The notes under the pieces are model-generated. The model was not told where the DNA came from. It worked only from the letters and a program-made list of their open reading frames with translations, and searched no databases. A stretch of 64,000 nucleotides of DNA from Elusimicrobiaceae bacterium (GTDB lineage: Bacteria > Elusimicrobiota > Elusimicrobia > Elusimicrobiales > Elusimicrobiaceae): assembly GCA_016283355.1 (NCBI GenBank), contig JAEEMS010000013.1, positions 1-64,000 of the forward strand. Reading direction: 5' to 3'. The position numbers and the translations under genes were made by a program. Of the stretch, positions 1 to 64,000 are shown one piece after another (positions within the stretch are counted from its first letter, which is position 1; every line of letters begins with the position of its first letter).

Positions 1-1596
1 AACCAAACGGCGGACCAGTTAGTGGTAGAAAGCTCCTACAGTGGTGATGCTACCTTATCCTTAAGGAACGTTGGCGCGACAGCCAATGCCACAACCGGGG
101 ATGGCATCAAGCTGGTAGATTTTGCAGATGGTGCGACGGTAAATGGGTCGTTTAATTTGGCCGGCGGCAAATGGGAAGAAGGGGCGTATGAATATACGCT
201 CAATCAAGGGACGGACCGGGACTATTACTTACGCAGTAATGGGGAAGATCCGTACACAGACACATTTAAGACGATGTTAAACATCCCGATGTTAAACGTA
301 ATAGTAGCGCAGACGGGCATGAACTCATTACAACGTCGTTTAGGTGATTTGCGCAATATGGACAACACCAACAAACGCAACGGGGTATGGGTACGCAACT
401 ATTATAAAGACATGACGGTAAGCGACCTGATAGACACGGACATGAACCTATTTGGCGGGGAAGCAGGGTATGACTGGTTATTTAGAGCCGATGAACCGAC
501 AAAACTCTATGCAGGTGTGTTGGTAGGGTATGTAAAGGCGGATGGTATTAAGACGAAGAAAGACAACGGCGCGTATGAGAAGGGAGACGGAGAATCTCCG
601 ACGGTAGGTATTTATGCGACGTTGATGGACCAATCGGGGTGGTTTGTAGATATAGCGGCGAGGAACTTCTGGACGAAGCTAAACATGAAGCATCATGAGA
701 ACCTGGGCTCGACGTTATTGACATACACGCCGAAGCGGAACCTATTGACAGCGAGTGTAGAGGTAGGTAAGAGCATAGAGAACCGCACGTCACGGAATGA
801 CTACGTGAGGATAGAGCCGAAGGTAGAGTTGTCATACTTAAAAGCGGGGAAAGATACGGCAGAAGTAAGCAATGGGAAAGAGCTGACGTATGACTCTGCA
901 GATTATATCAATGCGAAGGCGGCGATCTTGTTATCGTACAATCACATCCGCAACAACGGGTTAATTATCGAGCCGTTGTTAGAGTTAGCGTACCGGTATG
1001 AATTTGCCGGGGAAGGGGATGTGACGTATGATGGTGTAAAGGAGAAGACGAGCTTAAAAGGCGGAACGGCAGAGGTGAATGCGGGGTTGAACATGCAGTT
1101 GACGAAGGACCTGTACTTCTATGCGTTAGGGAGCTATGAAGCCGGCGAGAAGATGAAAGGATGGGGTGTACATGCGGGGATCCGGTATACGTTTGGGGAA
1201 GATGCGAACAATTATCGGCCGACGCAACAGCGGTATACGCAAACGCAGTATACACGTCCGACAAACAATACGCAGCAACGGCAACAGCGATATATCCAAA
1301 CGCAGCAGCGGTATACACGTCCCAGCAGCACGCAGCAGACGCAGACGCGGTACGTGACGCAGCAACAGACGACGTATACACAACCGGTGCAGACGCGGTA
1401 TGTGACGCAGCAGACGACGTATACGCAACCGGTACAACAGCGGTATGTAACGCAACAAACGACGTATACGCAACCGGTGCAAACGCAGCGAACGGTGACT
1501 ACTACTACGACAACGACGAACGCGACGAATGCGGGAGATCCGACGTTACGAGGTTTTAGGAAGCCGAAGAAGATCCAATACATCAAAGACAATTAA
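1..1596 (+). CDS. Autotransporter beta-barrel protein, 3' part, with repetitive C-terminal tail
   Basis: The frame is open to the window edge, so the start and most of the passenger lie upstream. From about codon 110 of the visible part the protein looks like an autotransporter beta domain: alternating amphipathic strands such as WVRNYYKDM, YAGVLVGYV and FVDIAARNFW, ending near HAGIRYTFG. In typical members that strand is the C-terminus. Here about 130 more residues follow, rich in Gln, Thr, Tyr, Pro and Arg, including three near-identical 15-16 residue units built on RYVTQQTTYTQPVQ, then a Thr run and a basic end (GFRKPKKIQYIKDN). By family knowledge the barrel sits in the outer membrane and exports an N-terminal passenger. 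The tail would lie in the periplasm, and its role is unknown. A 157-bp copy of the gene end recurs at 3103-3259. The barrel call is good; the passenger is not visible. Confidence 0.8.
   Translation, partial: NQTADQLVVESSYSGDATLSLRNVGATANATTGDGIKLVDFADGATVNGSFNLAGGKWEEGAYEYTLNQGTDRDYYLRSNGEDPYTDTFKTMLNIPMLNVIVAQTGMNSLQRRLGDLRNMDNTNKRNGVWVRNYYKDMTVSDLIDTDMNLFGGEAGYDWLFRADEPTKLYAGVLVGYVKADGIKTKKDNGAYEKGDGESPTVGIYATLMDQSGWFVDIAARNFWTKLNMKHHENLGSTLLTYTPKRNLLTASVEVGKSIENRTSRNDYVRIEPKVELSYLKAGKDTAEVSNGKELTYDSADYINAKAAILLSYNHIRNNGLIIEPLLELAYRYEFAGEGDVTYDGVKEKTSLKGGTAEVNAGLNMQLTKDLYFYALGSYEAGEKMKGWGVHAGIRYTFGEDANNYRPTQQRYTQTQYTRPTNNTQQRQQRYIQTQQRYTRPSSTQQTQTRYVTQQQTTYTQPVQTRYVTQQTTYTQPVQQRYVTQQTTYTQPVQTQRTVTTTTTTTNATNAGDPTLRGFRKPKKIQYIKDN
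1348..1485 (+). repeat. Three tandem 45-48 bp coding repeats in the autotransporter tail
   Basis: Copies lie at 1348-1395 (48 bp), 1396-1440 and 1441-1485 (45 bp each), in frame, each encoding RYVTQQ(Q)TTYTQPVQ plus one or two residues. More degenerate versions (RYTQTQ, RYIQTQQ) lie just upstream from about 1231. Units differ mostly at synonymous positions. Confidence 0.85.
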
Positions 1597-1617
1597 GATT
1601 GGAAAGGCAAAAAATTA

Positions 1618-1643
1618 TCCCCCGGGTAACCGGGGGATTTTTG
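1618..1643 (+). terminator. Intrinsic terminator after the autotransporter gene
   Basis: A GC-rich hairpin with arms TCCCCCGG and CCGGGGGA and a GTAA loop is followed by a T run. A very similar hairpin follows the duplicated gene tail at 3281-3309. Confidence 0.85.
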
Positions 1644-1670
1644 TAGGACTATTATTTGGGGAAGATGAAA

Positions 1671-2765
1671 CTATTGCCGGGGGGAATTAACGCGGTCGCG
1701 AACTTTTTGAGCAACTTTTCTAGTATCCGGCGCAATTAGGCCATATTGTTGGGCATATAATTTAAAAATAACACACCACATTGGTTCTATCGTAGAAAAT
1801 TCGTCACTTTCTCCGATATGTTCCAAGCAGAAGTCATACATTTTTTTGGCATTATCCTTCATTTTTTTCGTAACAGGTTTGATAATGACAACCTCCCAAG
1901 CTTTTTGGGCTTGTGTAAGATCTTCTGATCCTAATTTGCCTACGATACTGGCCAATGCAGTAAGGTTGTAAGACTTGCCCGGCAGATGGTAATTTTGAGG
2001 GGATAGGATTTTTTCCAATAATTTGATTTTGAGAAGATAGAAGGGTTCCTTGTCCCCTGTTTCTTTCGCTCTGGACCAGGCTCCTTCTATGAACGATTGC
2101 GCGTCTTTGAATACATCTCTATAAGTTATATTATAAAGTCTGTCTTCTGCCAGATCAGAGGATTCTTTAGAGTGCCCGATTGTTTTGGCAAGAAGAACGG
2201 TGTCATACGCTTCAATTCCGAGTCGGTGGAGAACTGGTTTGTCCTTGATTACCGGAGCTGTGGGCCATATAAACAAATTTTCTTTGACAATGGGTTCTAG
2301 CCAAGTATTGTGCTTATAAATCTTATAGAACTTTACCGAATTCTCTTTGTCGAATTTACCAGCATCGTAAGGATTACTCCCATAGAGGTAACGATAATGC
2401 TTAGCTAATGCATCAGATAGAATATCTGAAAGACGTACTGCATTTAACACATAGTCGCGGTATATATATTTCGGTTCTTTGGCAGAGTGTTGTACATCTA
2501 CTGTGTCACGCCAGTCGCCAAAACAATAGGCGGGGATTTGATCTTTTCTAATTGTTCCTTCCGGGCACGGAGGAATAGAGTCAAGGAATTTTTTAGCTGC
2601 GGAGTACTGTTTAGTACGTAGCATTTCAAAAACCTTGGCGGTTAGTTGTTTGTGTGCTTTTCGAGATCCCGAGTAATTGGGTAAGTCGACAGGGTTATAT
2701 CCAAACGCAAGCGGGCCTAGGATTATAGCAAGGCCAATTGCACACATTTTTTTTAAGTTGTGCAT
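1671..2765 (-). CDS. Secreted protein of unknown family (364 aa)
   Basis: I do not recognise the family. The chosen ATG at 2765 is preceded by AAGGAG at good spacing and opens with a signal peptide (HNLKKMCAIGLAIILGPLAFG); an in-frame ATG at 2846 would put 27 charged residues ahead of it and lacks a clear ribosome site. The mature part is mostly helical and charged, with a few Cys (CPEG, YCFGDW, DFCLEH), and no catalytic motif is obvious. It lies tail-to-tail with the autotransporter gene and is the cargo of the first of two similarly flanked units. The 45-bp upstream element also found before the 865- and 1778-residue secreted proteins lies at 2892-2936. Function cannot be assigned. Confidence 0.75.
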   Translation of the reverse strand: MHNLKKMCAIGLAIILGPLAFGYNPVDLPNYSGSRKAHKQLTAKVFEMLRTKQYSAAKKFLDSIPPCPEGTIRKDQIPAYCFGDWRDTVDVQHSAKEPKYIYRDYVLNAVRLSDILSDALAKHYRYLYGSNPYDAGKFDKENSVKFYKIYKHNTWLEPIVKENLFIWPTAPVIKDKPVLHRLGIEAYDTVLLAKTIGHSKESSDLAEDRLYNITYRDVFKDAQSFIEGAWSRAKETGDKEPFYLLKIKLLEKILSPQNYHLPGKSYNLTALASIVGKLGSEDLTQAQKAWEVVIIKPVTKKMKDNAKKMYDFCLEHIGESDEFSTIEPMWCVIFKLYAQQYGLIAPDTRKVAQKVRDRVNSPRQ

Positions 2766-2891
2766 GTCTTTCTCCTTATGCCTGTTATACCGTTGTACAG
2801 CGTTTTTGACTCCGTTGGGTAACGGTACAGGCATTTTATGTTTCATCTTTTGTGTTTCTCTTACTATTAATGCATATTAAAGTGGTAGTGC

Positions 2892-2949
2892 ACCAGGGCC
2901 AAAAGGCCCAGCCAAAAAAAGAAAAAGGGCCTAGATGCTTTATAGGTCC
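2892..2949 (-). promoter_or_regulatory. Composite upstream element, copy A
   Basis: Read toward the gene at 1671-2765, the element has GGACCTATA, 4 nt, ATCTAGG, then 33 nt further on CTGGT, which closes the palindromic box GGGCCTTTTGGCCC. The 45-nt core (2892-2936) aligns without gaps to copies at 51694-51738 and 59992-60036. Its inner end may serve as a -35 region. That role is inference; the repeated layout is seen directly. Confidence 0.6.
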
Positions 2950-3009
2950 AATTGGTATTGTGAACGGGATAAACGTAAGTCGGGGAAATCCTCAATAAAA
3001 ACCCCTGAA

Positions 3010-3102
3010 TTAAAATAGTACAATACCTCTATGAAAGAACTTTTTTCGCTTTTCCTTGTGTTTGGTAAAATCGGTCTGTTTACACTCGGTGGCGGGTATG
3101 CT
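3010..3102 (+). pseudogene. Remnant of the 5' end of a chromate transporter gene
   Basis: From the ATG at 3031 to 3102 the sequence matches the start of the intact transporter gene (4590-4661) at 68 of 72 positions, and the preceding TAC-AAT box and start region also correspond. The match stops abruptly after codon 24, where an out-of-frame copy of the autotransporter gene tail begins. The 163-codon frame cannot make a transporter. The 265 bases upstream (2766-3030) hold only the regulatory element at 2892-2949. Confidence 0.85.
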
Positions 3103-3259
3103 GCGGTATGTAACGCAACAAACGACGTATACGCAACCGGTGCAAACACAGCGAACGGTGACTACTACTACGACAACGACGAACGCGACGAATGCGGGAG
3201 ATCCGACGTTACGAGGTTTTAGGAAGCCGAAGAAGATCCAATACATCAAGAACAATTAA
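3103..3259 (+). pseudogene. Remnant copy of the autotransporter gene 3' end
   Basis: The 157 bp are colinear with 1440-1596 and identical at 154 positions. The segment starts exactly at the third tail repeat and runs through the stop codon, ending KNN where the parent has KDN. It is fused to the chromate transporter remnant in a different frame, so it is not a working fusion. A terminator like the one after the parent gene follows. Confidence 0.9.
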
Positions 3260-3280
3260 GATATATTGAGAGCAAACAAA

Positions 3281-3309
3281 AAATCCCCCGGGTGACCCCG
3301 GGGGATTTT
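3281..3309. terminator. Bidirectional hairpin terminator
   Basis: The hairpin AAATCCCCCGGG-tga-CCCGGGGGATTTT has A and T runs on both sides. It can end transcription from the remnant on the plus strand and from the subtilase gene on the minus strand. Confidence 0.8.
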
Positions 3310-3324
3310 AATTGTTCCTTGTAA

Positions 3325-4539
3325 CTATTGTGCTTCTTCTTGTCGTTTTCTTTTTTGTAAATTCTCTATTAACTTGGCAGGTTGCAATAGGTTGTAGGCC
3401 TCAAACTCTACGCCTTGAAATTCGCATGTAGGATTTAAGGCGGTTTTCTTCCACGCTTCCGTGAAAATTTCTTTGGTTAAATTGGGGTACACTTGCACGG
3501 CCAATGCGTACATCCCCACTATATACGGCACCGCCCATGAAAAACCGCCATGGGCATAGTGTACATAATGGTTTTCCCCGGTGGGAGAAGCTGTTACGCG
3601 AAAGCATGTGGGAACGGTCAAATAATCGCGCTGTTGTTTGTAGTAATCTGAATCTTTTCCCCACCAATAGGTCGGATGGCAGTAAGGGAGTTTATCAGGA
3701 TGCGATAAAGAATGATTTCGACTAAGAGATTCAACATCCCAATTCCCCGCCATAAACACAGCAACGCCGCTTTCTTCCAGTTTCTTTTTTGCATCTAAGA
3801 ACTGGCTGATCCCCGGAGTGTTTTTGAAATAGGTGCCTCTGTCGCTAAATCCCTGCGAGATTCCCACCGCGCGCACTCTTTGCTCGGGCGGAAGTTGTTT
3901 GTTCAACTCGTAAATTTCATCTAAGGCAGTCGCAAAAGGGGTGGCATCCCGACTAATCCCTGCCGCGTAGAAAAACAGATTGGCTTTAGGTGCCACGCCT
4001 ACTTTTTTACCAACAGCGATAGAGGCCAATGCTGCACCGTGCATAGCGGCGTTCGATTTTTTCATATTTGGCATTACTTTATACCATACAAGCGCGTGTT
4101 TATACTCTTTGTGGTTGGTTTGTATCGGTTGATCCAAAAGTGCTATGGACACACCGCGCCCGTCAATGCCTTTTTTGTGAAGAGCATAGAGGCCTAACCC
4201 AGGGTTTTTGCCGTTTTTCAGAATTTTCTTTGGGTTAAATCCTTTGGGCAATTTATTTTTTGGTGGAAATTTAGTAACTTCGTCAAAGCGTAAGATGTCT
4301 GCCAGTTCTTCAACAGTATAGTTTGAGAAATCCCAATCGGATAAGTCATAAGAGCGTACATCCAATTCGTCGGGTACCAAAACTTTCTCTTTGGGCTGTC
4401 CGTTAGGAAAATCCTCTTTCATAAAGGAAGAATAATCAGCTGCTTTTGCACTGCTAGCAATATCGGGAAGTTTAATTTGTGCGGCCACAAATCCGGTTGT
4501 GGCAAAACAAAATGCGATTGTTAAAATAATTTTTTTCAT
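3325..4539 (-). CDS. Secreted subtilisin-like serine protease (S8-type), 404 aa
   Basis: A signal peptide (KKIILTIAFCFATTGFVAAQ) precedes a region of about 100 residues that may act as a propeptide. The catalytic elements then appear in S8 order: Asp136 in GVSIALLDQPI, His167 in MHGAALASIAVG followed by the typical GVAPKANLFFYA strand, Asn266 in VAVFMAGN, and Ser334 in GGFSWAVPYIVG, which replaces the usual GTSMAAPHVAG. All four residues are present, so activity is plausible although the sequence is divergent. It is the cargo of the second of two units with the same flanks and sits divergently, 50 bp from the chromate transporter gene. Likely substrates are extracellular or periplasmic proteins. 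The fold call is firm; specificity is unknown. Confidence 0.8.
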   Translation of the reverse strand: MKKIILTIAFCFATTGFVAAQIKLPDIASSAKAADYSSFMKEDFPNGQPKEKVLVPDELDVRSYDLSDWDFSNYTVEELADILRFDEVTKFPPKNKLPKGFNPKKILKNGKNPGLGLYALHKKGIDGRGVSIALLDQPIQTNHKEYKHALVWYKVMPNMKKSNAAMHGAALASIAVGKKVGVAPKANLFFYAAGISRDATPFATALDEIYELNKQLPPEQRVRAVGISQGFSDRGTYFKNTPGISQFLDAKKKLEESGVAVFMAGNWDVESLSRNHSLSHPDKLPYCHPTYWWGKDSDYYKQQRDYLTVPTCFRVTASPTGENHYVHYAHGGFSWAVPYIVGMYALAVQVYPNLTKEIFTEAWKKTALNPTCEFQGVEFEAYNLLQPAKLIENLQKRKRQEEAQ

Positions 4540-4589
4540 ACGTTCCCCACAACTACCATTATAACAAAGTTAATTGGTACAATAATTTT

Positions 4590-5126
4590 ATGAAGGTGCT
4601 TTTTTCACTTTTCCTTGTGTTTGGTAAAATCGGTCTGTTTACACTCGGTGGCGGGTATGCTATGGTGCCGCTGATGGAGCGTGAGTTATGTGGGAAATAT
4701 TTGTCCAGGGAAGATTTCTTGGACACGTTGGCCCTTGCCCAAGCCGCTCCCGGTATTATGGCTATTAACACGGCCATTTTAACCGGCTACAAAGTTCACG
4801 GTGTGTGGGGCGCTATTTTTGCCGCACTGGGTGCAGCCCTACCTTCTTTTATCATCATTTTGATTTTGGCTATATTTTTTAAAACGTATCAACAAAACCC
4901 AATCATCCGCCGTATATTTATGGGAGTGCGCCCGGCGGTCATCGCACTTATTTTAGTACCGGTATTTAATTTGGCCCGCGCGGCAAACATTACCTGGAAA
5001 ACGGTGTGGATTCCTATTGTGGTTGCATTGGCGGTTTGGGCGATGGGTATTTCCCCGGTGTACCTTGTTATTTTAGCGGGGCTGGGCGGCTACTTGTACG
5101 GACGCGCCGAGGGAGAAACAAAATGA
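4590..5126 (+). CDS. chrA: Chromate transporter family protein, first half-size subunit
   Basis: A 178-residue membrane protein of the CHR family, short-chain type. It opens with FGKIGLFTLGGGYAMVPLMERE and has the family signature LALAQAAPGIMAINTAILTGYK, followed by several membrane segments. Short-chain CHR proteins act as pairs of one-domain subunits; the second follows with an ATGA overlap. Family members export chromate or related oxyanions, but the true substrate here is unknown. The first 24 codons are duplicated at 3031-3102. A TACAAT box at 4578-4583 lies 6 nt before the ATG and there is no ribosome site, so the mRNA is probably leaderless. Confidence 0.85.
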   Translation: MKVLFSLFLVFGKIGLFTLGGGYAMVPLMERELCGKYLSREDFLDTLALAQAAPGIMAINTAILTGYKVHGVWGAIFAALGAALPSFIIILILAIFFKTYQQNPIIRRIFMGVRPAVIALILVPVFNLARAANITWKTVWIPIVVALAVWAMGISPVYLVILAGLGGYLYGRAEGETK

Positions 5127-5650
5127 TTTTTCTGAAATTATTTTTTACTTTCTTTAAAATAGGCCTTTTTAACTTTGGCGGTGGATACGCCATGATTTCG
5201 TTTATCCAAAATGAAATTGTACATAAACACGCCTATCTTTCCACCGCTCAGTTTACCGACATTGTAGCCCTAAGCCAAGTGACACCCGGCCCGGTGGGAA
5301 TCAATATGGCCACCTATACGGGTTACAGTATAACGCACAGTGTGTGGGGGGCGGTGGTAGCTACGGTGGCGGTGTGTTTGCCGTCGTTTATTTTGATGAT
5401 TTTTATTAGCAGATTTTTTCTGCAATATCGCCGCAGTAAGACCGTAGAAGACGTTTTAAAAGGTCTTCGTCCGGCGGTAGTAGGTTTGATTGCAGCAGCT
5501 GCGCTCGTGCTTTGTAATGTGCAAAACATCATCGACTATAAAAGCGTTCTGCTTCTCATTGGGGCGTTTTTGGCAGTATGGAAATTCAAAGCCGGGCCGA
5601 TTTTTGTATTAGTGATTAGTGGCGCGTTGGGCTTTGTGCTTTACACCTAA
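5123..5650 (+). CDS. chrA: Chromate transporter family protein, second half-size subunit
   Basis: A 175-residue homologue of its upstream neighbour, with the same architecture: FFKIGLFNFGGGYAMISFIQNEI, then VALSQVTPGPVGINMATYTGY, then four or so hydrophobic segments. The start at 5123 overlaps the preceding stop (ATGA), so the two are translationally coupled and probably form a heteromeric, antiparallel transporter. A longer frame starting at 5006 is merely open sequence inside the first gene. No clear terminator follows. Confidence 0.85.
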   Translation: MIFLKLFFTFFKIGLFNFGGGYAMISFIQNEIVHKHAYLSTAQFTDIVALSQVTPGPVGINMATYTGYSITHSVWGAVVATVAVCLPSFILMIFISRFFLQYRRSKTVEDVLKGLRPAVVGLIAAAALVLCNVQNIIDYKSVLLLIGAFLAVWKFKAGPIFVLVISGALGFVLYT

Positions 5651-5726
5651 AGTTAAATAAAGCTAATTTATTGTTTAGCAACAAATTATTTATTTTTAGA
5701 CGTAAAATATAATTTTTTAAAAATAC

Positions 5727-5755
5727 TTGTTAGTTTGAACTAACTTTTGTATAAT
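5727..5755 (+). promoter_or_regulatory. Promoter with a palindrome over the -35 box
   Basis: TTGTTA (5727-5732) is separated by 17 nt from TATAAT (5750-5755). The dyad GTTAGTT-tg-AACTAAC (5729-5744) overlaps the -35 box and fills most of the spacer, as an operator would. The downstream gene starts at 5785 after the ribosome site AGAGAGG. Confidence 0.6.
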
Positions 5756-5784
5756 AAAAGTATCAACAAAAGAGAGGATATTCT

Positions 5785-6489
5785 ATGAACAAGTATTTTT
5801 TAAAAGTTGTGATAGCAGGTATCTTATTTGTCGGTAATGTCGGTTTTGCCCAAACCACAGCCGATTTGCAACGCAAAGTCACCCGCGTTGCCCAAACCCA
5901 ACAGTCCGAAGTAAAAATCACCTTGAATTGGTTCCGCGAAGTGGAAATGCGAGACGTAATGTTGCGTCCTTCCCGTGGGTTTGTGCATAAATCTAAAATA
6001 GTATTAGACAAAAAAACAAAGCAAACCCAATGCAAAGGGGTGCTTGTACAAACGGGGCAAGTAGTTATGCCGAAAGTTTGTATGAAACAAAATTGGCAAC
6101 TCAACCAATTTACACTTATTTTTGCTAACGGCAAAAAAGGAATAGGCACTTCAAAATCTTTCCGCATGAAAGGGGATGTTGTCTACATTGAAGTTTCCCC
6201 CGAACTTACCAAAGGTTTAAAGGGCCTTCCAATGGAGGCTACGCCCAAAGGCCAATCGTTGGAAGAACATTTTGGGCATGGTGTTTTGGACACTATTGCC
6301 TCTTTCTTCCATTCCAAAGGGGTAGTATGTTCCAAACGGTACTATCGCCCCGGCAAAGTACATTATGGTGATTCCACCCTTCAAGTGGGGGATGGTATTT
6401 TGTACCAAGGGAAGTTGGTAGCGCTTGTGAAAAAAGATGTTAAACGGATTCATGAAGTATCGGAAAAACCGCTAGCTATTCTTCGTTGA
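5785..6489 (+). CDS. Secreted protein, probably degenerate trypsin-like fold (234 aa)
   Basis: A signal peptide (KYFLKVVIAGILFVGNVGFAQ) is followed by features resembling a chymotrypsin-fold protease: CKGVLVQTGQVVMPKVC occupies the place of the usual C-GVLI-TAAHC block, and near the C-terminus VHYGDSTLQVGDGILYQGKLVALV resembles the GDSGGPL region with its following strands. The His position in the first block is Val, so the triad looks incomplete even though Ser is present. The product may be inactive or may bind rather than cut. It is a single gene with its own promoter and terminator (6541-6571). The trypsin-fold assignment is my inference from motif order, not a firm family match. Confidence 0.5.
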   Translation: MNKYFLKVVIAGILFVGNVGFAQTTADLQRKVTRVAQTQQSEVKITLNWFREVEMRDVMLRPSRGFVHKSKIVLDKKTKQTQCKGVLVQTGQVVMPKVCMKQNWQLNQFTLIFANGKKGIGTSKSFRMKGDVVYIEVSPELTKGLKGLPMEATPKGQSLEEHFGHGVLDTIASFFHSKGVVCSKRYYRPGKVHYGDSTLQVGDGILYQGKLVALVKKDVKRIHEVSEKPLAILR

Positions 6490-6540
6490 AATTTGGTTGT
6501 AAACTTCAGGCCCACAGCCAAGGGTTTGAGGTCTCCTATA

Positions 6541-6571
6541 AAAATGCCCCGGGTGAAGCCCGGGGTATTTT
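6541..6571. terminator. Intrinsic terminator between convergent genes
   Basis: The hairpin AAAATGCCCCGGG-tgaag-CCCGGGGTATTTT has flanking A and T runs. It serves the secreted protein gene on the plus strand and may also serve the YgjP-like gene ending at 6655. The rest of 6490-6654 shows nothing else. Confidence 0.75.
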
Positions 6572-6654
6572 GTTACATAGCTGAAATTTGCAAAAGAGTT
6601 GCACTGCATTCCCCGGTGAAATCGTCCGGGAATTATTATAAGTACAAAAATAAA

Positions 6655-7341
6655 TTAAGCGTTGGGGTTGGGGTTCGTTTGGTTGTCGGAAGGGGTTTCT
6701 TCTTCGCGGTAGCTCAAAGACACTTCGGCAAAGATAGCATCTTTGTTTTCATTGAGCCAACGGCGGTGCAGCTTGTAATCCGGGCAGTATTGGGCCACCA
6801 TGGTCCAATATTCTTCCTGATGATTCATGTAGGTCAAGTGGCACAATTCATGAATCATCAAATAATCTTGTACGGCCGGAGGCATTTTGATAATACGGTA
6901 GGAAAAATTTAAATTTTTCTTACTGGAACAGCTGCCCCACACGGTTTGTTGGTCTTTCACTACTATATTATTAAATTCCACGCCCATTTTTTCAGCCCAT
7001 CCTTTTGTTTTGGCTGGGATAATTTCTTTGGCGTTGTCTTTAAGCCATCCGGTTACTAATGCCGAAGGATCACCTTGCTTACTTTGTAGGTAAATGTGAA
7101 AAACGGAGCCGTCAAACGCCACGCCTTCTTCCTGATCGGGAGTGATGTACATACGAGCTTCAAACAAATCCCCGTTGTAAAGCACTTTGTTGCCGCTAAT
7201 GGATAGCGAAGGCGTTTCTTTTTGCCCCAGTTTGATTTCGGTAGGACGTTTCTCTTCTTTCCCAAACACTTCGGGCAAATCTTTTTTAAGGCGTTCTAAA
7301 AATAATTTTACATCGCTGATGACGGTTTGTGTATCGGACAT
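6655..7341 (-). CDS. YgjP-type (DUF45) metallopeptidase-like protein
   Basis: A 228-residue protein whose C-terminal half carries the DUF45/YgjP signature: QTVWGSCSSKKNLNFSYRIIKMPPAVQDYLMIHELCHLTYMNHQEEYW. HELCH is the zinc-binding HExxH motif, with a further His in the following NHxxEYW. The N-terminal half is a beta-rich region typical of the family. Characterised relatives have been linked to zinc peptidase-like and nucleotide-hydrolysing roles; the substrate here is unknown. The gene is divergent from gcvT and shares with it a symmetric promoter (7348-7379). The predicted transcription start is at or within 2 nt of the start codon, and no ribosome site is visible, so it is likely leaderless. 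Confidence 0.8.
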   Translation of the reverse strand: MSDTQTVISDVKLFLERLKKDLPEVFGKEEKRPTEIKLGQKETPSLSISGNKVLYNGDLFEARMYITPDQEEGVAFDGSVFHIYLQSKQGDPSALVTGWLKDNAKEIIPAKTKGWAEKMGVEFNNIVVKDQQTVWGSCSSKKNLNFSYRIIKMPPAVQDYLMIHELCHLTYMNHQEEYWTMVAQYCPDYKLHRRWLNENKDAIFAEVSLSYREEETPSDNQTNPNPNA

Positions 7342-7347
7342 ATATAT

Positions 7348-7379
7348 ATTGTATAAAAAACAGACAAATTTTATACAAT
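7348..7379. promoter_or_regulatory. Symmetric face-to-face promoter pair for gcvT and the ygjP-like gene
   Basis: The inverted repeat ATTGTATAAAA (7348-7358) and TTTTATACAAT (7369-7379) is perfect over 11 bp. On the plus strand TTGTAT (7349-7354), 17 nt and TATACA (7372-7377) form a promoter for gcvT. By symmetry the same bases read on the minus strand give TTGTAT, 17 nt and TATACA for the divergent gene. Only one polymerase could occupy the site at a time. Confidence 0.6.
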
Positions 7380-7397
7380 AATCGTAGAGAGGAACTT

Positions 7398-8471
7398 ATG
7401 ACAAAACTGAAACAAACTGCCCTTTGTGCTGCCTGCGAAAAAGCGGGCGGGAAAATGGTGGATTTCCATGGATGGCTGCTTCCCGTCCAATTTGACAGCA
7501 TTATTGCCGAACATAAAGCCGTGCGAGAGCGCGTTGGAATGTTTGATGTCTCTCATATGGGCCAACTTGTGGTAGAAGGTAAGGATGCCTGGCCTTTTTT
7601 GCAATACGTCAATTGCAACGATATCAAAAATATTCCTTCTGCCGGTACTTATTCTCATATTTTAACGGAACAAGGAACCATTATTGATGATGCTATCGCT
7701 TTTTGTCTAACTCCTCAGAAATTTTTAGTCGTTGTGAATGCCGCATGTGTTGACGAAGATTTTGCCTGGTTTCAAAAACAGTCCGCCTCTTTTGAGGTAA
7801 CGGTACGCAACGAAAGCGACGTGTGGGGCATGATTGCCTTGCAAGGGCCTTTGGCGTTGGAAACAGTAGCCCGTATTTTACCGCAAACAGCCCAATTGGC
7901 ACGTTTCCATATTACCGAAATAACACTTTTTGGTGCAAAAGGATATGTGACTCGGACCGGTTATACCGGTGAAGATGGCGTAGAAATCATGTTGCCCAAT
8001 GCGCAAATAGAAACGCTTTGGAACGAACTGTTGAAACTTGGCGTAAAACCTTGTGGCCTGGGGGCACGCGATGTATTACGTTTGGAAGCGGGATATTTAC
8101 TCAATGGTGCGGATGCGGACCAAACCCGCACCCCGTATGAAGCTAATTGCGGGTGGGTGGTAAAACCGGCGAAGGGAAACTTTATTGGTAAAGCATCCTT
8201 GGTGGCCAAAAAAACAGCCGGTTTTTCAACGAAACTAATGGGAATTAAGCTGAAAATGCCCGGCGTGCCACGTGAGGGATGCAAGATATTTGTACACGAT
8301 GAAGAAAAAGGATTTTTAACAAGCGGAACTTTTTCTCCCTTGTTTAAAGGAATTGGTGTCGGTTACATTCAGGCCGACATACCGGTAGGAGCGGCAGTGG
8401 AGGTGGAAATCCATGGGCGCAAGGTACCGGCGGAAGTTGTAAAAACACCGTTTTATAAAAATCGGGTTTAA
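7398..8471 (+). CDS. gcvT: Glycine cleavage system T protein (aminomethyltransferase)
   Basis: A 357-residue GcvT of normal length. It transfers the methylene carbon from the aminomethyl-lipoyl arm of GcvH to tetrahydrofolate and releases ammonia. Typical blocks are present: GGKMVDFHGWLLPVQF near the N-terminus, VGMFDVSHMGQLVVEGKDA, TRTGYTGEDGVEIMLPN, LGARDVLRLEAGYLLNGAD, and the C-terminal barrel ending GAAVEVEIHGRKVPAEVVKTPFYK. The ATG at 7398 follows AGAGAGGAA at good spacing; an upstream in-frame start at 7329 would lie before the promoter. It leads the gcv operon with gcvH 10 nt downstream. The predicted leader is only about 14 nt, so no glycine riboswitch fits. Confidence 0.95.
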   Translation: MTKLKQTALCAACEKAGGKMVDFHGWLLPVQFDSIIAEHKAVRERVGMFDVSHMGQLVVEGKDAWPFLQYVNCNDIKNIPSAGTYSHILTEQGTIIDDAIAFCLTPQKFLVVVNAACVDEDFAWFQKQSASFEVTVRNESDVWGMIALQGPLALETVARILPQTAQLARFHITEITLFGAKGYVTRTGYTGEDGVEIMLPNAQIETLWNELLKLGVKPCGLGARDVLRLEAGYLLNGADADQTRTPYEANCGWVVKPAKGNFIGKASLVAKKTAGFSTKLMGIKLKMPGVPREGCKIFVHDEEKGFLTSGTFSPLFKGIGVGYIQADIPVGAAVEVEIHGRKVPAEVVKTPFYKNRV

Positions 8472-8481
8472 GGAGAGCATA

Positions 8482-8862
8482 ATGTATAACCAAGAAAATT
8501 GTCGTTTTGCCAAAACGCACGAATGGGCTTTTGTGGAAGGAGATGTGGCGGTTGTAGGCATCAGCGATCATGCACAAGAAGAAATCAGCGATATTGTGTT
8601 TGTTGACTTGCCCAAAGTGGGACGCACGGTAAAAGTAGGGGAAAATTGCTGTGTAATCGAATCCGTTAAATCAGCCAGTGAAATTTATGCTCCCGTTAGC
8701 GGTGAAATTGTGGCTGTAAATGAGGCACTTGCAGCGGATCCCGCTTTAGTCAACCGCGAACCGCATGCCGGCGGCTGGCTTTTAAAAATTAAGATGACCC
8801 ATCCCGAAGATTTCAACGCTCTTTTGGATTTTGAAGGATACAAAGCCACCCTTCAAAAATAA
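8482..8862 (+). CDS. gcvH: Glycine cleavage system H protein
   Basis: A 126-residue lipoyl carrier of the glycine cleavage complex. The lipoylation site is the Lys in CVIESVKSASEIYAPVSGEI, in the expected hairpin. FAKTHEWAFVEGDVAVVGISDHAQEEISDIVFVDLP matches the family N-terminus, and HAGGWLLKIKM the C-terminal part. It shuttles the aminomethyl group between GcvP and GcvT. The lipoate ligase gene four places downstream could charge it. An intrinsic terminator-like hairpin follows immediately (8879-8901), so levels of H and T may exceed those of the P subunits. Confidence 0.95.
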   Translation: MYNQENCRFAKTHEWAFVEGDVAVVGISDHAQEEISDIVFVDLPKVGRTVKVGENCCVIESVKSASEIYAPVSGEIVAVNEALAADPALVNREPHAGGWLLKIKMTHPEDFNALLDFEGYKATLQK

Positions 8863-8878
8863 TTTAACACGTATCTGT

Positions 8879-8901
8879 ACCCCCGCTACGGCGGGGGTTT
8901 T
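8879..8901 (+). terminator. Terminator-like hairpin inside the gcv operon
   Basis: ACCCCCGC-tacg-GCGGGGGT is followed by only four T residues. It lies in the 53-nt gap between gcvH and gcvPA. No strong promoter is visible before gcvPA, so it probably acts as a partial terminator that sets the ratio of upstream to downstream gene products. Confidence 0.65.
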
Positions 8902-8915
8902 ACTATAGGAAAATT

Positions 8916-10241
8916 ATGTTTACACCGACTACTCAAAAAGATAAAGAAGAAATGCTGCAAAAAATAGGGGTTTCTTCCATCGAAGAATTATTGCAGCAAA
9001 TTCCCTCTCAATTTCTCTACCCGACACTTGATTTGCCGCACGCGCTTACGGAGGCCGAATTAACAGCCCATATACACGAATTGGCCGCCAAAAATAAACC
9101 GTTAAAAAACTTTATCGGCGCGGGAATGTACGAACATTTCATCCCGGCTGCGGTACCGGCATTATCAAGCCGGGGAGAATTTTTAACAGCGTACACTCCC
9201 TATCAGGCCGAAGCCAGCCAAGGAACATTACAAACCATTTATGAATTTCAAAGTTGTGTGTGCGCGCTTATGAACATGGACGTAGCCACCGCTTCTCATT
9301 ACGATGGTGCCACCGCTATGACAGAGGCCGTTTTGGCCGCGGCGCGCATTACGGGGCGCAAAGAAGTGATTGTTTCCACATTGCTCCATCCGCACTACAA
9401 AGAAGTTCTTACCACTTATACGCGCCACGCAGGGCTGACAATTACAGAGGCCAAAGTGCAGACCAACGCAACGTTAGCAATAAAAGAACTTCAAGCGCAA
9501 TTGTCCGATAAGACCGCTTGTTTTGTATTACCCACGCCTAATTTTTTAGGAAATTTAGAAGATGCACAGGCTGTTTCCGAAGTGGTACATGCGGCCGGGG
9601 CACTTTTGGTAGCGGTGGTAAATCCCATTTCGCTAGGGGTTGTGCAGACGCCCGGGGAGTATAATGCTGATTTTGCTGTTTGTGAAGGGCAACCATTGGG
9701 TAATCCGATTAGTTTCGGCGGACCGGGGTTGGGTATAATGGCTGCCAAAAAGGCGTATGTACGTCAATTGCCGGGGCGCATTGTGGGGATTGCCAAAGAT
9801 CACGATGCAAAACGTGCTTTTGTTCTTACCCTGCAGGCGCGCGAACAACACATCCGCCGCGAGAAAGCTTCTTCCAACATCTGTTCCAATGAAGCACTTT
9901 GTGCTCTAAATGCGGTTATTTATTTGACGTTATTAGGGCCCCAAGGATTGCGAGAAGTTGCTGAACTTAATTTGGAACGTGCGCATCAGTTAGCTGATTT
10001 AATAAATGCTATTCCGGGTTTTAAAGCCGGTACAGGGGCCCCGTTCTTCAATGAATTTTTAGTATCTTGTCCGATGACCGCCAAAGAAGTTATTGAAAAA
10101 ATGGCGGAACGTGGTATTGCGGCCGGACATGATTTGGGAAATACTTGTACGGCAATGAAGAATTGTCTGCTTGTGTGTGCTACCGAACTGCGTACAGAGA
10201 GCGAGTTGAAAGCATACGCAGATGCTTTGAGGGGGATTTGA
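8916..10241 (+). CDS. gcvPA: Glycine dehydrogenase (decarboxylating) subunit 1
   Basis: A 441-residue N-terminal half of the P protein, the two-gene form of glycine decarboxylase. Conserved stretches include FIGAGMYEHFIPAAVPALSSR, AYTPYQAEASQGTLQTIYEFQS, MDVATASHYDGATAMTEA and SFGGPGLGIMAAKK. Together with the next gene product it forms the PLP enzyme that decarboxylates glycine and loads the aminomethyl group onto GcvH. The split form is common outside Proteobacteria and eukaryotes. A TAGGA ribosome site precedes the start and gcvPB begins 1 nt after the stop. Confidence 0.95.
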   Translation: MFTPTTQKDKEEMLQKIGVSSIEELLQQIPSQFLYPTLDLPHALTEAELTAHIHELAAKNKPLKNFIGAGMYEHFIPAAVPALSSRGEFLTAYTPYQAEASQGTLQTIYEFQSCVCALMNMDVATASHYDGATAMTEAVLAAARITGRKEVIVSTLLHPHYKEVLTTYTRHAGLTITEAKVQTNATLAIKELQAQLSDKTACFVLPTPNFLGNLEDAQAVSEVVHAAGALLVAVVNPISLGVVQTPGEYNADFAVCEGQPLGNPISFGGPGLGIMAAKKAYVRQLPGRIVGIAKDHDAKRAFVLTLQAREQHIRREKASSNICSNEALCALNAVIYLTLLGPQGLREVAELNLERAHQLADLINAIPGFKAGTGAPFFNEFLVSCPMTAKEVIEKMAERGIAAGHDLGNTCTAMKNCLLVCATELRTESELKAYADALRGI

Positions 10242-10242
10242 T

Positions 10243-11688
10243 ATGCAAGAAATTTTGATAAAAAACGAATTATCTATTGAAAAATCCCGTCCGGGCCGTC
10301 GAGGGGTGCGTTACGCCAAAGCACAAAAAAAGGCATCTGATTATTTACCTGCCGGATATTTGCGGCAGGAAAATCCACGCTTGCCCGAACTAAGCGAGTT
10401 TGATACGGTCCGTCATTTTACACGGTTATCCCAACAAAATTATTGCTTGGATGGGCAATTTTATCCGTTGGGTTCTTGTACCATGAAATACAATCCAAAA
10501 GCGTACGATACGTTAAGCGTGTTGGAACCGTTTGCGAAAGCGCATCCGTTTGCACCGGAAAGTGCGGTACAAGGTACGTTGGAAATTTTATACAACTTGC
10601 AAGAACTCCTAAAAAAGATAACGGGTCTTGCTGCCTTTACGTTGCAACCTGCCGCCGGAGCACATGGGGAACTGACCGGCATCTTAACGGCCCGTGCCTA
10701 TCACGATGCGCATAATGGGGCAAATCGCACGGAAGTAATTGTGCCGGATACGGCCCATGGTACCAATCCGGCCACGGCCAATATGGCAGGGTACACCGTT
10801 GTCAATATTAAATCTGCTCCTAACGGTTGTGTGGATAAAGAGGCATTAAAAGCGGCTTTAACGGATAAAACAGCGGTAGTTATGTTGACCGTTCCCAATA
10901 CAGTAGGACTTTTTGAAACAGATATCCGCGAAATTGCGGAAATGGTACATAAAGTCGGCGCCCTTTTGTATATGGACGGAGCCAATTTTAATGCGCTTAT
11001 CGGGTTGGCCAAACCCGCCGATTTTGGGGTCGATATTATGCATCTGAATTTGCACAAAACGTTCGGAGCCCCGCATGGTGGCGGTGGCCCGGGCTCGGGG
11101 CCCGTTGGGGCGGCCGAACATGTGGCCCCCTATTTACCTCAACCGTTGGTAACTTTTGAAAACGGGCACTATACGTTGGCGCAAAGGCCCGAAAGCATGG
11201 GCAAGATGAAGGCATTTTACGGGAATATTGCGGTATGTATCCGCGGATATTGTTATTTGCGTCAATTTGATGCAACAACTTTAAAAGAAATTGCTGAAAA
11301 CGCAATTTTAAACGCGAACTACGTCCGTGCCCGTTTAAAAGGTAAATTTAACGCATTCTTTGACCGTAATTGTATGCATGAATGTGTGTTGACGATAGAC
11401 CCGCATTCCATGAACGGGGTTCATACATCGGATATAGCCAAAAGATTATTGGACTACGGTTTCTATGCACCTACAATTTACTTTCCGCTTATTGTGCCGG
11501 AAGCCATTATGGTTGAACCCACAGAAACGGAAAGTAAAGAAATGCTGGATGCTTTTATCAGCGCGATGGAACGAATTTATGAAGAAGTTTGTACCGATGC
11601 GCAAGTCGTCAAAGAAGCCCCTCACACGCAGCCGGTGCGCCGTATCGATGAGGTTTCAGCAGCCCGACAACCTAACTTACGGTGGTAA
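10243..11688 (+). CDS. gcvPB: Glycine dehydrogenase (decarboxylating) subunit 2
   Basis: The 481-residue C-terminal half of the P protein. It holds the PLP-binding Lys in MHLNLHKTFGAPHGGGGPGSGP and the expected blocks YPLGSCTMKYNPK, PAAGAHGELTGILTARAYH and DTAHGTNPATANMAGY. It pairs with subunit 1 to decarboxylate glycine. The coding sequence starts 1 nt after gcvPA with a GAGGGGGATTTGAT ribosome region inside the preceding gene. About 80 nt without notable structure separate it from the lipoate ligase gene. Confidence 0.95.
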   Translation: MQEILIKNELSIEKSRPGRRGVRYAKAQKKASDYLPAGYLRQENPRLPELSEFDTVRHFTRLSQQNYCLDGQFYPLGSCTMKYNPKAYDTLSVLEPFAKAHPFAPESAVQGTLEILYNLQELLKKITGLAAFTLQPAAGAHGELTGILTARAYHDAHNGANRTEVIVPDTAHGTNPATANMAGYTVVNIKSAPNGCVDKEALKAALTDKTAVVMLTVPNTVGLFETDIREIAEMVHKVGALLYMDGANFNALIGLAKPADFGVDIMHLNLHKTFGAPHGGGGPGSGPVGAAEHVAPYLPQPLVTFENGHYTLAQRPESMGKMKAFYGNIAVCIRGYCYLRQFDATTLKEIAENAILNANYVRARLKGKFNAFFDRNCMHECVLTIDPHSMNGVHTSDIAKRLLDYGFYAPTIYFPLIVPEAIMVEPTETESKEMLDAFISAMERIYEEVCTDAQVVKEAPHTQPVRRIDEVSAARQPNLRW

Positions 11689-11766
11689 ATCCTCTCGTCA
11701 CATAGCGGGCTTGGGGGTTGTTGTTTTTGTTTAGGAAATGAAATGTGCTGAGTTGTAAAAACAAAA

Positions 11767-12462
11767 ATGAACTTATTGCTTAATACCCCTCCTTTGAATG
11801 TGTACGAACACATGGCATTGGACGAAACAATGGTCAAAACCCGTCCGGCCGAAGTGTCTCTGCGTTTTTTCCATTGGGGGGCTGCAACGGCTGTTACCTA
11901 CGGGTATGCACAACCGTATAAGGACGTTCAACGAATCTTACCTCCGAATTTTCCCGGCATTATGACACGCCGCCCTACCGGCGGCGGAGTTGTTTTCCAT
12001 AAGGATGATTTAACTTTTTCGTTGGTTTTTCAACATCCGGGCAAACCGGCAGACATTTACCGACAGTTGCATGCACAAATTGTCCGTTCTCTTACTATGG
12101 TGGGGGAAAAAGGGATTTCTTTGGAAGGATCTGTTGAAAAAGATGCATACCGCCCTAGCCAAAATCATTTGGCCAATGCTTGTTTTGTAAATCCGGTGGA
12201 AAATGATGTGTTGGCGGCTGATGGACATAAAATTTTAGGAGGGGCCTTGCGCCGTTTCGGTACGACGGTACTTTACCAGGGTTCCTTACAAATCCCCGGT
12301 GCGCGGACGGTGCCCCTTCTGAAACAGGCCGTTATAGAGGCCGTGCGGGTATTTTTGGCAGTTGATTTAAAACCCTGTGCCGTGGAGACCCCCGTGCTGC
12401 AAGCGGCTTGTACGTTGGCGCAAACATGTTACCAAACTGTGGCTTGGAAGGAAAAATTTTAA
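11767..12462 (+). CDS. lplA: Lipoate-protein ligase A family protein
   Basis: A 231-residue member of the BPL/LplA/LipB fold with the motif TRRPTGGGVVFHKDDLTFSLVF, which shapes the lipoyl-adenylate pocket, and a later AADGHKILGGALRRFGTTVLYQGSLQI containing the conserved catalytic Lys. It lacks the long C-terminal accessory domain of E. coli LplA, as in many short ligases or octanoyltransferases of the LipM/LipL type. Its place directly after the gcv genes argues that GcvH is the target. No clear ribosome site is visible. Whether it uses free lipoate or octanoyl-ACP cannot be told from sequence alone. Confidence 0.85.
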   Translation: MNLLLNTPPLNVYEHMALDETMVKTRPAEVSLRFFHWGAATAVTYGYAQPYKDVQRILPPNFPGIMTRRPTGGGVVFHKDDLTFSLVFQHPGKPADIYRQLHAQIVRSLTMVGEKGISLEGSVEKDAYRPSQNHLANACFVNPVENDVLAADGHKILGGALRRFGTTVLYQGSLQIPGARTVPLLKQAVIEAVRVFLAVDLKPCAVETPVLQAACTLAQTCYQTVAWKEKF

Positions 12463-13148
12463 TGGCGCGGTTTCTAAAATTTTTAATTGCTTTTGTGTTA
12501 CTTCCTACCCTTTTCTGGACGGTGGTTGAATTAGTCCGTCTGCTAGGTCCCGTATTGGGGAAGTGGCAGATCGCTTGGCCGTTTTTTGTAGGGCTTGTAT
12601 TGTATCCTATTCTTCATTACACCGTATATGATTTCTCCCGACCGTACGTTCTTGTGCATGAAATGACGCATGCTTTTTGCGCTTGGTTATGTGGGTATAA
12701 AGTCAGCAAAATTTCTATTAAAAAAAATAACGGATATGTCAAAATGAATAAAACCAATGCATTTGTGGTATTGGCTCCGTATTTTATACCGGGATATATG
12801 CTGGCTACGGTGTTATTGTATTGGGGGGGCGGGTTGGTAAGAGACATAACTGTTTTGCGTCCTTATGTATTGGGATGTGTGGGGTTTTTCTTGTCATTTC
12901 ATTTTATCCAAACATTCAAGACGCTTTGGGAAGCCGACCAACCGGATTTACAATTGGCCGGCGGAAAGATTTTTTCTTTGGTTACAATCGTTTTGGCTAA
13001 TTTGTTGATTTTAGCCGGTGTGCTCAAAGTTTTGTATCCCATGCAAGTACATTTGCAAGCGGCCGGATTGCAGGTAATAAAAGGAACCGTTACTACCTGG
13101 CGAATTATAGTAAACTATATAATAGAATGGGTTTTAAATACACTTTAA
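12462..13148 (+). CDS. Integral membrane protein with an HExxH motif (M50-like)
   Basis: A 228-residue polytopic membrane protein. About five hydrophobic segments are visible, and between the second and third lies YVLVHEMTHAFCAWLCGYKVSKISI, where HEMTH has the zinc-metalloprotease pattern HExxH followed by a helix, as in membrane-embedded M50-type peptidases. No second-site NPDG motif is visible, so the relationship is loose. The start ATG overlaps the stop of lplA by 1 nt (TAATG), which implies coupling. An upstream start at 12408 would lie within lplA. Function is unknown; membrane proteolysis is a guess. Confidence 0.6.
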   Translation: MARFLKFLIAFVLLPTLFWTVVELVRLLGPVLGKWQIAWPFFVGLVLYPILHYTVYDFSRPYVLVHEMTHAFCAWLCGYKVSKISIKKNNGYVKMNKTNAFVVLAPYFIPGYMLATVLLYWGGGLVRDITVLRPYVLGCVGFFLSFHFIQTFKTLWEADQPDLQLAGGKIFSLVTIVLANLLILAGVLKVLYPMQVHLQAAGLQVIKGTVTTWRIIVNYIIEWVLNTL

Positions 13149-13151
13149 TTT

Positions 13152-15446
13152 ATGACTAAGAAAAAAGGAAAATGGCTGCGCTTCTTGCGCTTTTCAAAGA
13201 ATTTTGGCAAATCCTTTGCCATTTTTGCGCTGCGGACATTTTTGCTTTTTTCGATGCTAGCTATTTTGGCCGGTGTGGCGGGATGGATCCTTTTCTTGAG
13301 GGCTTTTAACCCGCAACATATTAGCGAAATGCTTACCCAAGAACTGCAAACCCGATTAGGCCGGCCGGTTATTATTTCTTCGTTGGATCTAGCATTTATT
13401 AATACATTAGAACTGAAAGGATTTTCTGTTTTGGATACGGAGGGAGAACCCGGCCGTGCACTCGTATCAGCGGAGTCCGTAATGTTAACTTTCAGCTTGC
13501 CTGCCTTGTTGGATAAAAAGCTAATCATTGAAGATGTAACGCTTGTGGCGCCCCGGTTTAATGTTGTCCGGCAGGAAAACGGCTTGTATAATATCCCGCA
13601 AATTCAAACACCGCAGCGGGAATCGGTGTATACCAGCAAATCCGGGGAGCGGTTCGTAGTGCACGTAAATAACTGGACTGTTAAAAATGCGGTGCTGAGT
13701 TACAAAGATTTAAAAACTTCCGTAACGCACGCCCTGTATGGGTTAAACCTCTATTTTGAGAAGTTGCGTTTTGACGAACTATCCCGTTTCACCTTGGATA
13801 TGGTGTTTCGTAGCGAATGGGAAGGCAATATTTCCGATATGGAAATTGAAGGAACGGGGCATGTAAACTTTGCAGATTTTGATTGGGGAAAATTTGCGCT
13901 GCGCAGTTTCCGTGCGCAAGCGTATTTGTTCCGCAAACCGGTGGAAATTACATTGGATTTGGATAATTTGCGTCAACCGTATTTTAATTTACAAGCTACT
14001 ATCCCGGCGTTCACCAATAAAGATTTATCTCTTTTCCACTTGGAAAACAACGCTTTTTCCCTTCCCAAATCGACGGTGACGGCAAAAGGCGTGTGGCAAA
14101 ATGATTACCAGCAAATTAAATTGGAACAAGCCACTTTAACAGCTGCGGATATCAAAGCTACCGGCAACGGATTGGTTACTTTCTCACAACCGTCTTACGT
14201 GGCAGATTTCAACGTGGCTACCAACACATTTGCGCTATCGGGGAAAGAAAAATACTGGCCTTTGCTCGCAAAATATAAGATGAAAGGCAGCGGTTCCCTT
14301 TCTGCACAAATCAAACGCCAAGGCGGCAAATTTTCTGTACCGCTTTTCCATGCCGACGTTAAAGATGCACAGGGAGAACTTTATACGTTCCCCCTTGAAA
14401 ACTTAACGGGAGAAATCCAAATCAAGGACCATTTTACGGATTGGTACGTGCGCACCCAAACGGGGAAGGTGCAGGTAGATCGTACCACTTTTGAAAAATT
14501 GCAGCTAAGTACCACCTGGCGCAAAGGGAATTTGTATGCCCATATAGCGGATAGCGATTTAAACGGCGTTCCTTTCCGCATGAGTGTAACGGTTAATAAT
14601 TTGAAAAGTAAAAACCGTAAAATCCGCACGAACTTATACCTAAAGAAACTAGATCCTATGGCCTTTATTGAAACCGTGCGTGATTTCGTAACCGTTATTT
14701 CTCCGTTGGTGGGGGCCGGTCCGGCAAAGCCGGAGGTAACCGGGGAATTGGCGTGGTTGCGCAATTTCCGTGACCGTCTGCCCAATTTTATGCCCAATTT
14801 GGCGGGGACCTTTGCGGCGGATACCTTTTCTTCTCAAATTTTATCGGGCAATAACTTTGATGCGGAATTCGATTTTACGGGCCTTGAGGAAGGCGCTGCC
14901 CGCTTGAACGGCACGTTGAACACTCGTTTGGAGGGGGGCGTCATTCACCAAATGGAAAAACTGGCCGAAGAACAACAAGCGTTAAACGTTACATTTCAAC
15001 CGTTTATTATTATGAATCGTATGGAGAAAGCCGGGAGTTTTAAAGTAGGGAAAGTACTAAAAGATGTAGAATTTTCCGATATGGCGGTTGCAGCAGAATT
15101 TGAAAATGGTAAAATGAATATTAAAAATGCGTATACCGTAGGGCCCACTATTTCCGCAAACGTAAGCGGATGGACGGATTGGGTAAACGAAACGTTTGAT
15201 TTAACAATTTGGACGATGTTCCATAATACTTCCCGCGGTAGCGCATTGGCGGAAAATTTAACGGATGAATCCGGGAACCCGGCATTGGCTTTCCGTGTTT
15301 CAGCGGCTATGAACAAGCCGAAACTGGAAATGAAAAGTGCCAAAAAAGCCGGTCAAACCATTCAAACGGCGCAAGAGCAAGGATTGCCCACGGATTTCCA
15401 CACCGCCGAAGAATTTTTAAAAGGAGACTTCCATGCCAAGAAATAA
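13152..15446 (+). CDS. AsmA-family protein (764 aa)
   Basis: One transmembrane helix (residues about 25-50, LRTFLLFSMLAILAGVAGWILFL) anchors the protein, with the rest in the periplasm. The start of the large domain follows the AsmA pattern: LGRPVIISSLDLAFINTLELKGFSVLD, then VMLTFSLPALLDKKLIIEDVTLVAPRFNVVRQENGLYNIP. The C-terminal third resembles the AsmA C-terminal domain (LNGTLNTRLEGGVI and ANVSGWTDWVNETFDLTIW). Family members are long beta-taco bridges thought to carry phospholipids between membranes or to aid outer-membrane assembly. It fits a diderm envelope. The gene starts 3 nt after its neighbour and overlaps pyrE by 14 nt. Confidence 0.85.
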   Translation: MTKKKGKWLRFLRFSKNFGKSFAIFALRTFLLFSMLAILAGVAGWILFLRAFNPQHISEMLTQELQTRLGRPVIISSLDLAFINTLELKGFSVLDTEGEPGRALVSAESVMLTFSLPALLDKKLIIEDVTLVAPRFNVVRQENGLYNIPQIQTPQRESVYTSKSGERFVVHVNNWTVKNAVLSYKDLKTSVTHALYGLNLYFEKLRFDELSRFTLDMVFRSEWEGNISDMEIEGTGHVNFADFDWGKFALRSFRAQAYLFRKPVEITLDLDNLRQPYFNLQATIPAFTNKDLSLFHLENNAFSLPKSTVTAKGVWQNDYQQIKLEQATLTAADIKATGNGLVTFSQPSYVADFNVATNTFALSGKEKYWPLLAKYKMKGSGSLSAQIKRQGGKFSVPLFHADVKDAQGELYTFPLENLTGEIQIKDHFTDWYVRTQTGKVQVDRTTFEKLQLSTTWRKGNLYAHIADSDLNGVPFRMSVTVNNLKSKNRKIRTNLYLKKLDPMAFIETVRDFVTVISPLVGAGPAKPEVTGELAWLRNFRDRLPNFMPNLAGTFAADTFSSQILSGNNFDAEFDFTGLEEGAARLNGTLNTRLEGGVIHQMEKLAEEQQALNVTFQPFIIMNRMEKAGSFKVGKVLKDVEFSDMAVAAEFENGKMNIKNAYTVGPTISANVSGWTDWVNETFDLTIWTMFHNTSRGSALAENLTDESGNPALAFRVSAAMNKPKLEMKSAKKAGQTIQTAQEQGLPTDFHTAEEFLKGDFHAKK

Positions 15447-16011
15447 CATTGACGTTCTTTGTTTGCTCCAAGAACACGGAGCCATCCTGGAAGGGCATTT
15501 TGTAATGCCTTCTGGTTTTCACAGCCAGACGTATTTGCAAACTTCCCTTTTAATGCAGCACCCCAATTTGGCGCAACGCATTGCGGGGGCTTTATCGGAC
15601 AAATTTACCAAAAAAGCAGATGTAATTATGGCGCTTACCCCGTCCGATTCTGTATTGGCGCAAGAAGTAGCGCGCACGCGCGGCGTACGGGCTATTTTCG
15701 CTTCCAAAGATGATGACGGAAATATGATTTTAAAACATAATTTCACAATCAAAGAGGGGGAAAACGTGCTGATTGTGGATGATGTGGCTGTTTCCGGGCG
15801 CAAAATTAACCGTGCTATTGAACTGGTCAACCGCCTCAAAGGGGAAGTAATCGGCGTGGGCGTAATTGTGGATCGCTCTATGGGTTACTTGCCGCTTACG
15901 GTACCGTTGCGGTCACTTTTGGCGTATCCGATTCAAACTTTTACGGCCAAACAATGCCCGCTTTGTGCGGCTAAAATTCCGTTCACCAAAGTAGAAGGAT
16001 TGAATCAATAA
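15433..16011 (+). CDS. pyrE: Orotate phosphoribosyltransferase
   Basis: A 192-residue type I phosphoribosyltransferase. GHFVMPSGFHSQTYLQ is the OPRT N-terminal block, and ENVLIVDDVAVSGRKINRAIE is the PRPP-binding loop. Its tail is SGRK rather than the usual TGGS, which is a departure. The C-terminal CPLCAAKIPF matches a subset of bacterial OPRTs. The enzyme joins orotate to PRPP to make OMP in UMP synthesis. The start, preceded by AAGGAGACTTCC, overlaps the asmA-like gene by 14 nt. No other pyrimidine gene is adjacent. A related PRTase with another base specificity remains possible. Confidence 0.8.
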   Translation: MPRNNIDVLCLLQEHGAILEGHFVMPSGFHSQTYLQTSLLMQHPNLAQRIAGALSDKFTKKADVIMALTPSDSVLAQEVARTRGVRAIFASKDDDGNMILKHNFTIKEGENVLIVDDVAVSGRKINRAIELVNRLKGEVIGVGVIVDRSMGYLPLTVPLRSLLAYPIQTFTAKQCPLCAAKIPFTKVEGLNQ

Positions 16012-16015
16012 TTTT

Positions 16016-17191
16016 ATGATGACCGAAATTAAACTCAAAGCCAAAGAAGAACGCCGTTTGCAAGCCGGCCATTGGTGGGTATTTTCCAACGAGATTGACG
16101 GTTTAGATACCTCTATTGAGCCGGGCACGTTGGTACGTGTTGTCAATCACGAAGGCAAACAAGTGGGGTATGGTTGTTTTAACCCGCACAGTTTAATTGC
16201 GGTCCGTTTAATTACCAAAGGCGAGGGGGACTTGCCGGAAGATTTTGTGTTTGAAAATTTAGACAATGCTTATGCGTATCGCAAGGAAATCGGGGTGCGC
16301 AAATACGGCCGTATGTGCTACGGCGAGGCCGATCATATGCCCGGCCTTATCGTGGACCGTTACGGGGACGTATTGGTAGTGGATGTTTTAACGGCTGGCA
16401 TGGAGCAGTTAAAACCGCAAATTACCAAAGCACTCAAAAAAATCTTCAAACCCAAAGGCATTTATTATAAAAATGACAGTTCCTTCCGCGCGTTGGAGGG
16501 GCTCACCAACACGCCTGAAATTATCGGCGAAGTGCCCGAAGAAGTAGAAATTGAAGAGAACGGCGTAAAATACAGTGTGCCGCTTCGCGGTGGGCAGAAA
16601 ACCGGTTTTTATTTTGACCAACGCGAAAACCGCGAATTTTTAAAACCGTATTTCAAAGATAAACTGGTGCTTGATTTGTATTCCTATATTGGTTCCTTTG
16701 GCATTACGGCCGCATTGGCCGGCGCAAACCAAGTGTGGGGGTGTGATTCCTCTGCTGCGGCTGTAGAATATGCCAAGAAAAATGCGGAACTTAACGGTGT
16801 TTCGGATATTGCTATTTTCCATCGTGACGATGCCGAGCGTTTGCTTTCCGCCATGAAAAAAGGCGAACTGCCGGACCAACCCGATATCGTTTTGTTAGAC
16901 CCGCCCGCGTTTGTCAAAAGCCGCAAGGCACTCCCGCAGGCGGTTGGCTTGTATGTAAAACTTGTCAAAATGGCGCTTGAGGGTTTAAAACCCGGTGGGT
17001 ATTTGGCATTCTCCACCTGCAGCCACCATGTTTCGCGTGAACTGTTTGTGGACATTATCCGCCAAGGTGTCAGCAAATCCGGTACGAATGCGGTGCTGGT
17101 GGAATTGCGCGGCCAAGCCAAAGACCACCCGGTGCTGATCGGTATGCCGGAAACGGAATATCTGCACTTTGCATTGGTGCAAAAGCGATAA
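16016..17191 (+). CDS. rlmI: Class I rRNA large subunit methyltransferase (RlmI-like)
   Basis: A 391-residue protein with an N-terminal PUA domain (ERRLQAGHWWVFSNEIDGLD) and a C-terminal Rossmann methyltransferase. Visible motifs are the SAM site DLYSYIGSFGITAALAGANQVWGCDSS, motif IV LLDPPAFVKSRKAL, and STCSHHVS with the catalytic Cys of m5C enzymes. RlmI methylates C1962 of 23S rRNA in E. coli; this target is assumed by homology. It is last in the long plus-strand run and is followed by a strong terminator. Two consecutive ATG codons (16016, 16019) are possible starts. Confidence 0.88.
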   Translation: MMTEIKLKAKEERRLQAGHWWVFSNEIDGLDTSIEPGTLVRVVNHEGKQVGYGCFNPHSLIAVRLITKGEGDLPEDFVFENLDNAYAYRKEIGVRKYGRMCYGEADHMPGLIVDRYGDVLVVDVLTAGMEQLKPQITKALKKIFKPKGIYYKNDSSFRALEGLTNTPEIIGEVPEEVEIEENGVKYSVPLRGGQKTGFYFDQRENREFLKPYFKDKLVLDLYSYIGSFGITAALAGANQVWGCDSSAAAVEYAKKNAELNGVSDIAIFHRDDAERLLSAMKKGELPDQPDIVLLDPPAFVKSRKALPQAVGLYVKLVKMALEGLKPGGYLAFSTCSHHVSRELFVDIIRQGVSKSGTNAVLVELRGQAKDHPVLIGMPETEYLHFALVQKR

Positions 17192-17205
17192 AACTTTTAG
17201 TATAT

Positions 17206-17240
17206 AAAAACCGCCTTTACAATTTAGTAAAGGCGGTTTT
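17206..17240. terminator. Bidirectional terminator between rlmI and the paralog array
   Basis: The hairpin AAAACCGCCTTTAC-aattta-GTAAAGGCGGTTTT is long and perfect and flanked by A and T runs. It closes the plus-strand gcv run and the minus-strand five-gene array. Confidence 0.9.
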
Positions 17241-17258
17241 CTTTTTGAAGAGACTTAC

Positions 17259-18056
17259 TCATTCAACATCAACAGATATCCTAAAATTAATTGGAGCAGA
17301 AGGAATATATTTTACTCGCTTAGGGGATTCATATGTGTAAGCTCCCCCGGGTTTTGTTTGATGAGCAGAAAAATATAGCACATCACTAGAAATCGACCCC
17401 GTTGTAAACTTTACAAAGAGGCCACGCGTCCAGTAAGCGTTACCTTGAGCGTCCCATTTGCTGATATATTGGGTACGAGTTACACGTACTATGCCAAACT
17501 CGTTGCTCGTGTGGCTATTCCTTCGATCAGCAATGGCATCCATACATCCCGGCCATGCTTTACATATCTTTTCATTAGGGAAAAGAATACTGAGATTTTC
17601 CACTAAAGCATGAGTAGAAGGTTCCTGCGGCAACGGGTGCCCTGGGAATTTATTTCGCATTTCGGTGGGCGGAAGATATTTGACATTTCCACCCTTTTTA
17701 TCTGAAATCCGCAAAAATTCATAAGCTTTTATTTGACCGTTTTCGCGGGTTTGTGCGTAAAAACGGTGCCACCACACGGCTTCTTTTCCATCCCAGTCGG
17801 GAATCCAATGTGCGACTTCAGTATCTATCAACTGAAAAGAAACAGTATTGGCAGATTTTAGTCCTACCCATTCCTGGCAGCCGGGCCATTCTTCGCACAT
17901 TTGTTTCACGCGTTCATCAGCATAGAGGTTGCGTTGCTTAACAGCCGCTTTCTTTGCATTGGTGGCCAATTCTTTTGCAGAGGGTTCTTTAGCAACAGAT
18001 GCAACGCTAATTAAAACCAATGCAAAAGTCGTTGTTAGTGTTATTAGTTTTTTCAT
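17259..18056 (-). CDS. Secreted paralog-family protein, array member 5
   Basis: Last of five tandem paralogs on the minus strand; 265 residues from the ATG at 18056, after AATGGAGTGATT. The signal peptide is KKLITLTTTFALVLISVASVA. The family core is visible: RVKQMCEEWPGCQEWV, then QLIDTEVAHWIPDWDGKEAVWWHRFYAQT, a FPGHPLPQEPSTHA motif and a second Cys-Trp block, ICKAWPGCMDAIA. The C-terminus differs most from the other members. I do not recognise the family. Paired Cys within CEEWPGC suggest a disulfide in an exported protein. Confidence 0.75.
   Translation of the reverse strand: MKKLITLTTTFALVLISVASVAKEPSAKELATNAKKAAVKQRNLYADERVKQMCEEWPGCQEWVGLKSANTVSFQLIDTEVAHWIPDWDGKEAVWWHRFYAQTRENGQIKAYEFLRISDKKGGNVKYLPPTEMRNKFPGHPLPQEPSTHALVENLSILFPNEKICKAWPGCMDAIADRRNSHTSNEFGIVRVTRTQYISKWDAQGNAYWTRGLFVKFTTGSISSDVLYFSAHQTKPGGAYTYESPKRVKYIPSAPINFRISVDVE
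17864..17912. repeat. 49-bp perfect repeat shared by array members 5 and 4 (copy 1)
   Basis: Identical to 18674-18722. It encodes the Cys-Glu-Glu-Trp-Pro-Gly-Cys motif region, while flanking coding sequence differs. Confidence 0.85.
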
Positions 18057-18068
18057 AATCACTCCATT

Positions 18069-18863
18069 TTAAAAAATAAAGTCCGGGTGGTAAGGACATT
18101 GGTTAATTTTGTGCGGATTGTGATGAATATAAGCCCCACCCACTTTTTTTTGCTCTGTATAGAATGCCAAAGAAGCGCTTCCGCCGGAATAATAGTAAAG
18201 TTGTACATACAAACTGCGCGCCCAAAGAGCGTTGCCGTTTTCATCATAGTTATGAATATACTGTTCCTCTACTGCTTTACTGATACTGGCCATTTTTTCT
18301 TTAAGCAGTTCTTTACACTTATCCCATTTTAGACATTTCGCTAAACTATCGTTGGATGTAGTAGACACGTGGTAACGTGCGTGCTCGGAAGGGTGTTCTT
18401 TTATCGGATGTTCCGGAAATTTTTTAATTTCATCAGGAATGAGATAAATATACCCGCGGCTTTCCTTGATGTATTTGAGAGTGTCGGTATGAGAATTATC
18501 CCTGTCTATTTTAATTCGTTCAAAGCGGTAGGCCTTTGCTTTGCTACCTTCCACTGTTTGCAGATAAAAGATATGTTTCCAAAGGGTCTCATTTTTCTCA
18601 AAATGAGTTATCCTGTGTTCTATTTCCGCATCAATCACGTGGAAGGAGCCGGGTTGCTGGGCGGCGCGGTTGGCTACCCATTCCTGGCAGCCGGGCCATT
18701 CTTCGCACATTTGTTTCACGCGTGGTTTGCTGTAAATAGAGGCATATTTGCTTGTTTCCCGTTTTACGGCCGCTGCCAATTCTTTAGGGGTGCTCTTGGC
18801 GTATACATAAGAAACGCTTGCCAAAATGAGCAAGGTACTGATAATCACAAATAATTTCTTCAT
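18069..18863 (-). CDS. Secreted paralog-family protein, array member 4
   Basis: 264 residues from the ATG at 18863, preceded by GAGGAGCATAAA; an upstream ATG at 18956 would lie inside the previous gene and put 31 polar residues before the signal peptide KKLFVIISTLLILASVSYVYA. It shares VKQMCEEWPGCQEWVANR, DAEIEHRI, KKFPEHPIKEHPSEHARY and a second block, LAKCLKWDKCKELL. A 49-bp stretch coding the Cys-Trp motif is identical to one in member 5. Function unknown. Confidence 0.75.
   Translation of the reverse strand: MKKLFVIISTLLILASVSYVYAKSTPKELAAAVKRETSKYASIYSKPRVKQMCEEWPGCQEWVANRAAQQPGSFHVIDAEIEHRITHFEKNETLWKHIFYLQTVEGSKAKAYRFERIKIDRDNSHTDTLKYIKESRGYIYLIPDEIKKFPEHPIKEHPSEHARYHVSTTSNDSLAKCLKWDKCKELLKEKMASISKAVEEQYIHNYDENGNALWARSLYVQLYYYSGGSASLAFYTEQKKVGGAYIHHNPHKINQCPYHPDFIF
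18674..18722. repeat. 49-bp perfect repeat shared by array members 5 and 4 (copy 2)
   Basis: Identical to 17864-17912, within array member 4. Confidence 0.85.
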
Positions 18864-18879
18864 TTTATGCTCCTCATCA

Positions 18880-19668
18880 TTAGTGACGTATAAAGAAGGC
18901 AAAATCAGGTTGTCTGTCTGCTTCCTGCAAAACAGAGTTTGCCTTTTTTGCATCAATATATTTAAACGGTTCCCCTAATTTATTTTGGCGTGCTATTAAT
19001 GCCCCTTTAGGGAAGGAAAGGACATTTAGAAACCAAGGGGCCCAATCCAAGCGGCGCACCCAAAGCGGGTTGTCTTTTTCATCCCAAAGAACGCGTTGTT
19101 GTTCTATGGCGCTCATTACCTGTAACCAGGAATTATCCATCATGGAGCCGGCCCATCTTTTGCGTAGTTTGTTGTCTTTCGGGAGGTCAACGGGGCCAAT
19201 TTCCCAGGTTTCTATTACACACTTAGCGTGTTCGGAAGGCATATCGGTAAACGGGTGTCCGGGGAATTTCTTAATTTCCTTAAGATCAAAACCGAATTCC
19301 TTATCCTTTGCGATAACATAAGCTCGTGTTTGTAAATCTTCCATTGTTTTTATGTACAAGTTGTAATGCCAAATGGATGCTACGCTCCATGGGGATTTCT
19401 TCTCTGGGTTAGTAACATAATATTCCACTTCCGCATCAATAATGTGGAAAGAAGGGTTTTTCTTGTGCTGTTCTTTGGCCCATTTTTCACAACCGGGCCA
19501 TTCTCGGCACATTGTTTTTACGCGGTCGAACATATAGTATTTTTCCTGTTCCAACACTTTACGCGCGATATTGGACTTCAACTTGGAAGTTGTGGCCTGT
19601 GCATATGTGGGTACCAAGCTGATTAAAATGAGTGTTGCACTGAGTAATAAGCAATATAATTTTTTCAT
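18880..19668 (-). CDS. Secreted paralog-family protein, array member 3
   Basis: 262 residues with signal peptide KKLYCLLLSATLILISLVPTYAQ. Family landmarks: RVKTMCREWPGCEKWAKEQ, HIIDAEVEYYVTNPE, KKFPGHPFTDMPSEHAK, DEKDNPLWVRRLDWAPW, and the C-terminal block NKLGEPFKYIDAKKANSVL. It is most like members 1 and 2. The first 92 coding bases are identical at 91 positions to those of member 2, whereas the mature parts diverge. The next gene starts 16 nt after its stop. Function unknown. Confidence 0.75.
   Translation of the reverse strand: MKKLYCLLLSATLILISLVPTYAQATTSKLKSNIARKVLEQEKYYMFDRVKTMCREWPGCEKWAKEQHKKNPSFHIIDAEVEYYVTNPEKKSPWSVASIWHYNLYIKTMEDLQTRAYVIAKDKEFGFDLKEIKKFPGHPFTDMPSEHAKCVIETWEIGPVDLPKDNKLRKRWAGSMMDNSWLQVMSAIEQQRVLWDEKDNPLWVRRLDWAPWFLNVLSFPKGALIARQNKLGEPFKYIDAKKANSVLQEADRQPDFAFFIRH
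19577..19668. repeat. 92-bp near-perfect repeat covering the signal peptide of member 3
   Basis: Matches 20366-20457 at 91 of 92 positions. It spans the start codon, signal peptide and the first mature residues. Confidence 0.85.
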
Positions 19669-19698
19669 AAAATATCCTTTAATACCTTTATCCTATCT

Positions 19699-20457
19699 TT
19701 AGAGAGAAAAATTAGGAGTATCCGAGGAAGATGTTCTATGCAAAATTGAATTTGAATTCTTCGCATCAATATACTTAAACGGATCTCCCAATTTTTGTTG
19801 ACGGGCGATTAATGCCCCTACACGCGTTTTATCGTCAACGGCCCCGGCAAGAGTAAAATCAAGGCGACGTTCCCATCTCGGATTATCTCCATTCTTGTCC
19901 CAAATGACGCGTTGTTGCTCGCTGGCCCATCGAATATGCGGCCAAAAAGGTCCTATGGCTTGGGGCCATTTTTTATATATTTCACTACCTACGTATTTGG
20001 AGTGTTGTGCAGGCATATTGGTAAACGGATGCCCCGGAAATTTTTTGATTTTTTCAGGTAAGGGACGAAAATACTGTTTAGTACTTACAGGAACCGCATA
20101 AATTGTTTGGAGTCTTGCGCGAAACAAGTAAACTTGCGGCCGCCAATCCTCAAACACTTCTATATAAAGGTTATAGGCCCAAACAAGTTCCACGGGGTCT
20201 ATTACGTAGTATTCCACTTCCGCGTCTCTGATTTTAAAGGACGGGTTTTCTTTGTAGCGTGCCATGGCCCATTCCTTGCATTTGGGCCATTCCTCGCATA
20301 TTATTTTTACGCGGTCGGACATGTAAAAATCTTCACGTTCTAATAATTTGTGCACAATGTTGGATTTCAACTTGGAAGTTGTGGCCTGTGCATATGTGGG
20401 TGCCAAGCTGATTAAAATGAGTGTTGCACTGAGTAATAAGCAATATAATTTTTTCAT
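19699..20457 (-). CDS. Secreted paralog-family protein, array member 2
   Basis: 252 residues from the ATG at 20457, which overlaps the stop of member 1 in ATGA and so is translationally coupled. The signal peptide KKLYCLLLSATLILISLAPTYAQ is almost that of member 3. Landmarks are RVKIICEEWPKCKEWAMAR, IRDAEVEYYVIDP, KKFPGHPFTNMPAQHSK, WDKNGDNPRWERRLDF and KLGDPFKYIDAKNSNSIL. An upstream ATG at 20499 is rejected because it lies inside the neighbouring gene. Function unknown. Confidence 0.75.
   Translation of the reverse strand: MKKLYCLLLSATLILISLAPTYAQATTSKLKSNIVHKLLEREDFYMSDRVKIICEEWPKCKEWAMARYKENPSFKIRDAEVEYYVIDPVELVWAYNLYIEVFEDWRPQVYLFRARLQTIYAVPVSTKQYFRPLPEKIKKFPGHPFTNMPAQHSKYVGSEIYKKWPQAIGPFWPHIRWASEQQRVIWDKNGDNPRWERRLDFTLAGAVDDKTRVGALIARQQKLGDPFKYIDAKNSNSILHRTSSSDTPNFSL
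20366..20457. repeat. 92-bp near-perfect repeat covering the signal peptide of member 2
   Basis: Matches 19577-19668 with one difference (Val/Ala in the signal peptide). Confidence 0.85.
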
Positions 20458-21350
20458 TTGTTTGATACCTCTTTTGGGCGATATACTACCGTAATACAAA
20501 AATGTGGAATATAGTGTGCCCTAATTAAAATAGAATTCGCTTTTTTCGCATCAATGTATTTAAACGGTTCTCCTAATTTATTTTGGCGCGCAATCACCGC
20601 ATATCTTTTCATATCTTCGACAGGATATATGCCGGAGAATATAATGTAATCAAAGCGGCGCTCCCAGCAGGGATTGCCGTTTTTGTCCCAAATAACACGC
20701 TGTTGTTCCACGCCTCTTCCCATTTGCCACCAATGTTCATCAGATATTTCCGGCCATCTCTGGCGCATTTTTTTGCTGTGGTAGGGGGCTCCATAACGCT
20801 CTTCCAATTCGTACCTGGCATGGTTGGAGGGCATATCAGTAAATGGGTGGCCGGGGAACTTTGCGATTTTTTGAGGAGTGTCCGGGAAAGAATAAGGATT
20901 TTCGGATTTGTGATTAATTTCCGTTCTAAATACGTAAAATTGTTCTTGTAAATTTTCCAACACTTTTACGTAAAAATTGTGTTGCCAAAAAGGCCATCCA
21001 GAATTCTGTTCAACATAATATTCCACTTCCGCATCAATAATGGTAAATGATGGATTTTCCTTTCGGCGTGTCATGGCCCATTCCTTGCATTTGGGCCATT
21101 CTCGGCACATTGTTTTTACGCGGTCAAACAAATAATACTTTTCACGTTCTAATATTCTGTTACGTTCTGATATCCTGCGCGCTACGTTGCTTTGGAGAGC
21201 AGATTGTGGCTGGTCATCTATAAGACATTTGCGGGGGTGAGCTTGTCTAGTGTTAGCTTGGGAAGTTTGGGCTTGTACATATACCGGGGCAAGCAGAAAA
21301 CTCGCAGACATCAACATAAGTATTCGTTTCAAGGTAAACAATTTCTTCAT
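20454..21350 (-). CDS. Secreted paralog-family protein, array member 1
   Basis: First gene of the array, 298 residues from the ATG at 21350 (ribosome site GGAGCGAACA). Signal peptide KKLFTLKRILMLMSASFLLAPVYVQA. A member-specific insert of about 45 residues (HPRKCLIDDQPQSALQSNVARRISERNRILERE) precedes the shared core: RVKTMCREWPKCKEWAM, IIDAEVEYYVEQNSGWPFWQHNFYVKV, AKFPGHPFTDMPSNHARYE and NKLGEPFKYIDAKKANSIL. A partial copy of the composite upstream element lies at 21407-21451, so all five genes probably share this promoter. Confidence 0.75.
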   Translation of the reverse strand: MKKLFTLKRILMLMSASFLLAPVYVQAQTSQANTRQAHPRKCLIDDQPQSALQSNVARRISERNRILEREKYYLFDRVKTMCREWPKCKEWAMTRRKENPSFTIIDAEVEYYVEQNSGWPFWQHNFYVKVLENLQEQFYVFRTEINHKSENPYSFPDTPQKIAKFPGHPFTDMPSNHARYELEERYGAPYHSKKMRQRWPEISDEHWWQMGRGVEQQRVIWDKNGNPCWERRFDYIIFSGIYPVEDMKRYAVIARQNKLGEPFKYIDAKKANSILIRAHYIPHFCITVVYRPKEVSNK

Positions 21351-21406
21351 TGTTCGCTCCTGTAAGGATACATTTTCCAAAATTCTATAATTTCCCCCAG
21401 ATTATC

Positions 21407-21451
21407 GCAAGGGCCAAAAGACCCAAGTGTTGCGTGGGCCTTTTGACGCCT
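21407..21451 (-). promoter_or_regulatory. Composite upstream element, partial copy D, before the paralog array
   Basis: Read toward the array, the near-palindrome TGGGTCTTTTGGCCC is followed by CTTGC, as in copies A-C. Upstream, an inverted partner GGCGTCAAAAGGCCCA replaces the ATCTAGG half. A TATAGA box follows at 21384-21389, and the first gene starts 57 nt below the element. Confidence 0.45.
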
Positions 21452-21499
21452 GTTTTGTATTGCGCGTCCTAACAAAATTTGGTATTATATTACTGTAAT

Positions 21500-21571
21500 G
21501 CCGAGGTAGCTCAGTGGTAGAGCACTGGTCTGAAAAACCAGGTGTCGACAGTTCGATCCTGTCCCTCGGCA
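21500..21571 (+). tRNA. tRNA-Phe (GAA)
   Basis: A complete cloverleaf: acceptor GCCGAGG/CCTCGGC with discriminator A, D stem GCTC/GAGC, anticodon stem CTGGT/ACCAG with loop CTGAAAA (anticodon GAA), T stem GACAG/CTGTC with loop TTCGATC. The 3' CCA is not encoded. Confidence 0.97.
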
Positions 21572-21580
21572 TTTCGCTTT

Positions 21581-22042
21581 TTATATAAAAGAGTGTTTTT
21601 CAAATTCCCGCACAACGTTTTCCAAGTATTGCTGGTCTTCTGCGTCAAAGCGGTTTTCAATGGGGGAATCTATATCCAGTACACCCCACACTTGCTTGTT
21701 TTTGAAAATCGGTATAACAATTTCACTTTTAGAAGCACTATCGCACGCAATGTGGCCGGGGAATTTATGTACATCGGCCACTCGTTGGGTTTGGCCGGTT
21801 TGCGCACATGTGCCACATACGCCACGCCCCATTTTTATCCGCACACAAGCCGGTTTACCTTGAAATGGTCCCAATACCAGTTCGTTCCCGCGTAAGATGT
21901 AAAACCCGGCCCAATTCAAATCGGGCAGTCCGTTAAAAAGGGCCGAGGATACATTGGCCATATTGGCTATTGCATCCGTTTCCATTTGCAAAAGAGCGGT
22001 AATTTGAGGAATTAAACTTTTATAAATTTGATTTTTTGTCAT
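21581..22042 (-). CDS. msrC: Free methionine-(R)-sulfoxide reductase (GAF domain)
   Basis: A 153-residue single GAF domain of the fRMsr type. It reduces free methionine-R-sulfoxide using Cys chemistry. The conserved Cys residues are all present: GKPACVRIKMGRGVCGTCAQTG and HKFPGHIACDSASKSEIVIPI. N-terminal DAIANMANVSSALFNGLPDLNWAGFYI and C-terminal WGVLDIDSPIENRFDAED are typical. The enzyme protects against oxidative damage in the cytoplasm. On its own strand, TACAAT ends 6 nt before the ATG and there is no ribosome site, so the mRNA is probably leaderless. The gene is convergent with tRNA-Phe. Confidence 0.9.
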   Translation of the reverse strand: MTKNQIYKSLIPQITALLQMETDAIANMANVSSALFNGLPDLNWAGFYILRGNELVLGPFQGKPACVRIKMGRGVCGTCAQTGQTQRVADVHKFPGHIACDSASKSEIVIPIFKNKQVWGVLDIDSPIENRFDAEDQQYLENVVREFEKHSFI

Positions 22043-22106
22043 AGCCCAATTGTAGCAAAATTATTGTATCCCCATTTGAAAAGAGGTACACTGTATATAA
22101 TAAGTT

Positions 22107-22128
22107 TTTTTAGGTCTGTCCCTAAAAA
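22107..22128 (+). promoter_or_regulatory. Leader hairpin before the 2-oxoacid oxidoreductase operon
   Basis: TTTTTAGG-tctgtc-CCTAAAAA lies just downstream of a TATAAT box (22096-22101) and before the ribosome site GAGGAGG. It could be an operator or a stabilising leader hairpin. No function is demonstrable. Confidence 0.35.
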
Positions 22129-22142
22129 CGCAGAGGAGGCTT

Positions 22143-22349
22143 ATGCCCAAAATTGAAGTGGACACCAACCGCTGCAAAGCGTGTTATCTGTGTGTGAACG
22201 TGTGCCCGAAGAAATGTTTGGCCCCTTCAAAAACGATTAGTAAGAAAGGGTATTTCCCGGCGCAGCAAATCCGGCCGGAGGATTGTATCGGCTGCAAGAT
22301 GTGTTATGTGATGTGCCCCGATGTGGCCATTACGGTACTAAAGGACTGA
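22143..22349 (+). CDS. korD: 2-oxoacid:ferredoxin oxidoreductase, ferredoxin-like delta subunit
   Basis: A 68-residue protein with two [4Fe-4S] motifs, CKACYLCVNVCPKKC and CIGCKMCYVMCPD. It passes electrons from the catalytic subunits to free ferredoxin. It is the first gene of a four-gene operon in delta-alpha-beta-gamma order, with a strong GAGGAGG ribosome site and 4 nt to the alpha gene. The fourth Cys of each cluster is followed by Pro, as usual. Confidence 0.9.
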   Translation: MPKIEVDTNRCKACYLCVNVCPKKCLAPSKTISKKGYFPAQQIRPEDCIGCKMCYVMCPDVAITVLKD

Positions 22350-22353
22350 TTTT

Positions 22354-23517
22354 ATGACCCAAAAAACATTACGTAAAGGCAACGAAGCCCTGGCCGAAGG
22401 TGCCATCCGTGCCGGTGCACGATTTTTTGCCGGCTATCCTATTACCCCCCAAAACGAAGTGCCGGAATATATGGCGGCCCATATGGCTGACAACGGGGGT
22501 GCATTTGTCCAAGCGGAAAGTGAAGTAGCCGCTATCAATATGGTGTACGGCGCTGCTGCTACCGGTACGCGCAGTATGACCAGTTCTTCCTCCCCGGGGA
22601 TTAGTTTAAAGCAAGAAGGGATTACCTATTTAGCCAGTGCCGATTTACCGTGTCTTATCGTAAACGTAATGCGCGGTGGACCGGGGTTAGGCAGCATTTC
22701 CGGTGCGCAGGGGGATTATTTCCAAGCCACACGTGGCGGTGGGAACGGGGACTATCACATCATTGTATTGGCTCCCAATTCTGTGGAAGAATTAGGAAAT
22801 TTCCCCAAACTCGGTTTCGATTTAGCGGAAAAATACCGTATGCCGTGCATGATTTTGGCCGACGGAATTTTGGGCCAAATGATGGAAAGTATGGCGTTTA
22901 ACTTTGACCCTGTGGACCCAAACAAAATCGGCAAGTTTGACTGGGCCGTGGATATCCACAAAAACGGCCGCAAGAAAAGCAAAGTGTTTTCTTACAAAGG
23001 GGACAATTTAATTGCGGATGTTACCGAGCGCGCCAAACGCTATGGCCTAATCGAAAAAACCGAAGCCCGCTATGAAGCCCGCAACTGTGAAGGGGCGGAT
23101 GTCATTTTAGTAGCGTATGGTCTGTCTTCCCGTGCTTGTTTGGAAGCGGTAAGCAAGGCTGAAGAAAAGGGCTTAAAAGTGGGCCTTTTCCGCCCGATTA
23201 CACTTTGGCCGTTCCCTTCCAAAGCCCTCAAAGAGGTATCACAAAAAGCCAAAGGTATTTTGGTGGTGGAACAAAGTTTGGGCCAGTTGGTACAAGACGT
23301 AAAGCTTGCCGTTGGGGACAGTGTGCCAGTAGGGCTTAATGCTTATCCTGCCGGCGGTCAACCGGACGGTGAGCAAATTTTAACGGCAGCCAAATCGCTC
23401 TTAACCGGCAAAAAAGAAGGACTTTTTGATTTACAAACTCATGCCGAAGGATTTACCTATGAATGCAAGCGGGACTTGTCGCTTGGTGTGCAAGGCGACC
23501 GCAAGGAGGTAAAATAA
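22354..23517 (+). CDS. korA: 2-oxoacid:ferredoxin oxidoreductase, alpha subunit (KorA/VorB-like)
   Basis: A 387-residue alpha subunit. GNEALAEGAIRAGARFFAGYPITPQNEVPEYMA is the typical N-terminus, and FVQAESEVAAINMVYGAAATGTRSMTSSSSPGISL the pyrimidine-binding region. The C-terminal domain (ILVVEQSLGQLVQDVKLAVG) matches the family. The complex oxidatively decarboxylates a 2-oxoacid to its acyl-CoA and reduces ferredoxin. Sequence alone does not decide between 2-oxoglutarate and branched-chain 2-oxoacids; a branched-chain role would fit amino-acid fermentation. Confidence 0.88.
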   Translation: MTQKTLRKGNEALAEGAIRAGARFFAGYPITPQNEVPEYMAAHMADNGGAFVQAESEVAAINMVYGAAATGTRSMTSSSSPGISLKQEGITYLASADLPCLIVNVMRGGPGLGSISGAQGDYFQATRGGGNGDYHIIVLAPNSVEELGNFPKLGFDLAEKYRMPCMILADGILGQMMESMAFNFDPVDPNKIGKFDWAVDIHKNGRKKSKVFSYKGDNLIADVTERAKRYGLIEKTEARYEARNCEGADVILVAYGLSSRACLEAVSKAEEKGLKVGLFRPITLWPFPSKALKEVSQKAKGILVVEQSLGQLVQDVKLAVGDSVPVGLNAYPAGGQPDGEQILTAAKSLLTGKKEGLFDLQTHAEGFTYECKRDLSLGVQGDRKEVK

Positions 23518-24263
23518 TGTCTACCATTTTAGCTAAAAAACCTTCTACTCTTACCGATCTACCCATGCACTATTGTCCGGGTTGTGGTCACGGGATTGTG
23601 CACCGGTTACTTGCAGAAACATTTGAAGAACTTAATATTGCAGACCGTGTTATTGGTGTGGCTCCGGTAGGGTGTGCCGTATTTGCCGACGATTATTTTA
23701 CGTGTGATACCGTGCAAGGTGCGCATGGCCGCGGGCCTGCGATTGCTACGGGTGTCAAACGTTCAAAACCGGGGGCTATCGTATTTTCCTATCAAGGGGA
23801 TGGCGACCTTGCTTCTATCGGTATGGCGGAAATTGTCCACGCCGCCGTGCGCAGTGAAAACATTACCGTTATTTTTATTAACAATGCTATTTACGGAATG
23901 ACCGGCGGCCAAATGGCACCTACCACACTGGTTGGCCAAGTGGCTACCACGGCTCCCAAAGGGCGTGACCCGAAAATGCAAGGGTGGCCGATCAATATGT
24001 GTGAGATGCTTTCACAAATTACCGGTTCCAAATATCTGGCGCGTGTAGCGGTGGACACTCCTCAAAACGTACTGAAAGCCAAGGCGTGCATCAAAAAAGC
24101 GTTTGAGAACCAGGTAAATAATGTTGGTTTTTCCATGGTGGAAGTAATTTCCCAATGCCCTACCAACTGGCATGCATCCGTGGAACAAGCACTTGAATTT
24201 GTGCGTACCAAAATGATTCCGCAGTATCCGCTGGGTGTATTTAAAGATGAGGGGGCGAAATAA
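23517..24263 (+). CDS. korB: 2-oxoacid:ferredoxin oxidoreductase, beta subunit
   Basis: A 248-residue TPP-binding subunit. YCPGCGHGIVHRLL starts the domain, and GDGDLASIGMAEIVHAAVRSENITVIFINNAIYGMTGGQMAPTT is the TPP/Mg binding GDG-(x)n-NN motif. The start ATG overlaps the alpha-subunit stop by 1 nt (TAATG) and follows GCAAGGAGG. A longer frame starting at 23463 is only open sequence within korA. It houses the active site together with the alpha subunit. Confidence 0.9.
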   Translation: MSTILAKKPSTLTDLPMHYCPGCGHGIVHRLLAETFEELNIADRVIGVAPVGCAVFADDYFTCDTVQGAHGRGPAIATGVKRSKPGAIVFSYQGDGDLASIGMAEIVHAAVRSENITVIFINNAIYGMTGGQMAPTTLVGQVATTAPKGRDPKMQGWPINMCEMLSQITGSKYLARVAVDTPQNVLKAKACIKKAFENQVNNVGFSMVEVISQCPTNWHASVEQALEFVRTKMIPQYPLGVFKDEGAK

Positions 24264-24796
24264 TGTATCAAGGAATTCGTATAGCAGGATTTGGCGGACA
24301 AGGCGTTGTTTCTGCCGGAATTTTACTGGCACAAGCGGGCGTAGAAAATAAATTAAATGCCAGCTGGTTGCCCTCTTACGGGCCGGAAATGCGCGGCGGA
24401 ACAGCCAATTGTTCGGTGGTCGTTTCCGATGGCGAAGTGTACACGCCTATCGTATCAGTGCCGGACACGGTTATTGTAATGAATGAGCCATCCCTTCCTA
24501 AATTTGAGCCCATGCTTAAAAAGGGTGGGCTACTTATTTTAAACAGTTCTTTGGTAAATTCACACCCTACACGTAAAGATATCCAAGTGCTTTGTGTGCC
24601 GTGCAACCAAATCGCCGAAAAAGTCGGCATGGCTCGCGTGGCTAATTTGGTGGCACTGGGTGCATTTATCAAAGCTACCGGAGCGGTGACGTTGGAAAGT
24701 GTGGCGCATGCCATGAAGAAGGTTTACAAACGTGCCAAACCGGAAATGTTGGAACTCAACCAAAAAGCATTGCAAGCCGGCTTTGATGCGGTTTAA
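24263..24796 (+). CDS. korC: 2-oxoacid:ferredoxin oxidoreductase, gamma subunit
   Basis: A 177-residue gamma subunit with the diagnostic GFGGQGVVSAGILLAQAG start and SYGPEMRGGTANCSVVVSD. It completes the heterotetramer with CoA-related functions at the subunit interface. The start overlaps the beta-subunit stop (TAATG). Its stop codon overlaps that of the convergent MFS gene by 3 nt with no terminator between, so transcripts must run into each other's genes. Confidence 0.9.
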   Translation: MYQGIRIAGFGGQGVVSAGILLAQAGVENKLNASWLPSYGPEMRGGTANCSVVVSDGEVYTPIVSVPDTVIVMNEPSLPKFEPMLKKGGLLILNSSLVNSHPTRKDIQVLCVPCNQIAEKVGMARVANLVALGAFIKATGAVTLESVAHAMKKVYKRAKPEMLELNQKALQAGFDAV

Positions 24797-25983
24797 TGCT
24801 TTTGAAGCGGATGATATTTTTGGGCTAAATAGCAGAAATAGAGTCCGGGGATTGTTACCAGTCCGGCTATCAAGAGCGCATTTCGTAATTGGTAGAAAGA
24901 AGAAAGAGTGCCGATCAGCGTAGGGGAAAGGGCATCCCCCAACAAGTGGATAATAAAAATGTTTACCGCAAACGCCATGGAGCGTACCGTGGGGGCAGTG
25001 GTATCTATCAATGCAGCGGAGATTGCCCCCGTTGGCAAGAATAAAAGTACAATTACCGCACTAAAACATACCAGCATTCCCCCTAACGATTGGGCCCACA
25101 AACCCGCCCCCATAAATGGCAAACAACCTATCAACGCAAAGGCCATGGTCAAATAGTATCCCCGGGGTGTTTTGGCAAATAAATATTCCGCTAATTTACC
25201 ACCTAACCAAGTACCGGCTGCCCCACCGACAATTAACAATCCGCCAAACAACGTGCCGGCTTGTGCGGTATTGATATGCAGATAACGGACTAAATAAGTG
25301 GGTATCCATGCTGCGCATCCGCCCATTAAAAAAGTAATCATGGCCTGTGTAAGGCAAATGTATAAAAACGGTTTATTTTGTAAAAGGGCGCGGTACTCTT
25401 TCCAACGGGGTTCTTTTTCGCGGGTGTGATGTGCTTCATCTTTAAGATGTCCGCTGAGCAGCGCCAACACAAATCCCGGGATAGCTACGCACATAAACGC
25501 GGCTTTCCATCCCCAATGTTGCCCGATCGCTCCGCCTAAAGCATAACCTAGGGCACTGCCCAACGGTAACGCCAAGCCAAAGGAGGCCAATACGCGGGCA
25601 TGTTTTGCTTTGGGGTAATGTTCCGCCAGAAAAGGTTGAGCCACGGTGGTAAATCCGCCTTCCCCAATGCCGGTTAATCCGCGGGCACACAGCAACATCG
25701 CAAAATTTTTAGCTCCGGCGCACAGCAATGTGGCGGTACTCCATACAAAGGCACTGGCTTGTATCCATTTTTGACGGGCGGAACGGTCTGCCAGGTAACC
25801 GATTAACGGAGCGTAGCACATATACACCACCATAAAGGCCGAGGCCAACGTGCCCAGTTGCCAATCGGCCAAGTGTAAGTCACGCTGTAATAACGGAAAA
25901 ACGGCATAAAGTGCTTGCCGGTCTATATAATTAAATAAATTCAAAAAAAATAAAATAACAAAAATGTACTTGTTTTTTTTCAT
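24793..25983 (-). CDS. MFS transporter (spinster-like)
   Basis: A 396-residue, 12-helix major facilitator. FLNLFNYIDRQALYAVFPLLQRDLHLADWQLG opens helix 1 as in spinster-type transporters, and YLADRSARQKW is the MFS loop 2-3 motif. GLTGIGEGGFTTVAQPFLAEHYP matches the helix 4-5 region. The substrate is unknown. The ribosome site AAGGGA lies 5 nt before the ATG and inside the 3' arm of a hairpin (25988-26009), so translation may be controlled by RNA folding. Confidence 0.8.
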   Translation of the reverse strand: MKKNKYIFVILFFLNLFNYIDRQALYAVFPLLQRDLHLADWQLGTLASAFMVVYMCYAPLIGYLADRSARQKWIQASAFVWSTATLLCAGAKNFAMLLCARGLTGIGEGGFTTVAQPFLAEHYPKAKHARVLASFGLALPLGSALGYALGGAIGQHWGWKAAFMCVAIPGFVLALLSGHLKDEAHHTREKEPRWKEYRALLQNKPFLYICLTQAMITFLMGGCAAWIPTYLVRYLHINTAQAGTLFGGLLIVGGAAGTWLGGKLAEYLFAKTPRGYYLTMAFALIGCLPFMGAGLWAQSLGGMLVCFSAVIVLLFLPTGAISAALIDTTAPTVRSMAFAVNIFIIHLLGDALSPTLIGTLSSFYQLRNALLIAGLVTIPGLYFCYLAQKYHPLQKH

Positions 25984-25987
25984 ATTT

Positions 25988-26009
25988 CCCTTATTCTATA
26001 AAATAAGGG
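25988..26009 (-). promoter_or_regulatory. Hairpin sequestering the MFS ribosome site
   Basis: On the minus strand CCCTTATT-ttatag-AATAAGGG forms an 8-bp stem whose 3' arm contains the AAGGG Shine-Dalgarno of the MFS gene. If transcribed, it would block initiation until opened. An upstream AT-rich -10-like stretch near 26027-26033 would start transcription before it. Confidence 0.4.
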
Positions 26010-26051
26010 TAGTTTGTTGAAATTTTTATATAATACGGGTACGGAGGATTT

Positions 26052-26606
26052 ATGAAAAAAGGGTTTACGTTAATTGAACTGCTGATTGTAACGGTAATTG
26101 TAGGGGTATTGATGGCAGTAGCCGCGCCTAAGTTTTATATAGCGTTGGAGCGGGGCCGCTCGGCGGAAGGGTTGAGGTATATCGAACAGGTGGCGACGGA
26201 TTTAAATGCTTATTATATGGCTCATGGCAAATATCCGACAGGTGCAGACCTGCAGCTCTACACGAATGGAGATTATTCTACGCAATATCCACGCTTGAAA
26301 CATTTTGAGCATATAACGGCGGGTGGATTATGGATTTCGCGAAAAGCCGACAATAAAGTTTGGATACGGTTGAAACGGAGAGGGTTTTATGCCATGTACG
26401 GTCACCTGCACGATGGCACACTGACAGGGATTACCTGTACCAATGGTCCGAACGACGATAGACAAACCTCGGGAAATGAATTTGCACGTTATTGCCAACA
26501 GTTGGGGTTTAAACAGAAAGGAACCAGCAGTGCTATTTATCAAATGGAAATTGTACCCGGGTTTCGGGATGCGTTCTGCGAGGGAATAACGGGTTGTGCC
26601 AGTTGA
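26052..26606 (+). CDS. Type IV prepilin-like protein 1 (184 aa)
   Basis: KKG-FTLIELLIVTVIVGVLMAVAAPKFYIAL is a class III signal: cleavage after Gly4, N-methyl-Phe, Glu at +5, then a hydrophobic helix. The remainder is globular, with Cys pairs near the end (ITCTNG, RYCQQLG, DAFCEGITGCAS). Such proteins are assembled by type IV pilus or type II secretion machines. The gene has an ACGGAGGATTT ribosome site and is followed 54 nt later by a similar gene. No assembly ATPase or peptidase is in the window. Confidence 0.88.
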   Translation: MKKGFTLIELLIVTVIVGVLMAVAAPKFYIALERGRSAEGLRYIEQVATDLNAYYMAHGKYPTGADLQLYTNGDYSTQYPRLKHFEHITAGGLWISRKADNKVWIRLKRRGFYAMYGHLHDGTLTGITCTNGPNDDRQTSGNEFARYCQQLGFKQKGTSSAIYQMEIVPGFRDAFCEGITGCAS

Positions 26607-26660
26607 AAGATTTATAACAAAATTGAAAATAGGCAAGTTTAAATTTGGAAAAGATTGGTT

Positions 26661-27191
26661 ATGAAAAAGGGTTTCACGTTGATAGAGATGTTGATTGTGG
26701 TGGTAATTGTGGGCACGCTGATGGCTGTGGCGGTTCCCAAGTATCATATTGCTCTTGAAACGGGGCGTTCCCGCGAAGGTATTGTATACATAAAGGCGTT
26801 GGCGGACGATTTAAACGCGTATTATTGGATGTGGGGTCATTACCCTCTTACATCCGCTGGTATGCAAGATCTGGGTGAAACTGTATATTGGAATAATCTT
26901 TCGGATAGGGGCTTACCAAAATTAAATCATTTTTTTATGCAAATCCCTGCGAAAGGTTGCACCTCGAATACCTGCAATATCGGTATAGAACGAAATGGCG
27001 GGGATATGTATAGTTTGGAGATTCATCTTACCAATGGAGAAATTGACAACATGTTATGTAGCGCTTGTTTGCAAACGGGTCCCAATACTTTATCATGTAA
27101 TGGTGCTCGGGAAAGTTATAATCGCTATTGTAGTGTAATCGGAAAAGAATCAGTAGCAGCTAACGGTGCTACTATTTATCCTATCTTATAG
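26661..27191 (+). CDS. Type IV prepilin-like protein 2 (176 aa)
   Basis: KKG-FTLIEMLIVVVIVGTLMAVAVPKYHIALETGRSREG closely follows prepilin 1, so the pair are probably tandem duplicates. The globular part differs, with Cys in GCTSNTCNIG and LCSACLQTG. The ATG at 26661 is preferred over the upstream TTG at 26655 because the lysine-rich leader then has normal length. A terminator follows at 27212-27238. Confidence 0.88.
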   Translation: MKKGFTLIEMLIVVVIVGTLMAVAVPKYHIALETGRSREGIVYIKALADDLNAYYWMWGHYPLTSAGMQDLGETVYWNNLSDRGLPKLNHFFMQIPAKGCTSNTCNIGIERNGGDMYSLEIHLTNGEIDNMLCSACLQTGPNTLSCNGARESYNRYCSVIGKESVAANGATIYPIL

Positions 27192-27211
27192 AAATAAAAT
27201 CTTATAAATTT

Positions 27212-27238
27212 TACCCCCGGATTTTCCGGGGTTTTTTA
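27212..27238 (+). terminator. Terminator after the prepilin pair
   Basis: ACCCCCGG-atttt-CCGGGGT is followed by TTTTTATT. It lies between convergent genes and may work from both sides. Confidence 0.8.
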
Positions 27239-27259
27239 TTTTAAGAAATGAGGGAATAC

Positions 27260-27718
27260 TTAAGCCGGGCGGTTTTGACGCAATGTTTCAAATAAAACAA
27301 TAGCCGCGGAAGAAGATAAATTGAGAGACCGTACCGGTCCGCTCATCGGAATAGTAAATAGGCGGTCTTTATAAATTTCGTAAAATTCTTTGGGTAGTCC
27401 AAACCCTTCCGCCCCAAATACCAGGTAAGCATCGGCCGGGATGTGTACGTCCCAATAAGCGGTTTTCCCTTTGGTGGAAAGAAAAAACAATTTGTCACGT
27501 GTGGGTTTTTCTTTTTCTAAAAACAGTTCCCATGTTTCGTAGCGGCGGTAATCCAGATTAGGCCAATAATCAAGCCCGCTGCGCCGTATTTCTTTAGAGG
27601 CAATTTTAAATCCCAGTTTCCCTACCAAATGCAAACGGGTGCCGGTGGCCACACAAGAGCGGCCGATATTGCCGGTATTGAAAGGAATTTCGGGGTTTAC
27701 AAGTACAATGTTGAGCAT
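27260..27718 (-). CDS. trmL: tRNA (cytidine/uridine-2'-O-)-methyltransferase TrmL
   Basis: A 152-residue SPOUT enzyme. NIVLVNPEIPFNTGNIGRSCVATG is the TrmL N-terminus, and FGAEGFGLPKEF and FTIPMSGPVRSLNLSSSAAIVLFE form the trefoil-knot SAM site. It methylates the ribose of nucleotide 34 in certain tRNA-Leu species. No clear ribosome site is visible. It lies 57 nt after glgP on the same strand, with a weak hairpin (27730-27762) between. Confidence 0.92.
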   Translation of the reverse strand: MLNIVLVNPEIPFNTGNIGRSCVATGTRLHLVGKLGFKIASKEIRRSGLDYWPNLDYRRYETWELFLEKEKPTRDKLFFLSTKGKTAYWDVHIPADAYLVFGAEGFGLPKEFYEIYKDRLFTIPMSGPVRSLNLSSSAAIVLFETLRQNRPA

Positions 27719-27775
27719 AAAATAAACAGCCGCCCTCCTCTTTTAAACAAAGGAGGACGGATAATTTTTAAAGTG

Positions 27776-30337
27776 TTATTCTTCCCAACGGATAAACAGT
27801 GGCGTTAGGATATGGGGCAACGCCGGGTTCTTGGGGAGCACACGTAACGCATAATCTTGCCGTCCGCTGTTGATGGGAGCCATGGAAACCTCATAGATAT
27901 AAGCATCTCCTTCTTTGCCGGTGCAATTCATGGGGATGGCAGCTTCTTTAAGGATATCCCCGCGGTTACCACGTTGGCCCAAGTAAAGTTCCACCTGTAT
28001 ATCTTCGGGCAATAAATTGCCCAAAAATACACGTGCTTTGAAATTTACCTGTGAACTCATCAAGATAGCATTTTCCGGTTGGGGTGTAATGTCCGTAACG
28101 GACACGCGATACCAGTTATCCGCAATTTTTTTGTGCCAATCGGCTATCCGTTCTATTTTTCCGGGTTCGTTAAGCCCTAAGCCATAGTTATGGGCCGGTA
28201 CATAGAACATTTGATAGTATTCTTTTACCATGCGGTGTGTGTTGAAAAACGGCACGATGCGTTTGATAGATTCCTTCATCAGGGCCATCCAGGCCGGAGA
28301 ATAATTTTTTCCTTCTTCTTTCGCATAGTAGGTGGGAGCAATTTCTTGTTCAATAAGGTTATAAAGAGCTTCCGACTCCACACTGTCGCGTTCTTCATCG
28401 GACCTATACACTTCCGGCCCGCCGATAGACCACCCGAATTCACAGGGGCCCACTTCATCCCACCAACCGTCTAATACGGACAATGCCAACGCCCCGTTAA
28501 GAGCCGCTTTCATGCCGCTGGTACCGCTTGCTTCCATCGGGCGGATGGGGTTGTTGAGCCAAATGTCTACCCCTTGTACCATGTAGCGGGCCACGTTCAT
28601 GTTGTAATCTTCCAAGAATACGATTTTATTTTTAAAGCGAGGATCGTTCTGTGTCAGCCCGACAATCAATTTGATAAATTCTTTACCTGCGGTATCGGCC
28701 GGGTGCGCTTTTCCGGCGAAGACAAATTGTACCGGTCGTTCCGGATTGTTGACAATTTTATCTAAGCGGTTTAAATCTTTAAAAAGCAACGTTGCCCGTT
28801 TGTAAGTAGCAAAACGGCGGGCAAAGCCGATGGTTAATACTCCATCTTTCAGTACGCGATTTGTTTTCTTGACAGTTAATAAATCAAACCCTTGGCGGCT
28901 TAGCTGGTGGGCAACACGTTCCCGGGCCATGCCGATGAGTTTGTTTTTGCGTGCAGAGTGGACGGCCCATAATTCTTCGTTGGGAATATTGTCCACGTTG
29001 TTCCACAAATTGGGGACCGAAGGGTCCATTTCGCTGAGTTGATCGTTGTTAAACAGGTAACGGCGGACAAGTTCATTGAGCTCATGGGAAATCCACGAAG
29101 CACTGTGTACCCCGTTGGTAATGCTGGTAATCGGCACTTCTTTGAGTGGAAGTTCCGGCCACAAATTATGCCACATTTCACGACTGACCAGTCCGTGTAA
29201 TTTGGCCACTCCATTGCAAAACGCGGATAAGCGCAAAGCCACTACGGTCATACAGTAAGTGGCCGATTGCGGAGTTTCCTTACCGATAGCTAAAAATTGA
29301 TCCCAAGAGAGTCCCATTTCTCCGGCGTAATAGGCCATATATTTGCGGACGAGTTCCGGGTTGAAATGTTCGTTCCCGGCGATGACAGGTGTGTGGGTAG
29401 TAAATACGGAAGTGGTCCACACTTTTTCGCGCGCTTGGGCGAATGTTAATTTTTCGCGTCGCATCAAATCAATAATACGTTCAAATAATAAGAAAGCGCT
29501 GTGCCCTTCGTTAATGTGATAAACCGTCGGGTAAATTCCCATGGCATTTAACGCTTTTACCCCGCCGATACCCAGCACTACTTCCTGGCGGATGCGGTTT
29601 TCGCGGTCACCGCCGTAGAGTTTTTCGGTAATGGCGCGTTGAGCGGGTGTGTTTTCTTGCAAATTGGTATCTAACAAGAACAAAGAAGTTCTTCCTACCG
29701 GTACACGCCAAATGCACGCTTTCACGGTTTCATTTGCCAGGTGGATATCTATGATGATATCTTTCCCGTCTTTGGTTACGCGTTCTACCGGCATGTGGGC
29801 CCAATCGTTATCGGGGTATTCTTCATTTTGCCACCCTTCCCGGTTGAGTACTTGGCGTACGTACCCCTGTTTGTAAAACAGCCCCACGCCGATGATCGGC
29901 ATTCCCAGGTCGCTGGCGGATTTCATGTGATCCCCTGCCAACATTCCTAACCCGCCGGAATAAATGGGTAATCCTTCACCGATTCCGTATTCCATTGAAA
30001 AATAAGCAGTTAACATTTGTCCGTTTTCTTGCTTTCTCTCGTGGTACCAAGTATGCGGATCGTTTTTATACTTGTAGTAAGCGTCTTTTACTTCATTTAA
30101 ATTCCGGACGAAATTTTCGTCTTGGCTTAATTCTTCAAAGCGTTTTTGCGGAATGCTTCCCAAAAACCATTTGGGGTTGCGTTTGGAGGCCGTCCATAAA
30201 TCGTTATCAATTTGCACAAACAGTAAGATGGCACGCCAGTTCCACGTAAACCACATATCGTTGGCGAGTTCTTGTAAAAACTTGATATTATCTGGTAAAT
30301 TCGGCTGTACATTAAAAGAATGAATTTTCATTTTCAA
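27776..30337 (-). CDS. glgP: Alpha-glucan (glycogen/starch) phosphorylase
   Basis: An 853-residue GT35 phosphorylase of the type with an N-terminal DUF3417 segment (QELANDMWFTWNWRAILLF). GYVRQVLNREGWQNEEYPDNDW, HINEGHSAFLLFERI and the PLP-Lys region EASGTSGMKAALNGALALSVLDGWWDE are clear. It releases glucose-1-phosphate from alpha-1,4-glucan in the cytoplasm. The GH57 gene at 61541 may belong to the same pathway. A TATAAT box lies about 30 nt before the start. Confidence 0.93.
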   Translation of the reverse strand: MKMKIHSFNVQPNLPDNIKFLQELANDMWFTWNWRAILLFVQIDNDLWTASKRNPKWFLGSIPQKRFEELSQDENFVRNLNEVKDAYYKYKNDPHTWYHERKQENGQMLTAYFSMEYGIGEGLPIYSGGLGMLAGDHMKSASDLGMPIIGVGLFYKQGYVRQVLNREGWQNEEYPDNDWAHMPVERVTKDGKDIIIDIHLANETVKACIWRVPVGRTSLFLLDTNLQENTPAQRAITEKLYGGDRENRIRQEVVLGIGGVKALNAMGIYPTVYHINEGHSAFLLFERIIDLMRREKLTFAQAREKVWTTSVFTTHTPVIAGNEHFNPELVRKYMAYYAGEMGLSWDQFLAIGKETPQSATYCMTVVALRLSAFCNGVAKLHGLVSREMWHNLWPELPLKEVPITSITNGVHSASWISHELNELVRRYLFNNDQLSEMDPSVPNLWNNVDNIPNEELWAVHSARKNKLIGMARERVAHQLSRQGFDLLTVKKTNRVLKDGVLTIGFARRFATYKRATLLFKDLNRLDKIVNNPERPVQFVFAGKAHPADTAGKEFIKLIVGLTQNDPRFKNKIVFLEDYNMNVARYMVQGVDIWLNNPIRPMEASGTSGMKAALNGALALSVLDGWWDEVGPCEFGWSIGGPEVYRSDEERDSVESEALYNLIEQEIAPTYYAKEEGKNYSPAWMALMKESIKRIVPFFNTHRMVKEYYQMFYVPAHNYGLGLNEPGKIERIADWHKKIADNWYRVSVTDITPQPENAILMSSQVNFKARVFLGNLLPEDIQVELYLGQRGNRGDILKEAAIPMNCTGKEGDAYIYEVSMAPINSGRQDYALRVLPKNPALPHILTPLFIRWEE

Positions 30338-30363
30338 ACCCCATTTTTAAGATACCTAGATTA

Positions 30364-30400
30364 TATAAAAAAAGCCGATTGCTTGTACGCAATCGGCTAT
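30364..30400 (-). terminator. Terminator after the DUF1646 gene
   Basis: On the minus strand AGCCGATTGC-gtacaa-GCAATCGGCT is followed by a run of seven T. It separates the transporter gene from glgP. Confidence 0.88.
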
Positions 30401-30417
30401 ATGATAAAAGATTGCTC

Positions 30418-31476
30418 TTACAACACCGCAGAAAGGATGACAAAGTAAGCAATCAGCAACACAATTCCCAATCCAAACGCAGATTTCATCCATTCTTTGC
30501 TTTTAATTCCCAATTTGGATGCACAAATAATATTGGGAATATTGCCGGGGATCAACATCCCTCCCGATATAATCAAGCTCATCAAGAGAAACGTAAGAGT
30601 CCGGTCTGTAATGGCGGGGGTTACTTCAATAGCGGCCAGTGTGGCATTATCCAATACGGCTGAAAGCATATTAATCCAATACAACCATCCGGCGTGTAAA
30701 TGCGAAATTGTTTTTAGGGCCAACGGCTTTAGGCCATCCCCTAAAAATGTTAAGGCCATTACAAACAGATAAACTTTTCCGGCGCGTATAAAAATACTTT
30801 TAACGGAATGTTCGCTTTGGGTGTCTGCCGCTTTGGCCCCGGGGGCATGTGCGATGGTATCTTCTCGTAGAGAACTGGCCATCCCGGCCATGAACAAAAC
30901 ACCGCCCAACACATACCACCCCAAGTGTTCGATTAAGTAGAAAAATCCGGCGTTATGCGGTGCCCCGGAAAGTTTGGAAATAACAACCGTTCCTAACGGT
31001 TCTCCGATAGCGGTTAAGATAGCTCCCATCCCGATTGCATAACAGGAAAACGTTACCAGTTTAATGCGTCCCTTTCGTCCCAACGGCAACATAACTGCCA
31101 CTTCCGCCAAAATAAGCGCGGCGATAATAGCGGTAATAATGCTGGAAGAAAGCCCTAATATGAATACGATAGAAAAAAGCGTCCAACGTAGTCCCAATTT
31201 TTTAACTGCGAACTGCGTTAAATGCTGAAGTTGCGTGTGAAACTGACGGAACAACAGCCCGGCAATGAGTACGGCTGCCGTAATTTTAAGGGGATCCTTC
31301 AGCGCCACTCCCACCAAATGCCAGCTCCAAACATGGGAAACAGTCACGGCGAAAATCCCGCAAACAAACAAAAATGCTTCTAAATTTTCTTCTACTTTAT
31401 GAACGGTCAGCGGAAGGAGTAAAACAACAAAGATAAGAAGAGAAAGTAACACGGTTTGAACCAACGTTAATTCCAT
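30418..31476 (-). CDS. DUF1646 family membrane protein, putative cation transporter
   Basis: A 352-residue protein with about ten membrane segments. LPLTVHKVEENLEAFLFVCGIFAV near the N-terminus, GMGAILTAIGEPLGTVVISKL in the middle and the C-terminal DNATLAAIEVTPAI and GGMLIPGNIPNIICASKL match the DUF1646 pattern, related to the NhaD/ion-transporter superfamily with its repeated GEPLG and PGN motifs. Transport of a cation is inferred from the superfamily, not shown. The gene lies directly after tRNA-Glu on the same strand. Confidence 0.75.
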   Translation of the reverse strand: MELTLVQTVLLSLLIFVVLLLPLTVHKVEENLEAFLFVCGIFAVTVSHVWSWHLVGVALKDPLKITAAVLIAGLLFRQFHTQLQHLTQFAVKKLGLRWTLFSIVFILGLSSSIITAIIAALILAEVAVMLPLGRKGRIKLVTFSCYAIGMGAILTAIGEPLGTVVISKLSGAPHNAGFFYLIEHLGWYVLGGVLFMAGMASSLREDTIAHAPGAKAADTQSEHSVKSIFIRAGKVYLFVMALTFLGDGLKPLALKTISHLHAGWLYWINMLSAVLDNATLAAIEVTPAITDRTLTFLLMSLIISGGMLIPGNIPNIICASKLGIKSKEWMKSAFGLGIVLLIAYFVILSAVL

Positions 31477-31493
31477 AACACCCCTCTAAAAAA

Positions 31494-31567
31494 CGTCCCG
31501 TACGAGATTCGAACTCGTGATCTCCGCCTTGAGAGGGCGGCGTCCTGGGCCACTAGACGAACGGGAC
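31494..31567 (-). tRNA. tRNA-Glu (CUC)
   Basis: Minus-strand cloverleaf: acceptor GTCCCGT/ACGGGAC with discriminator G, anticodon stem CCGCC/GGCGG around loop CTCTCAA (anticodon CTC), T stem ACGAG/CTCGT with loop TTCGAAT. CCA is not encoded. This is the minor Glu isoacceptor reading GAG. Confidence 0.95.
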
Positions 31568-31602
31568 AGATATCTTTATTTTAGCAAATTTTGAGCGAAC
31601 GG

Positions 31603-32028
31603 TTAAGGAAGGGCTTTGCGCCAATCCTCTCCGTTAATCAGCAGTTGTTTGGCGATGACTTTTCGACCCGGCTGATAGGAATAGACCACTTCAAATTTCG
31701 TATCCGTATCGTTACGTTTACGGAAAAGTTTGTCTAAATCGCGGGCCTTGTTCTCCGGAATGTAAAAGCGGCATTGACGCCCCCAGCGGGCATCCTTGCA
31801 AAAATCTTGTTCCGGGCACTGATTCCTCTTAAATTGGGAACAATCAGTGTGTGTCCAATCGATTTGGTATTGAATGTAGTGACCGGAAAGTAAATCACGC
31901 GGGTCATAACCCATGACCGCCACCTTTACTTCACTTCCGTGATTGCGTTGCCAGGCAAGAGTAATCGTCCAAATAACAAGGCACACAAAAGGTATGGCAA
32001 AACAGATTGCTAAAATTTTTGCTTTCAT
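31603..32028 (-). CDS. GDYXXLXY-domain membrane-anchored protein
   Basis: A 141-residue protein with one N-terminal membrane segment and then VAVMGYDPRDLLSGHYIQYQID, the signature block of the GDYXXLXY family (here SGHYIQYQ). A Cys-rich stretch follows (DCSQFKRNQCPEQDFCKD and QCRF). Family members are regularly encoded next to a DUF2157 protein, as here, where the start overlaps the DUF2157 stop by 4 nt. Function is unknown; the pair probably forms a membrane complex. Confidence 0.78.
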   Translation of the reverse strand: MKAKILAICFAIPFVCLVIWTITLAWQRNHGSEVKVAVMGYDPRDLLSGHYIQYQIDWTHTDCSQFKRNQCPEQDFCKDARWGRQCRFYIPENKARDLDKLFRKRNDTDTKFEVVYSYQPGRKVIAKQLLINGEDWRKALP

Positions 32029-33005
32029 TTGAATTCTCCCATCGTTCTAATATAGCGGGACGTACGCCGCAGTGCATAAATTAGTCCTAAAATCGCCAGC
32101 CCACCTGCAATAAATCCAAGGCCGGAGAGGAACAGACTCCCGAAGCACGAAGCAAACAATACAAAAATGTAAATTTCGGCTAAAATAGCGTTGCGCCGGA
32201 AGGAAATAAGATTTTGCGTTTTAATAGCCAAAAACATTCGGGCACCAAAGAAAATGAACACAAACAAATTGGCGATGATAACGGTTAGCCAATCGGGTGA
32301 GTGTAAGAAATTTCTTGTCCCCCAGTGCAACCCCAAAAGCCATGTGAAAATATATGCCAGCCATAATACCAGCTTGCTGAATGCTTTGGGGAGCAGCGTG
32401 TACGGGTGAGCCGTTTCATCCAATTTTTTACCGGCGTAACTAAGTAGACATAACAAGGCAACAAAGATAATTGCAGAGCCATCAAAAGTTTTCCAAAGGT
32501 GTTTGAGTATTTTCCCAATCCAACTCATATCGAATGCGCTGAAACATAAACACACCCATCCTAAATTAAAAAACAATGCCCGGCTTACTACTACAAATGG
32601 CAATCCCAGTAGGGCCCATGCCAGCGCGAAAGATTGCCACCCTCCTTCTAAATTAAACACTTGGCCTAATAATCCAATGGTGGCACCAATCATTAGGAAA
32701 GAAAGAATAGCAAAGAGTTCCTTTAACCCTTTTCTTTCATGTATTACACACCACCAAGTGGTATAGAATAGTGCACCCAATATAGCAAAATCTCCTACGA
32801 TTTTAACAACCGCACCCAAAGCATCCCAGTTAGAAGCTATTAGTAAACAAATTCCCAATCCAATAAGCAACCCCGCAATAATGAAGGCCGTATGCCAAAA
32901 AGTATTCCCGGTGCGTTTACGTTCAAAGGTTAAAATTTTCTCACATTGCTCTTGCGTGAGTAAATTTTCTTCTTTCCAACGTGTTAGTTTGTTTTGTAAA
33001 GACAT
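32025..33005 (-). CDS. DUF2157 family membrane protein
   Basis: A 326-residue protein. The cytoplasmic N-terminus (NKLTRWKEENLLTQEQCEKILTFE) has the helical pattern of DUF2157, followed by about eight membrane segments, for example FIIAGLLIGLGICLLIASNWDALG. The ribosome site AAGGAGAAAAT precedes the ATG. It is translationally coupled to the GDYXXLXY gene. No role is established for the family. Confidence 0.78.
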   Translation of the reverse strand: MSLQNKLTRWKEENLLTQEQCEKILTFERKRTGNTFWHTAFIIAGLLIGLGICLLIASNWDALGAVVKIVGDFAILGALFYTTWWCVIHERKGLKELFAILSFLMIGATIGLLGQVFNLEGGWQSFALAWALLGLPFVVVSRALFFNLGWVCLCFSAFDMSWIGKILKHLWKTFDGSAIIFVALLCLLSYAGKKLDETAHPYTLLPKAFSKLVLWLAYIFTWLLGLHWGTRNFLHSPDWLTVIIANLFVFIFFGARMFLAIKTQNLISFRRNAILAEIYIFVLFASCFGSLFLSGLGFIAGGLAILGLIYALRRTSRYIRTMGEFK

Positions 33006-33066
33006 ATTTTCTCCTTAAATACTAAGGGATATTGAATAAAAATTTCTGGGCGTACAGAAGCATCCC

Positions 33067-33104
33067 AAAATGCTAAAATATCTATATAGATGTTTTAGCA
33101 TTTT
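33067..33104. promoter_or_regulatory. 38-bp near-perfect palindrome before ychF
   Basis: AAAATGCTAAAA is followed by T, ATCTATATAGAT, G and TTTTAGCATTTT: 36 of 38 positions are self-complementary. Together with the following T residues it resembles an intrinsic terminator, yet it lies upstream of ychF in a divergent gap and 4 nt before the ribosome site. It may be an attenuator or an operator. Confidence 0.6.
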
Positions 33105-33121
33105 TTTTAGGAGTTCTTCAT

Positions 33122-34195
33122 ATGGAAATCGGTATTGTCGGGTTGCCCAACGTGGGCAAATCCACCCTTTTTAATGCTTTGACCTGTGCCGGCGCAGAAG
33201 CCAGCAACTATCCTTTTTGTACTATCGAGCCCAACGTAGGTATCGTAGCCATTCCCGATAAACGTTTGGACAAATTGTTTGAAATGTTTAAACCGCCCAA
33301 GAAAACGGCTGCATTTATTAAATTTGTAGATATTGCCGGTATCGTCAAAGGAGCAAGTCAAGGGGAAGGTTTGGGCAACAAATTTTTAGCCAACATCCGC
33401 GAAGTGGATGCCATTATCCATGTAGTGCGACTTTTTGAAGATGAGAACGTTACCCACGTAATGAATTCCGTAGATCCTTTGCGCGATATTGAAGTAATCA
33501 ATACCGAACTCATGCTGGCCGATTTGGAAACAGCCACCAAAATTTGCGACCGCTTGGCTTCTAACGCTAAATCCGGCAAAAAAGATGCCGTGGCCGCATG
33601 GGAACGGATGAAAGAAATTAAAGCCGCCCTTGAAAACGGAAAAATGGTTTCTTCTTTAGGATTAGAGCCGGAAGAACTCAAAGAATATCAATTTTTAACG
33701 TCTAAACCGGTGTTATACGTTGGTAATAATTCCGAAAAACGCAACGTAGAAAATGCGGAAAAAGTAGCCAAGTACGCCAAAGAAAACGGTTCCGGATTTG
33801 TGGAACTCTCCGTAAAATTTGAAGCCGACATTGCCGAATTTAGTGAAGAGGAAAAAAAGGCCTTCTTGGCCGAAACCGGCAACGATTATACCGGCCTGGA
33901 AAAAATTGTGCGCGAAGGAATGAAACTTTTAAACCTCTGTACCTATTTTACGGCCGGGCCGGAGGTAGAAGTGCGCAGTTGGCTTATTCCCGTTGGATGT
34001 ACTGCTCCGCAAGCGGCCGGCAAAATTCACAGCGATTTTGAAAAAGGTTTTATTCGTGCAGACGTTTACACCTTTGATGACCTTGAAAAGTACGGTAGCG
34101 AAAAAGCCCTGCGCGAACACGGCCTTATCCGTAGCGAAGGGAAAGATTATATTGTAAAGGACGGCGACGTCTGCCTGTTTAAAATCAATGCCTAA
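33122..34195 (+). CDS. ychF: YchF/Obg-like ATPase
   Basis: A 357-residue P-loop NTPase with [17 protein letters not shown] (G1), [20 protein letters not shown] (G3), VLYVGNNSE in place of NKxD (the change that gives ATP preference), and a C-terminal TGS domain ([40 protein letters not shown]). YchF binds ribosomes and affects stress responses. Length is normal. The ribosome site TTAGGAG follows the palindrome; the stop overlaps rlmD by 8 nt. Confidence 0.96.
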
Positions 34196-35408
34196 CATTA
34201 CCTGCAAACATTTTGGCACGTGCGGCGGCTGCGCGTTGCTTAACTTATCTTATGAAGAACAAGTAGCCAAAAAACGCGCCAAACTGCAAGAAACGCTGAA
34301 AGATTTTTGGACGAAAGAAATCCCCGTTACAACGACGGAAAACCCCGTTTATTTCCGCAACAAAGTGGAACTTGGGTTTTGTCATCAAGTGAAATGGCGC
34401 GAGGATTACAAAAAGAACGATCCGGAAAATAAAACCCGCCCCTTAGAATTTGAACAAACACTCGGTTTTAAACTCAAAGGCCGATGGGACCGTGCCGTCG
34501 ATTTGCAAGAATGTTTTTTATTTAGCGATAAATTAGTTCCGCTGGTGGATGCCATCCGCGCGTGGGCCGCAAAAGAGAATCTTTCTTACTACGACCAGCG
34601 CAAACACACGGGCATCTTGCGCCACCTTATGGTACGTGAAGGTAAAAACACCGGCGAACAAATTGTAGTGTTGTTTGTTACGGACGATTTTAACGAAAAA
34701 ACGTTTGTGGCCGCCGTGGAATCCGTACTCCCCAATGCCCACATTATGGCGGCCGTGAATAATGGCCTCGCGGATACCGCCGAGCCGGAAAGTTTGCGTG
34801 TGCTAAAAGGCAAAGATCACATTTTTGAAAAAATTATGTTGACGGACAGGGACGGAAAAACCGAGCGCGAAGTCATTTTTAAACTTTCTCCGCAGTCATT
34901 TTTCCAAACCAATACGTCCACTGCACAAAAGATGTATTCCAAGGTGCGTGGGGTTGTTAAACAAATTGCGCCTAAACGCATTTACGATTTGTACGGTGGG
35001 GCGGGAAGTTTTTCGCTCTCGTGTGCGGACCTGTGTGAGAAAAGTATTTGTGTGGAAAGTGTGGCTCCGGCCATTTATAACGGCATTGAAAACGCTAAAC
35101 TAAATAACGTCAAAAACGTGCAATTTTTTTGCTCTCGCGTGGAAGATTTTGTAAAAGAGCAACCTATAGAGAAAAAAGACGCACTCATTATTTTGGACCC
35201 ACCTCGTAGCGGTATGCACCCGCGTGCGTGTAAGGCAGTAGCGCAGAGCAACGTGGAAAATGTACTTTACATTTCCTGCAACCCCGTTACGTTGGCAACG
35301 GACCTTAAAACACTCACGCAGCACTATAACATTTTGAACGTGGAAGCGTTTGATTTCTTTCCGCACAGCGAACACATAGAAACATATGTACAACTAAAAT
35401 TAAAATAA
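34188..35408 (+). CDS. rlmD: 23S rRNA (uracil-C5)-methyltransferase, RlmD/TrmA family
   Basis: A 406-residue enzyme. The N-terminal CKHFGTCGGC, with one further Cys downstream (VDLQECFLF), is the [4Fe-4S] site of RlmD-type enzymes. The usual N-terminal TRAM domain is absent, since the Cys motif starts at residue 6. FFQTNTSTAQKMY, DLYGGAGSFSLS, ILDPPRSGMHP and YISCNP (catalytic Cys) form the methyltransferase core. It makes m5U in 23S rRNA; which uridine is not certain. It overlaps ychF by 8 nt. Confidence 0.88.
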   Translation: MPNITCKHFGTCGGCALLNLSYEEQVAKKRAKLQETLKDFWTKEIPVTTTENPVYFRNKVELGFCHQVKWREDYKKNDPENKTRPLEFEQTLGFKLKGRWDRAVDLQECFLFSDKLVPLVDAIRAWAAKENLSYYDQRKHTGILRHLMVREGKNTGEQIVVLFVTDDFNEKTFVAAVESVLPNAHIMAAVNNGLADTAEPESLRVLKGKDHIFEKIMLTDRDGKTEREVIFKLSPQSFFQTNTSTAQKMYSKVRGVVKQIAPKRIYDLYGGAGSFSLSCADLCEKSICVESVAPAIYNGIENAKLNNVKNVQFFCSRVEDFVKEQPIEKKDALIILDPPRSGMHPRACKAVAQSNVENVLYISCNPVTLATDLKTLTQHYNILNVEAFDFFPHSEHIETYVQLKLK

Positions 35409-35423
35409 AGGAGATACTGTGGC

Positions 35424-35948
35424 ATGAAAAGAGCTAAGTTTTGGGGATTAGTAGGGGCCTACAGTTTGGATTTCTTTGTTATCTTTGTAGTCGGAGCTTC
35501 TTTGCTTTCCCATCTTACCTTTTCGGGGAGTTCCCTACTAGGTTTCCAAGTTGAACAATTGGACGGGGATCGTTTGATTCCAGTTTTGGATTTATTTTTA
35601 TATATTTTTTGTTTGTTGTATTTTTTTATTTTTGAGGGAATCATAGGGAATGCGTCCCCTGGGAAAATGGCTACGGGTATTTGTCTATCCAAAAATAATT
35701 TAGTTTGGTGGCGTGTATTGATAAGTTACTTAATAGACGCAGCTATACTGCCTCTTTCTTTTTTTATAGCCCTTAACACGCAGAATATGTGGACGTCCGG
35801 AGATGCAGTAGCCGACGGAATGACGGGATTTTTTATAAGTTTAGCAGGATGTATCTTTTACTTTTCTATTTGTGAACGCTTTTTTAGAAAATCATTTGGT
35901 AAAAAACTAATGGGTTTGCAAGTAGTACGGAAAGAAGAAATAAAATGA
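35424..35948 (+). CDS. RDD family membrane protein
   Basis: A 174-residue protein with four hydrophobic segments. The first carries the Asp in GAYSLDFFVIFVV; the loop GIIGNASPGKMATGICLSKN and the C-terminal SFGKKLMGLQVVR repeat the RDD-type PGKx-GI and GKKLMGL motifs. The first Arg of the RDD motif is not obvious. Transport roles have been proposed for some members. The stop overlaps the helicase start (ATGA). Confidence 0.75.
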   Translation: MKRAKFWGLVGAYSLDFFVIFVVGASLLSHLTFSGSSLLGFQVEQLDGDRLIPVLDLFLYIFCLLYFFIFEGIIGNASPGKMATGICLSKNNLVWWRVLISYLIDAAILPLSFFIALNTQNMWTSGDAVADGMTGFFISLAGCIFYFSICERFFRKSFGKKLMGLQVVRKEEIK

Positions 35949-38425
35949 CCGTAGAAGAAGCTTTAAATTCCTTAAATCCGCAACAGCGAGAGGCCGCTCT
36001 ATACGACGGGGGGCCGTGCCTTATTGTAGCCGGTGCGGGTACGGGCAAAACCAAAACTTTAACCACCAAAATCGCCAAGTTAATTGCGGACGGTTATCAT
36101 CCAGCACGCATTTTGGCCGTCACGTTTACCAACAAAGCTGCCGGAGAAATGCGTGAACGTGTACACCAATTGGTGGGGGAAAGTGCGGCGCGGCGTGTGT
36201 GGATTCACACGTTTCACTCCTTTGGCGTACGGGTGCTTAGGCAACACGCAGAGAAAATCGGCCTCACGAAAGATTTTGCCATTTACGATGATAATGACCA
36301 GAAAAAAGTCGTTACGCTTATTTTGCAGGAAATGGGCGTTAAAGAACCCAAAAAAGAAGTGGGACAAATTGTCAGTATTATTTCCCGCGCCAAGGACGAT
36401 ATGGTCAGTCCCGATGCGTTCATGCAAAAAGTAACGGCCTCGGGAGTAGACGGATACATTCGAGCTGCCGAAGTTTATCGCCGTTATGAGAAAAAACTCA
36501 AAGAAGCGGGAGCACTCGATTTTGGGGATTTGCTTGTCAAAACCATGCAACTTTTTCGCGCACACGAAGATGTACGGACTTATTATCAAGATTTTTTTCA
36601 ATATATTTTAGTGGACGAGTACCAGGACACGAACCATACGCAATACTTAATTACCAAAACCCTGGCTGAGAAACACCGTAAACTTTGTGTGGTGGGGGAC
36701 CCGGACCAGAGTATCTATTCCTGGCGCGGAGCGAACATTCGCAATATTTTGGAATTTGAAAAAGATTTCAAAGATGCCAAAATTATTACGCTTGAACAGA
36801 ACTACCGTTCCACCAAAGTAATTTTAGATGCTTCCAACCGTTTAATTACCAAAAATAAAAAACGCAAGGATAAAAATTTATTTACAGAGCAACAAGAAGG
36901 CGAGCCGATAGAAGTGCGTTCTTGCCTAAGTGAAGGGGATGAAGCCCGTTGGGTAAGTCACACCATTAAGGCCCTTGTTGAAAACGACGGGGAAAGTTTA
37001 AAAGATATGGCTGTGTTTTACCGCACTAACGCGCAGAGCCGCAGTTTTGAAGATTATTTCCGGCGTTACCAAATTCCATACCGTTTAATTGGTACGGTGC
37101 GGTTCTATGACCGTAAAGAGATCAAAGATTTAATGTGTTATGCACGTATCTTAGTTAATTCAGCCGATAATGTAAGTTTACTTCGTATTATCAACACGCC
37201 TACTCGTGGTATTGGGGATAAGGCACAGAAGGTGCTGCTGGATTACGCGAGTGCCAACGGAATTTCACTGTATGACGCGCTTAAAAAGGCTGCGTTTGTA
37301 CCGGGAATTTCATCTATGGCACAGAAATCAGCTATTAAGCTTATTCAACTGTTTGAGAACTGGCGCGGAGATATGCTGCTAACTGCTCCCGCAGATATTT
37401 TTCACAAAATTTTGATAGAGTCCGGGTATTTGGATAGTGTAAAAGCAGAAATGGAAAAAGACCCGGAAGCCGAATCCCGCCTGCAGAACTTGGATGCACT
37501 TGTGAACGCCGTAAAAGAATATGAAGAACGCTGCGAACGCGGCGAAAAAGATCCCTCCGTGGCAGATTTCCTACAAGAAGTTTCCCTCCTTTCCGGCGAA
37601 GATGATACCAACGCCGCTACGGACGGCGCGGTTACCTTGATGACGGTACACTTAGCCAAAGGACTGGAATTTGCAGATGTTTTTGTAACCGGTTTGGAAG
37701 AGAATCTCTTTCCCATCGGGTGCGATAACGAAGACGATTTGGAAGAAGAACGCCGTTTGTGCTACGTGGCTATGACCCGCGCTAAGAAACGATTATTTTT
37801 AACCTACGCACAAACACGGCGAAAGTTCGGGCAGTTACAACAAAACACACCTTCCCGTTTTTTGTTCGAAAGCGGGCTTGTGGATGAAAGTGAAGTGCAG
37901 GAAACGCAACCTCGCTTTACGGACTACCGTGCTAAATACGGTTTGTACGGCGGCAGCGCTTCGGGCGGATACCAAGGGGGAAATTATCAACGCCGTTCGT
38001 TTTATGGGCGCGGCGGCTCCCGTTCCCACCGAACCGAAGATTTTGAAGGGTATGCATCCAAGAGCAAATTTCAAAAACAATATGATGAATACGGATATGA
38101 AATAGAACCCAACCAAGATTTGGATTATACAGAATCTTCTTCCTTGAGAAATAAAACTTTCGATGCGGCCCCTTCCTCGTATCATTTATCGGATCCGCGC
38201 CGTGTGCCCGGCTACAAAATGCCCGAACCGGAAGTGCCCGCGGTTCCGGCCGAGAAAAATGCGGACGGTGTAGCCGTGGGCGGGTTGGTAAAACACGGAG
38301 TGTTCGGTCAAGGGAAAATCGTTCAGATTGTCGGGTCCGGCGAAAGTGCCAAAATTACCGTACTTTTCGGTAATGGTACTCGTCGTACATTTATGCTTAA
38401 ATTTGCCCCGTTGGAAATTTTGTAA
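35945..38425 (+). CDS. pcrA: ATP-dependent DNA helicase UvrD/PcrA
   Basis: An 826-residue superfamily 1A helicase. Motif I is AGAGTGKTKTLT, Ia TFTNKAAGEMRER, II ILVDEYQDTNHTQY, III VGDPDQSIYSWRGA, IV EQNYRST, V TVHLAKGLEFADVFVTGLEE and VI RRLCYVAMTRAKKRL. It unwinds DNA in repair and replication. The region after residue about 665 is a Gly/Tyr/Arg-rich linker (YGGSASGGYQGGNYQRRSF), and the end (GLVKHGVFGQGKIVQIVG) is the PcrA C-terminal Tudor-like fold that contacts RNA polymerase in relatives. Confidence 0.95.
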   Translation: MTVEEALNSLNPQQREAALYDGGPCLIVAGAGTGKTKTLTTKIAKLIADGYHPARILAVTFTNKAAGEMRERVHQLVGESAARRVWIHTFHSFGVRVLRQHAEKIGLTKDFAIYDDNDQKKVVTLILQEMGVKEPKKEVGQIVSIISRAKDDMVSPDAFMQKVTASGVDGYIRAAEVYRRYEKKLKEAGALDFGDLLVKTMQLFRAHEDVRTYYQDFFQYILVDEYQDTNHTQYLITKTLAEKHRKLCVVGDPDQSIYSWRGANIRNILEFEKDFKDAKIITLEQNYRSTKVILDASNRLITKNKKRKDKNLFTEQQEGEPIEVRSCLSEGDEARWVSHTIKALVENDGESLKDMAVFYRTNAQSRSFEDYFRRYQIPYRLIGTVRFYDRKEIKDLMCYARILVNSADNVSLLRIINTPTRGIGDKAQKVLLDYASANGISLYDALKKAAFVPGISSMAQKSAIKLIQLFENWRGDMLLTAPADIFHKILIESGYLDSVKAEMEKDPEAESRLQNLDALVNAVKEYEERCERGEKDPSVADFLQEVSLLSGEDDTNAATDGAVTLMTVHLAKGLEFADVFVTGLEENLFPIGCDNEDDLEEERRLCYVAMTRAKKRLFLTYAQTRRKFGQLQQNTPSRFLFESGLVDESEVQETQPRFTDYRAKYGLYGGSASGGYQGGNYQRRSFYGRGGSRSHRTEDFEGYASKSKFQKQYDEYGYEIEPNQDLDYTESSSLRNKTFDAAPSSYHLSDPRRVPGYKMPEPEVPAVPAEKNADGVAVGGLVKHGVFGQGKIVQIVGSGESAKITVLFGNGTRRTFMLKFAPLEIL

Positions 38426-38529
38426 GAACACGCGCGCCAATCATAATACTTAAAATTTTTCTTGAAAAAGGTTTGTTTTTTACTTATACTATTAGGTGAC
38501 GGAGAATTTTGTTTTGAGTGAGGGTTCTT

Positions 38530-38793
38530 ATGAAAAATACAGCTGGTTTTACGTTAATTGAATTATTAGTTGTCGTGTTGATTATCGGCATTTTGGCAGC
38601 GGTTGCGTTGCCGCAATATAACAAAGCCGTAGAAAAATCTCGTGCCACGGAGGCGACGATTTTCCTGAAAAATTTAGAGACAGCCGAAACGGCATACCAG
38701 TTGGCTAATGGGGAATTTACGAACGACTTGGATGCCTTGGACATTGATGTAAGAGGAAATGCTTCTGCGGAGGCAGCAGGCAACGGCTATTAA
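38530..38793 (+). CDS. Short type IV prepilin-like protein (87 aa)
   Basis: KNTAG-FTLIELLVVVLIIGILAAVALPQYNKAVEKSRATEA is a textbook prepilin N-terminus. The ATG at 38530 follows GAGGG; a GTG at 38518 is less likely. The protein ends after only about 50 residues past the helix (GNASAEAAGNGY), about half the length of the two prepilins at 26-27 kb. It may be a minor pilin or one truncated by an early stop; another frame stays open for about 30 codons after the stop, but I see no convincing pilin sequence there. Confidence 0.8.
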   Translation: MKNTAGFTLIELLVVVLIIGILAAVALPQYNKAVEKSRATEATIFLKNLETAETAYQLANGEFTNDLDALDIDVRGNASAEAAGNGY

Positions 38794-38849
38794 AAATCAG
38801 GTATTTCTTACGAGCACATTGGCATAAAGTAGAATGTACGATTGATTTG

Positions 38850-38878
38850 AAATCCCCGGGTTTCGCCCGGGGATTTTT
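38850..38878. terminator. Bidirectional terminator between convergent genes
   Basis: AAATCCCCGGG-tttcg-CCCGGGGATTTTT has A and T runs on both sides. It ends the short prepilin gene and the small membrane protein gene. Confidence 0.85.
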
Positions 38879-38888
38879 ATGTTTTAAT

Positions 38889-39182
38889 TTACGCCGCCGA
38901 TGCGATCATCGCGGAAATAAATGCAATAATGGCTCCGCCGAACAAGATAAACAAAATTACCGGAATTAAGGCAATAAGAATAGTCAGCCAACCAAACACC
39001 GCTGCCCAACGGGATAGGGAGAATGCCTCCTCGCTGCGTTCTTGGCGATTTAAATCTTGTATACGCAGTGAGAAAATCAAAGCAGCCAAAGCAATCGGAA
39101 TTGTAAAAAATCCCGTTAAGCAAGATACAATTACCGCGATAATGGATAAAATAAAATGGTCTTTAGGCATATTGTTAGACAT
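38889..39182 (-). CDS. Small CD225/dispanin-like membrane protein (97 aa)
   Basis: Two membrane helices flank a polar loop: DHFILSIIAVIVSCLTGFFTIPIALAALIFS, then LRIQDLNRQERSEEAFSLSRWAAVFGWLTILIALIPVILFILFGG. The layout resembles bacterial CD225/DUF4190-type proteins, in which the loop holds alternating charged and Ala/Ser residues. Function unknown. The start has an AGGGGGATGTCAAG ribosome region. Confidence 0.6.
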   Translation of the reverse strand: MSNNMPKDHFILSIIAVIVSCLTGFFTIPIALAALIFSLRIQDLNRQERSEEAFSLSRWAAVFGWLTILIALIPVILFILFGGAIIAFISAMIASAA

Positions 39183-39260
39183 CTTGACATCCCCCTGTTA
39201 TAAAAGCTTTACTAAATCTCTAAATTATTATATAAAATATAGTGTTAAAGGGAGATTGAT

Positions 39261-39542
39261 ATGGCAATTACAAAAAAAGACGTGATGCATACCGGCAAAA
39301 TGGCCGATATGGCAGTCAGTGAACAAGAGGCCGCCATTTACGAGGCGCAGTTGGAAGCGCTTTTTAAATGGGTCAATGATTTGTCCGGTGTGGATACAGA
39401 AGGTGTATCGTTACAACATTCTAATTTAGCGGCGCATTTGCGCCCGGATGATCCTGTGGTTAATTTGGAATTGGCAAAAGAATTACGTGCCCGTTTTGCA
39501 CAAGAAGAAAAGGACTGTGCGAAGGTAAAGAAGGTACTTTGA
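39261..39542 (+). CDS. gatC: Asp/Glu-tRNA amidotransferase subunit C
   Basis: A 93-residue GatC. It has the family pattern: helix-rich N-terminus (KKDVMHTGKMADMAVSEQE), LEALFKWVNDLSGVDTEGV in the middle, and HLRPDDPVV near the C-terminus. It wraps GatA and GatB in the complex that converts Glu-tRNA(Gln) and Asp-tRNA(Asn) to their amides. gatA starts 1 nt after the stop. Confidence 0.88.
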   Translation: MAITKKDVMHTGKMADMAVSEQEAAIYEAQLEALFKWVNDLSGVDTEGVSLQHSNLAAHLRPDDPVVNLELAKELRARFAQEEKDCAKVKKVL

Positions 39543-39543
39543 T

Positions 39544-40953
39544 ATGCACAGTGTAGCAGAAATAGTTGCCGCCATAACCTCCGGCCAGAAAACCGCAGAA
39601 GAAATTACGCGGGAAAGTTTATCCGTTATCTCCCAAAAAAATCCCTCTATTAATGCTTTTGTGGAAGTGTTTGAGCAAGATGCCCTTGCCCAAGCCCGTG
39701 CAGTAGATGAAAAACGTGCTCGCGGGGAAAAGCTAGGGCCTTTGGCCGGTGTGCCGGTAGGGATCAAAGATAATTTTCTTTATAAAGGGCACAAAGTAAC
39801 GTGCTGTTCCAAAATGCTTGCCAATTATGAAGCTGCCTATACTTCTACGGCTGTGGAGCGACTCATCCAAGCCGATGCTGTGATTGTTGGCCGTACCAAT
39901 ATGGATGAGTTTGCCATGGGAAGCAGTAATGAAACGTCTGTCTATGGGCCGGTACACAATCCGGTTGATCTTACCCGTGTTCCGGGGGGATCTTCCGGCG
40001 GTAGTGCAGCGGCAGTGGCGGCCGGAATGGTGCCGGTAGCTTTGGGAACAGATACAGGCGGGTCGGTGCGTCAACCGGCCGGATTTTGCGGTGTGGTAGG
40101 TATTAAACCTGGGTACGGGCGCATTTCCCGTTACGGGGTAATTTCCTTTGCCTCCAGCGCAGATCAGGTAGGTGTTTTGGCTACCACCGTAAAGGATGCT
40201 GCGGATGTGTTAGAAGTGATTTCCGGTAAGGATGTACATGATTGTACTTCTTTGGAAGATCCGGTTCCTTCCTATTCTTCCCTTTTTACCAAAGATTTAA
40301 AAGGCGTAAAAGTGGGGCTTCCCAAGGGCTTTTTAGATGGGTTGGATGATTCAATTAAAAATCGTGTAAAAGAAGCGGCTGCGCTGTTAAAATCAAAAGG
40401 TGCCGAAGTGGTGGAAGTATCCCTTCCGTATGCAAAGTATTCTGCTCCTTGCTATTACATTATTACTAGTGCAGAAGCAAGTTCCAATCTAGGCCGTTAT
40501 GATGGCATCCGTTACGGATATGCGGATACAACAGCTGCGGATTTAAACAGTTATTATTTAAATTCTCGTGCTCCTTTTGGCTTGGAAGTTAAAAAGAGAA
40601 TTGTAATCGGGACGTATGCGCTTCGGTCCGAGAATTACGAGGCCTGCTTTTTGAAAGCGATGAAAGTGCGTGAGCTGATTCGTGAAGATTTTAAAAAAGT
40701 GTTTCAACAGGTGGATGTATTACTGACGCCCACCTCGCCTACTACGGCCTTTAAGATTGGTTATCATGACGAAAATCCCATCGCGTTGTATTTGGCGGAT
40801 TTGTACACTTGCCAAGGGAACATCGGCGGATTGGCAGGGATTAGCGTGCCGTTTGGAAAGGACAAACAGGGGCTTCCCGTTGGCATACAATTCTATGGCC
40901 CTATTTTACAGGAAGAGAAAATTTTAAACGTGGCACATCAAGTAGAGCAATAA
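39544..40953 (+). CDS. gatA: Asp/Glu-tRNA amidotransferase subunit A
   Basis: A 469-residue amidase. The catalytic Lys is in [14 protein letters not shown], and the cis-Ser/Ser pair in [36 protein letters not shown]. It supplies ammonia from glutamine or asparagine to GatB. Length is normal. gatB is not next to it; a Nudix gene follows 2 nt later. Confidence 0.95.
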
Positions 40954-40955
40954 AT

Positions 40956-41393
40956 ATGATTGTTTCGGAATTTTCATGCGGCGGCGTAATTCTTGACGGA
41001 CGGAAAGTATTGTTGGTCCAGGTCAAGAATATGAAAGGGAAAAAGATTTGGACTTTTCCCAAAGGCCATATTGAGGCGGGAGAAACACCCCGCCAGGCCG
41101 CATTGCGCGAAGTATTGGAAGAGACCGGCTACAAAGCAGTTATTGTGCGTCCGATGATTCGTGTGAAATATGCATTTACGTTTCAAGGAAACTACATAAA
41201 AAAAATGGTCCAATGGTATTTAATGAAAAAATTGGGCCGTATCGGCAAACATGATGCCAGTGAAATTTTGGCCATTCGCTGGGTATCCCTTCTCAAAGCG
41301 CACGAACTGGTGCAATATCCCAGTGATATCCGCCTGGTAGATATGTTGTTGGCCTCTCTCAATATTACACCTACCGAAACCCCAGAAGAATAA
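40956..41393 (+). CDS. Nudix hydrolase
   Basis: A 145-residue protein with a complete Nudix box, GHIEAGETPRQAALREVLEETGYKA (GX5EX7REUXEEXGU). FSCGGVILDGRKVLLVQVK and WTFPKGH resemble diadenosine polyphosphate hydrolases of the MutT/Ap4A type. The substrate is uncertain. It is cotranscribed with gatCA, with a weak hairpin (41408-41438) after it. Confidence 0.88.
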   Translation: MIVSEFSCGGVILDGRKVLLVQVKNMKGKKIWTFPKGHIEAGETPRQAALREVLEETGYKAVIVRPMIRVKYAFTFQGNYIKKMVQWYLMKKLGRIGKHDASEILAIRWVSLLKAHELVQYPSDIRLVDMLLASLNITPTETPEE

Positions 41394-41521
41394 TCTCTTT
41401 TATTTTGAAAAAGCGCCCTCCCACAGAGGTAGCTTTTTATATGCGTTTGAAAAATTGTTTCTTGTAATTTTTTTATTTTTTCTTATAGTGTAAATGAAAT
41501 TTTTTATTTTCGGAGGAATTT

Positions 41522-42112
41522 ATGAAAAAGATAGCGTGTCGCGGTTGGAGCAAGCGGACGGGATTGTTGCTTTTAGTTGGAATCATCCTGTTGGCGTGGA
41601 TTGGATTTTCAATTTGGAAAGGGGTTTCCCATACGTTGGCAAAAATACAGCAGAGCGATATTTACCAAACCGCTCAGCAGCAATATGATACGGTTTTAGC
41701 CCCGCTAGAGGCGGTATTAAATGTAAGCCAAATTATAATGGAAACAGAATTTTCCCTTGAAGAGGTCAAAGAAGGTATTATAACAATCGGTAAGAGAGAG
41801 GGAGAAACAACGGGGGAAGGGGAAGCCGATCTTCATCGCTTTATCTCCGTAGGGAACCTTTCGGAAACTACGTGTGATGCTTCTTCCTGCCGCAGTGCTT
41901 ATTTTGAATATACCGGCAGCTGCGAGCCGACGAAAGAAGACGGTTGCTCGTTCCAATTGCAAGCACTCGATAACAATTATGTAGTAACCGTTCAGCGCGA
42001 AAAAGAGGGCCAGTGGAAAAAGGTGTGCCGTTACCAAAAAGGTAATGAGAAAGGAAAAGAAATATGTATCCGGTTAGGAGAAGAAGGTTTTCAACGGCAG
42101 GAAGTGGAGTAA
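41522..42112 (+). CDS. Membrane-anchored or secreted protein of unknown family (196 aa)
   Basis: A basic N-terminus (KKIACRGWSKR) precedes a hydrophobic segment (TGLLLLVGIILLAWIGFSIW), either a signal anchor or a signal peptide. The rest is hydrophilic and acidic, with four Cys in CDASSCRSAYFEYTGSCEPTKEDGC and two more near the C-terminus (VCRYQKGN, ICIRLG), which suggests disulfides outside the cytoplasm. I do not recognise it. CGGAGGAATTT gives a strong ribosome site. An inverted-repeat terminator follows. Confidence 0.7.
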   Translation: MKKIACRGWSKRTGLLLLVGIILLAWIGFSIWKGVSHTLAKIQQSDIYQTAQQQYDTVLAPLEAVLNVSQIIMETEFSLEEVKEGIITIGKREGETTGEGEADLHRFISVGNLSETTCDASSCRSAYFEYTGSCEPTKEDGCSFQLQALDNNYVVTVQREKEGQWKKVCRYQKGNEKGKEICIRLGEEGFQRQEVE

Positions 42113-42144
42113 ATTTTCGGTGTAAGATTTTGCAGATGTTGCTG

Positions 42145-42183
42145 TAAAAAACAGCCCTCGGTAAATCCCGAGGGCTGTTTTAA
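42145..42183. terminator. Bidirectional terminator between convergent genes
   Basis: AAAACAGCCCTCGG-taaat-CCCGAGGGCTGTTTT has A and T runs on both sides. Confidence 0.88.
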
Positions 42184-42196
42184 TATGTTTTTACAA

Positions 42197-43666
42197 TTAA
42201 TGCACACCGTGCATCCACTGTTTGATTTTTCCGGCCATAATCCACATAATTACGCCGAAGGCCATAGAACCGATAGCCGGCACGGAGAATAGCGTTGTTA
42301 AACTCCAAGATTCATAGTGGCTGGCGAGCCATCCGGCCAATAGGTTCCCGAAGAAAGAGCCCATCAACCAAATTCCCATAAGTAGGGACATGAATTTTAA
42401 AGGTGCCAGTTTGGTAACCATGGAGAGCCCCACCGGACTCAAGCACAGTTCGCCCATCGTGCAGAACATATACATAAAGATGAGCCACAACGCACTGACC
42501 GGCCCGTTAGAGGTATACACAGCCGCTCCAATGGCAATAATTACGAAAGCCAACCCTTGCAGGAATAACCCCCAACCAAATTTGGAAGGAATGGACGGAT
42601 CTTTGTCCCCCAGTTTAATCCATAACTTGGCAAATATCGGGGCAAATAGCACCACGAAAATCGGGTTGATTGCCTGGAAGTAAGAAGCTTTCAAATGAAT
42701 TTCACCGATGAGTGGCAATACCGGATTCAAGTTAGTAGCTTCGGCCGCAAAGAAGTTTAAAGAAGTGCCGGCTTGTTCAAAGAAGGTGAAAAAGAACACG
42801 GCAAAGAACGTAAACGTAGCAATTGCTTTGATTTTGTCCCATTCTTCTTGTGTAAGCGGTTTGTTGGCGGCTTCGGCTTTAGCACGTTCTTCTTCGTCGT
42901 TGCTGCCTGTATTTTTACGCACTGGATGCAACCCAATGTGTCCCAGGTATTTGTTTTGGGAAACGGTGTACCAGATTAAACCGATTACCATCCCGATACC
43001 GGCTGCAATAAAGCCATATTTCCACTGCGGAAAAGCCAAATGTTGCCACGCGGAGCAGATAAACGAATTGGCTACTTCTCCGTTGGCTAACAAGCATTTA
43101 TTTTCAAATGCGTGGGAAAAGATAACATTTGCCGCACCGGTTTGTTCTCCAAAGAACCCACACACAAACGGCGCAAAGAAAGCACCGATATTAATACCCA
43201 TGTAGAAAATGGTAAAACCACCGTCACGGCGTATATCATTGGGTTCGTATAGTTCTCCCACAATAGAGGAAATGTTGGGTTTAAAGAACCCGTTTCCAAT
43301 GATGATGAGCGTTAAGCCAGCGGCAAGCGCTGCTACCGGCGGAATGATATCATAAGCGGCCAAAGTAAATTGGCCCAATGCCATCAACGATGCCCCAATG
43401 GTGATCGAATGGCGTTTGCCGACATAGCGGTCTGCTAAATAACCGCCGATAACCGGGGTTAAATAAACAAGAGCCGTGAACATGCCGTAGATATTACTGG
43501 CTTTCTCTTTCGAAAAACCAATTACGGCGCTGATCATGAAGAGCGACAGGAGAGCTCTCATGCCGTAATAGTTGAAACGTTCCCACATTTCCACCATAAA
43601 AAGCATATATAACCCTTTCGGATGGCCTGCTTTGGAAACGTTATGTCTAACTTCACTGTCTGTCAT
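42197..43666 (-). CDS. POT/PTR2 family peptide:proton symporter
   Basis: A 489-residue transporter with about 12-14 membrane segments. EMWERFNYYGMRALLSLF holds the ExxERFxYYG proton-coupling motif, and FFKPNISSIVGELYEPNDIRRDGGFTIFYMGINIGAFFAPFVCGFFGE is the PTR2 signature. It imports di- and tripeptides, in keeping with peptide fermentation. AAGGAGAAAAAATAATA gives the ribosome site. It is a single gene. Confidence 0.93.
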   Translation of the reverse strand: MTDSEVRHNVSKAGHPKGLYMLFMVEMWERFNYYGMRALLSLFMISAVIGFSKEKASNIYGMFTALVYLTPVIGGYLADRYVGKRHSITIGASLMALGQFTLAAYDIIPPVAALAAGLTLIIIGNGFFKPNISSIVGELYEPNDIRRDGGFTIFYMGINIGAFFAPFVCGFFGEQTGAANVIFSHAFENKCLLANGEVANSFICSAWQHLAFPQWKYGFIAAGIGMVIGLIWYTVSQNKYLGHIGLHPVRKNTGSNDEEERAKAEAANKPLTQEEWDKIKAIATFTFFAVFFFTFFEQAGTSLNFFAAEATNLNPVLPLIGEIHLKASYFQAINPIFVVLFAPIFAKLWIKLGDKDPSIPSKFGWGLFLQGLAFVIIAIGAAVYTSNGPVSALWLIFMYMFCTMGELCLSPVGLSMVTKLAPLKFMSLLMGIWLMGSFFGNLLAGWLASHYESWSLTTLFSVPAIGSMAFGVIMWIMAGKIKQWMHGVH

Positions 43667-43735
43667 TATTATTTTTTCTCCTTAATTTACTCAATAGCGC
43701 ACTGAATATTATATAAAAATATGAGGACTTTTTGT

Positions 43736-44047
43736 TTAAAACCCGTGCAGAAGCATATTTGTAGAGGTTTGAATGAGTAGAAAAAGTTTATAACAGGTAA
43801 GTATAAAATAGTACCCGATTAAGAGCAGTACGGCCGAATAAATCCACTTAGCCACCGGGCTAATTATTTTGCTCATCCATACAAACGGTAACGCAAACGG
43901 GCCGGCTAACAACGCCAGCAAAATAATGCCGGTATGCGTGAACCAAAAGCTGTAACCCTGTTTCAAACTCCGGCCACAGGCACGGCAAAAATTGTCCGTT
44001 TCTTCAATGGGGGTGTGGCAATGACGGCAAGTTAATATTTCGTTCAT
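43736..44047 (-). CDS. Zinc-ribbon membrane protein (103 aa)
   Basis: CRHCHTPIEETDNFCRACGRSL is a four-Cys zinc ribbon at the N-terminus, followed by two hydrophobic segments (HTGIILLALLAGPFALPFVW and KWIYSAVLLLIGYYFILTCY). The family is not assigned. It is third in the lpxB-rsh operon, with an ATGA overlap. Confidence 0.7.
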   Translation of the reverse strand: MNEILTCRHCHTPIEETDNFCRACGRSLKQGYSFWFTHTGIILLALLAGPFALPFVWMSKIISPVAKWIYSAVLLLIGYYFILTCYKLFLLIQTSTNMLLHGF

Positions 44048-45495
44048 AAGTCGATTCCTTTCCCGCGTAGGAAGCGTTTGATATGGCTACGTGCATTGGC
44101 GGTTTTGGCGAATTCCAACCAATCGCGTTTGGGTTCCCCGTTTTTGCGGGTAATAATTTCACACACATCCCCTGTTTTAAATTTGTAATCCATACGTACC
44201 ATACGGTTATTGACGCGTGCCCCTGCATAGTGGTCGCCGATATCGGTGTGAATAGAATAAGCAAAATCGATAGGCGTGGAACCTTCCGGCAAAGATTTTA
44301 CATCTGCGCGCGGCGTGAATACAAAAATTTGTTGTAAGTTGACGTCTGTGCGGAATCCTTCCAAAAATTCGCGCGGGGCAGTCAAATCCTGCTGCCACTC
44401 AATCCAGCGGCGGATCCAGTTAATTTTTTCGTCAAAGTTTTTATCTTGCTTACTACCGCCAAGCTTATACCGCCAGTGCGCGGCAATCCCGTACTCACAT
44501 GTTTTGTGCATTTCTTCGGTGCGGATTTGAATTTCAATGATATCTCCCGTTGGAGATAAAACAGTGGTATGAATACTTTGGTACATATTGGCTTTAGGAG
44601 TGGCGATATAATCGGTAAATGTACCGGCAATCGGTTTAAAAACGTTGTGCACAATTCCCAAAGCGCGGTAGCAATCTTGCAATGTTTTGGTAATAATACG
44701 TACACCCAAAGAATCTTGTATTTCTTCAAAAGAGCAATGATGGCTCTGCATTTTGCGGTAAATAGAATAATAATTTTTGGCCCGTGCCAAAATGCGGGAT
44801 TCCAGGTGATCGGCCTGAAGGGCCGGTTCCAATGTTTTTTTAAAAGATTCCAACGCGGCTTGCCGGTCCGCGGTACGTGCTTCCACTTGTTGTTTTAAAT
44901 TTTCATATTCTTGCGGATGAAGATATTTAAACGATAAATCTTCCAAGTCGGTTTTAATGGTAAACATTCCCAACCGCTGGGCGAGCGGCGCATAGAGGGA
45001 AATGGTTTCGTATGCTTTGAATTGTTGTTTTTCGGGGGACATGGCACCCAAAGTGCGCATGTTATGGGTACGGTCGGCCAATTTGATCAAAATAACGCGT
45101 ACATCTTCCGCAACCGCAATGAGCATTTTGCGCCAATTTTCTACCGTTTCCTCATCACTGGAGGAAAATTTTAAATCGCCGATTTTTGTAACGCCCTGTA
45201 CCATATGGGCCACTTCTTTATTAAATTCTTTGCGTAAATCTTCATTGGTAACGGGCGTATCTTCCACCGTGTCGTGTAATAGGCCCGCGCAAATGGTATC
45301 CGCATCCAGGTTAAAATCCATCAAAATATCTGCCACATGGCAACAGTGCGTGAAATACGGTTCGCCACTTTCCCGTTTTTGCCCTGCGTGGGCTTTTTCG
45401 GCAAAATGATATGCTTTCTCAATCAACGAAGTATCCTGATTGGGGTTATACTCTCTAAATTTTTTGAGCAAATCCTGTAAGTTGGGCGTATTCAT
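44044..45495 (-). CDS. RelA/SpoT-family (p)ppGpp synthetase/hydrolase without ACT domain
   Basis: A 483-residue RSH. The HD hydrolase domain is complete (YFTHCCHVADILMDF and CAGLLHDTVEDTP), as is the synthetase domain (DSLGVRIITKTLQDCYRALGIVH, YIATPKANMYQSIHTTVL, IEIQIRTEEMHKTCEYGIAAHWRYK), followed by TGS (VFTPRADVKSLPEGSTPIDFAYSIHTDIG). It then stops shortly after AKTANARSHIKRFLRG, whereas usual Rel proteins run to about 700 residues with a zinc-finger/ACT region. It sits between lpxB and the zinc-ribbon gene with 4-nt overlaps at both ends. Confidence 0.93.
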   Translation of the reverse strand: MNTPNLQDLLKKFREYNPNQDTSLIEKAYHFAEKAHAGQKRESGEPYFTHCCHVADILMDFNLDADTICAGLLHDTVEDTPVTNEDLRKEFNKEVAHMVQGVTKIGDLKFSSSDEETVENWRKMLIAVAEDVRVILIKLADRTHNMRTLGAMSPEKQQFKAYETISLYAPLAQRLGMFTIKTDLEDLSFKYLHPQEYENLKQQVEARTADRQAALESFKKTLEPALQADHLESRILARAKNYYSIYRKMQSHHCSFEEIQDSLGVRIITKTLQDCYRALGIVHNVFKPIAGTFTDYIATPKANMYQSIHTTVLSPTGDIIEIQIRTEEMHKTCEYGIAAHWRYKLGGSKQDKNFDEKINWIRRWIEWQQDLTAPREFLEGFRTDVNLQQIFVFTPRADVKSLPEGSTPIDFAYSIHTDIGDHYAGARVNNRMVRMDYKFKTGDVCEIITRKNGEPKRDWLEFAKTANARSHIKRFLRGKGIDL

Positions 45496-46628
45496 TTGGA
45501 TAGCTCCTTTAAAATATCCAAGGCGGCGCGGTCGGCAACACCGGGTTCTCCCAAAGAGGCCCGTAGTTGCAGTAGGTCATTGCGTAGCGCGGTTAATTTT
45601 TGCGGATGAGAAAACATTGCCAACGTTTCTTGGGTGCATTTGTACGCAGAAGCATCTTGTTGAATCAGCTCGGGAACAAGTCGTTTCTTTGCCAAAATAT
45701 TCACCAAAGAAATATCCTTTACTTTTACCACGCAACGCGCCACCAGGTAAGTAGGGTAAAACATTTTATAAGCTACTAACATCGGCACGCCGAGCAACGC
45801 GTTTTCCAAAGTAGCGGTACCGGAACAAGCCAGCAGATAATCCATCTGTGCGCGTTGTTTGTAGTCCGTTTCCTTTACCAAATGAAACTGCGGGTGCGGT
45901 GTTTCTCCCAGGAGAGAAAGCAATTGTTTATCATCGGCTTGCGGTAAAGCAAATAAATAGGCGTGCGTGTTTGGATAATGTTGCAATACCTGTTTAAAAG
46001 TTTGATAAAACACAGGGAGTAAACGGTTGATTTCACCGGGGCGACTGCCCGGCAAGAGGCCTAATTTCCAAGGATAATTTTTATCATCTTGAGCGGGATA
46101 AGTTTTTTCAACTGGCGCGGGGATTTTATCCAAAAGAGGATTCCCCAAGAATACGGCATTCCCACCGAATTGTTGGTGGAAATCGGGCTCGAAAGGATAA
46201 ATAACGTACATTTTTTGCGTCAAAGCTGCCAACCGTTTGGCGCGATATTGGCGCGAAGCCCACACTTGCGGCGTTACATAATAAAAGCAAGGAATATTGT
46301 ACCGCTTGGCCAATAAAAGTACTCGGTAATTAAACCCATAATAATCCACGGCAATAACGGCCGTAGGCCGGTTTGTTTCGAAATGCGCGCGGATTTTTTT
46401 GAGCAACTGTGCCAGCTGCGGGATTTTTTTGATAGGTTCTACAAATCCCGTAATGCCTTGGCTTGCCAAATCACATAGGAAAGTATCTGCTAAAGATTGC
46501 ATGCGCGACCCGCCGACGGCGGTAAATCGTACGGACGGATCCTGTGCTTTCAACGCAGCCATTAAATTGGCGGCATGAATATCGCCCGATACATCCCCTG
46601 CGGTGATGAAAAAATTTTTTACGGCCAT
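45492..46628 (-). CDS. lpxB: Lipid-A-disaccharide synthase
   Basis: A 378-residue GT19 enzyme: FFITAGDVSGDIHAANLMAAL at the N-terminus, VIAVDYYGFNYRVLLLAKR, YYVTPQVWASRQYRAKRLA and LLPGSRPGEINRLLPVFYQTF, then GTATLENALLGVPMLVAYKM. It joins UDP-diacylglucosamine and lipid X at the inner membrane and so marks a lipid A-bearing outer membrane. AGGAGCGT precedes the ATG. It is coupled to rsh. Confidence 0.95.
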   Translation of the reverse strand: MAVKNFFITAGDVSGDIHAANLMAALKAQDPSVRFTAVGGSRMQSLADTFLCDLASQGITGFVEPIKKIPQLAQLLKKIRAHFETNRPTAVIAVDYYGFNYRVLLLAKRYNIPCFYYVTPQVWASRQYRAKRLAALTQKMYVIYPFEPDFHQQFGGNAVFLGNPLLDKIPAPVEKTYPAQDDKNYPWKLGLLPGSRPGEINRLLPVFYQTFKQVLQHYPNTHAYLFALPQADDKQLLSLLGETPHPQFHLVKETDYKQRAQMDYLLACSGTATLENALLGVPMLVAYKMFYPTYLVARCVVKVKDISLVNILAKKRLVPELIQQDASAYKCTQETLAMFSHPQKLTALRNDLLQLRASLGEPGVADRAALDILKELSK

Positions 46629-46696
46629 ACGCGCTCCTGTTCCCTATATTATACTTAAATGAGGTAGGAAAAACATCTTTTTTACACGGTAAGGCG

Positions 46697-46724
46697 TTGA
46701 CAGGGGCTTTTAGATTGGTATAAT
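46697..46724 (+). promoter_or_regulatory. Sigma-70-type promoter of ndk
   Basis: TTGACA (46697-46702), a 16-nt spacer and TATAAT (46719-46724). The expected start is 6-7 nt later at the ATG itself (46731), and no ribosome site exists, so the mRNA should be leaderless. Confidence 0.8.
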
Positions 46725-46730
46725 GTTTGT

Positions 46731-47183
46731 ATGATAGAAAGGACGCTTGTTTTAATTAAACCCGATGCTATTGAAAAACGAATTGCGGGGATTATTCTGG
46801 ACAGATTTGAACGTTTGGGCTTAACAATCGTCGGTGCGAAGGTAGTGCAACTGACGGACGAACTGGCCCGGCAACATTATCAACACTTGGCGGATAAGCC
46901 GTTTATTAACGGGGTTATTCGTTATATGATGGGAGAATACAACCATATTCCCAATCACAAGATTTATGCCTTTGTACTGCAAGGGGAAAATGCGATTGCA
47001 CAAGTACGCCAGGCCTTAGGGGCCACCAATCCGGAGAAAGCTGACCCGTGGACCATCCGCGGCACTTTTGGGCGAATCGCTTTTGATGAAATGCTAAACT
47101 GTGCACACGCCTCCGGTTCGGCCGAGGATGCACAGCGGGAAATTGCCTTGTGGTTTAATCCGCAAGAGGTTTTGGACGCGTGA
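46731..47183 (+). CDS. ndk: Nucleoside diphosphate kinase
   Basis: A 150-residue NDK. IERTLVLIKPDAIEKRIAG is the N-terminal signature, TIRGTFG a substrate-binding block, and the phosphohistidine is in NCAHASGSAEDAQREIALWF (usual NxxHgSDS, here HASGS). It balances nucleoside triphosphates. The next gene begins in the TGATG overlap. Confidence 0.92.
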   Translation: MIERTLVLIKPDAIEKRIAGIILDRFERLGLTIVGAKVVQLTDELARQHYQHLADKPFINGVIRYMMGEYNHIPNHKIYAFVLQGENAIAQVRQALGATNPEKADPWTIRGTFGRIAFDEMLNCAHASGSAEDAQREIALWFNPQEVLDA

Positions 47184-48022
47184 TGAATCGTTTTCTAAAA
47201 GTTGGATTATTACTTTTTTTAGCCGGGCCGTTGTTTGCGGCTCCTAAAGTGCAGTCCGTTTCGTTTACCACGCGGGATGGATGGGCGTTGTCGGCCTCTT
47301 ACTTACCGGCGCAAGCGGACGAGAAGACCGTTATTCTGTTGCATGATCTGAACAAGAAAAAGGAAGAATTTGCCTCTTTGGAAGGGGATTTAGCCAAAGG
47401 CGGTTTTGGTTATTTGGCCCTTGATTTGCGCGGCCACGGTCAAAGCACAGGCCGGGGATCGGTAAAAAGTTTTGAGAAAGAGGGCGTTGATAATCCTTTC
47501 AACAAAATGGTGCAAGACGTAGAAGCCGCCGTTACCTTTTTAAAAAGCAAAAATGTTCCGTTGGATAAAATAGCATTATTAGGTGCCGGTTTGGGGGCCC
47601 AAGTAGCCATGAAGGGCGCCTTGTTAACCGGAGTGCAGACGGTGGCCCTTATTAGTCCGTCCGCCAATATCCGGGATGTATTGGTTATTCCTTCCATTCG
47701 TTTGTACAAAGGCGATTTATTGATTGCGGCCGGTTCGGCAGATAGAAAAGGATTTTTGGAAGCCAGTGTCATCCGCAACGTGGCTTTTTTGACAACAGGA
47801 GAGGGGAAAGTGACTTTCCTCACCGCGTATGATTTAACGTCGCATGAAATGTTGGATAAATATTTGCGCCCTTCTATCCTTCAATGGTTCAAAACACCGC
47901 ACAAGCCCGATTTGGCACCCGATATCATAACAACAATGCCCGTTACGGACACATCTGGAATCCCTGTTGAGAAATCAACCACGGAGCAGGCCTTAATTCC
48001 CTCTATTTTAGGAGCGCAATAA
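47183..48022 (+). CDS. Alpha/beta-hydrolase-like exported protein lacking the nucleophile
   Basis: A signal peptide (RFLKVGLLLFLAGPLFA) is followed by an alpha/beta hydrolase core: VILLHDLNKKKEEFASLEGDLAKGGFGYLALDLRGHGQST. The nucleophile elbow reads ALLGAGLGAQVA, where GxSxG has become GAGLG, so the Ser is Gly. The later AAGSADRKGFL (acid position) and DLTSHEML (His position) remain. Hydrolase activity is therefore doubtful, and a binding role is possible. The ATG at 47183 (TGATG overlap with ndk) is preferred over GTG at 47180. Confidence 0.78.
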   Translation: MNRFLKVGLLLFLAGPLFAAPKVQSVSFTTRDGWALSASYLPAQADEKTVILLHDLNKKKEEFASLEGDLAKGGFGYLALDLRGHGQSTGRGSVKSFEKEGVDNPFNKMVQDVEAAVTFLKSKNVPLDKIALLGAGLGAQVAMKGALLTGVQTVALISPSANIRDVLVIPSIRLYKGDLLIAAGSADRKGFLEASVIRNVAFLTTGEGKVTFLTAYDLTSHEMLDKYLRPSILQWFKTPHKPDLAPDIITTMPVTDTSGIPVEKSTTEQALIPSILGAQ

Positions 48023-48023
48023 A

Positions 48024-48980
48024 ATGAAAGCGGCCCGTATCATCTTTCCCGGTTTTTGGTTTGGTAAGAGCGATTTGAAAGAAGCGCAAGCGTTGGCGCG
48101 GCGCGGGGTGGGGGGATTTTGCGTATACGGGGGAACTGCGCAAGAGACAAAAGATTTTGTGGCCCGCATGCAAGATGTCTCTCCTTACGATCAATTATTA
48201 TTCTGTGCCGATATTTCGGACAATTTAAGAGAGGTTATCACGGATGCGCCGTCCCTTCCTACCAATCCGCAAATTGCTTCTATGCAGGAACACGATGCTC
48301 CTTACCGCAAGGGTTATTTAACGGCGCGCATGGCGCTAAGTGTGGGGATTAACTGGGTATTGGCTCCGGCCATTGATTTGGGGTATTCTTCTCCGGCGTT
48401 TAGTGATTTGCCGCTTACGGTAACGCAAATGGCGGGCGATTTTGTAGCGGGGCTTTCCAATGGGGGTGCGCTCAACTGTATCAAGTATTTCCCGGGCGTA
48501 TCGGGGGTACTGAAGACGTTGGCCCAAATGGAAGATGCGGAATTTTTACCCTATAAGCATTTATTCCGGCGAGCAGATGCGGTTATGCCCTCCGATATGA
48601 CGTTCCCCAATATTGATAACGACAATCAAGCCATGTTATCGGACAAAGTGATTCAAGGTGTGCTTAAAAAACGTCTTAATTACAAAGGGTGCGTGGTAAG
48701 CTTTCCGCTTTACAAAGGCCACCTCCGCTACGAAGAAGCCAGCGCGGTTAAAATGTTACACTGCAAAGTGGAAAATATTTTAGCCCCCAAAAATGCTTCC
48801 GGCGTAATTGATGCGGTTGAAAAAGAAGTGGACCGCGGGCTTTTAGTGGACGAAATCATCCATGCCGTTTCCAATCACGAACTTTTCCTTAGCAAAGTTT
48901 CCGCAGGGCCGGAGCCGCTTTCCGTAAAGGAAGCGTTCTCCGTTGCCGAACACGATTTTAAAAGAGTCCTGGTGGCGTAA
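48024..48980 (+). CDS. GH3-like (NagZ-type) protein with altered active site
   Basis: A 318-residue TIM barrel of the GH3 type: RRGVGGFCVYGGTAQETKDFV, SVGINWVLAPAIDLGY and LNCIKYFPGVSGV align with the NagZ blocks LGVGGIIL, GIDFNFAPVLDV and KHFPGHG. The His of the last block is Val-Ser-Gly context here (KYFPGV), and the loop with the catalytic Asp, usually SDDLxM, reads VVSFPLYKG, so Asp is replaced by Phe. It is probably inactive as a beta-N-acetylglucosaminidase. No signal peptide. It starts 1 nt after the previous gene. Confidence 0.72.
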   Translation: MKAARIIFPGFWFGKSDLKEAQALARRGVGGFCVYGGTAQETKDFVARMQDVSPYDQLLFCADISDNLREVITDAPSLPTNPQIASMQEHDAPYRKGYLTARMALSVGINWVLAPAIDLGYSSPAFSDLPLTVTQMAGDFVAGLSNGGALNCIKYFPGVSGVLKTLAQMEDAEFLPYKHLFRRADAVMPSDMTFPNIDNDNQAMLSDKVIQGVLKKRLNYKGCVVSFPLYKGHLRYEEASAVKMLHCKVENILAPKNASGVIDAVEKEVDRGLLVDEIIHAVSNHELFLSKVSAGPEPLSVKEAFSVAEHDFKRVLVA

Positions 48981-49015
48981 AAATCCTTTATCCGGTTTGG
49001 ATTTTTACATATAGA

Positions 49016-49041
49016 TCCCCGCCATATTGGCGGGGATTTTA
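49016..49041. terminator. Bidirectional terminator between convergent genes
   Basis: ATCCCCGCC-atatt-GGCGGGGATTTT lies between the GH3-like gene and the 865-residue secreted protein gene. Confidence 0.85.
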
Positions 49042-49045
49042 AAGA

Positions 49046-51643
49046 TTAAAAGTGTGTAGGATGTCTTACCCTTTTTGGCGCATTTTGTAACGGTAAATCT
49101 TCACTACGTGGGTTTGGGCTTTCTTTTTCTAACGATGAAGGATTCTTAGAATGCTTTGGATGTTTGTATTCTATGATTTCTTCTATTAATTGTCCAAACT
49201 TCCCAAGTAGGTCAAATTCTGCATCTCTTAGTTGGTAATATTCCTTTTCTCGGGGCACAATGAATTTGTCGAAAGACTGCCAAACATTATCGGGAATTAT
49301 TTCAAAGGGATGTTTCCACCTTAAATTCCGAGCTTCGCCTAATACTCTCTTTGCTTCCTGTTCTGAAACTCTTCTTTCGAAAACGAGGTAATACCTATAA
49401 TTTGTAACTTGCGAATATAATTTCTTAATGCTGATGTTGTATTTGTCTATATTTCGAAACATTTCCTCAAACTGATAATAAGTTTTTTCAGCTTTATCCA
49501 ACCATTCTCTATATTCACGGAGGTAATCATCGGCTTGGCTGCCAAGTGCTTCAAATTGTTTCAGCTGCAATCCTGGGTACAGTTGCTTCCACTCGGCTTC
49601 CATATCGGGAATTCCTTCGTTATTGTCAAGATCTTGATTCTTTTTCTGGAAATCCGCCAAATATGTATCTTCCTGTGCTTTTTCGGCCATGGCTTCCTCG
49701 TATTCTTGAGCCAATACTTGCTGCTCGTTTAATCCGTCGAAAAATAGCTCTTCTTCAAATGCGTTTTGCCTATCGTCAAGCATCTCATCCCAAGCTTTTT
49801 CACTATGGTTATTGTCAAGGTCCTGATTTTTTTTCTGGAAATCCGCAAAGTATGCATCTTCCTGTACTTTTTCGGCCATGGCTTCCTTGTATTCTGGATC
49901 CAATATTTGTTGCTCGTTTAATCCGTCGAGAAGTTGCTCTTCTTCAAATGCGTTTTGCCTATCGTCAAGCATCTCATTCCAAGCTTTTTCACTTTTCCGC
50001 GTAGGCAGTTGTTGTTTTTTAAGTTTTGAATTTTTTCTACGGAAATCGTCAAAAGACACGGTTTCCAGAATGTTGTGCTGTTCTTTTATCCTTTCGTCTA
50101 TAGCAAAATCCTCTGCAAGATTTTCCCAATATTGAAGTTTAAACGTTAATTGATCAAATGCCTTCATCAGATCTCGACGTCTTTGTTCCAATGTGTAGAC
50201 CCACATTTCTATCTTGTTATACTTGATTAATTGTTTTGATATAAGTTTCGGTAGACCCGCATCTAAATCCCAACGGAAAGGTCTGGTTTTTAGTAAATTC
50301 CTATAATAAGCAGTTTGCGCTTTTAATCCGGTGCTTTGCAAGTCCATGCCCTCATTTTTTTGGAATGTCTGCTTAAGATGACGATAAGTATCCTCCATTT
50401 CGTCAAGCCATTCATTATATGTGCGAATTTGAATTATATATCCGTTAGCGAGTTCATTTTGTTCTTTCAATTGTTTTTTCAAAGCCCTTTGTTCTGCCAA
50501 GGCCTGCTCTCTTTCTATTGCCTCTATTCTCCTTTGCAATTCATCTCCTTGTTTTGCTTCCGTATCGAGGTTTGTTTGGAGTTCTATGTTTTGTTGACGC
50601 CACTGTGCAAACGCTTTTCTTTCCTGTGCAAGTTCCCAATTGGATGCCACATCCTCGGGGAGGGGAATTCGGACGGTGGGTTGGGGCAATACTTGTTCTC
50701 TAAAAGGGGTATCTGTCTTCAATGCAAACTCAGTTTTTTCCCAAAACGGTTCTTCGTTCGTGGCTTGCGGGAATTGCTGTGCATAATCATAAAGTTTTTT
50801 AAGCAACTGATATTCCCGTGTTTCCGGGTTTCCTTTTTGTAGAGCCATTGCAATTCCGTCTGCTATACGTTTCTCCTCTTTAGGAAAACGAACTCCTGGC
50901 GACAGTCTGGATCCTTTCTCAAAAAGATACCCTTTTAAGATGAAGTAGTATTTTGTACATGCGTTTCCATATTCGGCGCGTTCATTGAGCATTTCGTGCC
51001 ACGGTATCGGGTTCACTAACATCATCTCTCTTGCAAGGAAAAATTCCGGAACTCCATCTATCGTTGAGGTTCCGTTTGTTTGGGGAAAATACCCGTGTTC
51101 ATAAAAAAACGAATCTGCCAAATTGTTGATAATATCTTCCGTGACGGCTCGTTCCTCTGGAGTTAAATACGGGTTACTCAAACTAGTGGGCAGAGCGCCT
51201 TTGTTTTTATATAAAGCAACCAAATTGGCTTCGTGCTTTCCCATCTTTTCCATCTCTGCCATGGAAGGGAGCCCATGTGCGGCCCCTAAACTTGCGGGGT
51301 TTAAATCCACATCAATATGGGTGTGAGTGTTGAAAGGGAGTAGATCCTCCGGAACCGCCTGCGCCGCCGCACGTTGTATGTCTGCCTTTGATACAATCAC
51401 TGTTCCAGGTTTGCCCGCTCTCCTGGCTAGTTCTTCTTTCCATAATTTGGTAGCAATTTGTTCCAATAGCCCCATCTTCGCTCCCGGATTCTTTGCGCGT
51501 AAGTGCTCCAATATTTTGGCACGGTTTTTTGCAACCTTTTGCCATCCGTTTGTAATGATTTTCCCCTGAGCAAAAGCCATACCGCAGCCCAAGCAAAGCA
51601 CCAGGGCTAACGTGAACAATTTTTTAATAGACATTGGTTTCAT
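49046..51643 (-). CDS. Large secreted protein of unknown family (865 aa)
   Basis: The signal peptide KKLFTLALVLCLGCGMAFAQ begins at residue 7; the ATG at 51643 has GAGGATATAAG before it. The N-terminal 300 residues are mixed (IDVDLNPASLGAAHGLPSM, YFPQTNGTSTIDGVPEFFLA). From about residue 330 the protein is Gln/Glu/Lys-rich and helical, probably coiled coil. Residues about 549-674 contain a 63-residue unit twice (EKAWxEMLDDRQNAFEEE through ADFQKKNQDLDNN). No catalytic motif or known domain is seen. Element copy B lies 51 nt upstream. Function unknown. Confidence 0.8.
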   Translation of the reverse strand: MKPMSIKKLFTLALVLCLGCGMAFAQGKIITNGWQKVAKNRAKILEHLRAKNPGAKMGLLEQIATKLWKEELARRAGKPGTVIVSKADIQRAAAQAVPEDLLPFNTHTHIDVDLNPASLGAAHGLPSMAEMEKMGKHEANLVALYKNKGALPTSLSNPYLTPEERAVTEDIINNLADSFFYEHGYFPQTNGTSTIDGVPEFFLAREMMLVNPIPWHEMLNERAEYGNACTKYYFILKGYLFEKGSRLSPGVRFPKEEKRIADGIAMALQKGNPETREYQLLKKLYDYAQQFPQATNEEPFWEKTEFALKTDTPFREQVLPQPTVRIPLPEDVASNWELAQERKAFAQWRQQNIELQTNLDTEAKQGDELQRRIEAIEREQALAEQRALKKQLKEQNELANGYIIQIRTYNEWLDEMEDTYRHLKQTFQKNEGMDLQSTGLKAQTAYYRNLLKTRPFRWDLDAGLPKLISKQLIKYNKIEMWVYTLEQRRRDLMKAFDQLTFKLQYWENLAEDFAIDERIKEQHNILETVSFDDFRRKNSKLKKQQLPTRKSEKAWNEMLDDRQNAFEEEQLLDGLNEQQILDPEYKEAMAEKVQEDAYFADFQKKNQDLDNNHSEKAWDEMLDDRQNAFEEELFFDGLNEQQVLAQEYEEAMAEKAQEDTYLADFQKKNQDLDNNEGIPDMEAEWKQLYPGLQLKQFEALGSQADDYLREYREWLDKAEKTYYQFEEMFRNIDKYNISIKKLYSQVTNYRYYLVFERRVSEQEAKRVLGEARNLRWKHPFEIIPDNVWQSFDKFIVPREKEYYQLRDAEFDLLGKFGQLIEEIIEYKHPKHSKNPSSLEKESPNPRSEDLPLQNAPKRVRHPTHF
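49620..49997 (-). repeat. Two tandem 189-bp coding repeats
   Basis: Period 189 bp: the segment starting at 49620 recurs at 49809 with scattered differences, in frame, giving two 63-residue units in the 865-residue protein. Confidence 0.9.
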
Positions 51644-51693
51644 CTTATATCCTCAAGTCCCTACTATGAGCGTACCTCTTTAAAAAGGGAAAT

Positions 51694-51756
51694 ACCAGGG
51701 TCAAAAGACCTAAAATAACAAGGTTTTTGGACCTAGATGAAATATAGGCCTTTTGG
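51694..51756 (-). promoter_or_regulatory. Composite upstream element, copy B
   Basis: Read toward the 865-residue protein gene: AAAAGGCCTATA, 4 nt, ATCTAGG (51738-51732), then at the same distance as in copies A and C the palindromic AGGTCTTTTGACCCTGGT. The 45-nt core is 51694-51738. Confidence 0.65.
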
Positions 51757-51803
51757 GAAGGGCAAGATTAAGGATTTCGTACTTATTTTAGGAGGGAAAA
51801 GCA

Positions 51804-51832
51804 TAAAAAAACCGGGCACTCGGTGCCCGGTT
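51804..51832 (-). terminator. Terminator after the YtxH-like gene
   Basis: On the minus strand ACCGGGCAC-cga-GTGCCCGGT is followed by seven T. Confidence 0.9.
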
Positions 51833-51847
51833 TTGCGTTTTGAAAAC

Positions 51848-52162
51848 TTATTTGTCTTCGTCTTTTCTGAATTTGGCGACAATTTCGTCTTTGCGGCGGT
51901 TAAATTCTTTAACGGCCTTTTCTTTTCCGTCATTAAATTTTTCGCGCGCTACTTCCAGCTGTTCTTGTGCCCTGTTTTTAAAATCGCGGGCATGTTCCAG
52001 CATATATTCTTTTTGGTCTTCGTAGGTATCATTGGCCCAGCGTTTGAGTTTGCGGCGGGTGGTTTCCCCTTTGGCAGGAGCCAATAACACGCCGGCAGCC
52101 GCGCCTACAAGCGCGCCCAAAAGAAAAGCGGCAAAGTTGCTTCCACAGTTTCTATTACACAT
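51848..52162 (-). CDS. YtxH-domain protein (104 aa)
   Basis: FAAFLLGALVGAAAGVLLAPAKGETTRRKLKRWAND is the YtxH pattern: a Gly/Ala-rich membrane helix, then LLAPxxGxxxR. A charged helix (EHARDFKNRAQEQLEVAREKFNDGKEKAVKEF) follows, likely coiled coil. The ATG at 52162 has AAAGGAGGGG at good spacing; the GTG at 52168 lies too close to it. Family members relate to envelope stress but have no defined activity. It is divergent from gltA. Confidence 0.85.
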   Translation of the reverse strand: MCNRNCGSNFAAFLLGALVGAAAGVLLAPAKGETTRRKLKRWANDTYEDQKEYMLEHARDFKNRAQEQLEVAREKFNDGKEKAVKEFNRRKDEIVAKFRKDEDK

Positions 52163-52251
52163 AATCACCCCTCCTTTTGCTTTGGTATAATATTATTATA
52201 ACTATTAAATGGTTAAATTTAAACCCGTATTTATTGATTAGAGGACTTTTT

Positions 52252-53640
52252 ATGCCCAATCCCTCCGCCCCACGCAATAACGGCTATCAACAAGCCCCCG
52301 ATGTACGTAAACATAATTTTGAAGAAGTAGCCCATACTTTCACAGATGAACAGGCCCATAATGAGGCGGAGCGTTGTTTGCATTGCAAAAATGCCCGCTG
52401 CCAAGCCAATTGCCCGGTGGGGGTGCAAATCCCGGATTTTATTGCCTACGTCAAAGGGGGAAATATCGGCGCGGCGGTAAGCAAAATTATGGAAACCAGT
52501 TTGCTGCCGGCTATCTGCGGCCGTGTTTGCCCGCAGGAAAAACATTGCGAAGGTAATTGCGTGCTAAAAGACAAATTCGGAGCTGTAAATATCGGGATGT
52601 TGGAACGCTATACTGCCGATACCGCCCGTAAACAAGGGCTCCTAAAAGCCCCTAAAACGGCCCCAAAAACCGGCAAAAAAGTAGTATGTATCGGTTCCGG
52701 TCCGTCTTCCATCGCGGCGGCTGCCGAGTTGGCCCGTGCCGGGCATGATGTTACCGTTTTTGAAGCATTGCATGCGTTTGGCGGGGTCTTGCGTTATGGA
52801 ATTCCTTCGTTCCGTTTACCGCGGGAAGTGATTGATCACGAAATCGAAACTGTCAAAGCCATGGGGGTTAAATTTATACCGGATGTACTGGTAGGTGCCA
52901 CGCAAACAGTAAAAGAACTGTTAGCACAATTTGATGCCGTTTATGTGGGCAGCGGGGCAGGTTTACCGACAATGACCGGTATCCCCGGTGAAAACGGCGT
53001 AGGAGTTTATAGTGCGAACGAATTTTTAACGCGCATCAATTTGATGCAGGCCTATAAATTTCCGCAAACAGATACTCCCATTAAAATCGGCCAACAGGTG
53101 GTTGTATTGGGGGCCGGGAACAGTGCGATGGATGCAGCCCGCAGTGCTATGCGCTTAGAGCCGCAGAGCGTTACGGTTTGTTACCGCCGCAGTGCGGCCG
53201 AAATGCCGGCCCGCGCTGCTGAGGTGGAACACGCCAAAGAGGAAGGAGTTGGTTTTGAATTTTTACTTACGCCCAAAGAAATCCTAACCGATGAAAACGG
53301 CCGTGTAAAAGGGATCAAGTTTACCCGTAACGAATTGGGTGCTCCCGATGAAAAAGGCCGTCGCCGCCCGGTGGAGATCCCCGGTTCGGAATTTGTGAAA
53401 GAAGCGGATACTGTCATTGTAGCAATCGGTCAGCGGCCTAACCCCGTGATTGCCAAAACAACGCCCGATTTAAAGACCACTTCACGCGGGGTAGTGGAGA
53501 TGGATGAACAAGGGAAAACCTCCATTCCCGGTGTATATGCCGGGGGAGACATTATTCGCGGCGGTGCTACGGTGCTCTTGGCTATGAAAGACGGTATAGA
53601 AGCGGCCAAGCGTATTCATGCTTATTTGGGGGGAAAATAA
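52252..53640 (+). CDS. gltA: NADPH-dependent glutamate synthase small-subunit-like flavoprotein (NfnB-like)
   Basis: A 462-residue protein. Two N-terminal Cys groups bind [4Fe-4S] clusters (RCLHCKNARCQANCPVG and CGRVCPQEKHCEGNC). FAD (VVCIGSGPSSIAAAAELARAGHDVTVFEA) and NAD(P)H (VVVLGAGNSAMDAARSAMR) domains follow. With the next gene it forms an NfnAB-type pair that couples NADH, NADPH and ferredoxin by electron bifurcation; no GOGAT large subunit is nearby, which favours that role over glutamate synthase. The ATG at 52252 is chosen; a 25-codon upstream extension is unlikely. Confidence 0.88.
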   Translation: MPNPSAPRNNGYQQAPDVRKHNFEEVAHTFTDEQAHNEAERCLHCKNARCQANCPVGVQIPDFIAYVKGGNIGAAVSKIMETSLLPAICGRVCPQEKHCEGNCVLKDKFGAVNIGMLERYTADTARKQGLLKAPKTAPKTGKKVVCIGSGPSSIAAAAELARAGHDVTVFEALHAFGGVLRYGIPSFRLPREVIDHEIETVKAMGVKFIPDVLVGATQTVKELLAQFDAVYVGSGAGLPTMTGIPGENGVGVYSANEFLTRINLMQAYKFPQTDTPIKIGQQVVVLGAGNSAMDAARSAMRLEPQSVTVCYRRSAAEMPARAAEVEHAKEEGVGFEFLLTPKEILTDENGRVKGIKFTRNELGAPDEKGRRRPVEIPGSEFVKEADTVIVAIGQRPNPVIAKTTPDLKTTSRGVVEMDEQGKTSIPGVYAGGDIIRGGATVLLAMKDGIEAAKRIHAYLGGK

Positions 53641-53641
53641 A

Positions 53642-54502
53642 ATGCAAGAAAACGAAATCGTTTTGCGTGAACAATTAAATGATGTGATTGTTAAATTTGA
53701 AATTTATAAACCTTTAATTGCCAAAAGCGCACGCGCCGGGCAATTTGTCATTTTGCGCGGACGAGAAGGCGGTGAACGTGTACCGGTAACTCTGGTGGAC
53801 TGGAACGCGCACAAAGGTACGATTACGGTGATTATTCAAGCAATTGGCAAATCCACCTCTTTGTTTAATTCATTTCAAAAGGGCGATAAATTTTTAAATG
53901 TAGCCGGTCCTTTGGGAACACCGGTTGAAGTTAAAAACTACGGAACCGTTGCCGTGGTGGGGGGCGGGGTAGGTATTGCCGAAGTATTCCCGATTGCACG
54001 CGTTTTGAAACAAGCGGGCAATAAAGTGATTGCCATACTTGGTGCCCGCACTAAAGATTTGTTGATTTTGGAAAAAGAAATGGTTGATTTATGCGACAAA
54101 ACCGTTTGTGCCACCGATGATGGTTCTTACGGAATGAAAGGCATGGTAACCGATGCCTTGCAAATGTTACATGATGCGGGCGAAAAAATAAATGTTGGGT
54201 TTATCATTGGGCCGATTCCTATGATGAAATTTACTTCGCGGTTGATGGATAAATTAGGGATTGTGCCCCATGCCAGTTTAAACCCCATTATGCTAGACGG
54301 CACAGGCATGTGCGGTTGTTGCCGTGTAACGGTGGAAGGGCAGGTTAGATTTGCCTGTGTAGACGGGCCGATGTTTCCTTCTAAGACCATTGATTTTGAT
54401 GAACTCATCCGCCGCACAAGCGAGTATCGGCCGCTTGAAAAAGAAAGTTTGGAAAATTTCCAACGCGAAAAAGACCACATTTGTAAGTGCGGATTGCATT
54501 AA
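53642..54502 (+). CDS. FAD/NAD-binding and [2Fe-2S] subunit (NfnA/SudB-like)
   Basis: A 286-residue protein of the dihydroorotate dehydrogenase electron-transfer/sulfide dehydrogenase type. RAGQFVILRG is the FAD site, VAVVGGGVGIAEVFPIARVLKQAG the NAD site, and DGTGMCGCCRVTVEGQVRFACVDGP the [2Fe-2S] Cys cluster (CxxCC and one more Cys). It starts 1 nt after its partner. Together the two probably form the bifurcating transhydrogenase NfnAB. Confidence 0.87.
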   Translation: MQENEIVLREQLNDVIVKFEIYKPLIAKSARAGQFVILRGREGGERVPVTLVDWNAHKGTITVIIQAIGKSTSLFNSFQKGDKFLNVAGPLGTPVEVKNYGTVAVVGGGVGIAEVFPIARVLKQAGNKVIAILGARTKDLLILEKEMVDLCDKTVCATDDGSYGMKGMVTDALQMLHDAGEKINVGFIIGPIPMMKFTSRLMDKLGIVPHASLNPIMLDGTGMCGCCRVTVEGQVRFACVDGPMFPSKTIDFDELIRRTSEYRPLEKESLENFQREKDHICKCGLH

Positions 54503-54526
54503 CGAATAAACTAAAGTTTCATACAT

Positions 54527-54555
54527 TAAAATCCCCGGTTTTACCGGGGATTTTA
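54527..54555. terminator. Bidirectional terminator between convergent genes
   Basis: AAAATCCCCGG-tttta-CCGGGGATTTT has A and T runs on both sides. It ends the NfnAB-like pair and the 1778-residue protein gene. Confidence 0.87.
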
Positions 54556-54596
54556 ATTACTTCTTTACTTCCGGGAGCGCAAACCCGGAATGTTTA

Positions 54597-57500
54597 TTAT
54601 TTCCAATTTCGACGGTCTGTCTGATGGTGACGATAGGAAGAGAATACTGCTCCTTTGTATGCCATTTGTAAGGTCATGAAGTCCATCATCTCCGCATCTA
54701 TATCTTCTTCGTTATAGATGGATTCCAACCTGGCAAGGAATACTTCATATTGCTCTCCGATTTCGTCTTGTAATTGATCGGTGAGGGTAATATTGTTCTC
54801 CTCTAATTCTGCATAGAGTAAAACCATATCAAATGTGATGAACGTTTTGGCAACTTCGTTCCACGTTTCTTGGCTGGTTTCGGGTGCATGGGCAAATTTG
54901 CTCCAGAATTTTGTATCTTGTGCCGCCTTTTTTTGATATTTATACGTGGTATTTTGCAATATCAAATTGGCGTCAGATTGCTGTTTGTATCTTTCCATGA
55001 ATTTCTCGCCTTCGGACCGTTCAGAATCCAGGTCAATTTTTTGGAGTTCTTGATTTCTTGCCTCAAAGGTGGCTCGCACTTCTTCACCGTATTCCGGATA
55101 AACCAGCGCCAAGGCCTGTTTTAAGCCGTCTTGCAAGAAGAATGTTTTTATTTCTTCCTCATTCATGATTTTGGCGTTTTGGCTGTCAAATCGTATGGCT
55201 AAGTTTTGCAATTTTGCCATCTTCTTCTTGTCGGACAAATCTTGATCCCAAATTTTTTGTCTGTCGTCTATATACTTATTCCATCTGGCCACAATTTGGT
55301 TCACAAATTCGGGGTCCGTCTGTGCATACAAGAAAAACTCCGGAGCAGCTAAGAATTGTTGGATCTTGTACTGCTGTATGCGAAGATCTTGTTCTTTCAA
55401 CGCTTTGTTCCCGGCTTGTTGCTTTTCCTTTAGAGTCCGTTTATCACTCAAAATAACGCTGCGGGCCTTATCATAAATTGCATCTATTTGTTGTTTGAGC
55501 GTAGGATCTGGAATTTCCTGGGGGAATATTTTTCTTTGGCTTGTTTTGGAGAAATTCACTATCAACGCTATTTCCGTCAACGTATTTTTGAATTCTTTTA
55601 CTAAGGTTTCCTCTCTTTGTTGAGACGTGATGGTTGTATTGGTCCGGATGGTTTGTACCCGGTTCAAATAATTGTCAAAGGAAGTGTTAATGCTTTCGCG
55701 AGGGCTCATTTGCTTTTTCTTGCCATCGGCAGAGCGTGTTTCCTTGGTATCTGTTTTGTCATCTTCATCGAGCTGAGAAATAGCATCCGCTTTTCCTCTG
55801 GCTATTTCCACATCCGTTTGGATCCATTTAGCCAATGGTTCTATATTTTTAGCGTTTGAAGATTCGATAATATTAATAGCATTATTGTAGATGGTGCCAA
55901 TATTTTCCAATAATTTGTCATCGGATCGGCTCAGAGATTGAATTGTTTTATCTTTCTTTACTTTCTCCCTTAAATTCCCTAATTCTGTTTTAATGTATTC
56001 TATGCCGGATTTTTCCGCCATCTTTTGCAGGGTCTCCTGTCCAAGAATTTTTTTGGTCTCAACGTAATAATTGTTAAGGAGTAATTCTTCTTCTTGATCA
56101 TCCGTTATAAGACGTAATTCGGACCATTTTGCCGTTTGGATTCCCAACTCATTTTTTATGTTTGTATACATTCTCCAAATGGGGAGGAGCGGCAAGAAGA
56201 ACGTAATTCCCTCATACGAAGAGGCAGGTTTAAGGGCATCCGTTAAAATAGGCCCTTGAGTTTCTTCTTTTTTATTTCCTTCCTGAGAGGCCTTTTTTTC
56301 CTCTTCTGCCAAAAATTCTCTGAGTGCTGGTTTGTCCTGTAAGAGTTTTTGCATGTCTTGATTGGCAAACACTTCACTCATCTTAAGGAAGGCATCTTGT
56401 ATAATTTTTACTTGATCCGCTATTAAAAGAGTGCCGAAGAATATTGTATTCCCGGAAAATTGAGAAAGCGAGAACCGTTGTAAACCGGCGGCTACCGATT
56501 TCAAGTTTGCGGGAATCCATTCCGGGGCTGCCGCACGGGAAAAAGCGGGTGCTACTTTCACTTGCGGCAGGATCTTGCGTAAAGCATTTATGGTACGGGC
56601 AGCTCTTCCGGTCCCGTTAGACAAAATCAACGGCGTAGCCAAATCGGCGGCTGCACGGATTTGGGTTCCATAGAAGAGTGCATAGACCTCGTTCATCATT
56701 AGGGAAGTGGCGTGCGTGGTGAATCCGTCCCCAACAAAGGTAGCAACCTGTCCTTTCAGTACATCTGGGAAAGCTCTTTCCCCTGCAAGTTGCCATTCTC
56801 TCAAAGTGGTTTTTACAGCTCCGGAGTTTTCTATTATTTCTTTTGTAGTTACGATCGCTGTGGAATTTTCCGCCGTTTCTTTTGCAACCATACCTCCCAG
56901 TTTTTTTGTGGAGGATTTTGACAGCGATCCTTTGGGTAATATATACACGGGGGTTGTATGCTCGAGTTCTTGCAAAGCTTCCTTCGATAAATTCGGAAGC
57001 AATTGTATGCCGCTTTCTGTTTCAACGTAAACATCTACTCCGCCCTGTTGCAACAGCTTCGCTTCAATTCTGCTTTGCAATCTTAATTTCTCTGAAATGG
57101 CACTACGCTCCCCGGATGCAAGTTTTTTCATAACGGTTCCCGGTTTTCCGCTGACAACTTCCCACTGGTCTTGTCTTAACATGGCATTACCGATGTCAAC
57201 ATAATTTGCTTTTTTGGGAACAGTCAATCTCCACTCTGTTATGCTTACTACACCGTTAGCGTCAAGGACGGGTTGGCTGGCAAAAAGTCCGCCTTCTTCC
57301 AATTTCCCTTCTTTGATTAGTTTTTTTAATTCTTTATTGCTACGGATCGGTTTGTCTATTATTTGACCGTTTTTTTCTTCACGCGTAAAGAACGTTACAA
57401 GATTACGCTTTTTCGCGGCCCCTCTAATCAATTCGGATGCTTGGGCACCTGTTTTTTCGCTTTCAAAGAACACTTTCAAAGCGGCTTTCCAAGGTGATTT

Positions 57501-59933
57501 GAATTCTTCTTCTGCCAGTTGCTCGGGGGTGGGTTTCCACAGGGTTACTCCTCCCGAATTTGCCGGGACGAGTTCCTTTCCTACATTCGAAGCCCGCTGT
57601 GCGGCGGCCTCTGTGCCTAAATTTTTTGCACCTTGTGCGGCCGCTTTTTTGGTAAAATTCTTTGCCCCTTGTTCCGCGGCTTCCGTGGCAAACTGGGCTG
57701 TTTGTTTGGCAGCAAAACGTGACTCGTCTGCGGCGACTCCCCATGCGCCGGATTGTCTTACCTGTTGGGCAACTTTCTCAGTAGCTGTACCGCGTAATTC
57801 CTTGGCCGCGGGTTTCCAAGTTTTGCCGGTGTAGTTAATAGTTTTTATTTCACGCTGCAGGCGGGCTGCCCGGTACGCGGCCTTTGCTTGTTTGTAAGAA
57901 CGAGGTAAAGAGGCAAAGAGCCCGCGCGCCATACGATACCCTCTAGCGATTCTTGCAAAAGCCATTTCAGGAATGAATACCCACAAAATTACCTCTTTGA
58001 AAAAACCGGCAACGCCGTTTAGAGTAGAGGCAGCGTAAAGAGATTTGTTATTATTGATACTGTGTACAACACAAGGCAAAGGTTGAGAAAAACGCGGGCC
58101 TTGCCCGGGGGCACTGATAACACCGCCGGGAGGGGAAAAACGATGTATTATTTCCGCCAATCGGTTTGCTAACTCGTCGACTTTACTGGGCCCCAATCCA
58201 TAAATAGAATCGGTATGTTGTTCCGGGGTTTGTGCCAACGGGCAGTAGATTTGTGTGGCGCGAAAGGCAAAAAATTCGTTCAAATCCGTATCCAAAATCG
58301 GTAAGGAAGCCCAAAGCGGCCCAAAGGAAGTCGGAAGGTTCAGCTCATCTTTTTTTGGTTTTGCCAAATAATTTTGGGAGAAAAAACTGGCCGTTTCCAC
58401 CGCCGCCAAGCGGATAGGGAGTATATATTCCTGGTCCTTTCCTTCTTTGTCAGTCGGGCCTACAAACTCTACCAGTTGGTTCATGATCTCTTGCAAAGAA
58501 GAATCGGAAACAGACGCTTGTTGTACCATTTCATTAATGGTACTGAAGACAGAGGCCACAACAGGAGCAAAATGATAATTTAGTTTTTCTCCGCCGATTT
58601 CATCAAAGGGAGTGTCGATCATATCCTCAAATTTTCTATGTCCCCGGGCCTTATTCACTAAGGAAACGAGATCTTTCAATTGTTTCGGATCGTTTAAAAG
58701 GGTGTATTTGGTGGCCTCGGAAGCTAAAAAGATAGCTTGCTCAAACTCTTGAGAAGTTTGGCTGGATTTGGTTTTATTCAAATAGGATTCCATTTCAGCG
58801 ATAAAATCATTTTGCATTTTCTCCAACAGTGCTCTTTGGGAAGCGCGCTGGATCTCAGGGTTGTCATCCCCGCGTTGAAACTTGCCGAATCCTGTTTCTA
58901 AAGGAGTGACTTGTTTATCATGAAAAGTGGTAGGGTTGGGAATGTCGTTATCCAAATAGAATTTGATAATTTTTAACAATGCAATACGCAATTCCGAAAG
59001 CGCCAAGATGTCAAGGACACTGGATTCTGTTTTCAATTTTTCTTTCAATTCATTAATTTTTTTCAATAAAATAACTTGAATGTACAGTAAATCAACACGG
59101 TAAGGATGTTTTGTTTCCCACAGATTATCTTTATTGGTAGCAAGCGCCTTTAGGCCTTCTTTATTGTTATTACCCACCACGTAAGGAAACATTTCCACCG
59201 TATTCCCCAGCAACGTAGCCGCAACGGCCACTAATTCGGGGTCTGCTGGAGGAAGAAGTGCTTGGTCAACCGGACTGATATATCCGATTAAATCCTCGAA
59301 CTTAACCCCGTCTTCTTCATGTTCAATTTTATACGCCAGTCCGGAAGCACTTCTTACTTGCGGACCGATGGTAGGTATATCCGGATTTGTAAATTTTTCT
59401 GCATAATGGGAAACAGAATGATTGGAAGATTTTTCATTTTCCATCTCTTGCAAGATTTTAGTTGTGATGAAAGAGCGGCTTTGCATTTTCTTTTTGAAGA
59501 AATCAATTGAGTCCTTCAAATCTTTCAAATGTTGTAAAGATTTATCATGTTGTTTAAAATCATATTTATCCAGAGACTTTTCCAACTCTTCATCCCGTTC
59601 TATGTTGTATAGTTGTACATACATCTTGTAGTATTCTTCGATATTAGCGACGTCCGCTTGGAACCTTTGGGTAATTTGTTTCCAGGCAGTATTGTTCATG
59701 GCTTCACGAAGTTCTTTCAGTTCTTTCCAAAGCACGGCTTGCCGCGTGAAATCTTTTGCGCGCGTAGCTTGGAGCAATTCTTTTTGCAGTTGATTGTAAC
59801 GTTTTGCGTTTTCTAGAGAATCATTGGCCTCTGTTTCTACATAAGAACCTGTAAAATTTGCATTGGCAAATGCCGGTACACACATGTTAAACAGTAACGA
59901 AAAAATAAGAATTTGCGCTAAAATTTTCTTCAT
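54597..59933 (-). CDS. Giant secreted protein of unknown family (1778 aa)
   Basis: Signal peptide KKILAQILIFSLLFNMCVPAFA; the ATG follows GAGGAAGTT. The first 600 residues are helical and charged. Around residue 650-690 is a hydrophobic stretch (GVAGFFKEVILWVFIPEMAFARIA). Then come basic helices and three degenerate 13-residue units, AAEQGAKNFTKKA, AAQGAKNLGTEA and AAQRASNVGKEL. A mid-region (residues 900-1100) has beta-rich segments (GGLFASQPVLDANGVVSITEWRL). The C-terminal third is again helical and charged with a possible coiled coil. I recognise no domain. It could be an adhesin, a surface-structure protein or a toxin scaffold, but nothing in the sequence decides this. Element copy C lies 59 nt upstream. 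Confidence 0.8.
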   Translation of the reverse strand: MKKILAQILIFSLLFNMCVPAFANANFTGSYVETEANDSLENAKRYNQLQKELLQATRAKDFTRQAVLWKELKELREAMNNTAWKQITQRFQADVANIEEYYKMYVQLYNIERDEELEKSLDKYDFKQHDKSLQHLKDLKDSIDFFKKKMQSRSFITTKILQEMENEKSSNHSVSHYAEKFTNPDIPTIGPQVRSASGLAYKIEHEEDGVKFEDLIGYISPVDQALLPPADPELVAVAATLLGNTVEMFPYVVGNNNKEGLKALATNKDNLWETKHPYRVDLLYIQVILLKKINELKEKLKTESSVLDILALSELRIALLKIIKFYLDNDIPNPTTFHDKQVTPLETGFGKFQRGDDNPEIQRASQRALLEKMQNDFIAEMESYLNKTKSSQTSQEFEQAIFLASEATKYTLLNDPKQLKDLVSLVNKARGHRKFEDMIDTPFDEIGGEKLNYHFAPVVASVFSTINEMVQQASVSDSSLQEIMNQLVEFVGPTDKEGKDQEYILPIRLAAVETASFFSQNYLAKPKKDELNLPTSFGPLWASLPILDTDLNEFFAFRATQIYCPLAQTPEQHTDSIYGLGPSKVDELANRLAEIIHRFSPPGGVISAPGQGPRFSQPLPCVVHSINNNKSLYAASTLNGVAGFFKEVILWVFIPEMAFARIARGYRMARGLFASLPRSYKQAKAAYRAARLQREIKTINYTGKTWKPAAKELRGTATEKVAQQVRQSGAWGVAADESRFAAKQTAQFATEAAEQGAKNFTKKAAAQGAKNLGTEAAAQRASNVGKELVPANSGGVTLWKPTPEQLAEEEFKSPWKAALKVFFESEKTGAQASELIRGAAKKRNLVTFFTREEKNGQIIDKPIRSNKELKKLIKEGKLEEGGLFASQPVLDANGVVSITEWRLTVPKKANYVDIGNAMLRQDQWEVVSGKPGTVMKKLASGERSAISEKLRLQSRIEAKLLQQGGVDVYVETESGIQLLPNLSKEALQELEHTTPVYILPKGSLSKSSTKKLGGMVAKETAENSTAIVTTKEIIENSGAVKTTLREWQLAGERAFPDVLKGQVATFVGDGFTTHATSLMMNEVYALFYGTQIRAAADLATPLILSNGTGRAARTINALRKILPQVKVAPAFSRAAAPEWIPANLKSVAAGLQRFSLSQFSGNTIFFGTLLIADQVKIIQDAFLKMSEVFANQDMQKLLQDKPALREFLAEEEKKASQEGNKKEETQGPILTDALKPASSYEGITFFLPLLPIWRMYTNIKNELGIQTAKWSELRLITDDQEEELLLNNYYVETKKILGQETLQKMAEKSGIEYIKTELGNLREKVKKDKTIQSLSRSDDKLLENIGTIYNNAINIIESSNAKNIEPLAKWIQTDVEIARGKADAISQLDEDDKTDTKETRSADGKKKQMSPRESINTSFDNYLNRVQTIRTNTTITSQQREETLVKEFKNTLTEIALIVNFSKTSQRKIFPQEIPDPTLKQQIDAIYDKARSVILSDKRTLKEKQQAGNKALKEQDLRIQQYKIQQFLAAPEFFLYAQTDPEFVNQIVARWNKYIDDRQKIWDQDLSDKKKMAKLQNLAIRFDSQNAKIMNEEEIKTFFLQDGLKQALALVYPEYGEEVRATFEARNQELQKIDLDSERSEGEKFMERYKQQSDANLILQNTTYKYQKKAAQDTKFWSKFAHAPETSQETWNEVAKTFITFDMVLLYAELEENNITLTDQLQDEIGEQYEVFLARLESIYNEEDIDAEMMDFMTLQMAYKGAVFSSYRHHQTDRRNWK

Positions 59934-59991
59934 AACTTCCTCACCATTAAGATTACCTTACATACATAGTATAATGGAGGGGGGAATTTTT

Positions 59992-60053
59992 ACAAGGGTC
60001 TTTGGACCTAGATAAAGGGGACCAAAAGGCCTAGATTGATGGTAAAAAGGTCC
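59992..60053 (-). promoter_or_regulatory. Composite upstream element, copy C, with promoter
   Basis: Read toward the 1778-residue protein gene: GGACC, then ATCTAGG (60036-60030), a second ATCTAGG at 60012-60006, and GGTCCAAAGACCCTTGT at the same spacing as copies A and B. TTGTAA at its inner end is 17 nt from TATACT at 59972-59967, a good -35/-10 pair. Confidence 0.65.
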
Positions 60054-60060
60054 TATAGCA

Positions 60061-60085
60061 AAATCCCCCCTGACGGGGGGATTTT
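60061..60085 (-). terminator. Terminator after the PIN-PhoH gene
   Basis: AAATCCCCCC-tgac-GGGGGGATTTT: a GC-rich hairpin with flanking A and T tracts. Confidence 0.85.
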
Positions 60086-60102
60086 AAAACTGCAGGGCCC
60101 GT

Positions 60103-61428
60103 TTACAACAAGCGGGAGGCCAAGTCCGCTAAGCGGCTACGTTCGGTTTTGGTGAACGTAATATGTCCGTAATTTTTCTGGCCTTTTAAACGATCAACCA
60201 AATAGGTAAGCCCGTTGGAGGATACATCCAAATAAGGGGTGTCAATCTGGTAGGGGTCGCCGGTGATAATTACTTTCGTTCCTTCCCCCGCGCGGGTAAG
60301 AATTGTTTTCATTTCGTGCGGAGTGAGGTTCTGCGCATCATCCACAATCATATATTGGCCCGGTAAAGAGCGTCCGCGCATGTGGGTAACGGAGGCAATC
60401 TCTATCTTCCCGCTATCCAAAAGGTAATGGGCTTTTTCTTCGCCTTCATCGGGGTTTTTACGGTCTGCCAAGAAGGCCAAGTTGTCGTAAATGGCGCCCA
60501 TCCAGGCCTCTAACTTTTCTTCTTTGGATCCCGGTAAAAATCCTAAGTCCCGCCCTACCGGTACGATAGAACGGCACACCACCATGCGGCGATATGCATT
60601 TTCATCCATAGTACGTTGCAACCCGGTAGCCAAGGTAATAAGTGTTTTTCCGGTTCCGGCTGTGCCCACTAGGGTAACAATGTCCAAGTTGTCATCCAGT
60701 AACAGTTCCATGGCAAAGCGTTGTTCCTTATTAAGAGGTTTAATACCCCAAGCGGTGGGTTCTTGGTTGGGCAACGGACGCAAAACGAATTCTCCGTTGT
60801 TGGATACGCGCCCGATGGCGGATTTTTTGCTGCCGTCCGCTGTTTTTAAAATAACAAATTGGTTCGGAAAGAACCGAGAAGGGTCCAGTTCCATCTTTTT
60901 GCTACGGTAGAATTGGTCAATCGCCTCGGAAGATACTTCCTCTTCCGTTACGCCGGTGTAGAGCTCGTCCAAATTAACTTTGTCCTTGTTATAATCCTGG
61001 GACGACAACCCCAATGCCTCGGCTTTGAGGCGCATATTGATGTCTTTGGTTACTACAATCACCGGGGCCGTATTTTTTTTGTAAGCTCCCTCTTTTTTAC
61101 TTAATGTATAGGCAATGTTCAGCAGTGAGTTGTCCACTTTATTAAAAGCAATGCAGGCGGGCAAAGAATTGGGCTTGTCCATTTCAATTTTTAACGTTCC
61201 GCCTTTGGGCAATGGTACTCCTTCGTTTAGTCGCCCCAATTTACGCATCTCATCTAAGGTGCGGGAAGCCATACGTGCATTTTTCCCGCGAGTGTCTCCT
61301 TCTGTTTTGAAGGTGTCTAACTCTTCGATAACGGCCATTGGAATGATGATGTCGTTGTCTTCAAATGCTTGTAAACAGGTGATATCGTGTAGCAATACGT
61401 TGGTATCCAAAATAAATGTTTTTTTCAT
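60103..61428 (-). CDS. PIN-domain PhoH family ATPase (YlaK-like)
   Basis: A 441-residue protein. The N-terminal PIN nuclease domain has KTFILDTNVLLHD and VIEELDTFK acidic residues; the C-terminal PhoH domain has Walker A VGTAGTGKTLITLATGL and Walker B QYMIVDDAQNLTPHEMKTILTRAGEGTKVIITGDPYQID. Family members are thought to be RNA helicase/nucleases that act on ribosomal or damaged RNA. Single gene, divergent from the GH57 gene. Confidence 0.93.
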   Translation of the reverse strand: MKKTFILDTNVLLHDITCLQAFEDNDIIIPMAVIEELDTFKTEGDTRGKNARMASRTLDEMRKLGRLNEGVPLPKGGTLKIEMDKPNSLPACIAFNKVDNSLLNIAYTLSKKEGAYKKNTAPVIVVTKDINMRLKAEALGLSSQDYNKDKVNLDELYTGVTEEEVSSEAIDQFYRSKKMELDPSRFFPNQFVILKTADGSKKSAIGRVSNNGEFVLRPLPNQEPTAWGIKPLNKEQRFAMELLLDDNLDIVTLVGTAGTGKTLITLATGLQRTMDENAYRRMVVCRSIVPVGRDLGFLPGSKEEKLEAWMGAIYDNLAFLADRKNPDEGEEKAHYLLDSGKIEIASVTHMRGRSLPGQYMIVDDAQNLTPHEMKTILTRAGEGTKVIITGDPYQIDTPYLDVSSNGLTYLVDRLKGQKNYGHITFTKTERSRLADLASRLL

Positions 61429-61540
61429 AGGAGAACCCCTCTTAAACTAGACAGCTACCTATATTATATCCTTTTTTTTATCCCCGTCAAGACAAAAACT
61501 TTGTGCACAAACCTGCAAGAATTGATATAAAATAATAAGT

Positions 61541-63904
61541 ATGAAATATTTATGTATACACGGCCACTTTTATCAGCCGCCGCGGGAAAACGCCTGGCTG
61601 GAAACGATTGAGTTGCAAGATAGTGCCTTCCCGGCACACGATTGGAACGAGCGCGTTTGCTCGGAATGTTATTCACCTAATGCTTTAGCGCGGGTATTGG
61701 ATGACAAAAAGAATTTAATCGATTTGGCCAACAATTATTCCCGCATCAGTTTTAACTTTGGGCCGACCATTCTATCCTGGATGGAAAAAGAGGAACCCAC
61801 CGTTTATCAAGCTATTTTGGAAGCAGATAAGAAAAGCCAAAAGCGTTTCGGCGGACACGGCAGTGCGATTGCGCAAGTGTACAATCACATGATTTTGCCG
61901 TTGGCCAATGCGCATGATAAAGAAACCCAAATTAAGTGGGGGATTGCTGATTTTGAAAAACGATTCGGCCGTAAACCGGAATCTGTTTGGTTGGCAGAAA
62001 CGGCGTGTAATACAGATACCTTGGAAGCGTTGGCTGCGCAAGGAATGAAATTTGTTATTTTGGCTCCCGGACAATGTGCGCGGGTGCGCAAAATCGGGGC
62101 CGATGAGTGGGAAAATGTAGGTGCGGGCGTGGACCCAAAGCGTGCGTACCAATGCAACCTTCCCAGCGGTAAACAAATTGCGCTTTTCTTTTATGACGGG
62201 CCGATTTCGCAGGGGATTGCCTTTTCCGATACCTTATCATCCGGGGAAAAATTTGCCGCACGGTTGCTCAGCACGTATAACGGAGGGGATGAGGCCCAAC
62301 TGATGCATATTGCTACAGATGGGGAAACGTATGGGCACCATCAAAAATTTTCGGAAATGGCGTTGGCATATTGTCTTAAAAAAATAGAAGAAAGCCCGGA
62401 CGTCACACTCACGGTTTATGGCGAGTTTTTAGAAAAACATCCCCCTACATATGAAGCACAAATTGTAGAAAACACGTCTTGGAGTTGTTTCCATGGGGTA
62501 GAGCGTTGGCGTAATAATTGCGGGTGCAATTCCGGCGGGAAACCCGGTTGGCATCAAAAATGGCGTGCTCCGTTGCGTGCAGCTCTTGATTTTGTGCGTG
62601 ATGAAGGGATAAAAACATTTGAAACACTGGGTCCGAAGTATTTAAAGGATATTTGGGCAGCCCGTAATGCTTACATTGATCTTATTTTGGACCGTAGTGA
62701 AAAGAACCGTGAACAGTTCTTGCAGACGCATGCTACGCAAGAAGGGCTTGAGAATCCGTCTTTCCCGTTGATGTTGCTGGAAATGCAGCGTAATGCTCTT
62801 TTGATGTATACAAGCTGCGGTTGGTTCTTTGATGAAATTAGCGGCATCGAAACGGTGCAAATTATGCAGTACGCTGCCCGTGCAATCGAACTCAACCGTA
62901 ATTTGACGGGTACCGATATCGAGCCGGAATTTATCAATCGCTTGGCTTTAGCTCCCAGCAATTTATCGGATTTGGGTAACGGGGCCACAGTGTATGAGCG
63001 TTATGTTAAACCGCAAATGATGCCCATGGAAAAAATTGCGTTGGAGTACGTGGTTTCTCTCCTGGCAGATAAAACGGTAAATCCTAAGCGTATTTATACG
63101 TACGATATTTTGCATTATTCCCCGGTGGATTTACATCATAAACATGCCAAACTTGTTTACGGTTCCTTTACTTTGCGTTCCGCTATTACACTGGAGGAGA
63201 AGGCGTTGCAATTTGCCGTTTTGCGCCAAAGTGAATCGAATTTTGTTTGTGTAGCCGGTCCGTTGTCCGATCGTACGATTGTATATAATCAGCTTTCCCG
63301 GTTGTTTGGGGAGGGCCATTACGAGGCATGTGCCGGGCTGATGCGCCGGACGTTTGAACAGGAATATCCGTTATCTTTTATGCTGACGGATGTTCGGCGC
63401 AAAGTAGTGGAGACGGCCCGCAAACGTATGGCTCAAGAAACCTATGAAGAGTTTTCTGCCATTTTTGAACATCATTACCCCATTGTGAGAGGGTTGCAAT
63501 CTGTCGGAACTCCCATTCCTCCGCTTTTCTTAACGGTAGCACAGCAAGTGTTGGCGGCCGATTTAAAAGCCCAATTCAGTGCAGCGGATACGAATATCAA
63601 TGAAATTGAAGAAATTATGGAAGATGTAAAAACGTTGGGCATTGATGTAATGTCGCCCGAATTGAAGGACGTAATTACCACCCGGCTTAATTCGCTGTCG
63701 TTTGCATTTGCAAGAGACCCGCGTAATAAAACGGGGGCGTATAAATTGGTTGAGTTTTTAAACTATTTGGAAATCTTCGATTTCCCGGTGGACACAATCA
63801 AAGCGCAAGAATTTGCTTTTTTGGGAGTTCGCGCATTGGGAGAGGAAGCCAAGAAAAAAGATATTATCCGCGCGTTGGCGCGCAAATTGAAAATTGCATT
63901 ATAA
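61541..63904 (+). CDS. GH57 family protein with DUF3536 domain
   Basis: A 787-residue protein. KYLCIHGHFYQPPRENAW is the GH57 start, FGPTILSWMEKEEP follows, and KPESVWLAETACNTDTLEALAAQGMKFVILAP holds the candidate catalytic Glu. IATDGETYGHHQKFSEMALAYCL gives the candidate acid/base Asp region. The long C-terminal helical part corresponds to DUF3536. It is probably cytoplasmic and acts on alpha-glucans; the exact linkage is unknown. The TATAAA box at 61526 is about 10 nt before the ATG and no ribosome site is visible. Confidence 0.88.
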   Translation: MKYLCIHGHFYQPPRENAWLETIELQDSAFPAHDWNERVCSECYSPNALARVLDDKKNLIDLANNYSRISFNFGPTILSWMEKEEPTVYQAILEADKKSQKRFGGHGSAIAQVYNHMILPLANAHDKETQIKWGIADFEKRFGRKPESVWLAETACNTDTLEALAAQGMKFVILAPGQCARVRKIGADEWENVGAGVDPKRAYQCNLPSGKQIALFFYDGPISQGIAFSDTLSSGEKFAARLLSTYNGGDEAQLMHIATDGETYGHHQKFSEMALAYCLKKIEESPDVTLTVYGEFLEKHPPTYEAQIVENTSWSCFHGVERWRNNCGCNSGGKPGWHQKWRAPLRAALDFVRDEGIKTFETLGPKYLKDIWAARNAYIDLILDRSEKNREQFLQTHATQEGLENPSFPLMLLEMQRNALLMYTSCGWFFDEISGIETVQIMQYAARAIELNRNLTGTDIEPEFINRLALAPSNLSDLGNGATVYERYVKPQMMPMEKIALEYVVSLLADKTVNPKRIYTYDILHYSPVDLHHKHAKLVYGSFTLRSAITLEEKALQFAVLRQSESNFVCVAGPLSDRTIVYNQLSRLFGEGHYEACAGLMRRTFEQEYPLSFMLTDVRRKVVETARKRMAQETYEEFSAIFEHHYPIVRGLQSVGTPIPPLFLTVAQQVLAADLKAQFSAADTNINEIEEIMEDVKTLGIDVMSPELKDVITTRLNSLSFAFARDPRNKTGAYKLVEFLNYLEIFDFPVDTIKAQEFAFLGVRALGEEAKKKDIIRALARKLKIAL

Positions 63905-63918
63905 CATGAGGAGCATCT

Positions 63919-64000
63919 ATGGTTCGGCAAGATAAGGTTAACTATTACTTGGATTTGGCAGATGTTGTTTCCAAACGCGGTACGTGTTTGCGTCGCCGAT
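63919..64000 (+). CDS. Deoxycytidylate deaminase-like protein, 5' end only
   Basis: The coding sequence runs off the window. The 27 visible residues, DKVNYYLDLADVVSKRGTCLRRR, resemble the N-terminus of dCMP deaminases (YFMDIAELVAxRSTCLRRxVG), which make dUMP for thymidylate synthesis. The ribosome site TGAGGAGC lies at normal spacing and the gene follows the GH57 gene by 14 nt. The zinc-binding motifs are beyond the edge. Confidence 0.65.
   Translation, partial: MVRQDKVNYYLDLADVVSKRGTCLRRR

What the first reader, a model, noticed from the sequence alone, without database searches (positions are those of the whole stretch)
1440..4661. Two consecutive units with the same flanks but different cargo
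Left flank, autotransporter gene tail plus terminator: 1440-1643 and 3103-3309. Right flank, promoter box and first 24 codons of the CHR transporter gene: 3010-3102 and up to 4661. Between them lie unrelated minus-strand genes for exported proteins (unknown secreted protein; subtilase). Unit lengths are similar (1663 and 1559 bp). The junction at 3102/3103 joins codon 24 of the transporter to the autotransporter tail exactly at a repeat boundary. A tandem duplication explains the flanks but not the cargo; recombination between two strain variants carrying different cargo at the same site explains both. The locus may be a site of cargo exchange.
Basis: partly seen in the sequence, partly recalled or inferred. 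Interest (0 to 1): 0.7.

Follow-up and report, generated by a model that had tools for sequence, protein, structure and literature searches.

The report
Swapped secreted-protein genes at one site
In an uncultured gut bacterium, two unrelated secreted-protein genes sit side by side, each framed by copies of the same flanks, at a chromosomal site where related species carry other genes or none, which looks like an ordinary gene-exchange hotspot caught mid-change.

Summary
1440-1641 is repeated at 3103-3309 (92%; coding part 3 differences in 157), and 3018-3102 is repeated at 4577-4661 (92%). Between them lie two unrelated minus-strand exported-protein genes. The window is an Elusimicrobiaceae genome assembled from a metagenome.

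Related species support the 'cargo exchange site' reading at genus level. The site lies between amiC and the chromate-transporter pair. In 29 same-genus relatives it is empty in 15 (19-313 bp) and occupied in 14 (650-2750 bp), usually by minus-strand pilin or exported-protein genes. Neighbouring operon boundaries do not vary this way. The sister species is empty.

A third copy of the autotransporter tail plus terminator lies elsewhere, again next to a minus-strand exported gene, in a second variable site. No integrase was seen.

I read this as a hotspot of the known minimal-mobile-element type. A second cargo variant was added rather than swapped, through a non-homologous joint at 3102/3103.

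In passing: a genus-wide promoter element marks exported-protein genes.

The parts
1..1596 (+). C-terminal part of an AIDA-type autotransporter: barrel plus repetitive T/Q-rich tail; passenger lies on contig C9
   Evidence: TIGR01414 E 3e-56; contig C19 starts inside it; passenger with 41 TIGR04415 repeats on C9
1440..1599 (+). left flank copy 1: end of autotransporter gene (stop 1594-1596)
1611..1641 (.). terminator hairpin, both directions, shared by the convergent autotransporter and cargo 1
1671..2765 (-). cargo 1: exported protein of unknown family; paralogs on C27, C3 and C1
2893..2910 (-). copy of the exported-gene promoter element, upstream of cargo 1
3008..3102 (+). right flank copy 1: promoter region and first 24 codons of the CHR gene, a remnant
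3102..3103 (.). novel joint, CHR codon 24 to autotransporter tail, without clear microhomology
3103..3259 (+). left flank copy 2: autotransporter tail fragment with stop
3279..3309 (.). terminator hairpin, both directions, copy 2
3325..4539 (-). cargo 2: exported subtilase, catalytic residues D136, H167, S334 kept
   Evidence: PF00082 E 7e-13; invariant in 8 of 8 aligned
4567..4661 (+). right flank copy 2: promoter region and start of the intact CHR gene
4590..5126 (+). chromate transporter family subunit 1, intact
   Evidence: PF02417 E 5e-46
5123..5650 (+). chromate transporter family subunit 2
   Evidence: PF02417 E 2e-52

Best explanation
The interval between amiC and the CHR transporter pair is a hotspot where genes for exported proteins, mostly on the minus strand, are gained and lost between related gut Elusimicrobiaceae. 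Shown: the varied content and the empty state in relatives. Inferred: exchange by homologous recombination in the conserved flanking genes, with imported DNA as the likely source. In this genome the site holds an O-heptosyltransferase, a giant AIDA-type autotransporter, cargo 1 and the subtilase. The second cargo was added rather than swapped: a segment running from the autotransporter tail to CHR codon 24 became joined head to tail by a non-homologous joint at 3102/3103. This happened either when a variant carrying the other cargo recombined in, for example as a circularised or concatenated fragment entering by one crossover, or as a tandem duplication whose one cargo was later replaced. The truncated CHR start and the autotransporter tail fragment are remnants; the terminator of the fragment still separates the subtilase from upstream transcription (inferred).
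For: Repeats, joint and unrelated cargo. amiC-CHR gap of 19-313 bp in 15 of 29 relatives and 650-2750 bp with different genes in 14 of 29; 5 further named loci, 2 empty and 3 occupied. Gaps of 500 bp or more at neighbouring boundaries: rodA-DUF2344 0 of 27, DUF2344-rng 0 of 27, rng-amiC 0 of 28, CHR1-CHR2 0 of 29, CHR2-next gene 0 of 18; the boundary after that 1 of 4. At least 6 changes of state on the tree, 5 forced by starred branches; sister G003 is empty. G000 amiC lies on contig C9 followed by the heptosyltransferase and the autotransporter passenger running off the contig end, which fits C19 starting inside the same gene. A third tail copy sits next to a minus-strand exported gene at hydA-tRNA-His, where G009 is empty and G003 has three other genes. 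ComEC family protein present, PF03772 E 1e-50. No integrase or transposase among the interval proteins scanned.
Against: No genome with only cargo 1 or only the subtilase at this site was found, and no same-species strain could be searched. None of the 14 occupied relatives carries an autotransporter there. The C9-C19 join is inferred. ComEC alone does not prove competence. Identity is highest next to the joint and lowest next to the cargo, which a duplication followed by cargo replacement predicts as well. Source DNA is a metagenome assembly; only k-mer logic argues against a false join. Not every cargo protein of the relatives was scanned for family, and the control boundaries are mostly inside operons.
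Confidence: 0.66

Rival explanations
1. Tandem duplication first, cargo replacement later: the segment from autotransporter tail to CHR codon 24 duplicated in place, and one copy of the cargo was then replaced by recombination inside the duplicated flanks. (One of the two routes left open inside the best explanation, against import of a variant in one piece.)
For: Flanks are identical for 101 bp and 54 bp and diverge mostly close to the cargo, as crossovers near the cargo edges would leave.
Against: Needs two events with very short homology on both sides. The same gradient follows from coding constraint: coding parts conserved, non-coding edges free.
Confidence: 0.35
2. Assembly artefact: two strain variants of one locus collapsed into a false tandem.
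For: The genome is a 29-contig metagenome assembly, and a contig ends inside the autotransporter gene.
Against: The CHR-to-tail joint is sequence found in neither parent context, so reads must have spanned it. A bubble of two variants gives alternative arms, not a head-to-tail joint. Exact repeats of at most 101 bp are short for a modern assembler (inference). No run of N is in the stretch.
Confidence: 0.07
3. A dedicated mobile cassette: the autotransporter tail and terminator are the recognition end of an element that carries minus-strand exported genes.
For: Three tail copies in this genome, each followed by a minus-strand exported gene.
Against: The copies start at different points of the tail and have no common right end: CHR starts follow in two, none at C8. 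No recombinase seen. The tail was found in no relative among 60.
Confidence: 0.1

Closest known systems
Minimal mobile element (Neisseria; Saunders and Snyder 2002, cited in PMC2649163)
   Same: Different genes between the same two conserved genes, no integrase, exchange thought to use the flanks (definition partly recalled)
   Different: Here two cargos are present in tandem with duplicated flank ends, and variation was seen between species of a genus rather than strains. The 2002 paper was not read; only passages of PMC2649163 were seen.
Hotspots without mobile elements, with recombination at flanking core genes (Oliveira et al. 2017, PMC5635113)
   Different: Recombination in amiC or CHR was not measured here. 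Abstract and passages seen.
Homology-facilitated illegitimate recombination (PMC3240628)
   Same: Homology at one end and a non-homologous joint at the other can add a segment
   Different: Only the resulting joint is seen here, not the process. Start of abstract in search listing only.
AIDA-I/TibA-type glycosylated autotransporter with Aah/TibC heptosyltransferase
   Same: TIGR04414 enzyme directly before a protein with 41 TIGR04415 repeats and, on the other contig, a TIGR01414 barrel
   Different: Has an unusual repetitive T/Q-rich tail after the barrel; its last 25 residues or so were matched only in this genome

Membership tests
Minimal mobile element / hotspot without mobile elements | Same conserved flanking genes hold different genes in different genomes | tested here: met
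   14 of 29 relatives occupied with different genes, 15 of 29 empty; 3 occupied and 2 empty of 5 more
Minimal mobile element / hotspot without mobile elements | Variation among strains of one species | not testable with these tools
Minimal mobile element / hotspot without mobile elements | No integrase, transposase or site-specific recombination sequence | tested here: met
   Heptosyltransferase, autotransporter, cargo 1 and subtilase of G000 scanned with NCBIfam and, passenger apart, with Pfam; a sample of relatives' cargo scanned with Pfam; not every cargo gene
Minimal mobile element / hotspot without mobile elements | Raised homologous recombination in the flanking core genes | not tested
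   Needs several strains of one species
Minimal mobile element / hotspot without mobile elements | DNA uptake competence in the host | tested here: inconclusive
   ComEC-family protein found; DprA and uptake machinery not searched, no experiment
Subtilase family S8 | Asp-His-Ser catalytic triad | tested here: met
   D136, H167, S334 invariant in 8 of 8; assignment as the triad from recalled motif positions
Aah/TibC heptosyltransferase and its autotransporter substrate | TIGR04414 enzyme with strand-loop-strand repeat passenger | tested here: met
   578.7 bits against cut-off 200; 41 repeat stretches

The most novel reading that the evidence does not exclude
These gut Elusimicrobiaceae keep a rotating secretome. 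Genes for exported proteins travel as self-contained expression units, with their own terminator at one end and sometimes a shared activator-controlled promoter at the other, among a few fixed chromosomal sites (amiC|CHR, hydA|tRNA-His, rlmI-like|porA-like), so that surface and secreted proteins are swapped without any mobile element.
Probability: 0.22. Interest if true: 0.62.

Novelty: new member of a known kind. Interest (0 to 1): 0.42.

Why it matters
It documents a mobile-element-free exchange site for exported proteins in an uncultured gut phylum, with one genome apparently fixed in an intermediate two-cargo state that shows how cargo can be added rather than replaced. The flanks give ready primers for typing cargo variants in rumen and gut samples. 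The promoter element seen in passing gives a direct handle on which exported genes are regulated together.

Tried and rejected
Simple duplication of one cargo: rejected, no homology between the cargos. A dedicated cassette end in the autotransporter tail: considered, not supported because the copies have different ends. A shared promoter element as the mark of all cargo: rejected; it lies before cargo 1 and the C8 protease but not before the subtilase here or in the 9 subtilase loci of relatives examined, nor in the 14 occupied sites of relatives. Fold of cargo 1 from a single sequence: useless, mean pLDDT 38.9, so no fold search was made. The subtilase had no PDB match at E 0.001. The exact tail sequence found nothing in viral contigs. 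GC and GC3 of the cargo were unremarkable. Literature searches 'Elusimicrobiota + autotransporter' and 'Elusimicrobium minutum + pilin + secreted proteins' gave 0 papers; 'Elusimicrobi + regulon + promoter motif' gave 3 papers, seen as listing and abstract starts only.

Full report
What is there. The window is bases 1-64000 of contig C19 (70,701 bases) of a 1.40 Mb, 29-contig genome, completeness 96.3%. Named relatives of the locus are rumen and gut Elusimicrobiaceae, nearly all assembled from metagenomes. The coding part of the tail differs at 3 of 157 positions and the last 54 bp before the joint are identical; differences pile up next to the cargo. The joint follows exactly 24 codons of the CHR gene. 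CHR would continue ATGG and the autotransporter is preceded by ACA, so no clear microhomology is left.

The genes. The left gene is the barrel end of an autotransporter (TIGR01414). Its passenger, with 41 O-heptosylation target repeats, runs off the end of contig C9 behind a TIGR04414 heptosyltransferase and amiC. I therefore infer the order rodA - DUF2344 - rng - amiC - heptosyltransferase - autotransporter - cargo 1 - CHR remnant - tail fragment - subtilase - CHR1 - CHR2. Cargo 1 has no family match. Relatives of it are in this genome (C27 at 60% identity; C3, C1) and in 1 of 60 same-genus genomes. The subtilase keeps D136, H167 and S334 in 8 of 8 aligned members. The two cargos are unrelated.

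The site in relatives. One search covered 61 genomes, 36 of them same-genus relatives. I fetched the CHR locus of 29 of these 36; the other 7 gave no CHR match at DNA level. amiC is followed by CHR in all 29. The gap is 19-313 bp in 15 and 650-2750 bp in 14. Ten of the 14 hold a pilin-like gene, several with a small helix-turn-helix gene; one of these (G015) also has an ankyrin-repeat protein. Four hold other proteins with signal-peptide-like or membrane-anchored starts. Cargo is on the minus strand in 13 of 14; G026 has the pilin on the plus strand with the regulator inverted. Of 14 Elusimicrobia loci from the named collection, 8 match contigs already seen by length and 1 did not reach amiC; the other 5 gave 2 empty and 3 occupied, one with a lipoprotein-like gene where others have a pilin beside a similar regulator. 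Gaps of 500 bp or more at other boundaries: 0 of 27, 0 of 27, 0 of 28, 0 of 29 and 0 of 18; only the boundary after that has 1 of 4. On a quick protein tree of 30 rows the empty state changes 6 times, 5 forced by starred branches, and the sister G003 is empty.

A second site. A third copy of the tail plus terminator (98 bp exact with copy 1) lies at C8:21872-22017, after hydA and its terminator and before a minus-strand exported protein that I take from its sequence for a trypsin-like protease, without a family match. Between hydA and tRNA-His, G009 has about 100 bp and G003 has three other genes. The subtilase itself sits at other places in relatives: after the rlmI-like methyltransferase in G015, G019 and G022, and near sdaA, mntP or their neighbours in 7 others. 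In this window the first of those places (17259-21380) is filled by five minus-strand genes with signal-peptide-like starts.

Mechanism. Shown: a variable site, unrelated cargo, duplicated flank ends and a non-homologous joint. Inferred: exchange through the conserved flanks by homologous recombination. A ComEC-family gene is present, but competence was not tested. Addition of the second cargo needs one end-joining event. Whether a foreign variant came in as one piece, or a duplication came first and replacement second, cannot be decided; the identity gradient fits both. Assembly error is unlikely, because the joint is a sequence absent from both parent contexts and the exact repeats are at most 101 bp, but reads were not available.

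Known kinds. The pattern is that of minimal mobile elements and of hotspots with recombination at flanking core genes (passages seen: PMC2649163; PMC5635113). The defining strain-level variation and raised recombination were not testable. I file it as a new member of that kind, with the two-cargo state as its uncommon trait.

In passing: a promoter element. TRGGYCTTTTGGCCCTKG with up to 2 mismatches occurs 905 times in 61 of 61 same-genus genomes against 59 for the reversed pattern, and 31 times in this genome. Of 30 loci taken (1 of the 31 sites was not fetched), 27 are followed within 200 bp by an ORF with a signal-peptide-like start, against 225 of 1453 random positions with an ORF (crude hydrophobicity rule). 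The 27 include one promoter counted twice, L214 and L215. In 17 of 26 sites a TATAAT-like hexamer follows at 20-21 bp (4 of the 30 loci were left out: the three misses and L215), so the final TTG or TGG would be the -35 box and the GGNCC repeat would abut it, as for an activator site (inference).

Noticed in passing
window 2893-2910, 21408-21425, 51695-51712 (-); 31 sites in the genome: Promoter element TRGGYCTTTTGGCCCTKG about 20 bp before a TATAAT-like box, upstream of signal-peptide-like genes in 27 of 30 loci and present in 61 of 61 same-genus genomes. Looks like an activator-controlled exported-protein regulon; one literature search listed no paper evidently on it.
   Followed up: partly
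window 17259-21380: Array of five minus-strand genes with signal-peptide-like starts (one scanned, no Pfam family) between an rlmI-like gene and the porA-like gene, where G015, G019 and G022 have a subtilase.
   Followed up: partly
L002 3873-5308 (G000 C8): Third autotransporter-tail copy with a minus-strand exported protein between hydA and tRNA-His; the site is empty in G009 and filled otherwise in G003.
   Followed up: yes
L100 and L103 against L099 and L110, amiC-CHR gap: The pilin plus helix-turn-helix pair occurs in both orientations at the same site, as if inverted as a unit.
   Followed up: no
window 2766-2830: Long inverted repeat (GCCTGTACCGTT ... AACGGTATAACAGGC) in the leader of cargo 1, kept in the C27 paralog (seen); possible RNA regulator.
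   Followed up: no
G000 C3:41375-44022, C3:105048, C1:16837, C27:8362: Lineage-specific expansion of the cargo-1 family, three copies in tandem on C3.
   Followed up: partly

Follow-up and report, generated by a model that had tools for sequence, protein, structure and literature searches.

Five adjacent, co-oriented genes on the minus strand (17259-21350) of the window, the whole 64,000-nucleotide stretch of Elusimicrobiaceae DNA analysed here, encode exported paralogs of 252-298 residues, and each protein consists of two copies of one domain of about 110 residues. They belong to an expanded, lineage-specific family of exported paralogs with tandem copies and a variable copy number. We give about an even chance to the reading that the array represents a lineage-specific Elusimicrobiaceae family of binding proteins, secreted or located in the envelope, in which one domain copy is conserved and the other variable and whose genes turn over by duplication and loss.

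The array and its flanks

The first gene of the array is p5 (20454-21350, 298 aa), followed by p4 (19699-20457, 252 aa), p3 (18880-19668, 262 aa, of the KLGEPFKYIDAK type), p2 (18069-18863, 264 aa) and p1 (17259-18056, 265 aa), with all five lengths counted from the chosen ATG. For p1, an alternative GTG start lies 6 nt upstream of the ATG, at 18062. The five proteins align over their full length (29-39% identity to p1), and this end-to-end alignment indicates homology rather than chance sharing of motifs. Their N-termini carry Sec-type signal sequences with A-x-A-like ends, as judged by eye. The array itself had been described in an earlier note made from the sequence alone, and its description stands: C(E/R)EWPxCxxW (core C-x5-C-x2-W) and KFPxHP...H(A/S) are found in all five paralogs and KLGxPFKYIDAK in three, and only the segment D-A-E-(I/V)-E-(H/Y) is less general than claimed, being present in four and replaced by DTEVAH in p1.

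The tight spacing reported earlier is borne out, with a 4-nt ATGA overlap between p5 and p4 and gaps of 30 (p4-p3), 16 (p3-p2) and 12 nt (p2-p1). An inverted repeat with a 14-bp stem (17207-17240, listed on the plus strand by the scan) separates the array from the convergent methyltransferase gene and is likely a terminator; the region holds 9 terminator-like sites vs 4.6 ± 2.2 expected. Spacing and repeat are compatible with the single putative transcript that had been proposed. The weak sigma-70-like site upstream of p5 (21382-21410, minus strand, 9 of 12 matches) is indistinguishable from chance, since 16 such sites occur in the region vs 10.7 ± 3.1 expected.

To the left lies a PUA-domain SAM methyltransferase gene (16016-17191, plus strand; in 64 of 66 genus genomes), which we take to be RlmI-like. 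A tRNA-Phe(GAA) gene (21499-21572, plus strand) is divergent from the array, which lies on its 5' side, as in L031 and L033. The right flank encodes a GAF-domain protein (21581-22042, minus strand; in 52 of the 66 genomes at E <= 1e-20), presumably free-methionine-sulfoxide-reductase-like. A tRNA-borne integrative island is unsupported given the position of the array on the 5' side of the tRNA and the lack of a second tRNA-Phe 3' end in the window (23-base pattern with up to three mismatches, two of them already used by the true end).

Two copies of one domain

Profile-profile comparison of domain 1 with domain 2 (hhalign) gave a probability of 98.7 and a score of 90.4, vs 16.7 for the reversed control and a maximum of 18.9 over 200 column shuffles. 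The domain-1 HMM matched domain 2 of the same proteins, the best three at E 2.7e-9, 3.4e-9 and 7.5e-9, the last being p1. The conserved copy of p1 (17604-17966, minus strand) carries CEEWPGC..W, three long predicted strands, FPGHP and PSTHA, and its variable copy (17262-17603, minus strand) carries CKAWPGC and QYISKWDAQGNAYW. The N-terminal copy is better conserved than the C-terminal copy: mean identity between proteins is 45% for domain 1 and 29% for domain 2, and domain 1 is the closer in 102 of 105 protein pairs. Variation in domain 2 is greatest in the helix and the second hairpin. The variable stretches are also the least certain regions of the alignment, and mere relaxation could explain the faster divergence of one domain. 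At least three architectures occur in the family (double; single; a coiled-coil-like stretch plus a single domain). The internal duplication is absent from the earlier note.

All 23 two-domain proteins share C54, C60, D78, E80, E105, H140, Q196 and Q233, and the polar residues among these could equally be read as a catalytic or metal site. Such invariant D, E, H, Q and C positions would suit exported enzymes or metal-binding proteins, a role that we consider improbable: across the 19 rows of alignment A3, a set with five single-domain members, invariance is limited to C, C, W and F, and no enzyme family was matched. The domain 1 Cys pair is kept in 23 of 23 two-domain proteins; domain 2 has a pair in 8, a single Cys in 2 and none in 13. 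Among single-domain members the spacing varies (C-x5-C, C-x7-C, C-x11-C). The pairing pattern and varying spacing favour a putative disulfide bond; zero matches to VKOR and DsbB in this genome, with Thioredoxin_4 found below cut-off only, count against it.

With the window proteins and the alignment members, nothing in Pfam or NCBIfam attained a curated cut-off wherever one was listed. Weak matches involved one or two members each, and Sina_TRAF (E 6.9e-4, the best value; 20.5 bits vs a cut-off of 24.8), PAN_4 (E 2.6e-3, below cut-off) and spiralin (E 4e-3) were taken as chance. The PAN/Apple domain PAN_4 (PF14295) resembles several family members in a short C-x5-C match (profile 23-39), but this covers 13-17 residues and reaches at best 18.2 bits against a gathering cut-off of 27, and the second Cys of the array family is predicted to begin a helix; the assignment was rejected. 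The five window proteins had a best E of 0.037 in PHROGs and zero matches in PADLOC at E <= 1, and profile searches of PDB sequences returned none with alignment A2 and two release-factor chains (E 0.2) with A3. Relatives were not found among phages and plasmids with p2 as sole query or in IMG/VR with A2, and zero BFVD structures matched the domain-1 model at E <= 1e-3. The statement that the motif pattern belongs to no known family is therefore supported within Pfam, NCBIfam, PHROGs, PADLOC and PDB sequences, where no match was convincing, and the profile searches gave no confident match to a known enzyme family. No title among the literature matches listed concerns this family, which may still be published.

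Distribution, turnover and selection

The family is carried by 13 of 90 Elusimicrobiaceae genomes, with 37 proteins in all and 0 to 10 per genome, which argues against a housekeeping enzyme of constant copy number. Among 294 genomes of the phylum, the only two matches outside Elusimicrobiaceae (in G069 and G075) both have in-frame stops and were left out of the counts, as was a ferritin-like protein of G297 (E 6.7e-4 in a search of a handful of ORFs), taken as chance. A sixth member lies on a different contig of the same genome (C29, 6656-7309). Counting array members in relatives, as the earlier note had suggested, gave seven genes at the corresponding position in G003 vs five in the window genome; judged by the flanking methyltransferase (98%), G003 is the nearest genome, and other neighbours are at 75-96%. 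Three protein types are common to different genomes, and p2 clusters with L031:2777-3598 and L033:6004-6816. A cluster specific to the window unites p3-p5, though its support is weak (0.748 and 0.652). Family members adjoin tRNA-Phe in four genomes, and relatives hold other, mostly exported, genes there. In 25 genomes inspected (matches at E 0.01-1 left out of the counts), the slot from methyltransferase to tRNA-Phe lacked a 100-aa ORF in 4 and held unrelated cargo in 18; pilin-like genes were seen there in 5 of the 25 (by eye; one Pfam-tested).

Purifying selection dominates across whole genes and domains, all dN/dS values being below 0.4. Whole-gene dN/dS was 0.13-0.28; in four pairs, domain 1 had values of 0.14-0.23 and domain 2 of 0.29-0.38. 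There was no excess above 1, and positive selection on whole genes was not detected. The first 30 codons of p3 and p4 are 99% identical at the DNA level vs 62% over the remainder (0 of 20,000 permutations), pointing to putative gene conversion. The slot contents and the dN/dS values would also fit relaxed, near-neutral exported genes of this lineage, whose turnover would stem from a slot prone to recombination rather than from a change of partner. This is very unlikely in our judgement, as internal stops number zero in the 23 two-domain genes read, core positions are conserved, and members sit at several other loci.

The patchy distribution and rapid change of the family make a variable extracellular target probable. 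If these are exported binding proteins, domain 1 would be the scaffold or anchor and the faster-evolving domain 2 would carry specificity. Differences in the bound target between hosts or communities would then drive gene turnover through tandem duplication, loss and 5' gene conversion. Candidate partners are proteins of the host, of protozoa, of other microbes or of the diet, as well as surface polymers. The earlier proposal of a varied host or prey partner is indirectly favoured by the patchiness, the faster C-terminal copy and the shared 5' end; the low whole-gene dN/dS speaks against it.

Export, the mostly signal-like starts (by eye) of the proteins encoded next to the sixth member and next to the C17 members of G003, and the pilin-like genes in the slot might instead indicate outer-surface envelope adhesins or matrix proteins, docked through domain 1 with domain 2 facing outwards. 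We regard this as unlikely: by eye, the mature parts show neither a transmembrane helix nor a lipobox or cell-wall motif, and no class III pilin leader was found. Type IV pilins were rejected: neither that leader nor the N-methylation motif was found, the signals end in an A-x-A-like manner (by eye), and Pfam and NCBIfam searches gave zero matches to the N_methyl (pilin) family.

Predicted fold and protease inhibitors

Structure prediction yielded two AlphaFold (AF2) models with pLDDT of 82.5 and 83.9 and pTM of 0.78 and 0.75; their input alignments were shallow (15 and 24 rows, respectively). Each copy is predicted to comprise short helices, linked by a C-x5-C turn and packed on a three-strand antiparallel sheet, with three long and two very short strands following the helices and the N-terminal strand absent. 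This topology weakly recalls a cystatin/NTF2-like grip, the best VIA Z values being 5.0 and 5.3, which may reflect merely a common arrangement. For domain 1, 28 of the 50 VIA rows listed carry cystatin-fold-related titles (affimer/adhiron, monellin or its MNEI/sweet-protein forms, cystatin, latexin, SQAPI, designed cystatin fold), which represent few distinct proteins, 14 being monellin forms and 7 affimers or adhirons; we take affimers and monellin to be cystatin-fold. Absence of a family from the VIA lists was not counted as exclusion. Foldseek gave no structure match at E <= 1e-3, and its top rows were a VirB8-like OrfG (whole model) and a COMMD chain (domain 1), not cystatins. The VirB8-like, COMMD and NTF2-like rows were set aside, being weak to the same degree as the cystatin rows. 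Latexin and fetuin-B, eukaryotic proteins with different targets, appear among the whole-model structure rows and have two cystatin-like domains, like the predicted tandem pair of helix-plus-sheet domains here, but their structural scores are weak and no sequence similarity to the array family was found.

Tandem cystatin-like domains could make these proteins secreted inhibitors that block proteases, of the cysteine class or another, from gut ciliates, the host or competitors, with diversification following the variety of the targets; such a role is possible, and we consider it doubtful. The three named carrier contigs belong to MAGs Tb.RUG.216 and RUG486 (rumen, from their names) and Horse_feces197, and the rumen ciliate Entodinium caudatum highly expresses C01A peptidases, according to PMC6925433. 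However, the QxVxG motif, which PMC2784779 describes as a conserved feature of bacterial cystatins and stefins, is missing from the family consensus and gives the inhibitor role no support; a relaxed pattern occurs in 2 of 15 proteins (p2, a3), where it lies in different hairpins. Cystatins have the motif in the first hairpin, and we rejected cystatin membership on its absence from the consensus. In cystatins, a five-strand antiparallel sheet with an N-terminal strand wraps the helix; the models lack that strand. Z does not exceed 5.3, and Pfam/NCBIfam searches listed no cystatin family at E <= 1 or, for one of them, at E <= 0.1, HMMER filters discarding most matches above E ~0.1.

The cystatin/stefin superfamily (I25) resembles the array family in its helix and antiparallel sheet, here only predicted, in export, and in its duplicated and multi-domain bacterial forms, which include small duplicated families and a triplicated-domain form (PMC2784779); the array family has a C-x5-C helix turn instead of its motif. 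The proposed inhibitor role is exemplified by Cip1 of Pseudomonas syringae, a small, secreted, chagasin-like inhibitor that came from a screen of non-annotated secreted proteins; it is of a different family with its own chagasin motifs (NPTTG, GxGG, RPW), and one gene is described there (PMC5014320). There is a slim chance that the array encodes a diversified set of secreted inhibitors or decoys, built of tandem cystatin-like domains and of a new type that lacks the cystatin motif, each with a constant and a variable copy, by which Elusimicrobiaceae of herbivore guts resist ciliate or host proteases.

The array adds a family of exported domains for which the searched libraries have no model, from a poorly cultured gut lineage (Elusimicrobiota), and gives binding screens a defined set of proteins with their domain boundaries. 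It also draws attention to a tRNA-Phe-adjacent slot in which related genomes hold differing, mostly exported, genes. Should a protozoan or host protein prove to be the partner, the family would provide a handle on the persistence of these bacteria in herbivore guts.

The array and its slot beside tRNA-Phe

Minus-strand positions 17259-21350 encode five tightly spaced genes (p5, 20454-21350, first, through p1, 17259-18056) for exported paralogs of 252-298 aa, as an earlier note had described; its observation as a whole was right, and its motifs are present as stated except for D-A-E-(I/V)-E-(H/Y), which fails in p1 (DTEVAH). Export signals of family members were judged by eye. A terminator-like repeat with a 14-bp stem (17207-17240) lies at the end of the array, and the p5-side start lies 148 nt from the divergent tRNA-Phe gene (21499-21572, plus strand). 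The array strand of this interval has a single, weak promoter-like site, and the region total is 16 vs 10.7 +/- 3.1 expected. The window genome (G000; 1.40 Mb, 29 contigs) shares one genus with the compared genomes G003, G009 and G031.

Between a PUA-domain SAM methyltransferase gene (16016-17191, plus strand) and tRNA-Phe, window positions 17191-21499 and loci L090-L109 and L112-L114 of other genomes form a variable slot with cargo that differs by genome. The 25 genomes surveyed (the window genome, G003, 20 of one set and three of the five in a second, G135 and G115 being left out with that side not displayed) were picked mostly for both flanks on one contig and are thus a non-random sample. 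The array family occupies the slot in 3/25 (G000, G003, G297), a pilin-like gene in 5/25, and a ~230-aa exported, helical-looking protein in 7/25, with a look-alike in 3/25 (similarity by eye). Four slots hold no ORF of 100 aa. Singletons account for the rest: a gene resembling DNA methyltransferases together with a partner ORF (by eye), a lipoprotein resembling S8 peptidases (Pfam Peptidase_S8), and an exported protein of 327 aa. The ~230-aa proteins, with a QRQELL-like stretch near the N-terminus (L095:1438-2127, L096:1381-2064, L103:889-1581, and others), are a second exported orphan family; one of the seven and one look-alike were scanned, with no Pfam match at E <= 0.001.

In G009 the methyltransferase is located elsewhere and both array-family members (L033:5217-6819) begin directly beside tRNA-Phe (L033:4985-5058); the tRNA, not the methyltransferase, is therefore the constant neighbour. 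A classical tRNA island is unsupported, because the array lies on the 5' side of the tRNA gene and a search of the window found no duplicated tRNA end.

Domain duplication and predicted fold

Every array protein, with its C-x5-C-x2-W core, is an internal duplication of one ~110-aa domain. Profile comparison of the two halves of alignment A2 (15 members: five from the window, seven from the G003 array L031, two from L033, one from L032) gave a probability of 98.7 and a score of 90.4, against a maximum of 18.9 for 200 column shuffles and 16.7 for a reversed half. An HMM built from N-terminal domain 1 only (alignment A3, 19 rows) matches C-terminal domain 2 in p1 (E 7.5e-9), G009 (2.7e-9) and G003 (3.4e-9). 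Invariant residues in 23/23 two-domain proteins are C54, C60, W63, F74, D78, E80, W95, E105, Y112, F137, P138, H140 and P141 in domain 1, and Q196, W209 and Q233 in domain 2. The exported family retains a Cys pair that may form a disulfide, yet the G000 genome yielded only a Thioredoxin_4 match below its cut-off and none to VKOR or DsbB.

AlphaFold models of p1 (pLDDT 82.5, pTM 0.78) and domain 1 alone (pLDDT 83.9, pTM 0.75) place helices on either side of the C-x5-C turn, followed by three long antiparallel strands plus short ones. Foldseek returned nothing at E <= 1e-3 for either model against the PDB, where the top row was a VirB8-like protein for p1 (E 1.2e-3) and a COMMD chain for domain 1 (E 3.8e-2), or for the domain-1 model against BFVD. 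The best matches in VIA structure comparison were multicystatin for the whole model (Z 5.0, 82 residues, rmsd 4.3) and an adhiron for domain 1 (Z 5.3, 78 residues, rmsd 4.7), and 28 of the 50 domain-1 rows listed were judged cystatin-fold from their titles, with few distinct proteins among them. These models tentatively suggest a cystatin-like topology. Cystatin membership is rejected because QxVxG, the inhibitory motif of cystatins, is not conserved in the family. A protease-inhibitor function for the array is attractive because the three named carriers come from herbivore guts (judged by name, and too few for statistics) and C01A cysteine peptidases are highly expressed in a rumen ciliate (PMC6925433), but the failure of the motif counts against it.

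Distribution and divergence of the family

A full-length model matches 8/61 relatives, with no match in any of the 24 that belong to another taxonomic family, and the domain HMM matches 13/90 genomes of the same taxonomic family in 2/6 genera (11/66 and 2/18); absences are soft, since many genomes are incomplete. Across the phylum sample, 12/294 genomes match, and the two matches outside the taxonomic family both carry in-frame stops. Reading matches from several searches gave 37 proteins: 10 in G003, six each in G000 and G297, two each in G009, G017, G036, G148 and G231, and one each in G023, G026, G031, G097 and G141. Two domains are present in 23/37. Six are single-domain genes adjoining ruvA (G017, G026, G036, G148, G231, G297), the G036 frame being masked by a longer overlapping frame in one listing and readable in another; no member was seen near ruvA in G000, G003, G009 (where the contig ends early), G115 or G260. 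Five exported proteins have a coiled-coil-like stretch (by eye) and then one domain (three in G297, one each in G148 and G023; L079:4542-5105, L078:1362-1829 and 3117-3671, L088:4369-4920, L086:2407-3042), and the remaining three, in G017, G036 and G231, are single-domain variants of other kinds. In region 98-7339 of L070 (contig C29 of G000), the sixth G000 member is surrounded by several exported-looking proteins on the same strand, and G003 region L072 has three neighbours in common with L070, plus two family members.

In a tree of the 23 two-domain proteins, with several low supports (minimum 0.04), p1 clusters with L031 genes 6 and 7, p2 with gene 3 of L031 and gene 2 of L033, and p3-p5 with gene 1 of both loci; the array is therefore read as shared types plus local copies. 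The first 30 codons of p3 and p4 are 99% identical and the rest 62% (next-best 30-codon window 76%), a pattern which indicates that the signal-peptide end underwent gene conversion or was recently exchanged. Four family pairs with dS < 1 have dN/dS (Nei-Gojobori) of 0.26-0.28, compared with 0.02-0.03 for the neighbouring methyltransferase and phosphoribosyltransferase between G000 and G003, and 0.06 and 0.13, at high dS, for the AsmA-like and GAF neighbours; none of the ratios computed exceeds 0.40. Domain 2 diverges faster than domain 1.

A lineage-restricted exported family

The array proteins belong to a real family of exported domains, restricted to this lineage, for which the searched libraries contain no model; expanded lineage-specific exported proteins are already a known kind of thing. 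The interpretation in the earlier note, interaction of the tandem exported proteins with a varied partner, is plausible: the by-eye export signal, the duplication, the conserved plus variable copies and the change in copy number suggest that these proteins may bind a varying partner outside the cytoplasm.

What the first reader, a model, noticed from the sequence alone, without database searches (positions are those of the whole stretch)
51694..51756. A 45-bp composite element before three large or unknown secreted-protein genes, with invariant spacing
Three minus-strand segments (2892-2936, 51694-51738, 59992-60036) align over 45 positions without a gap. Each begins, in gene direction, with ATCTAGGYC and ends with a palindromic GGYC-TTTT/AAA-GRCC box followed by CTKGT, with exactly 40 nt from the first A to the C of CTKGT. 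In A and B a further CTATA lies 4 nt upstream of ATCTAGG. Inner edges lie 51 and 59 nt from the start codons in B and C, and 46 nt from an upstream ATG in A. All three genes encode signal-peptide proteins of no recognised family. This suggests a shared regulator or specialised promoter for a secreted-protein regulon. The alignment is direct; the regulatory role is inference.
Basis: partly seen in the sequence, partly recalled or inferred. Interest (0 to 1): 0.75.

Follow-up and report, generated by a model that had tools for sequence, protein, structure and literature searches.

The report
Secreted-protein regulon promoter element
The three sequence boxes are copies of a promoter-activator site that sits at a fixed place just upstream of about 50 mostly unrelated genes for exported proteins of unknown function, and one small RNA, in a group of gut bacteria (Elusimicrobiaceae), which points to a single master switch for much of what these bacteria export.

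Summary
The three boxes are real (21 of 45 columns identical; none in 60 simulated windows). The genome (Elusimicrobiaceae) holds about 50 copies. Of 52 analysed sites, 48 lie outside ORFs although 92% of the window is ORF. 47 of 52 precede a gene with an N-terminal signal peptide, median 55 nt to the start codon.

The grammar is fixed: TAGGYC-N4-GRCCCTKGT abuts a TTGT/TGGT -35; a TANNNT -10 follows 17 bp later, so its dyad lies at -42.5. A second forward unit lies 23 bp upstream, often with an inverted unit 15 bp beyond. Best reading: a tandem class II activator site on ordinary sigma-70 promoters. RNA is unlikely: the box precedes the -10 and its arms do not covary. The site is enriched in three genera of the family, absent or weak elsewhere in the order. 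The recurring non-secreted target is a conserved terminator-ended small RNA with a covarying stem.

The regulator is unproven. Two NarL/FixJ response regulators are the candidates; one has the base-contact residues of DevR/DosR, whose sites look similar. LytTR, AraC and true CRP proteins were not found in the genus.

The parts
51694..51738 (-). Site B: two forward units 23 bp apart (distal 51735-51718, proximal 51712-51695)
   Evidence: Profile R1 46.4 bits; read directly
51745..51757 (+). Site B: inverted upstream unit TAGGCCTTTTGGG
   Evidence: Read directly; inverted units recur about 15 bp above the outermost forward unit
51669..51697 (-). Site B core promoter: -35 TGGTAT (51697-51692), 17-bp spacer, -10 TACGCT (51674-51669)
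   Evidence: Offset as in the alignment of 52 own sites
49046..51643 (-). Target B: 865-aa exported protein, no Pfam match
59992..60036 (-). Site C: two forward units (distal from 60033, proximal 60010-59993); a third forward unit starts at 60055
   Evidence: Profile R1 41.8 bits; related sites kept downstream of phoH in many species
59968..59995 (-). Site C core promoter: -35 TTGTAA (59995-59990), -10 TATACT (59973-59968)
   Evidence: Read directly; offset statistics
54597..59933 (-). Target C: 1778-aa exported protein, no Pfam match
2892..2936 (-). Site A: two forward units 23 bp apart; proximal unit 2910-2893, -35 TGGTGC (2895-2890); -10 weak (ATTAAT near 2871-2866)
   Evidence: Profile R1 39.4 bits; read directly
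1671..2765 (-). Target A: 364-aa exported protein from the ATG behind AAGGAG; one of about six paralogues among the targets
21403..21427 (-). Site D: single-unit site (TGGGTCTTTTGGCCCTTG, 21425-21408), -35 TTGCGA, -10 TAGAAT (21387-21382)
   Evidence: Profile R1 13.9 bits; context
20454..21350 (-). Target D: exported protein, no Pfam match, first of five adjacent signal-peptide genes (17259-21380)

Best explanation
The element is the operator of a transcription activator placed for class II activation. A dimer binds the proximal palindrome TAGGYC-N4-GRCC, centred at -42.5 and touching a weak -35 (TTGT/TGGT) of a sigma-70 promoter with a 17-bp spacer and a TANNNT -10, and helps RNA polymerase bind. 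A second dimer on a unit 23 bp upstream (two helical turns, same DNA face), and often a third on an inverted unit, add cooperativity. It co-activates some 50 promoters, nearly all of genes for exported, lineage-specific proteins, plus a small RNA. Shown by sequence: the site, its grammar, its position, its targets, its range in the family. Inferred: binding, activation, cooperativity. More tentative (about 0.6): the protein is a NarL/FixJ response regulator, either the family-specific, HisKA_3-paired one (G000:C28) or the order-wide, DevR-like one (G000:C2).
For: About 50 sites; 47 of 52 before signal-peptide genes, 48 of 52 outside ORFs. Fixed 23-bp period, -35 and -10 at fixed offsets. 40 independent sites in other genomes behave alike; site kept at the same locus in many species. 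Targets mostly unrelated proteins, so the site was not simply copied with one gene. Arms uncoupled and box above the -10, so DNA not RNA. Two NarL/FixJ regulators are conserved in the genus; C2 shares DevR's base-contact residues; OsdR consensus AGGGCCGATCGGCCCT has the same GGYC-N4-GRCC frame; DevR sites are closely packed and overlap the -35.
Against: No expression or binding data. The C2 regulator and its recognition helix are unchanged in genomes without the site. The C28 regulator is also in two genera where the site is not enriched. Not all regulator families were searched. Signal peptides were called by a heuristic.
Confidence: 0.78

Rival explanations
1. Same class II operator geometry, but the activator comes from a protein family not searched here (for example XRE, MarR or LysR) rather than from the NarL/FixJ family. 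This is a rival to the named regulator, not to the class II reading.
For: Only CRP, LytTR, AraC, LuxR-HTH and receiver-domain families were searched.
Against: The GGYC-N4-GRCC frame, the tandem packing and the -42.5 position fit DevR-type NarL/FixJ sites.
Confidence: 0.35
2. Repressor operator: a dimer over the -35 blocks polymerase until a signal releases it.
For: The proximal unit touches the -35; LexA, a repressor, is present.
Against: The -35 is consistently weak (TTGT/TGGT) and the site always abuts rather than covers the core promoter; multiple phased upstream units are typical of activators.
Confidence: 0.12
3. Promoter of an alternative sigma factor, the box being its -35 recognition element.
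For: A promoter class with a common upstream sequence.
Against: The conserved sequence reaches some 60 bp above the -10 in phased units, and the -35/-10 themselves resemble sigma-70 hexamers with a 17-bp spacer.
Confidence: 0.05
4. Cis-acting RNA element (leader hairpins) of secreted-protein mRNAs.
For: Each unit is a short inverted repeat.
Against: The unit lies above a well-placed -10; C..A arms (10) are as common as C..G (9), so arms do not covary; no Rfam match.
Confidence: 0.03
5. Dispersed repeat or small mobile element that happens to lie between genes.
For: Many copies in one genome, with inverted symmetry.
Against: Copies share only the units and core promoter elements, not flanks; orientation and distance to the gene start are fixed; the site is kept at one locus across species.
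Confidence: 0.02

Closest known systems
DevR/DosR dormancy regulon of Mycobacterium tuberculosis and OsdR of Streptomyces coelicolor (NarL/FixJ response regulators)
   Same: Palindromic GG-rich site with N4 centre (OsdR AGGGCCGATCGGCCCT), two or more closely packed sites, the proximal one overlapping the -35, about 50 genes (PMC5069765, PMC3029386, PMC4973870)
   Different: Targets are exported orphan proteins rather than dormancy genes; strict 23-bp period plus an inverted unit; regulator not proven; the DevR-like candidate is also present where the site is missing
VraR/LiaR-type NarL/FixJ regulators of cell-envelope stress
   Same: VraR is the closest solved relative of both candidates; envelope-related output
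   Different: No resemblance of the DNA site was tested; targets here are secreted proteins
Sigma-E envelope regulon of enteric bacteria with its small RNAs (from my own knowledge)
   Same: One regulon couples envelope or exported proteins with a small RNA
   Different: Here an upstream activator site on sigma-70-type promoters, not an alternative sigma factor; the small RNA's targets are unknown

Membership tests
DevR/DosR-type (NarL/FixJ) class II regulon | Palindromic site with GGYC-N4-GRCC frame | tested here: met
   Alignment of 52 own and 63 other sites; OsdR consensus
DevR/DosR-type (NarL/FixJ) class II regulon | Proximal site overlaps or abuts the -35, further sites closely packed | tested here: met
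   -35 inside the unit end, second unit at -23 in 30/52 and 45/63 sites; DevR rule from PMC3029386
DevR/DosR-type (NarL/FixJ) class II regulon | A NarL/FixJ response regulator with DevR base-contact residues is encoded | tested here: met
   C2 regulator KTVKN aligned to DevR 3c3w
DevR/DosR-type (NarL/FixJ) class II regulon | Regulator and site occur together across genomes | tested here: inconclusive
   C2 order-wide, C28 family-wide, site in three genera only
DevR/DosR-type (NarL/FixJ) class II regulon | Phosphorylated regulator binds the site and activates | not testable with these tools
   Needs EMSA, DAP-seq or reporter assays
LytTR, AraC or CRP/FNR operator | A regulator of that family is present in genomes with the site | tested here: not met
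   LytTR none; AraC none in 28 genomes of the genus; the CRP-like match in this genome is LexA
Cis-regulatory RNA | Element is transcribed and its paired arms covary | tested here: not met
   Box above the -10; arms uncoupled; no Rfam match
Dispersed repeat | Similarity extends over a unit irrespective of gene starts | tested here: not met
   Only units and core promoter conserved, fixed orientation and distance

The most novel reading that the evidence does not exclude
A single two-component system of the Elusimicrobiaceae is a master switch of the exported orphan proteome: one fixed promoter architecture recruited by some 50 mostly unrelated, fast-evolving exported proteins (some with ankyrin repeats, a trypsin-like protease, a 5'-nucleotidase), coupled to a family-specific C-rich small RNA that tunes their translation, serving interaction with hosts or neighbours in the gut.
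Probability: 0.3. Interest if true: 0.78.

Novelty: new member of a known kind. Interest (0 to 1): 0.62.

Why it matters
Elusimicrobiaceae are gut and rumen bacteria known mostly from metagenomes, and few of the targets match any protein family. One promoter signature now marks a coherent set of exported proteins, gives two regulator candidates and a co-regulated small RNA, and offers a way to find the exported orphan proteome of such genomes from DNA alone. A genome of a sister genus that also carries the site is a single 1.64-Mb contig, the size I recall for cultured Elusimicrobium minutum, so the prediction may be testable at the bench.

Tried and rejected
RNA element: rejected by position and uncoupled arms and no Rfam match. 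CRP/FNR: a promising hit in this genome turned out to be LexA. LytTR and AraC: not found in the genus. Co-occurrence did not single out a regulator. Control of the response-regulator genes by the site itself: only 3 hits in 68 response-regulator loci, none read as lying directly before the regulator gene. Literature searches found no description of such a motif or regulon in Elusimicrobia. A regular expression for recognition helices failed and was replaced by tblastn.

Full report
WHAT WAS CHECKED. Over 45 gapless positions 21 columns are identical in all three; a two-unit pattern matches exactly these three places in the window and none in 60 simulated windows of the same dinucleotide make-up. 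The window lies in a 1.4-Mb, 29-contig genome. Its PhoH protein is 92% identical to that of an Elusimicrobiaceae MAG and 84% to that of Candidatus Avelusimicrobium excrementipullorum, so the organism belongs to the gut and rumen Elusimicrobiaceae.

GENOME-WIDE SITES. The pattern TCTAGGYC-N15-30-GRCC gives 16 hits in the genome (14 distinct places) against 7 for the reversed pattern; the 14 lie just upstream of ORFs that begin like signal peptides. A sequence-only profile R1 from these 14 finds 76 matches at E<=1 and, with stricter filters, 56 at E<=0.01. I read 52 sites with their surroundings. 48 of 52 lie outside ORFs of 130 aa or more, although such ORFs cover 92% of the window. 47 of 52 are followed by an ORF that passes a signal-peptide heuristic, median 55 nt from site end to start codon; 19 of 55 window genes pass the same test, several of them membrane proteins or targets themselves (p = 2e-9). 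The five others are the small RNA (L041), a site before a Mur-ligase-like ORF (L042), the reverse reading of a place whose other strand does precede a signal-peptide gene (L050), and two near contig ends (L059, L063).

GRAMMAR. Aligning 52 own and 63 other sites on the proximal unit gives TAGGTCYWWNGRCCCTKG(T). The unit ends in TTGT or TGGT, a -35; where a good -10 (TANNNT) was found it mostly lies 20-21 nt after the 18-nt unit, that is with a 17-bp spacer. Taking that -10 as -12 to -7, the dyad of GGYC-N4-GRCC is at -42.5, the class II position. A second forward unit lies at exactly -23 in 30/52 and 45/63 sites; an inverted unit often lies about 15 bp beyond the outermost forward unit. The variable positions of the two arms are not coupled (T-A 48, T-G 41, C-A 10, C-G 9), which speaks against RNA pairing. 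In the window the fourth site, 21403-21427, is a single-unit example with TAGAAT exactly at the expected offset.

OTHER GENOMES. Across 149 genomes of the order, R1 at E<=1e-4 matches nearly all genomes of the genus and most in two sister genera (g12, g15) but almost none in the other family. The single proximal unit TAGGYC-N4-GRCCCT occurs 11.5 times per genome in the genus (reversed control 0.6), 20 (0) in g12, 2.7 (0.1) in g15, not above control in g13, g14 and g16, 2.2 (1.7) in most of the other family and 4.8 (1.75) in its genus g5, a mild excess I cannot explain. Forty sites from other genomes, none used for the profile, were read: 30 pass the strict test, L288 and L289 are plain signal peptides missed by it, and one pass (L274) is a false positive. 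Downstream of phoH, where site C lies, a proximal unit with CTGGAAA or similar and a TACAAT/TATAAT -10 is kept in many species.

THE SMALL RNA. The recurring non-secreted targets share a leader of roughly 60-90 nt ending in AACCGCTGYAG-loop-CTRCAGCGGTT and a CCC-TTTT tail, an intrinsic terminator with a C-rich loop (CCCAAACCC), in six species of the genus (next to tRNA-Met) and two of g12; g15 sites show a similar element with another stem. On eight sequences 97.7% of stem cells pair and four pairs show changes on both sides; none of 500 shuffles reaches the covariation score. No Rfam family matches it. A C-rich loop would suit pairing with GGAG-like ribosome-binding sites; that is inference.

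TARGETS. Of 47 target proteins few match Pfam: ankyrin repeats (3), and single cases of a trypsin-like protease, a metallophosphoesterase/5'-nucleotidase, HEAT repeats and a weak ChaN-like match. Most are unrelated to each other; one family of about six paralogues and a few pairs exist.

WHICH PROTEIN BINDS. No OmpR-type regulator was seen among eight receiver-domain matches. Genomes of the genus mostly hold two full-length LuxR-HTH regulators. The C2 regulator (227 aa, beside hybrid kinases) is 64-94% conserved through most of the order, and its recognition helix KT[VI]KNH does not change where the site is missing. It shares with DevR the three residues reported to contact bases (PMC4082495), and the OsdR consensus has the same GGYC-N4-GRCC frame (PMC5069765). 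The C28 regulator (216 aa), directly behind a HisKA_3 kinase, is well conserved only within the family, which fits the range of the site better, but it is also present in G094 and G113, where the site is not enriched. LytTR and AraC proteins were not found in the genus, and the CRP-like hit in this genome is LexA. Other regulator families were not searched. I give a NarL/FixJ regulator about 0.6, the two candidates being about equal.

LIMITS. Most genomes are drafts; the profile was trained on one genome and is biased to it; E-values are rough; the signal-peptide test is a heuristic; nothing here measures expression or binding. That G091 (one contig of 1,643,562 bases) is E. minutum Pei191 rests on my memory of its genome size.

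Noticed in passing
L041 about 1571-1655 (+) (G000:C5 about 17836-17920); also L071, L076, L086, L297, L299, L268, L273: A conserved small RNA with a C-rich loop and an intrinsic terminator is driven by the same element; its stem covaries and it has no Rfam match.
   Followed up: partly
window 2766-2846 (-): The leader of gene A holds an upstream in-frame ATG and a possible hairpin (GCCTGT...ACAGGC); a paralogue (L043) has a very similar leader.
   Followed up: no
window 17259-21380 (-): Five adjacent signal-peptide genes, two of them near-identical at the start (MKKLYCLLLSATLILISL), behind the single-unit site D.
   Followed up: no
window 22-1596 (+): ORF with an autotransporter autochaperone domain (Pfam AC_1) near its start, probably the C-terminal part of a larger protein.
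   Followed up: no
genus g5 of the other family: The single unit is mildly enriched (4.8 per genome, control 1.75) although the two-unit element is missing; an ancestral or simpler form of the regulon is possible.
   Followed up: no
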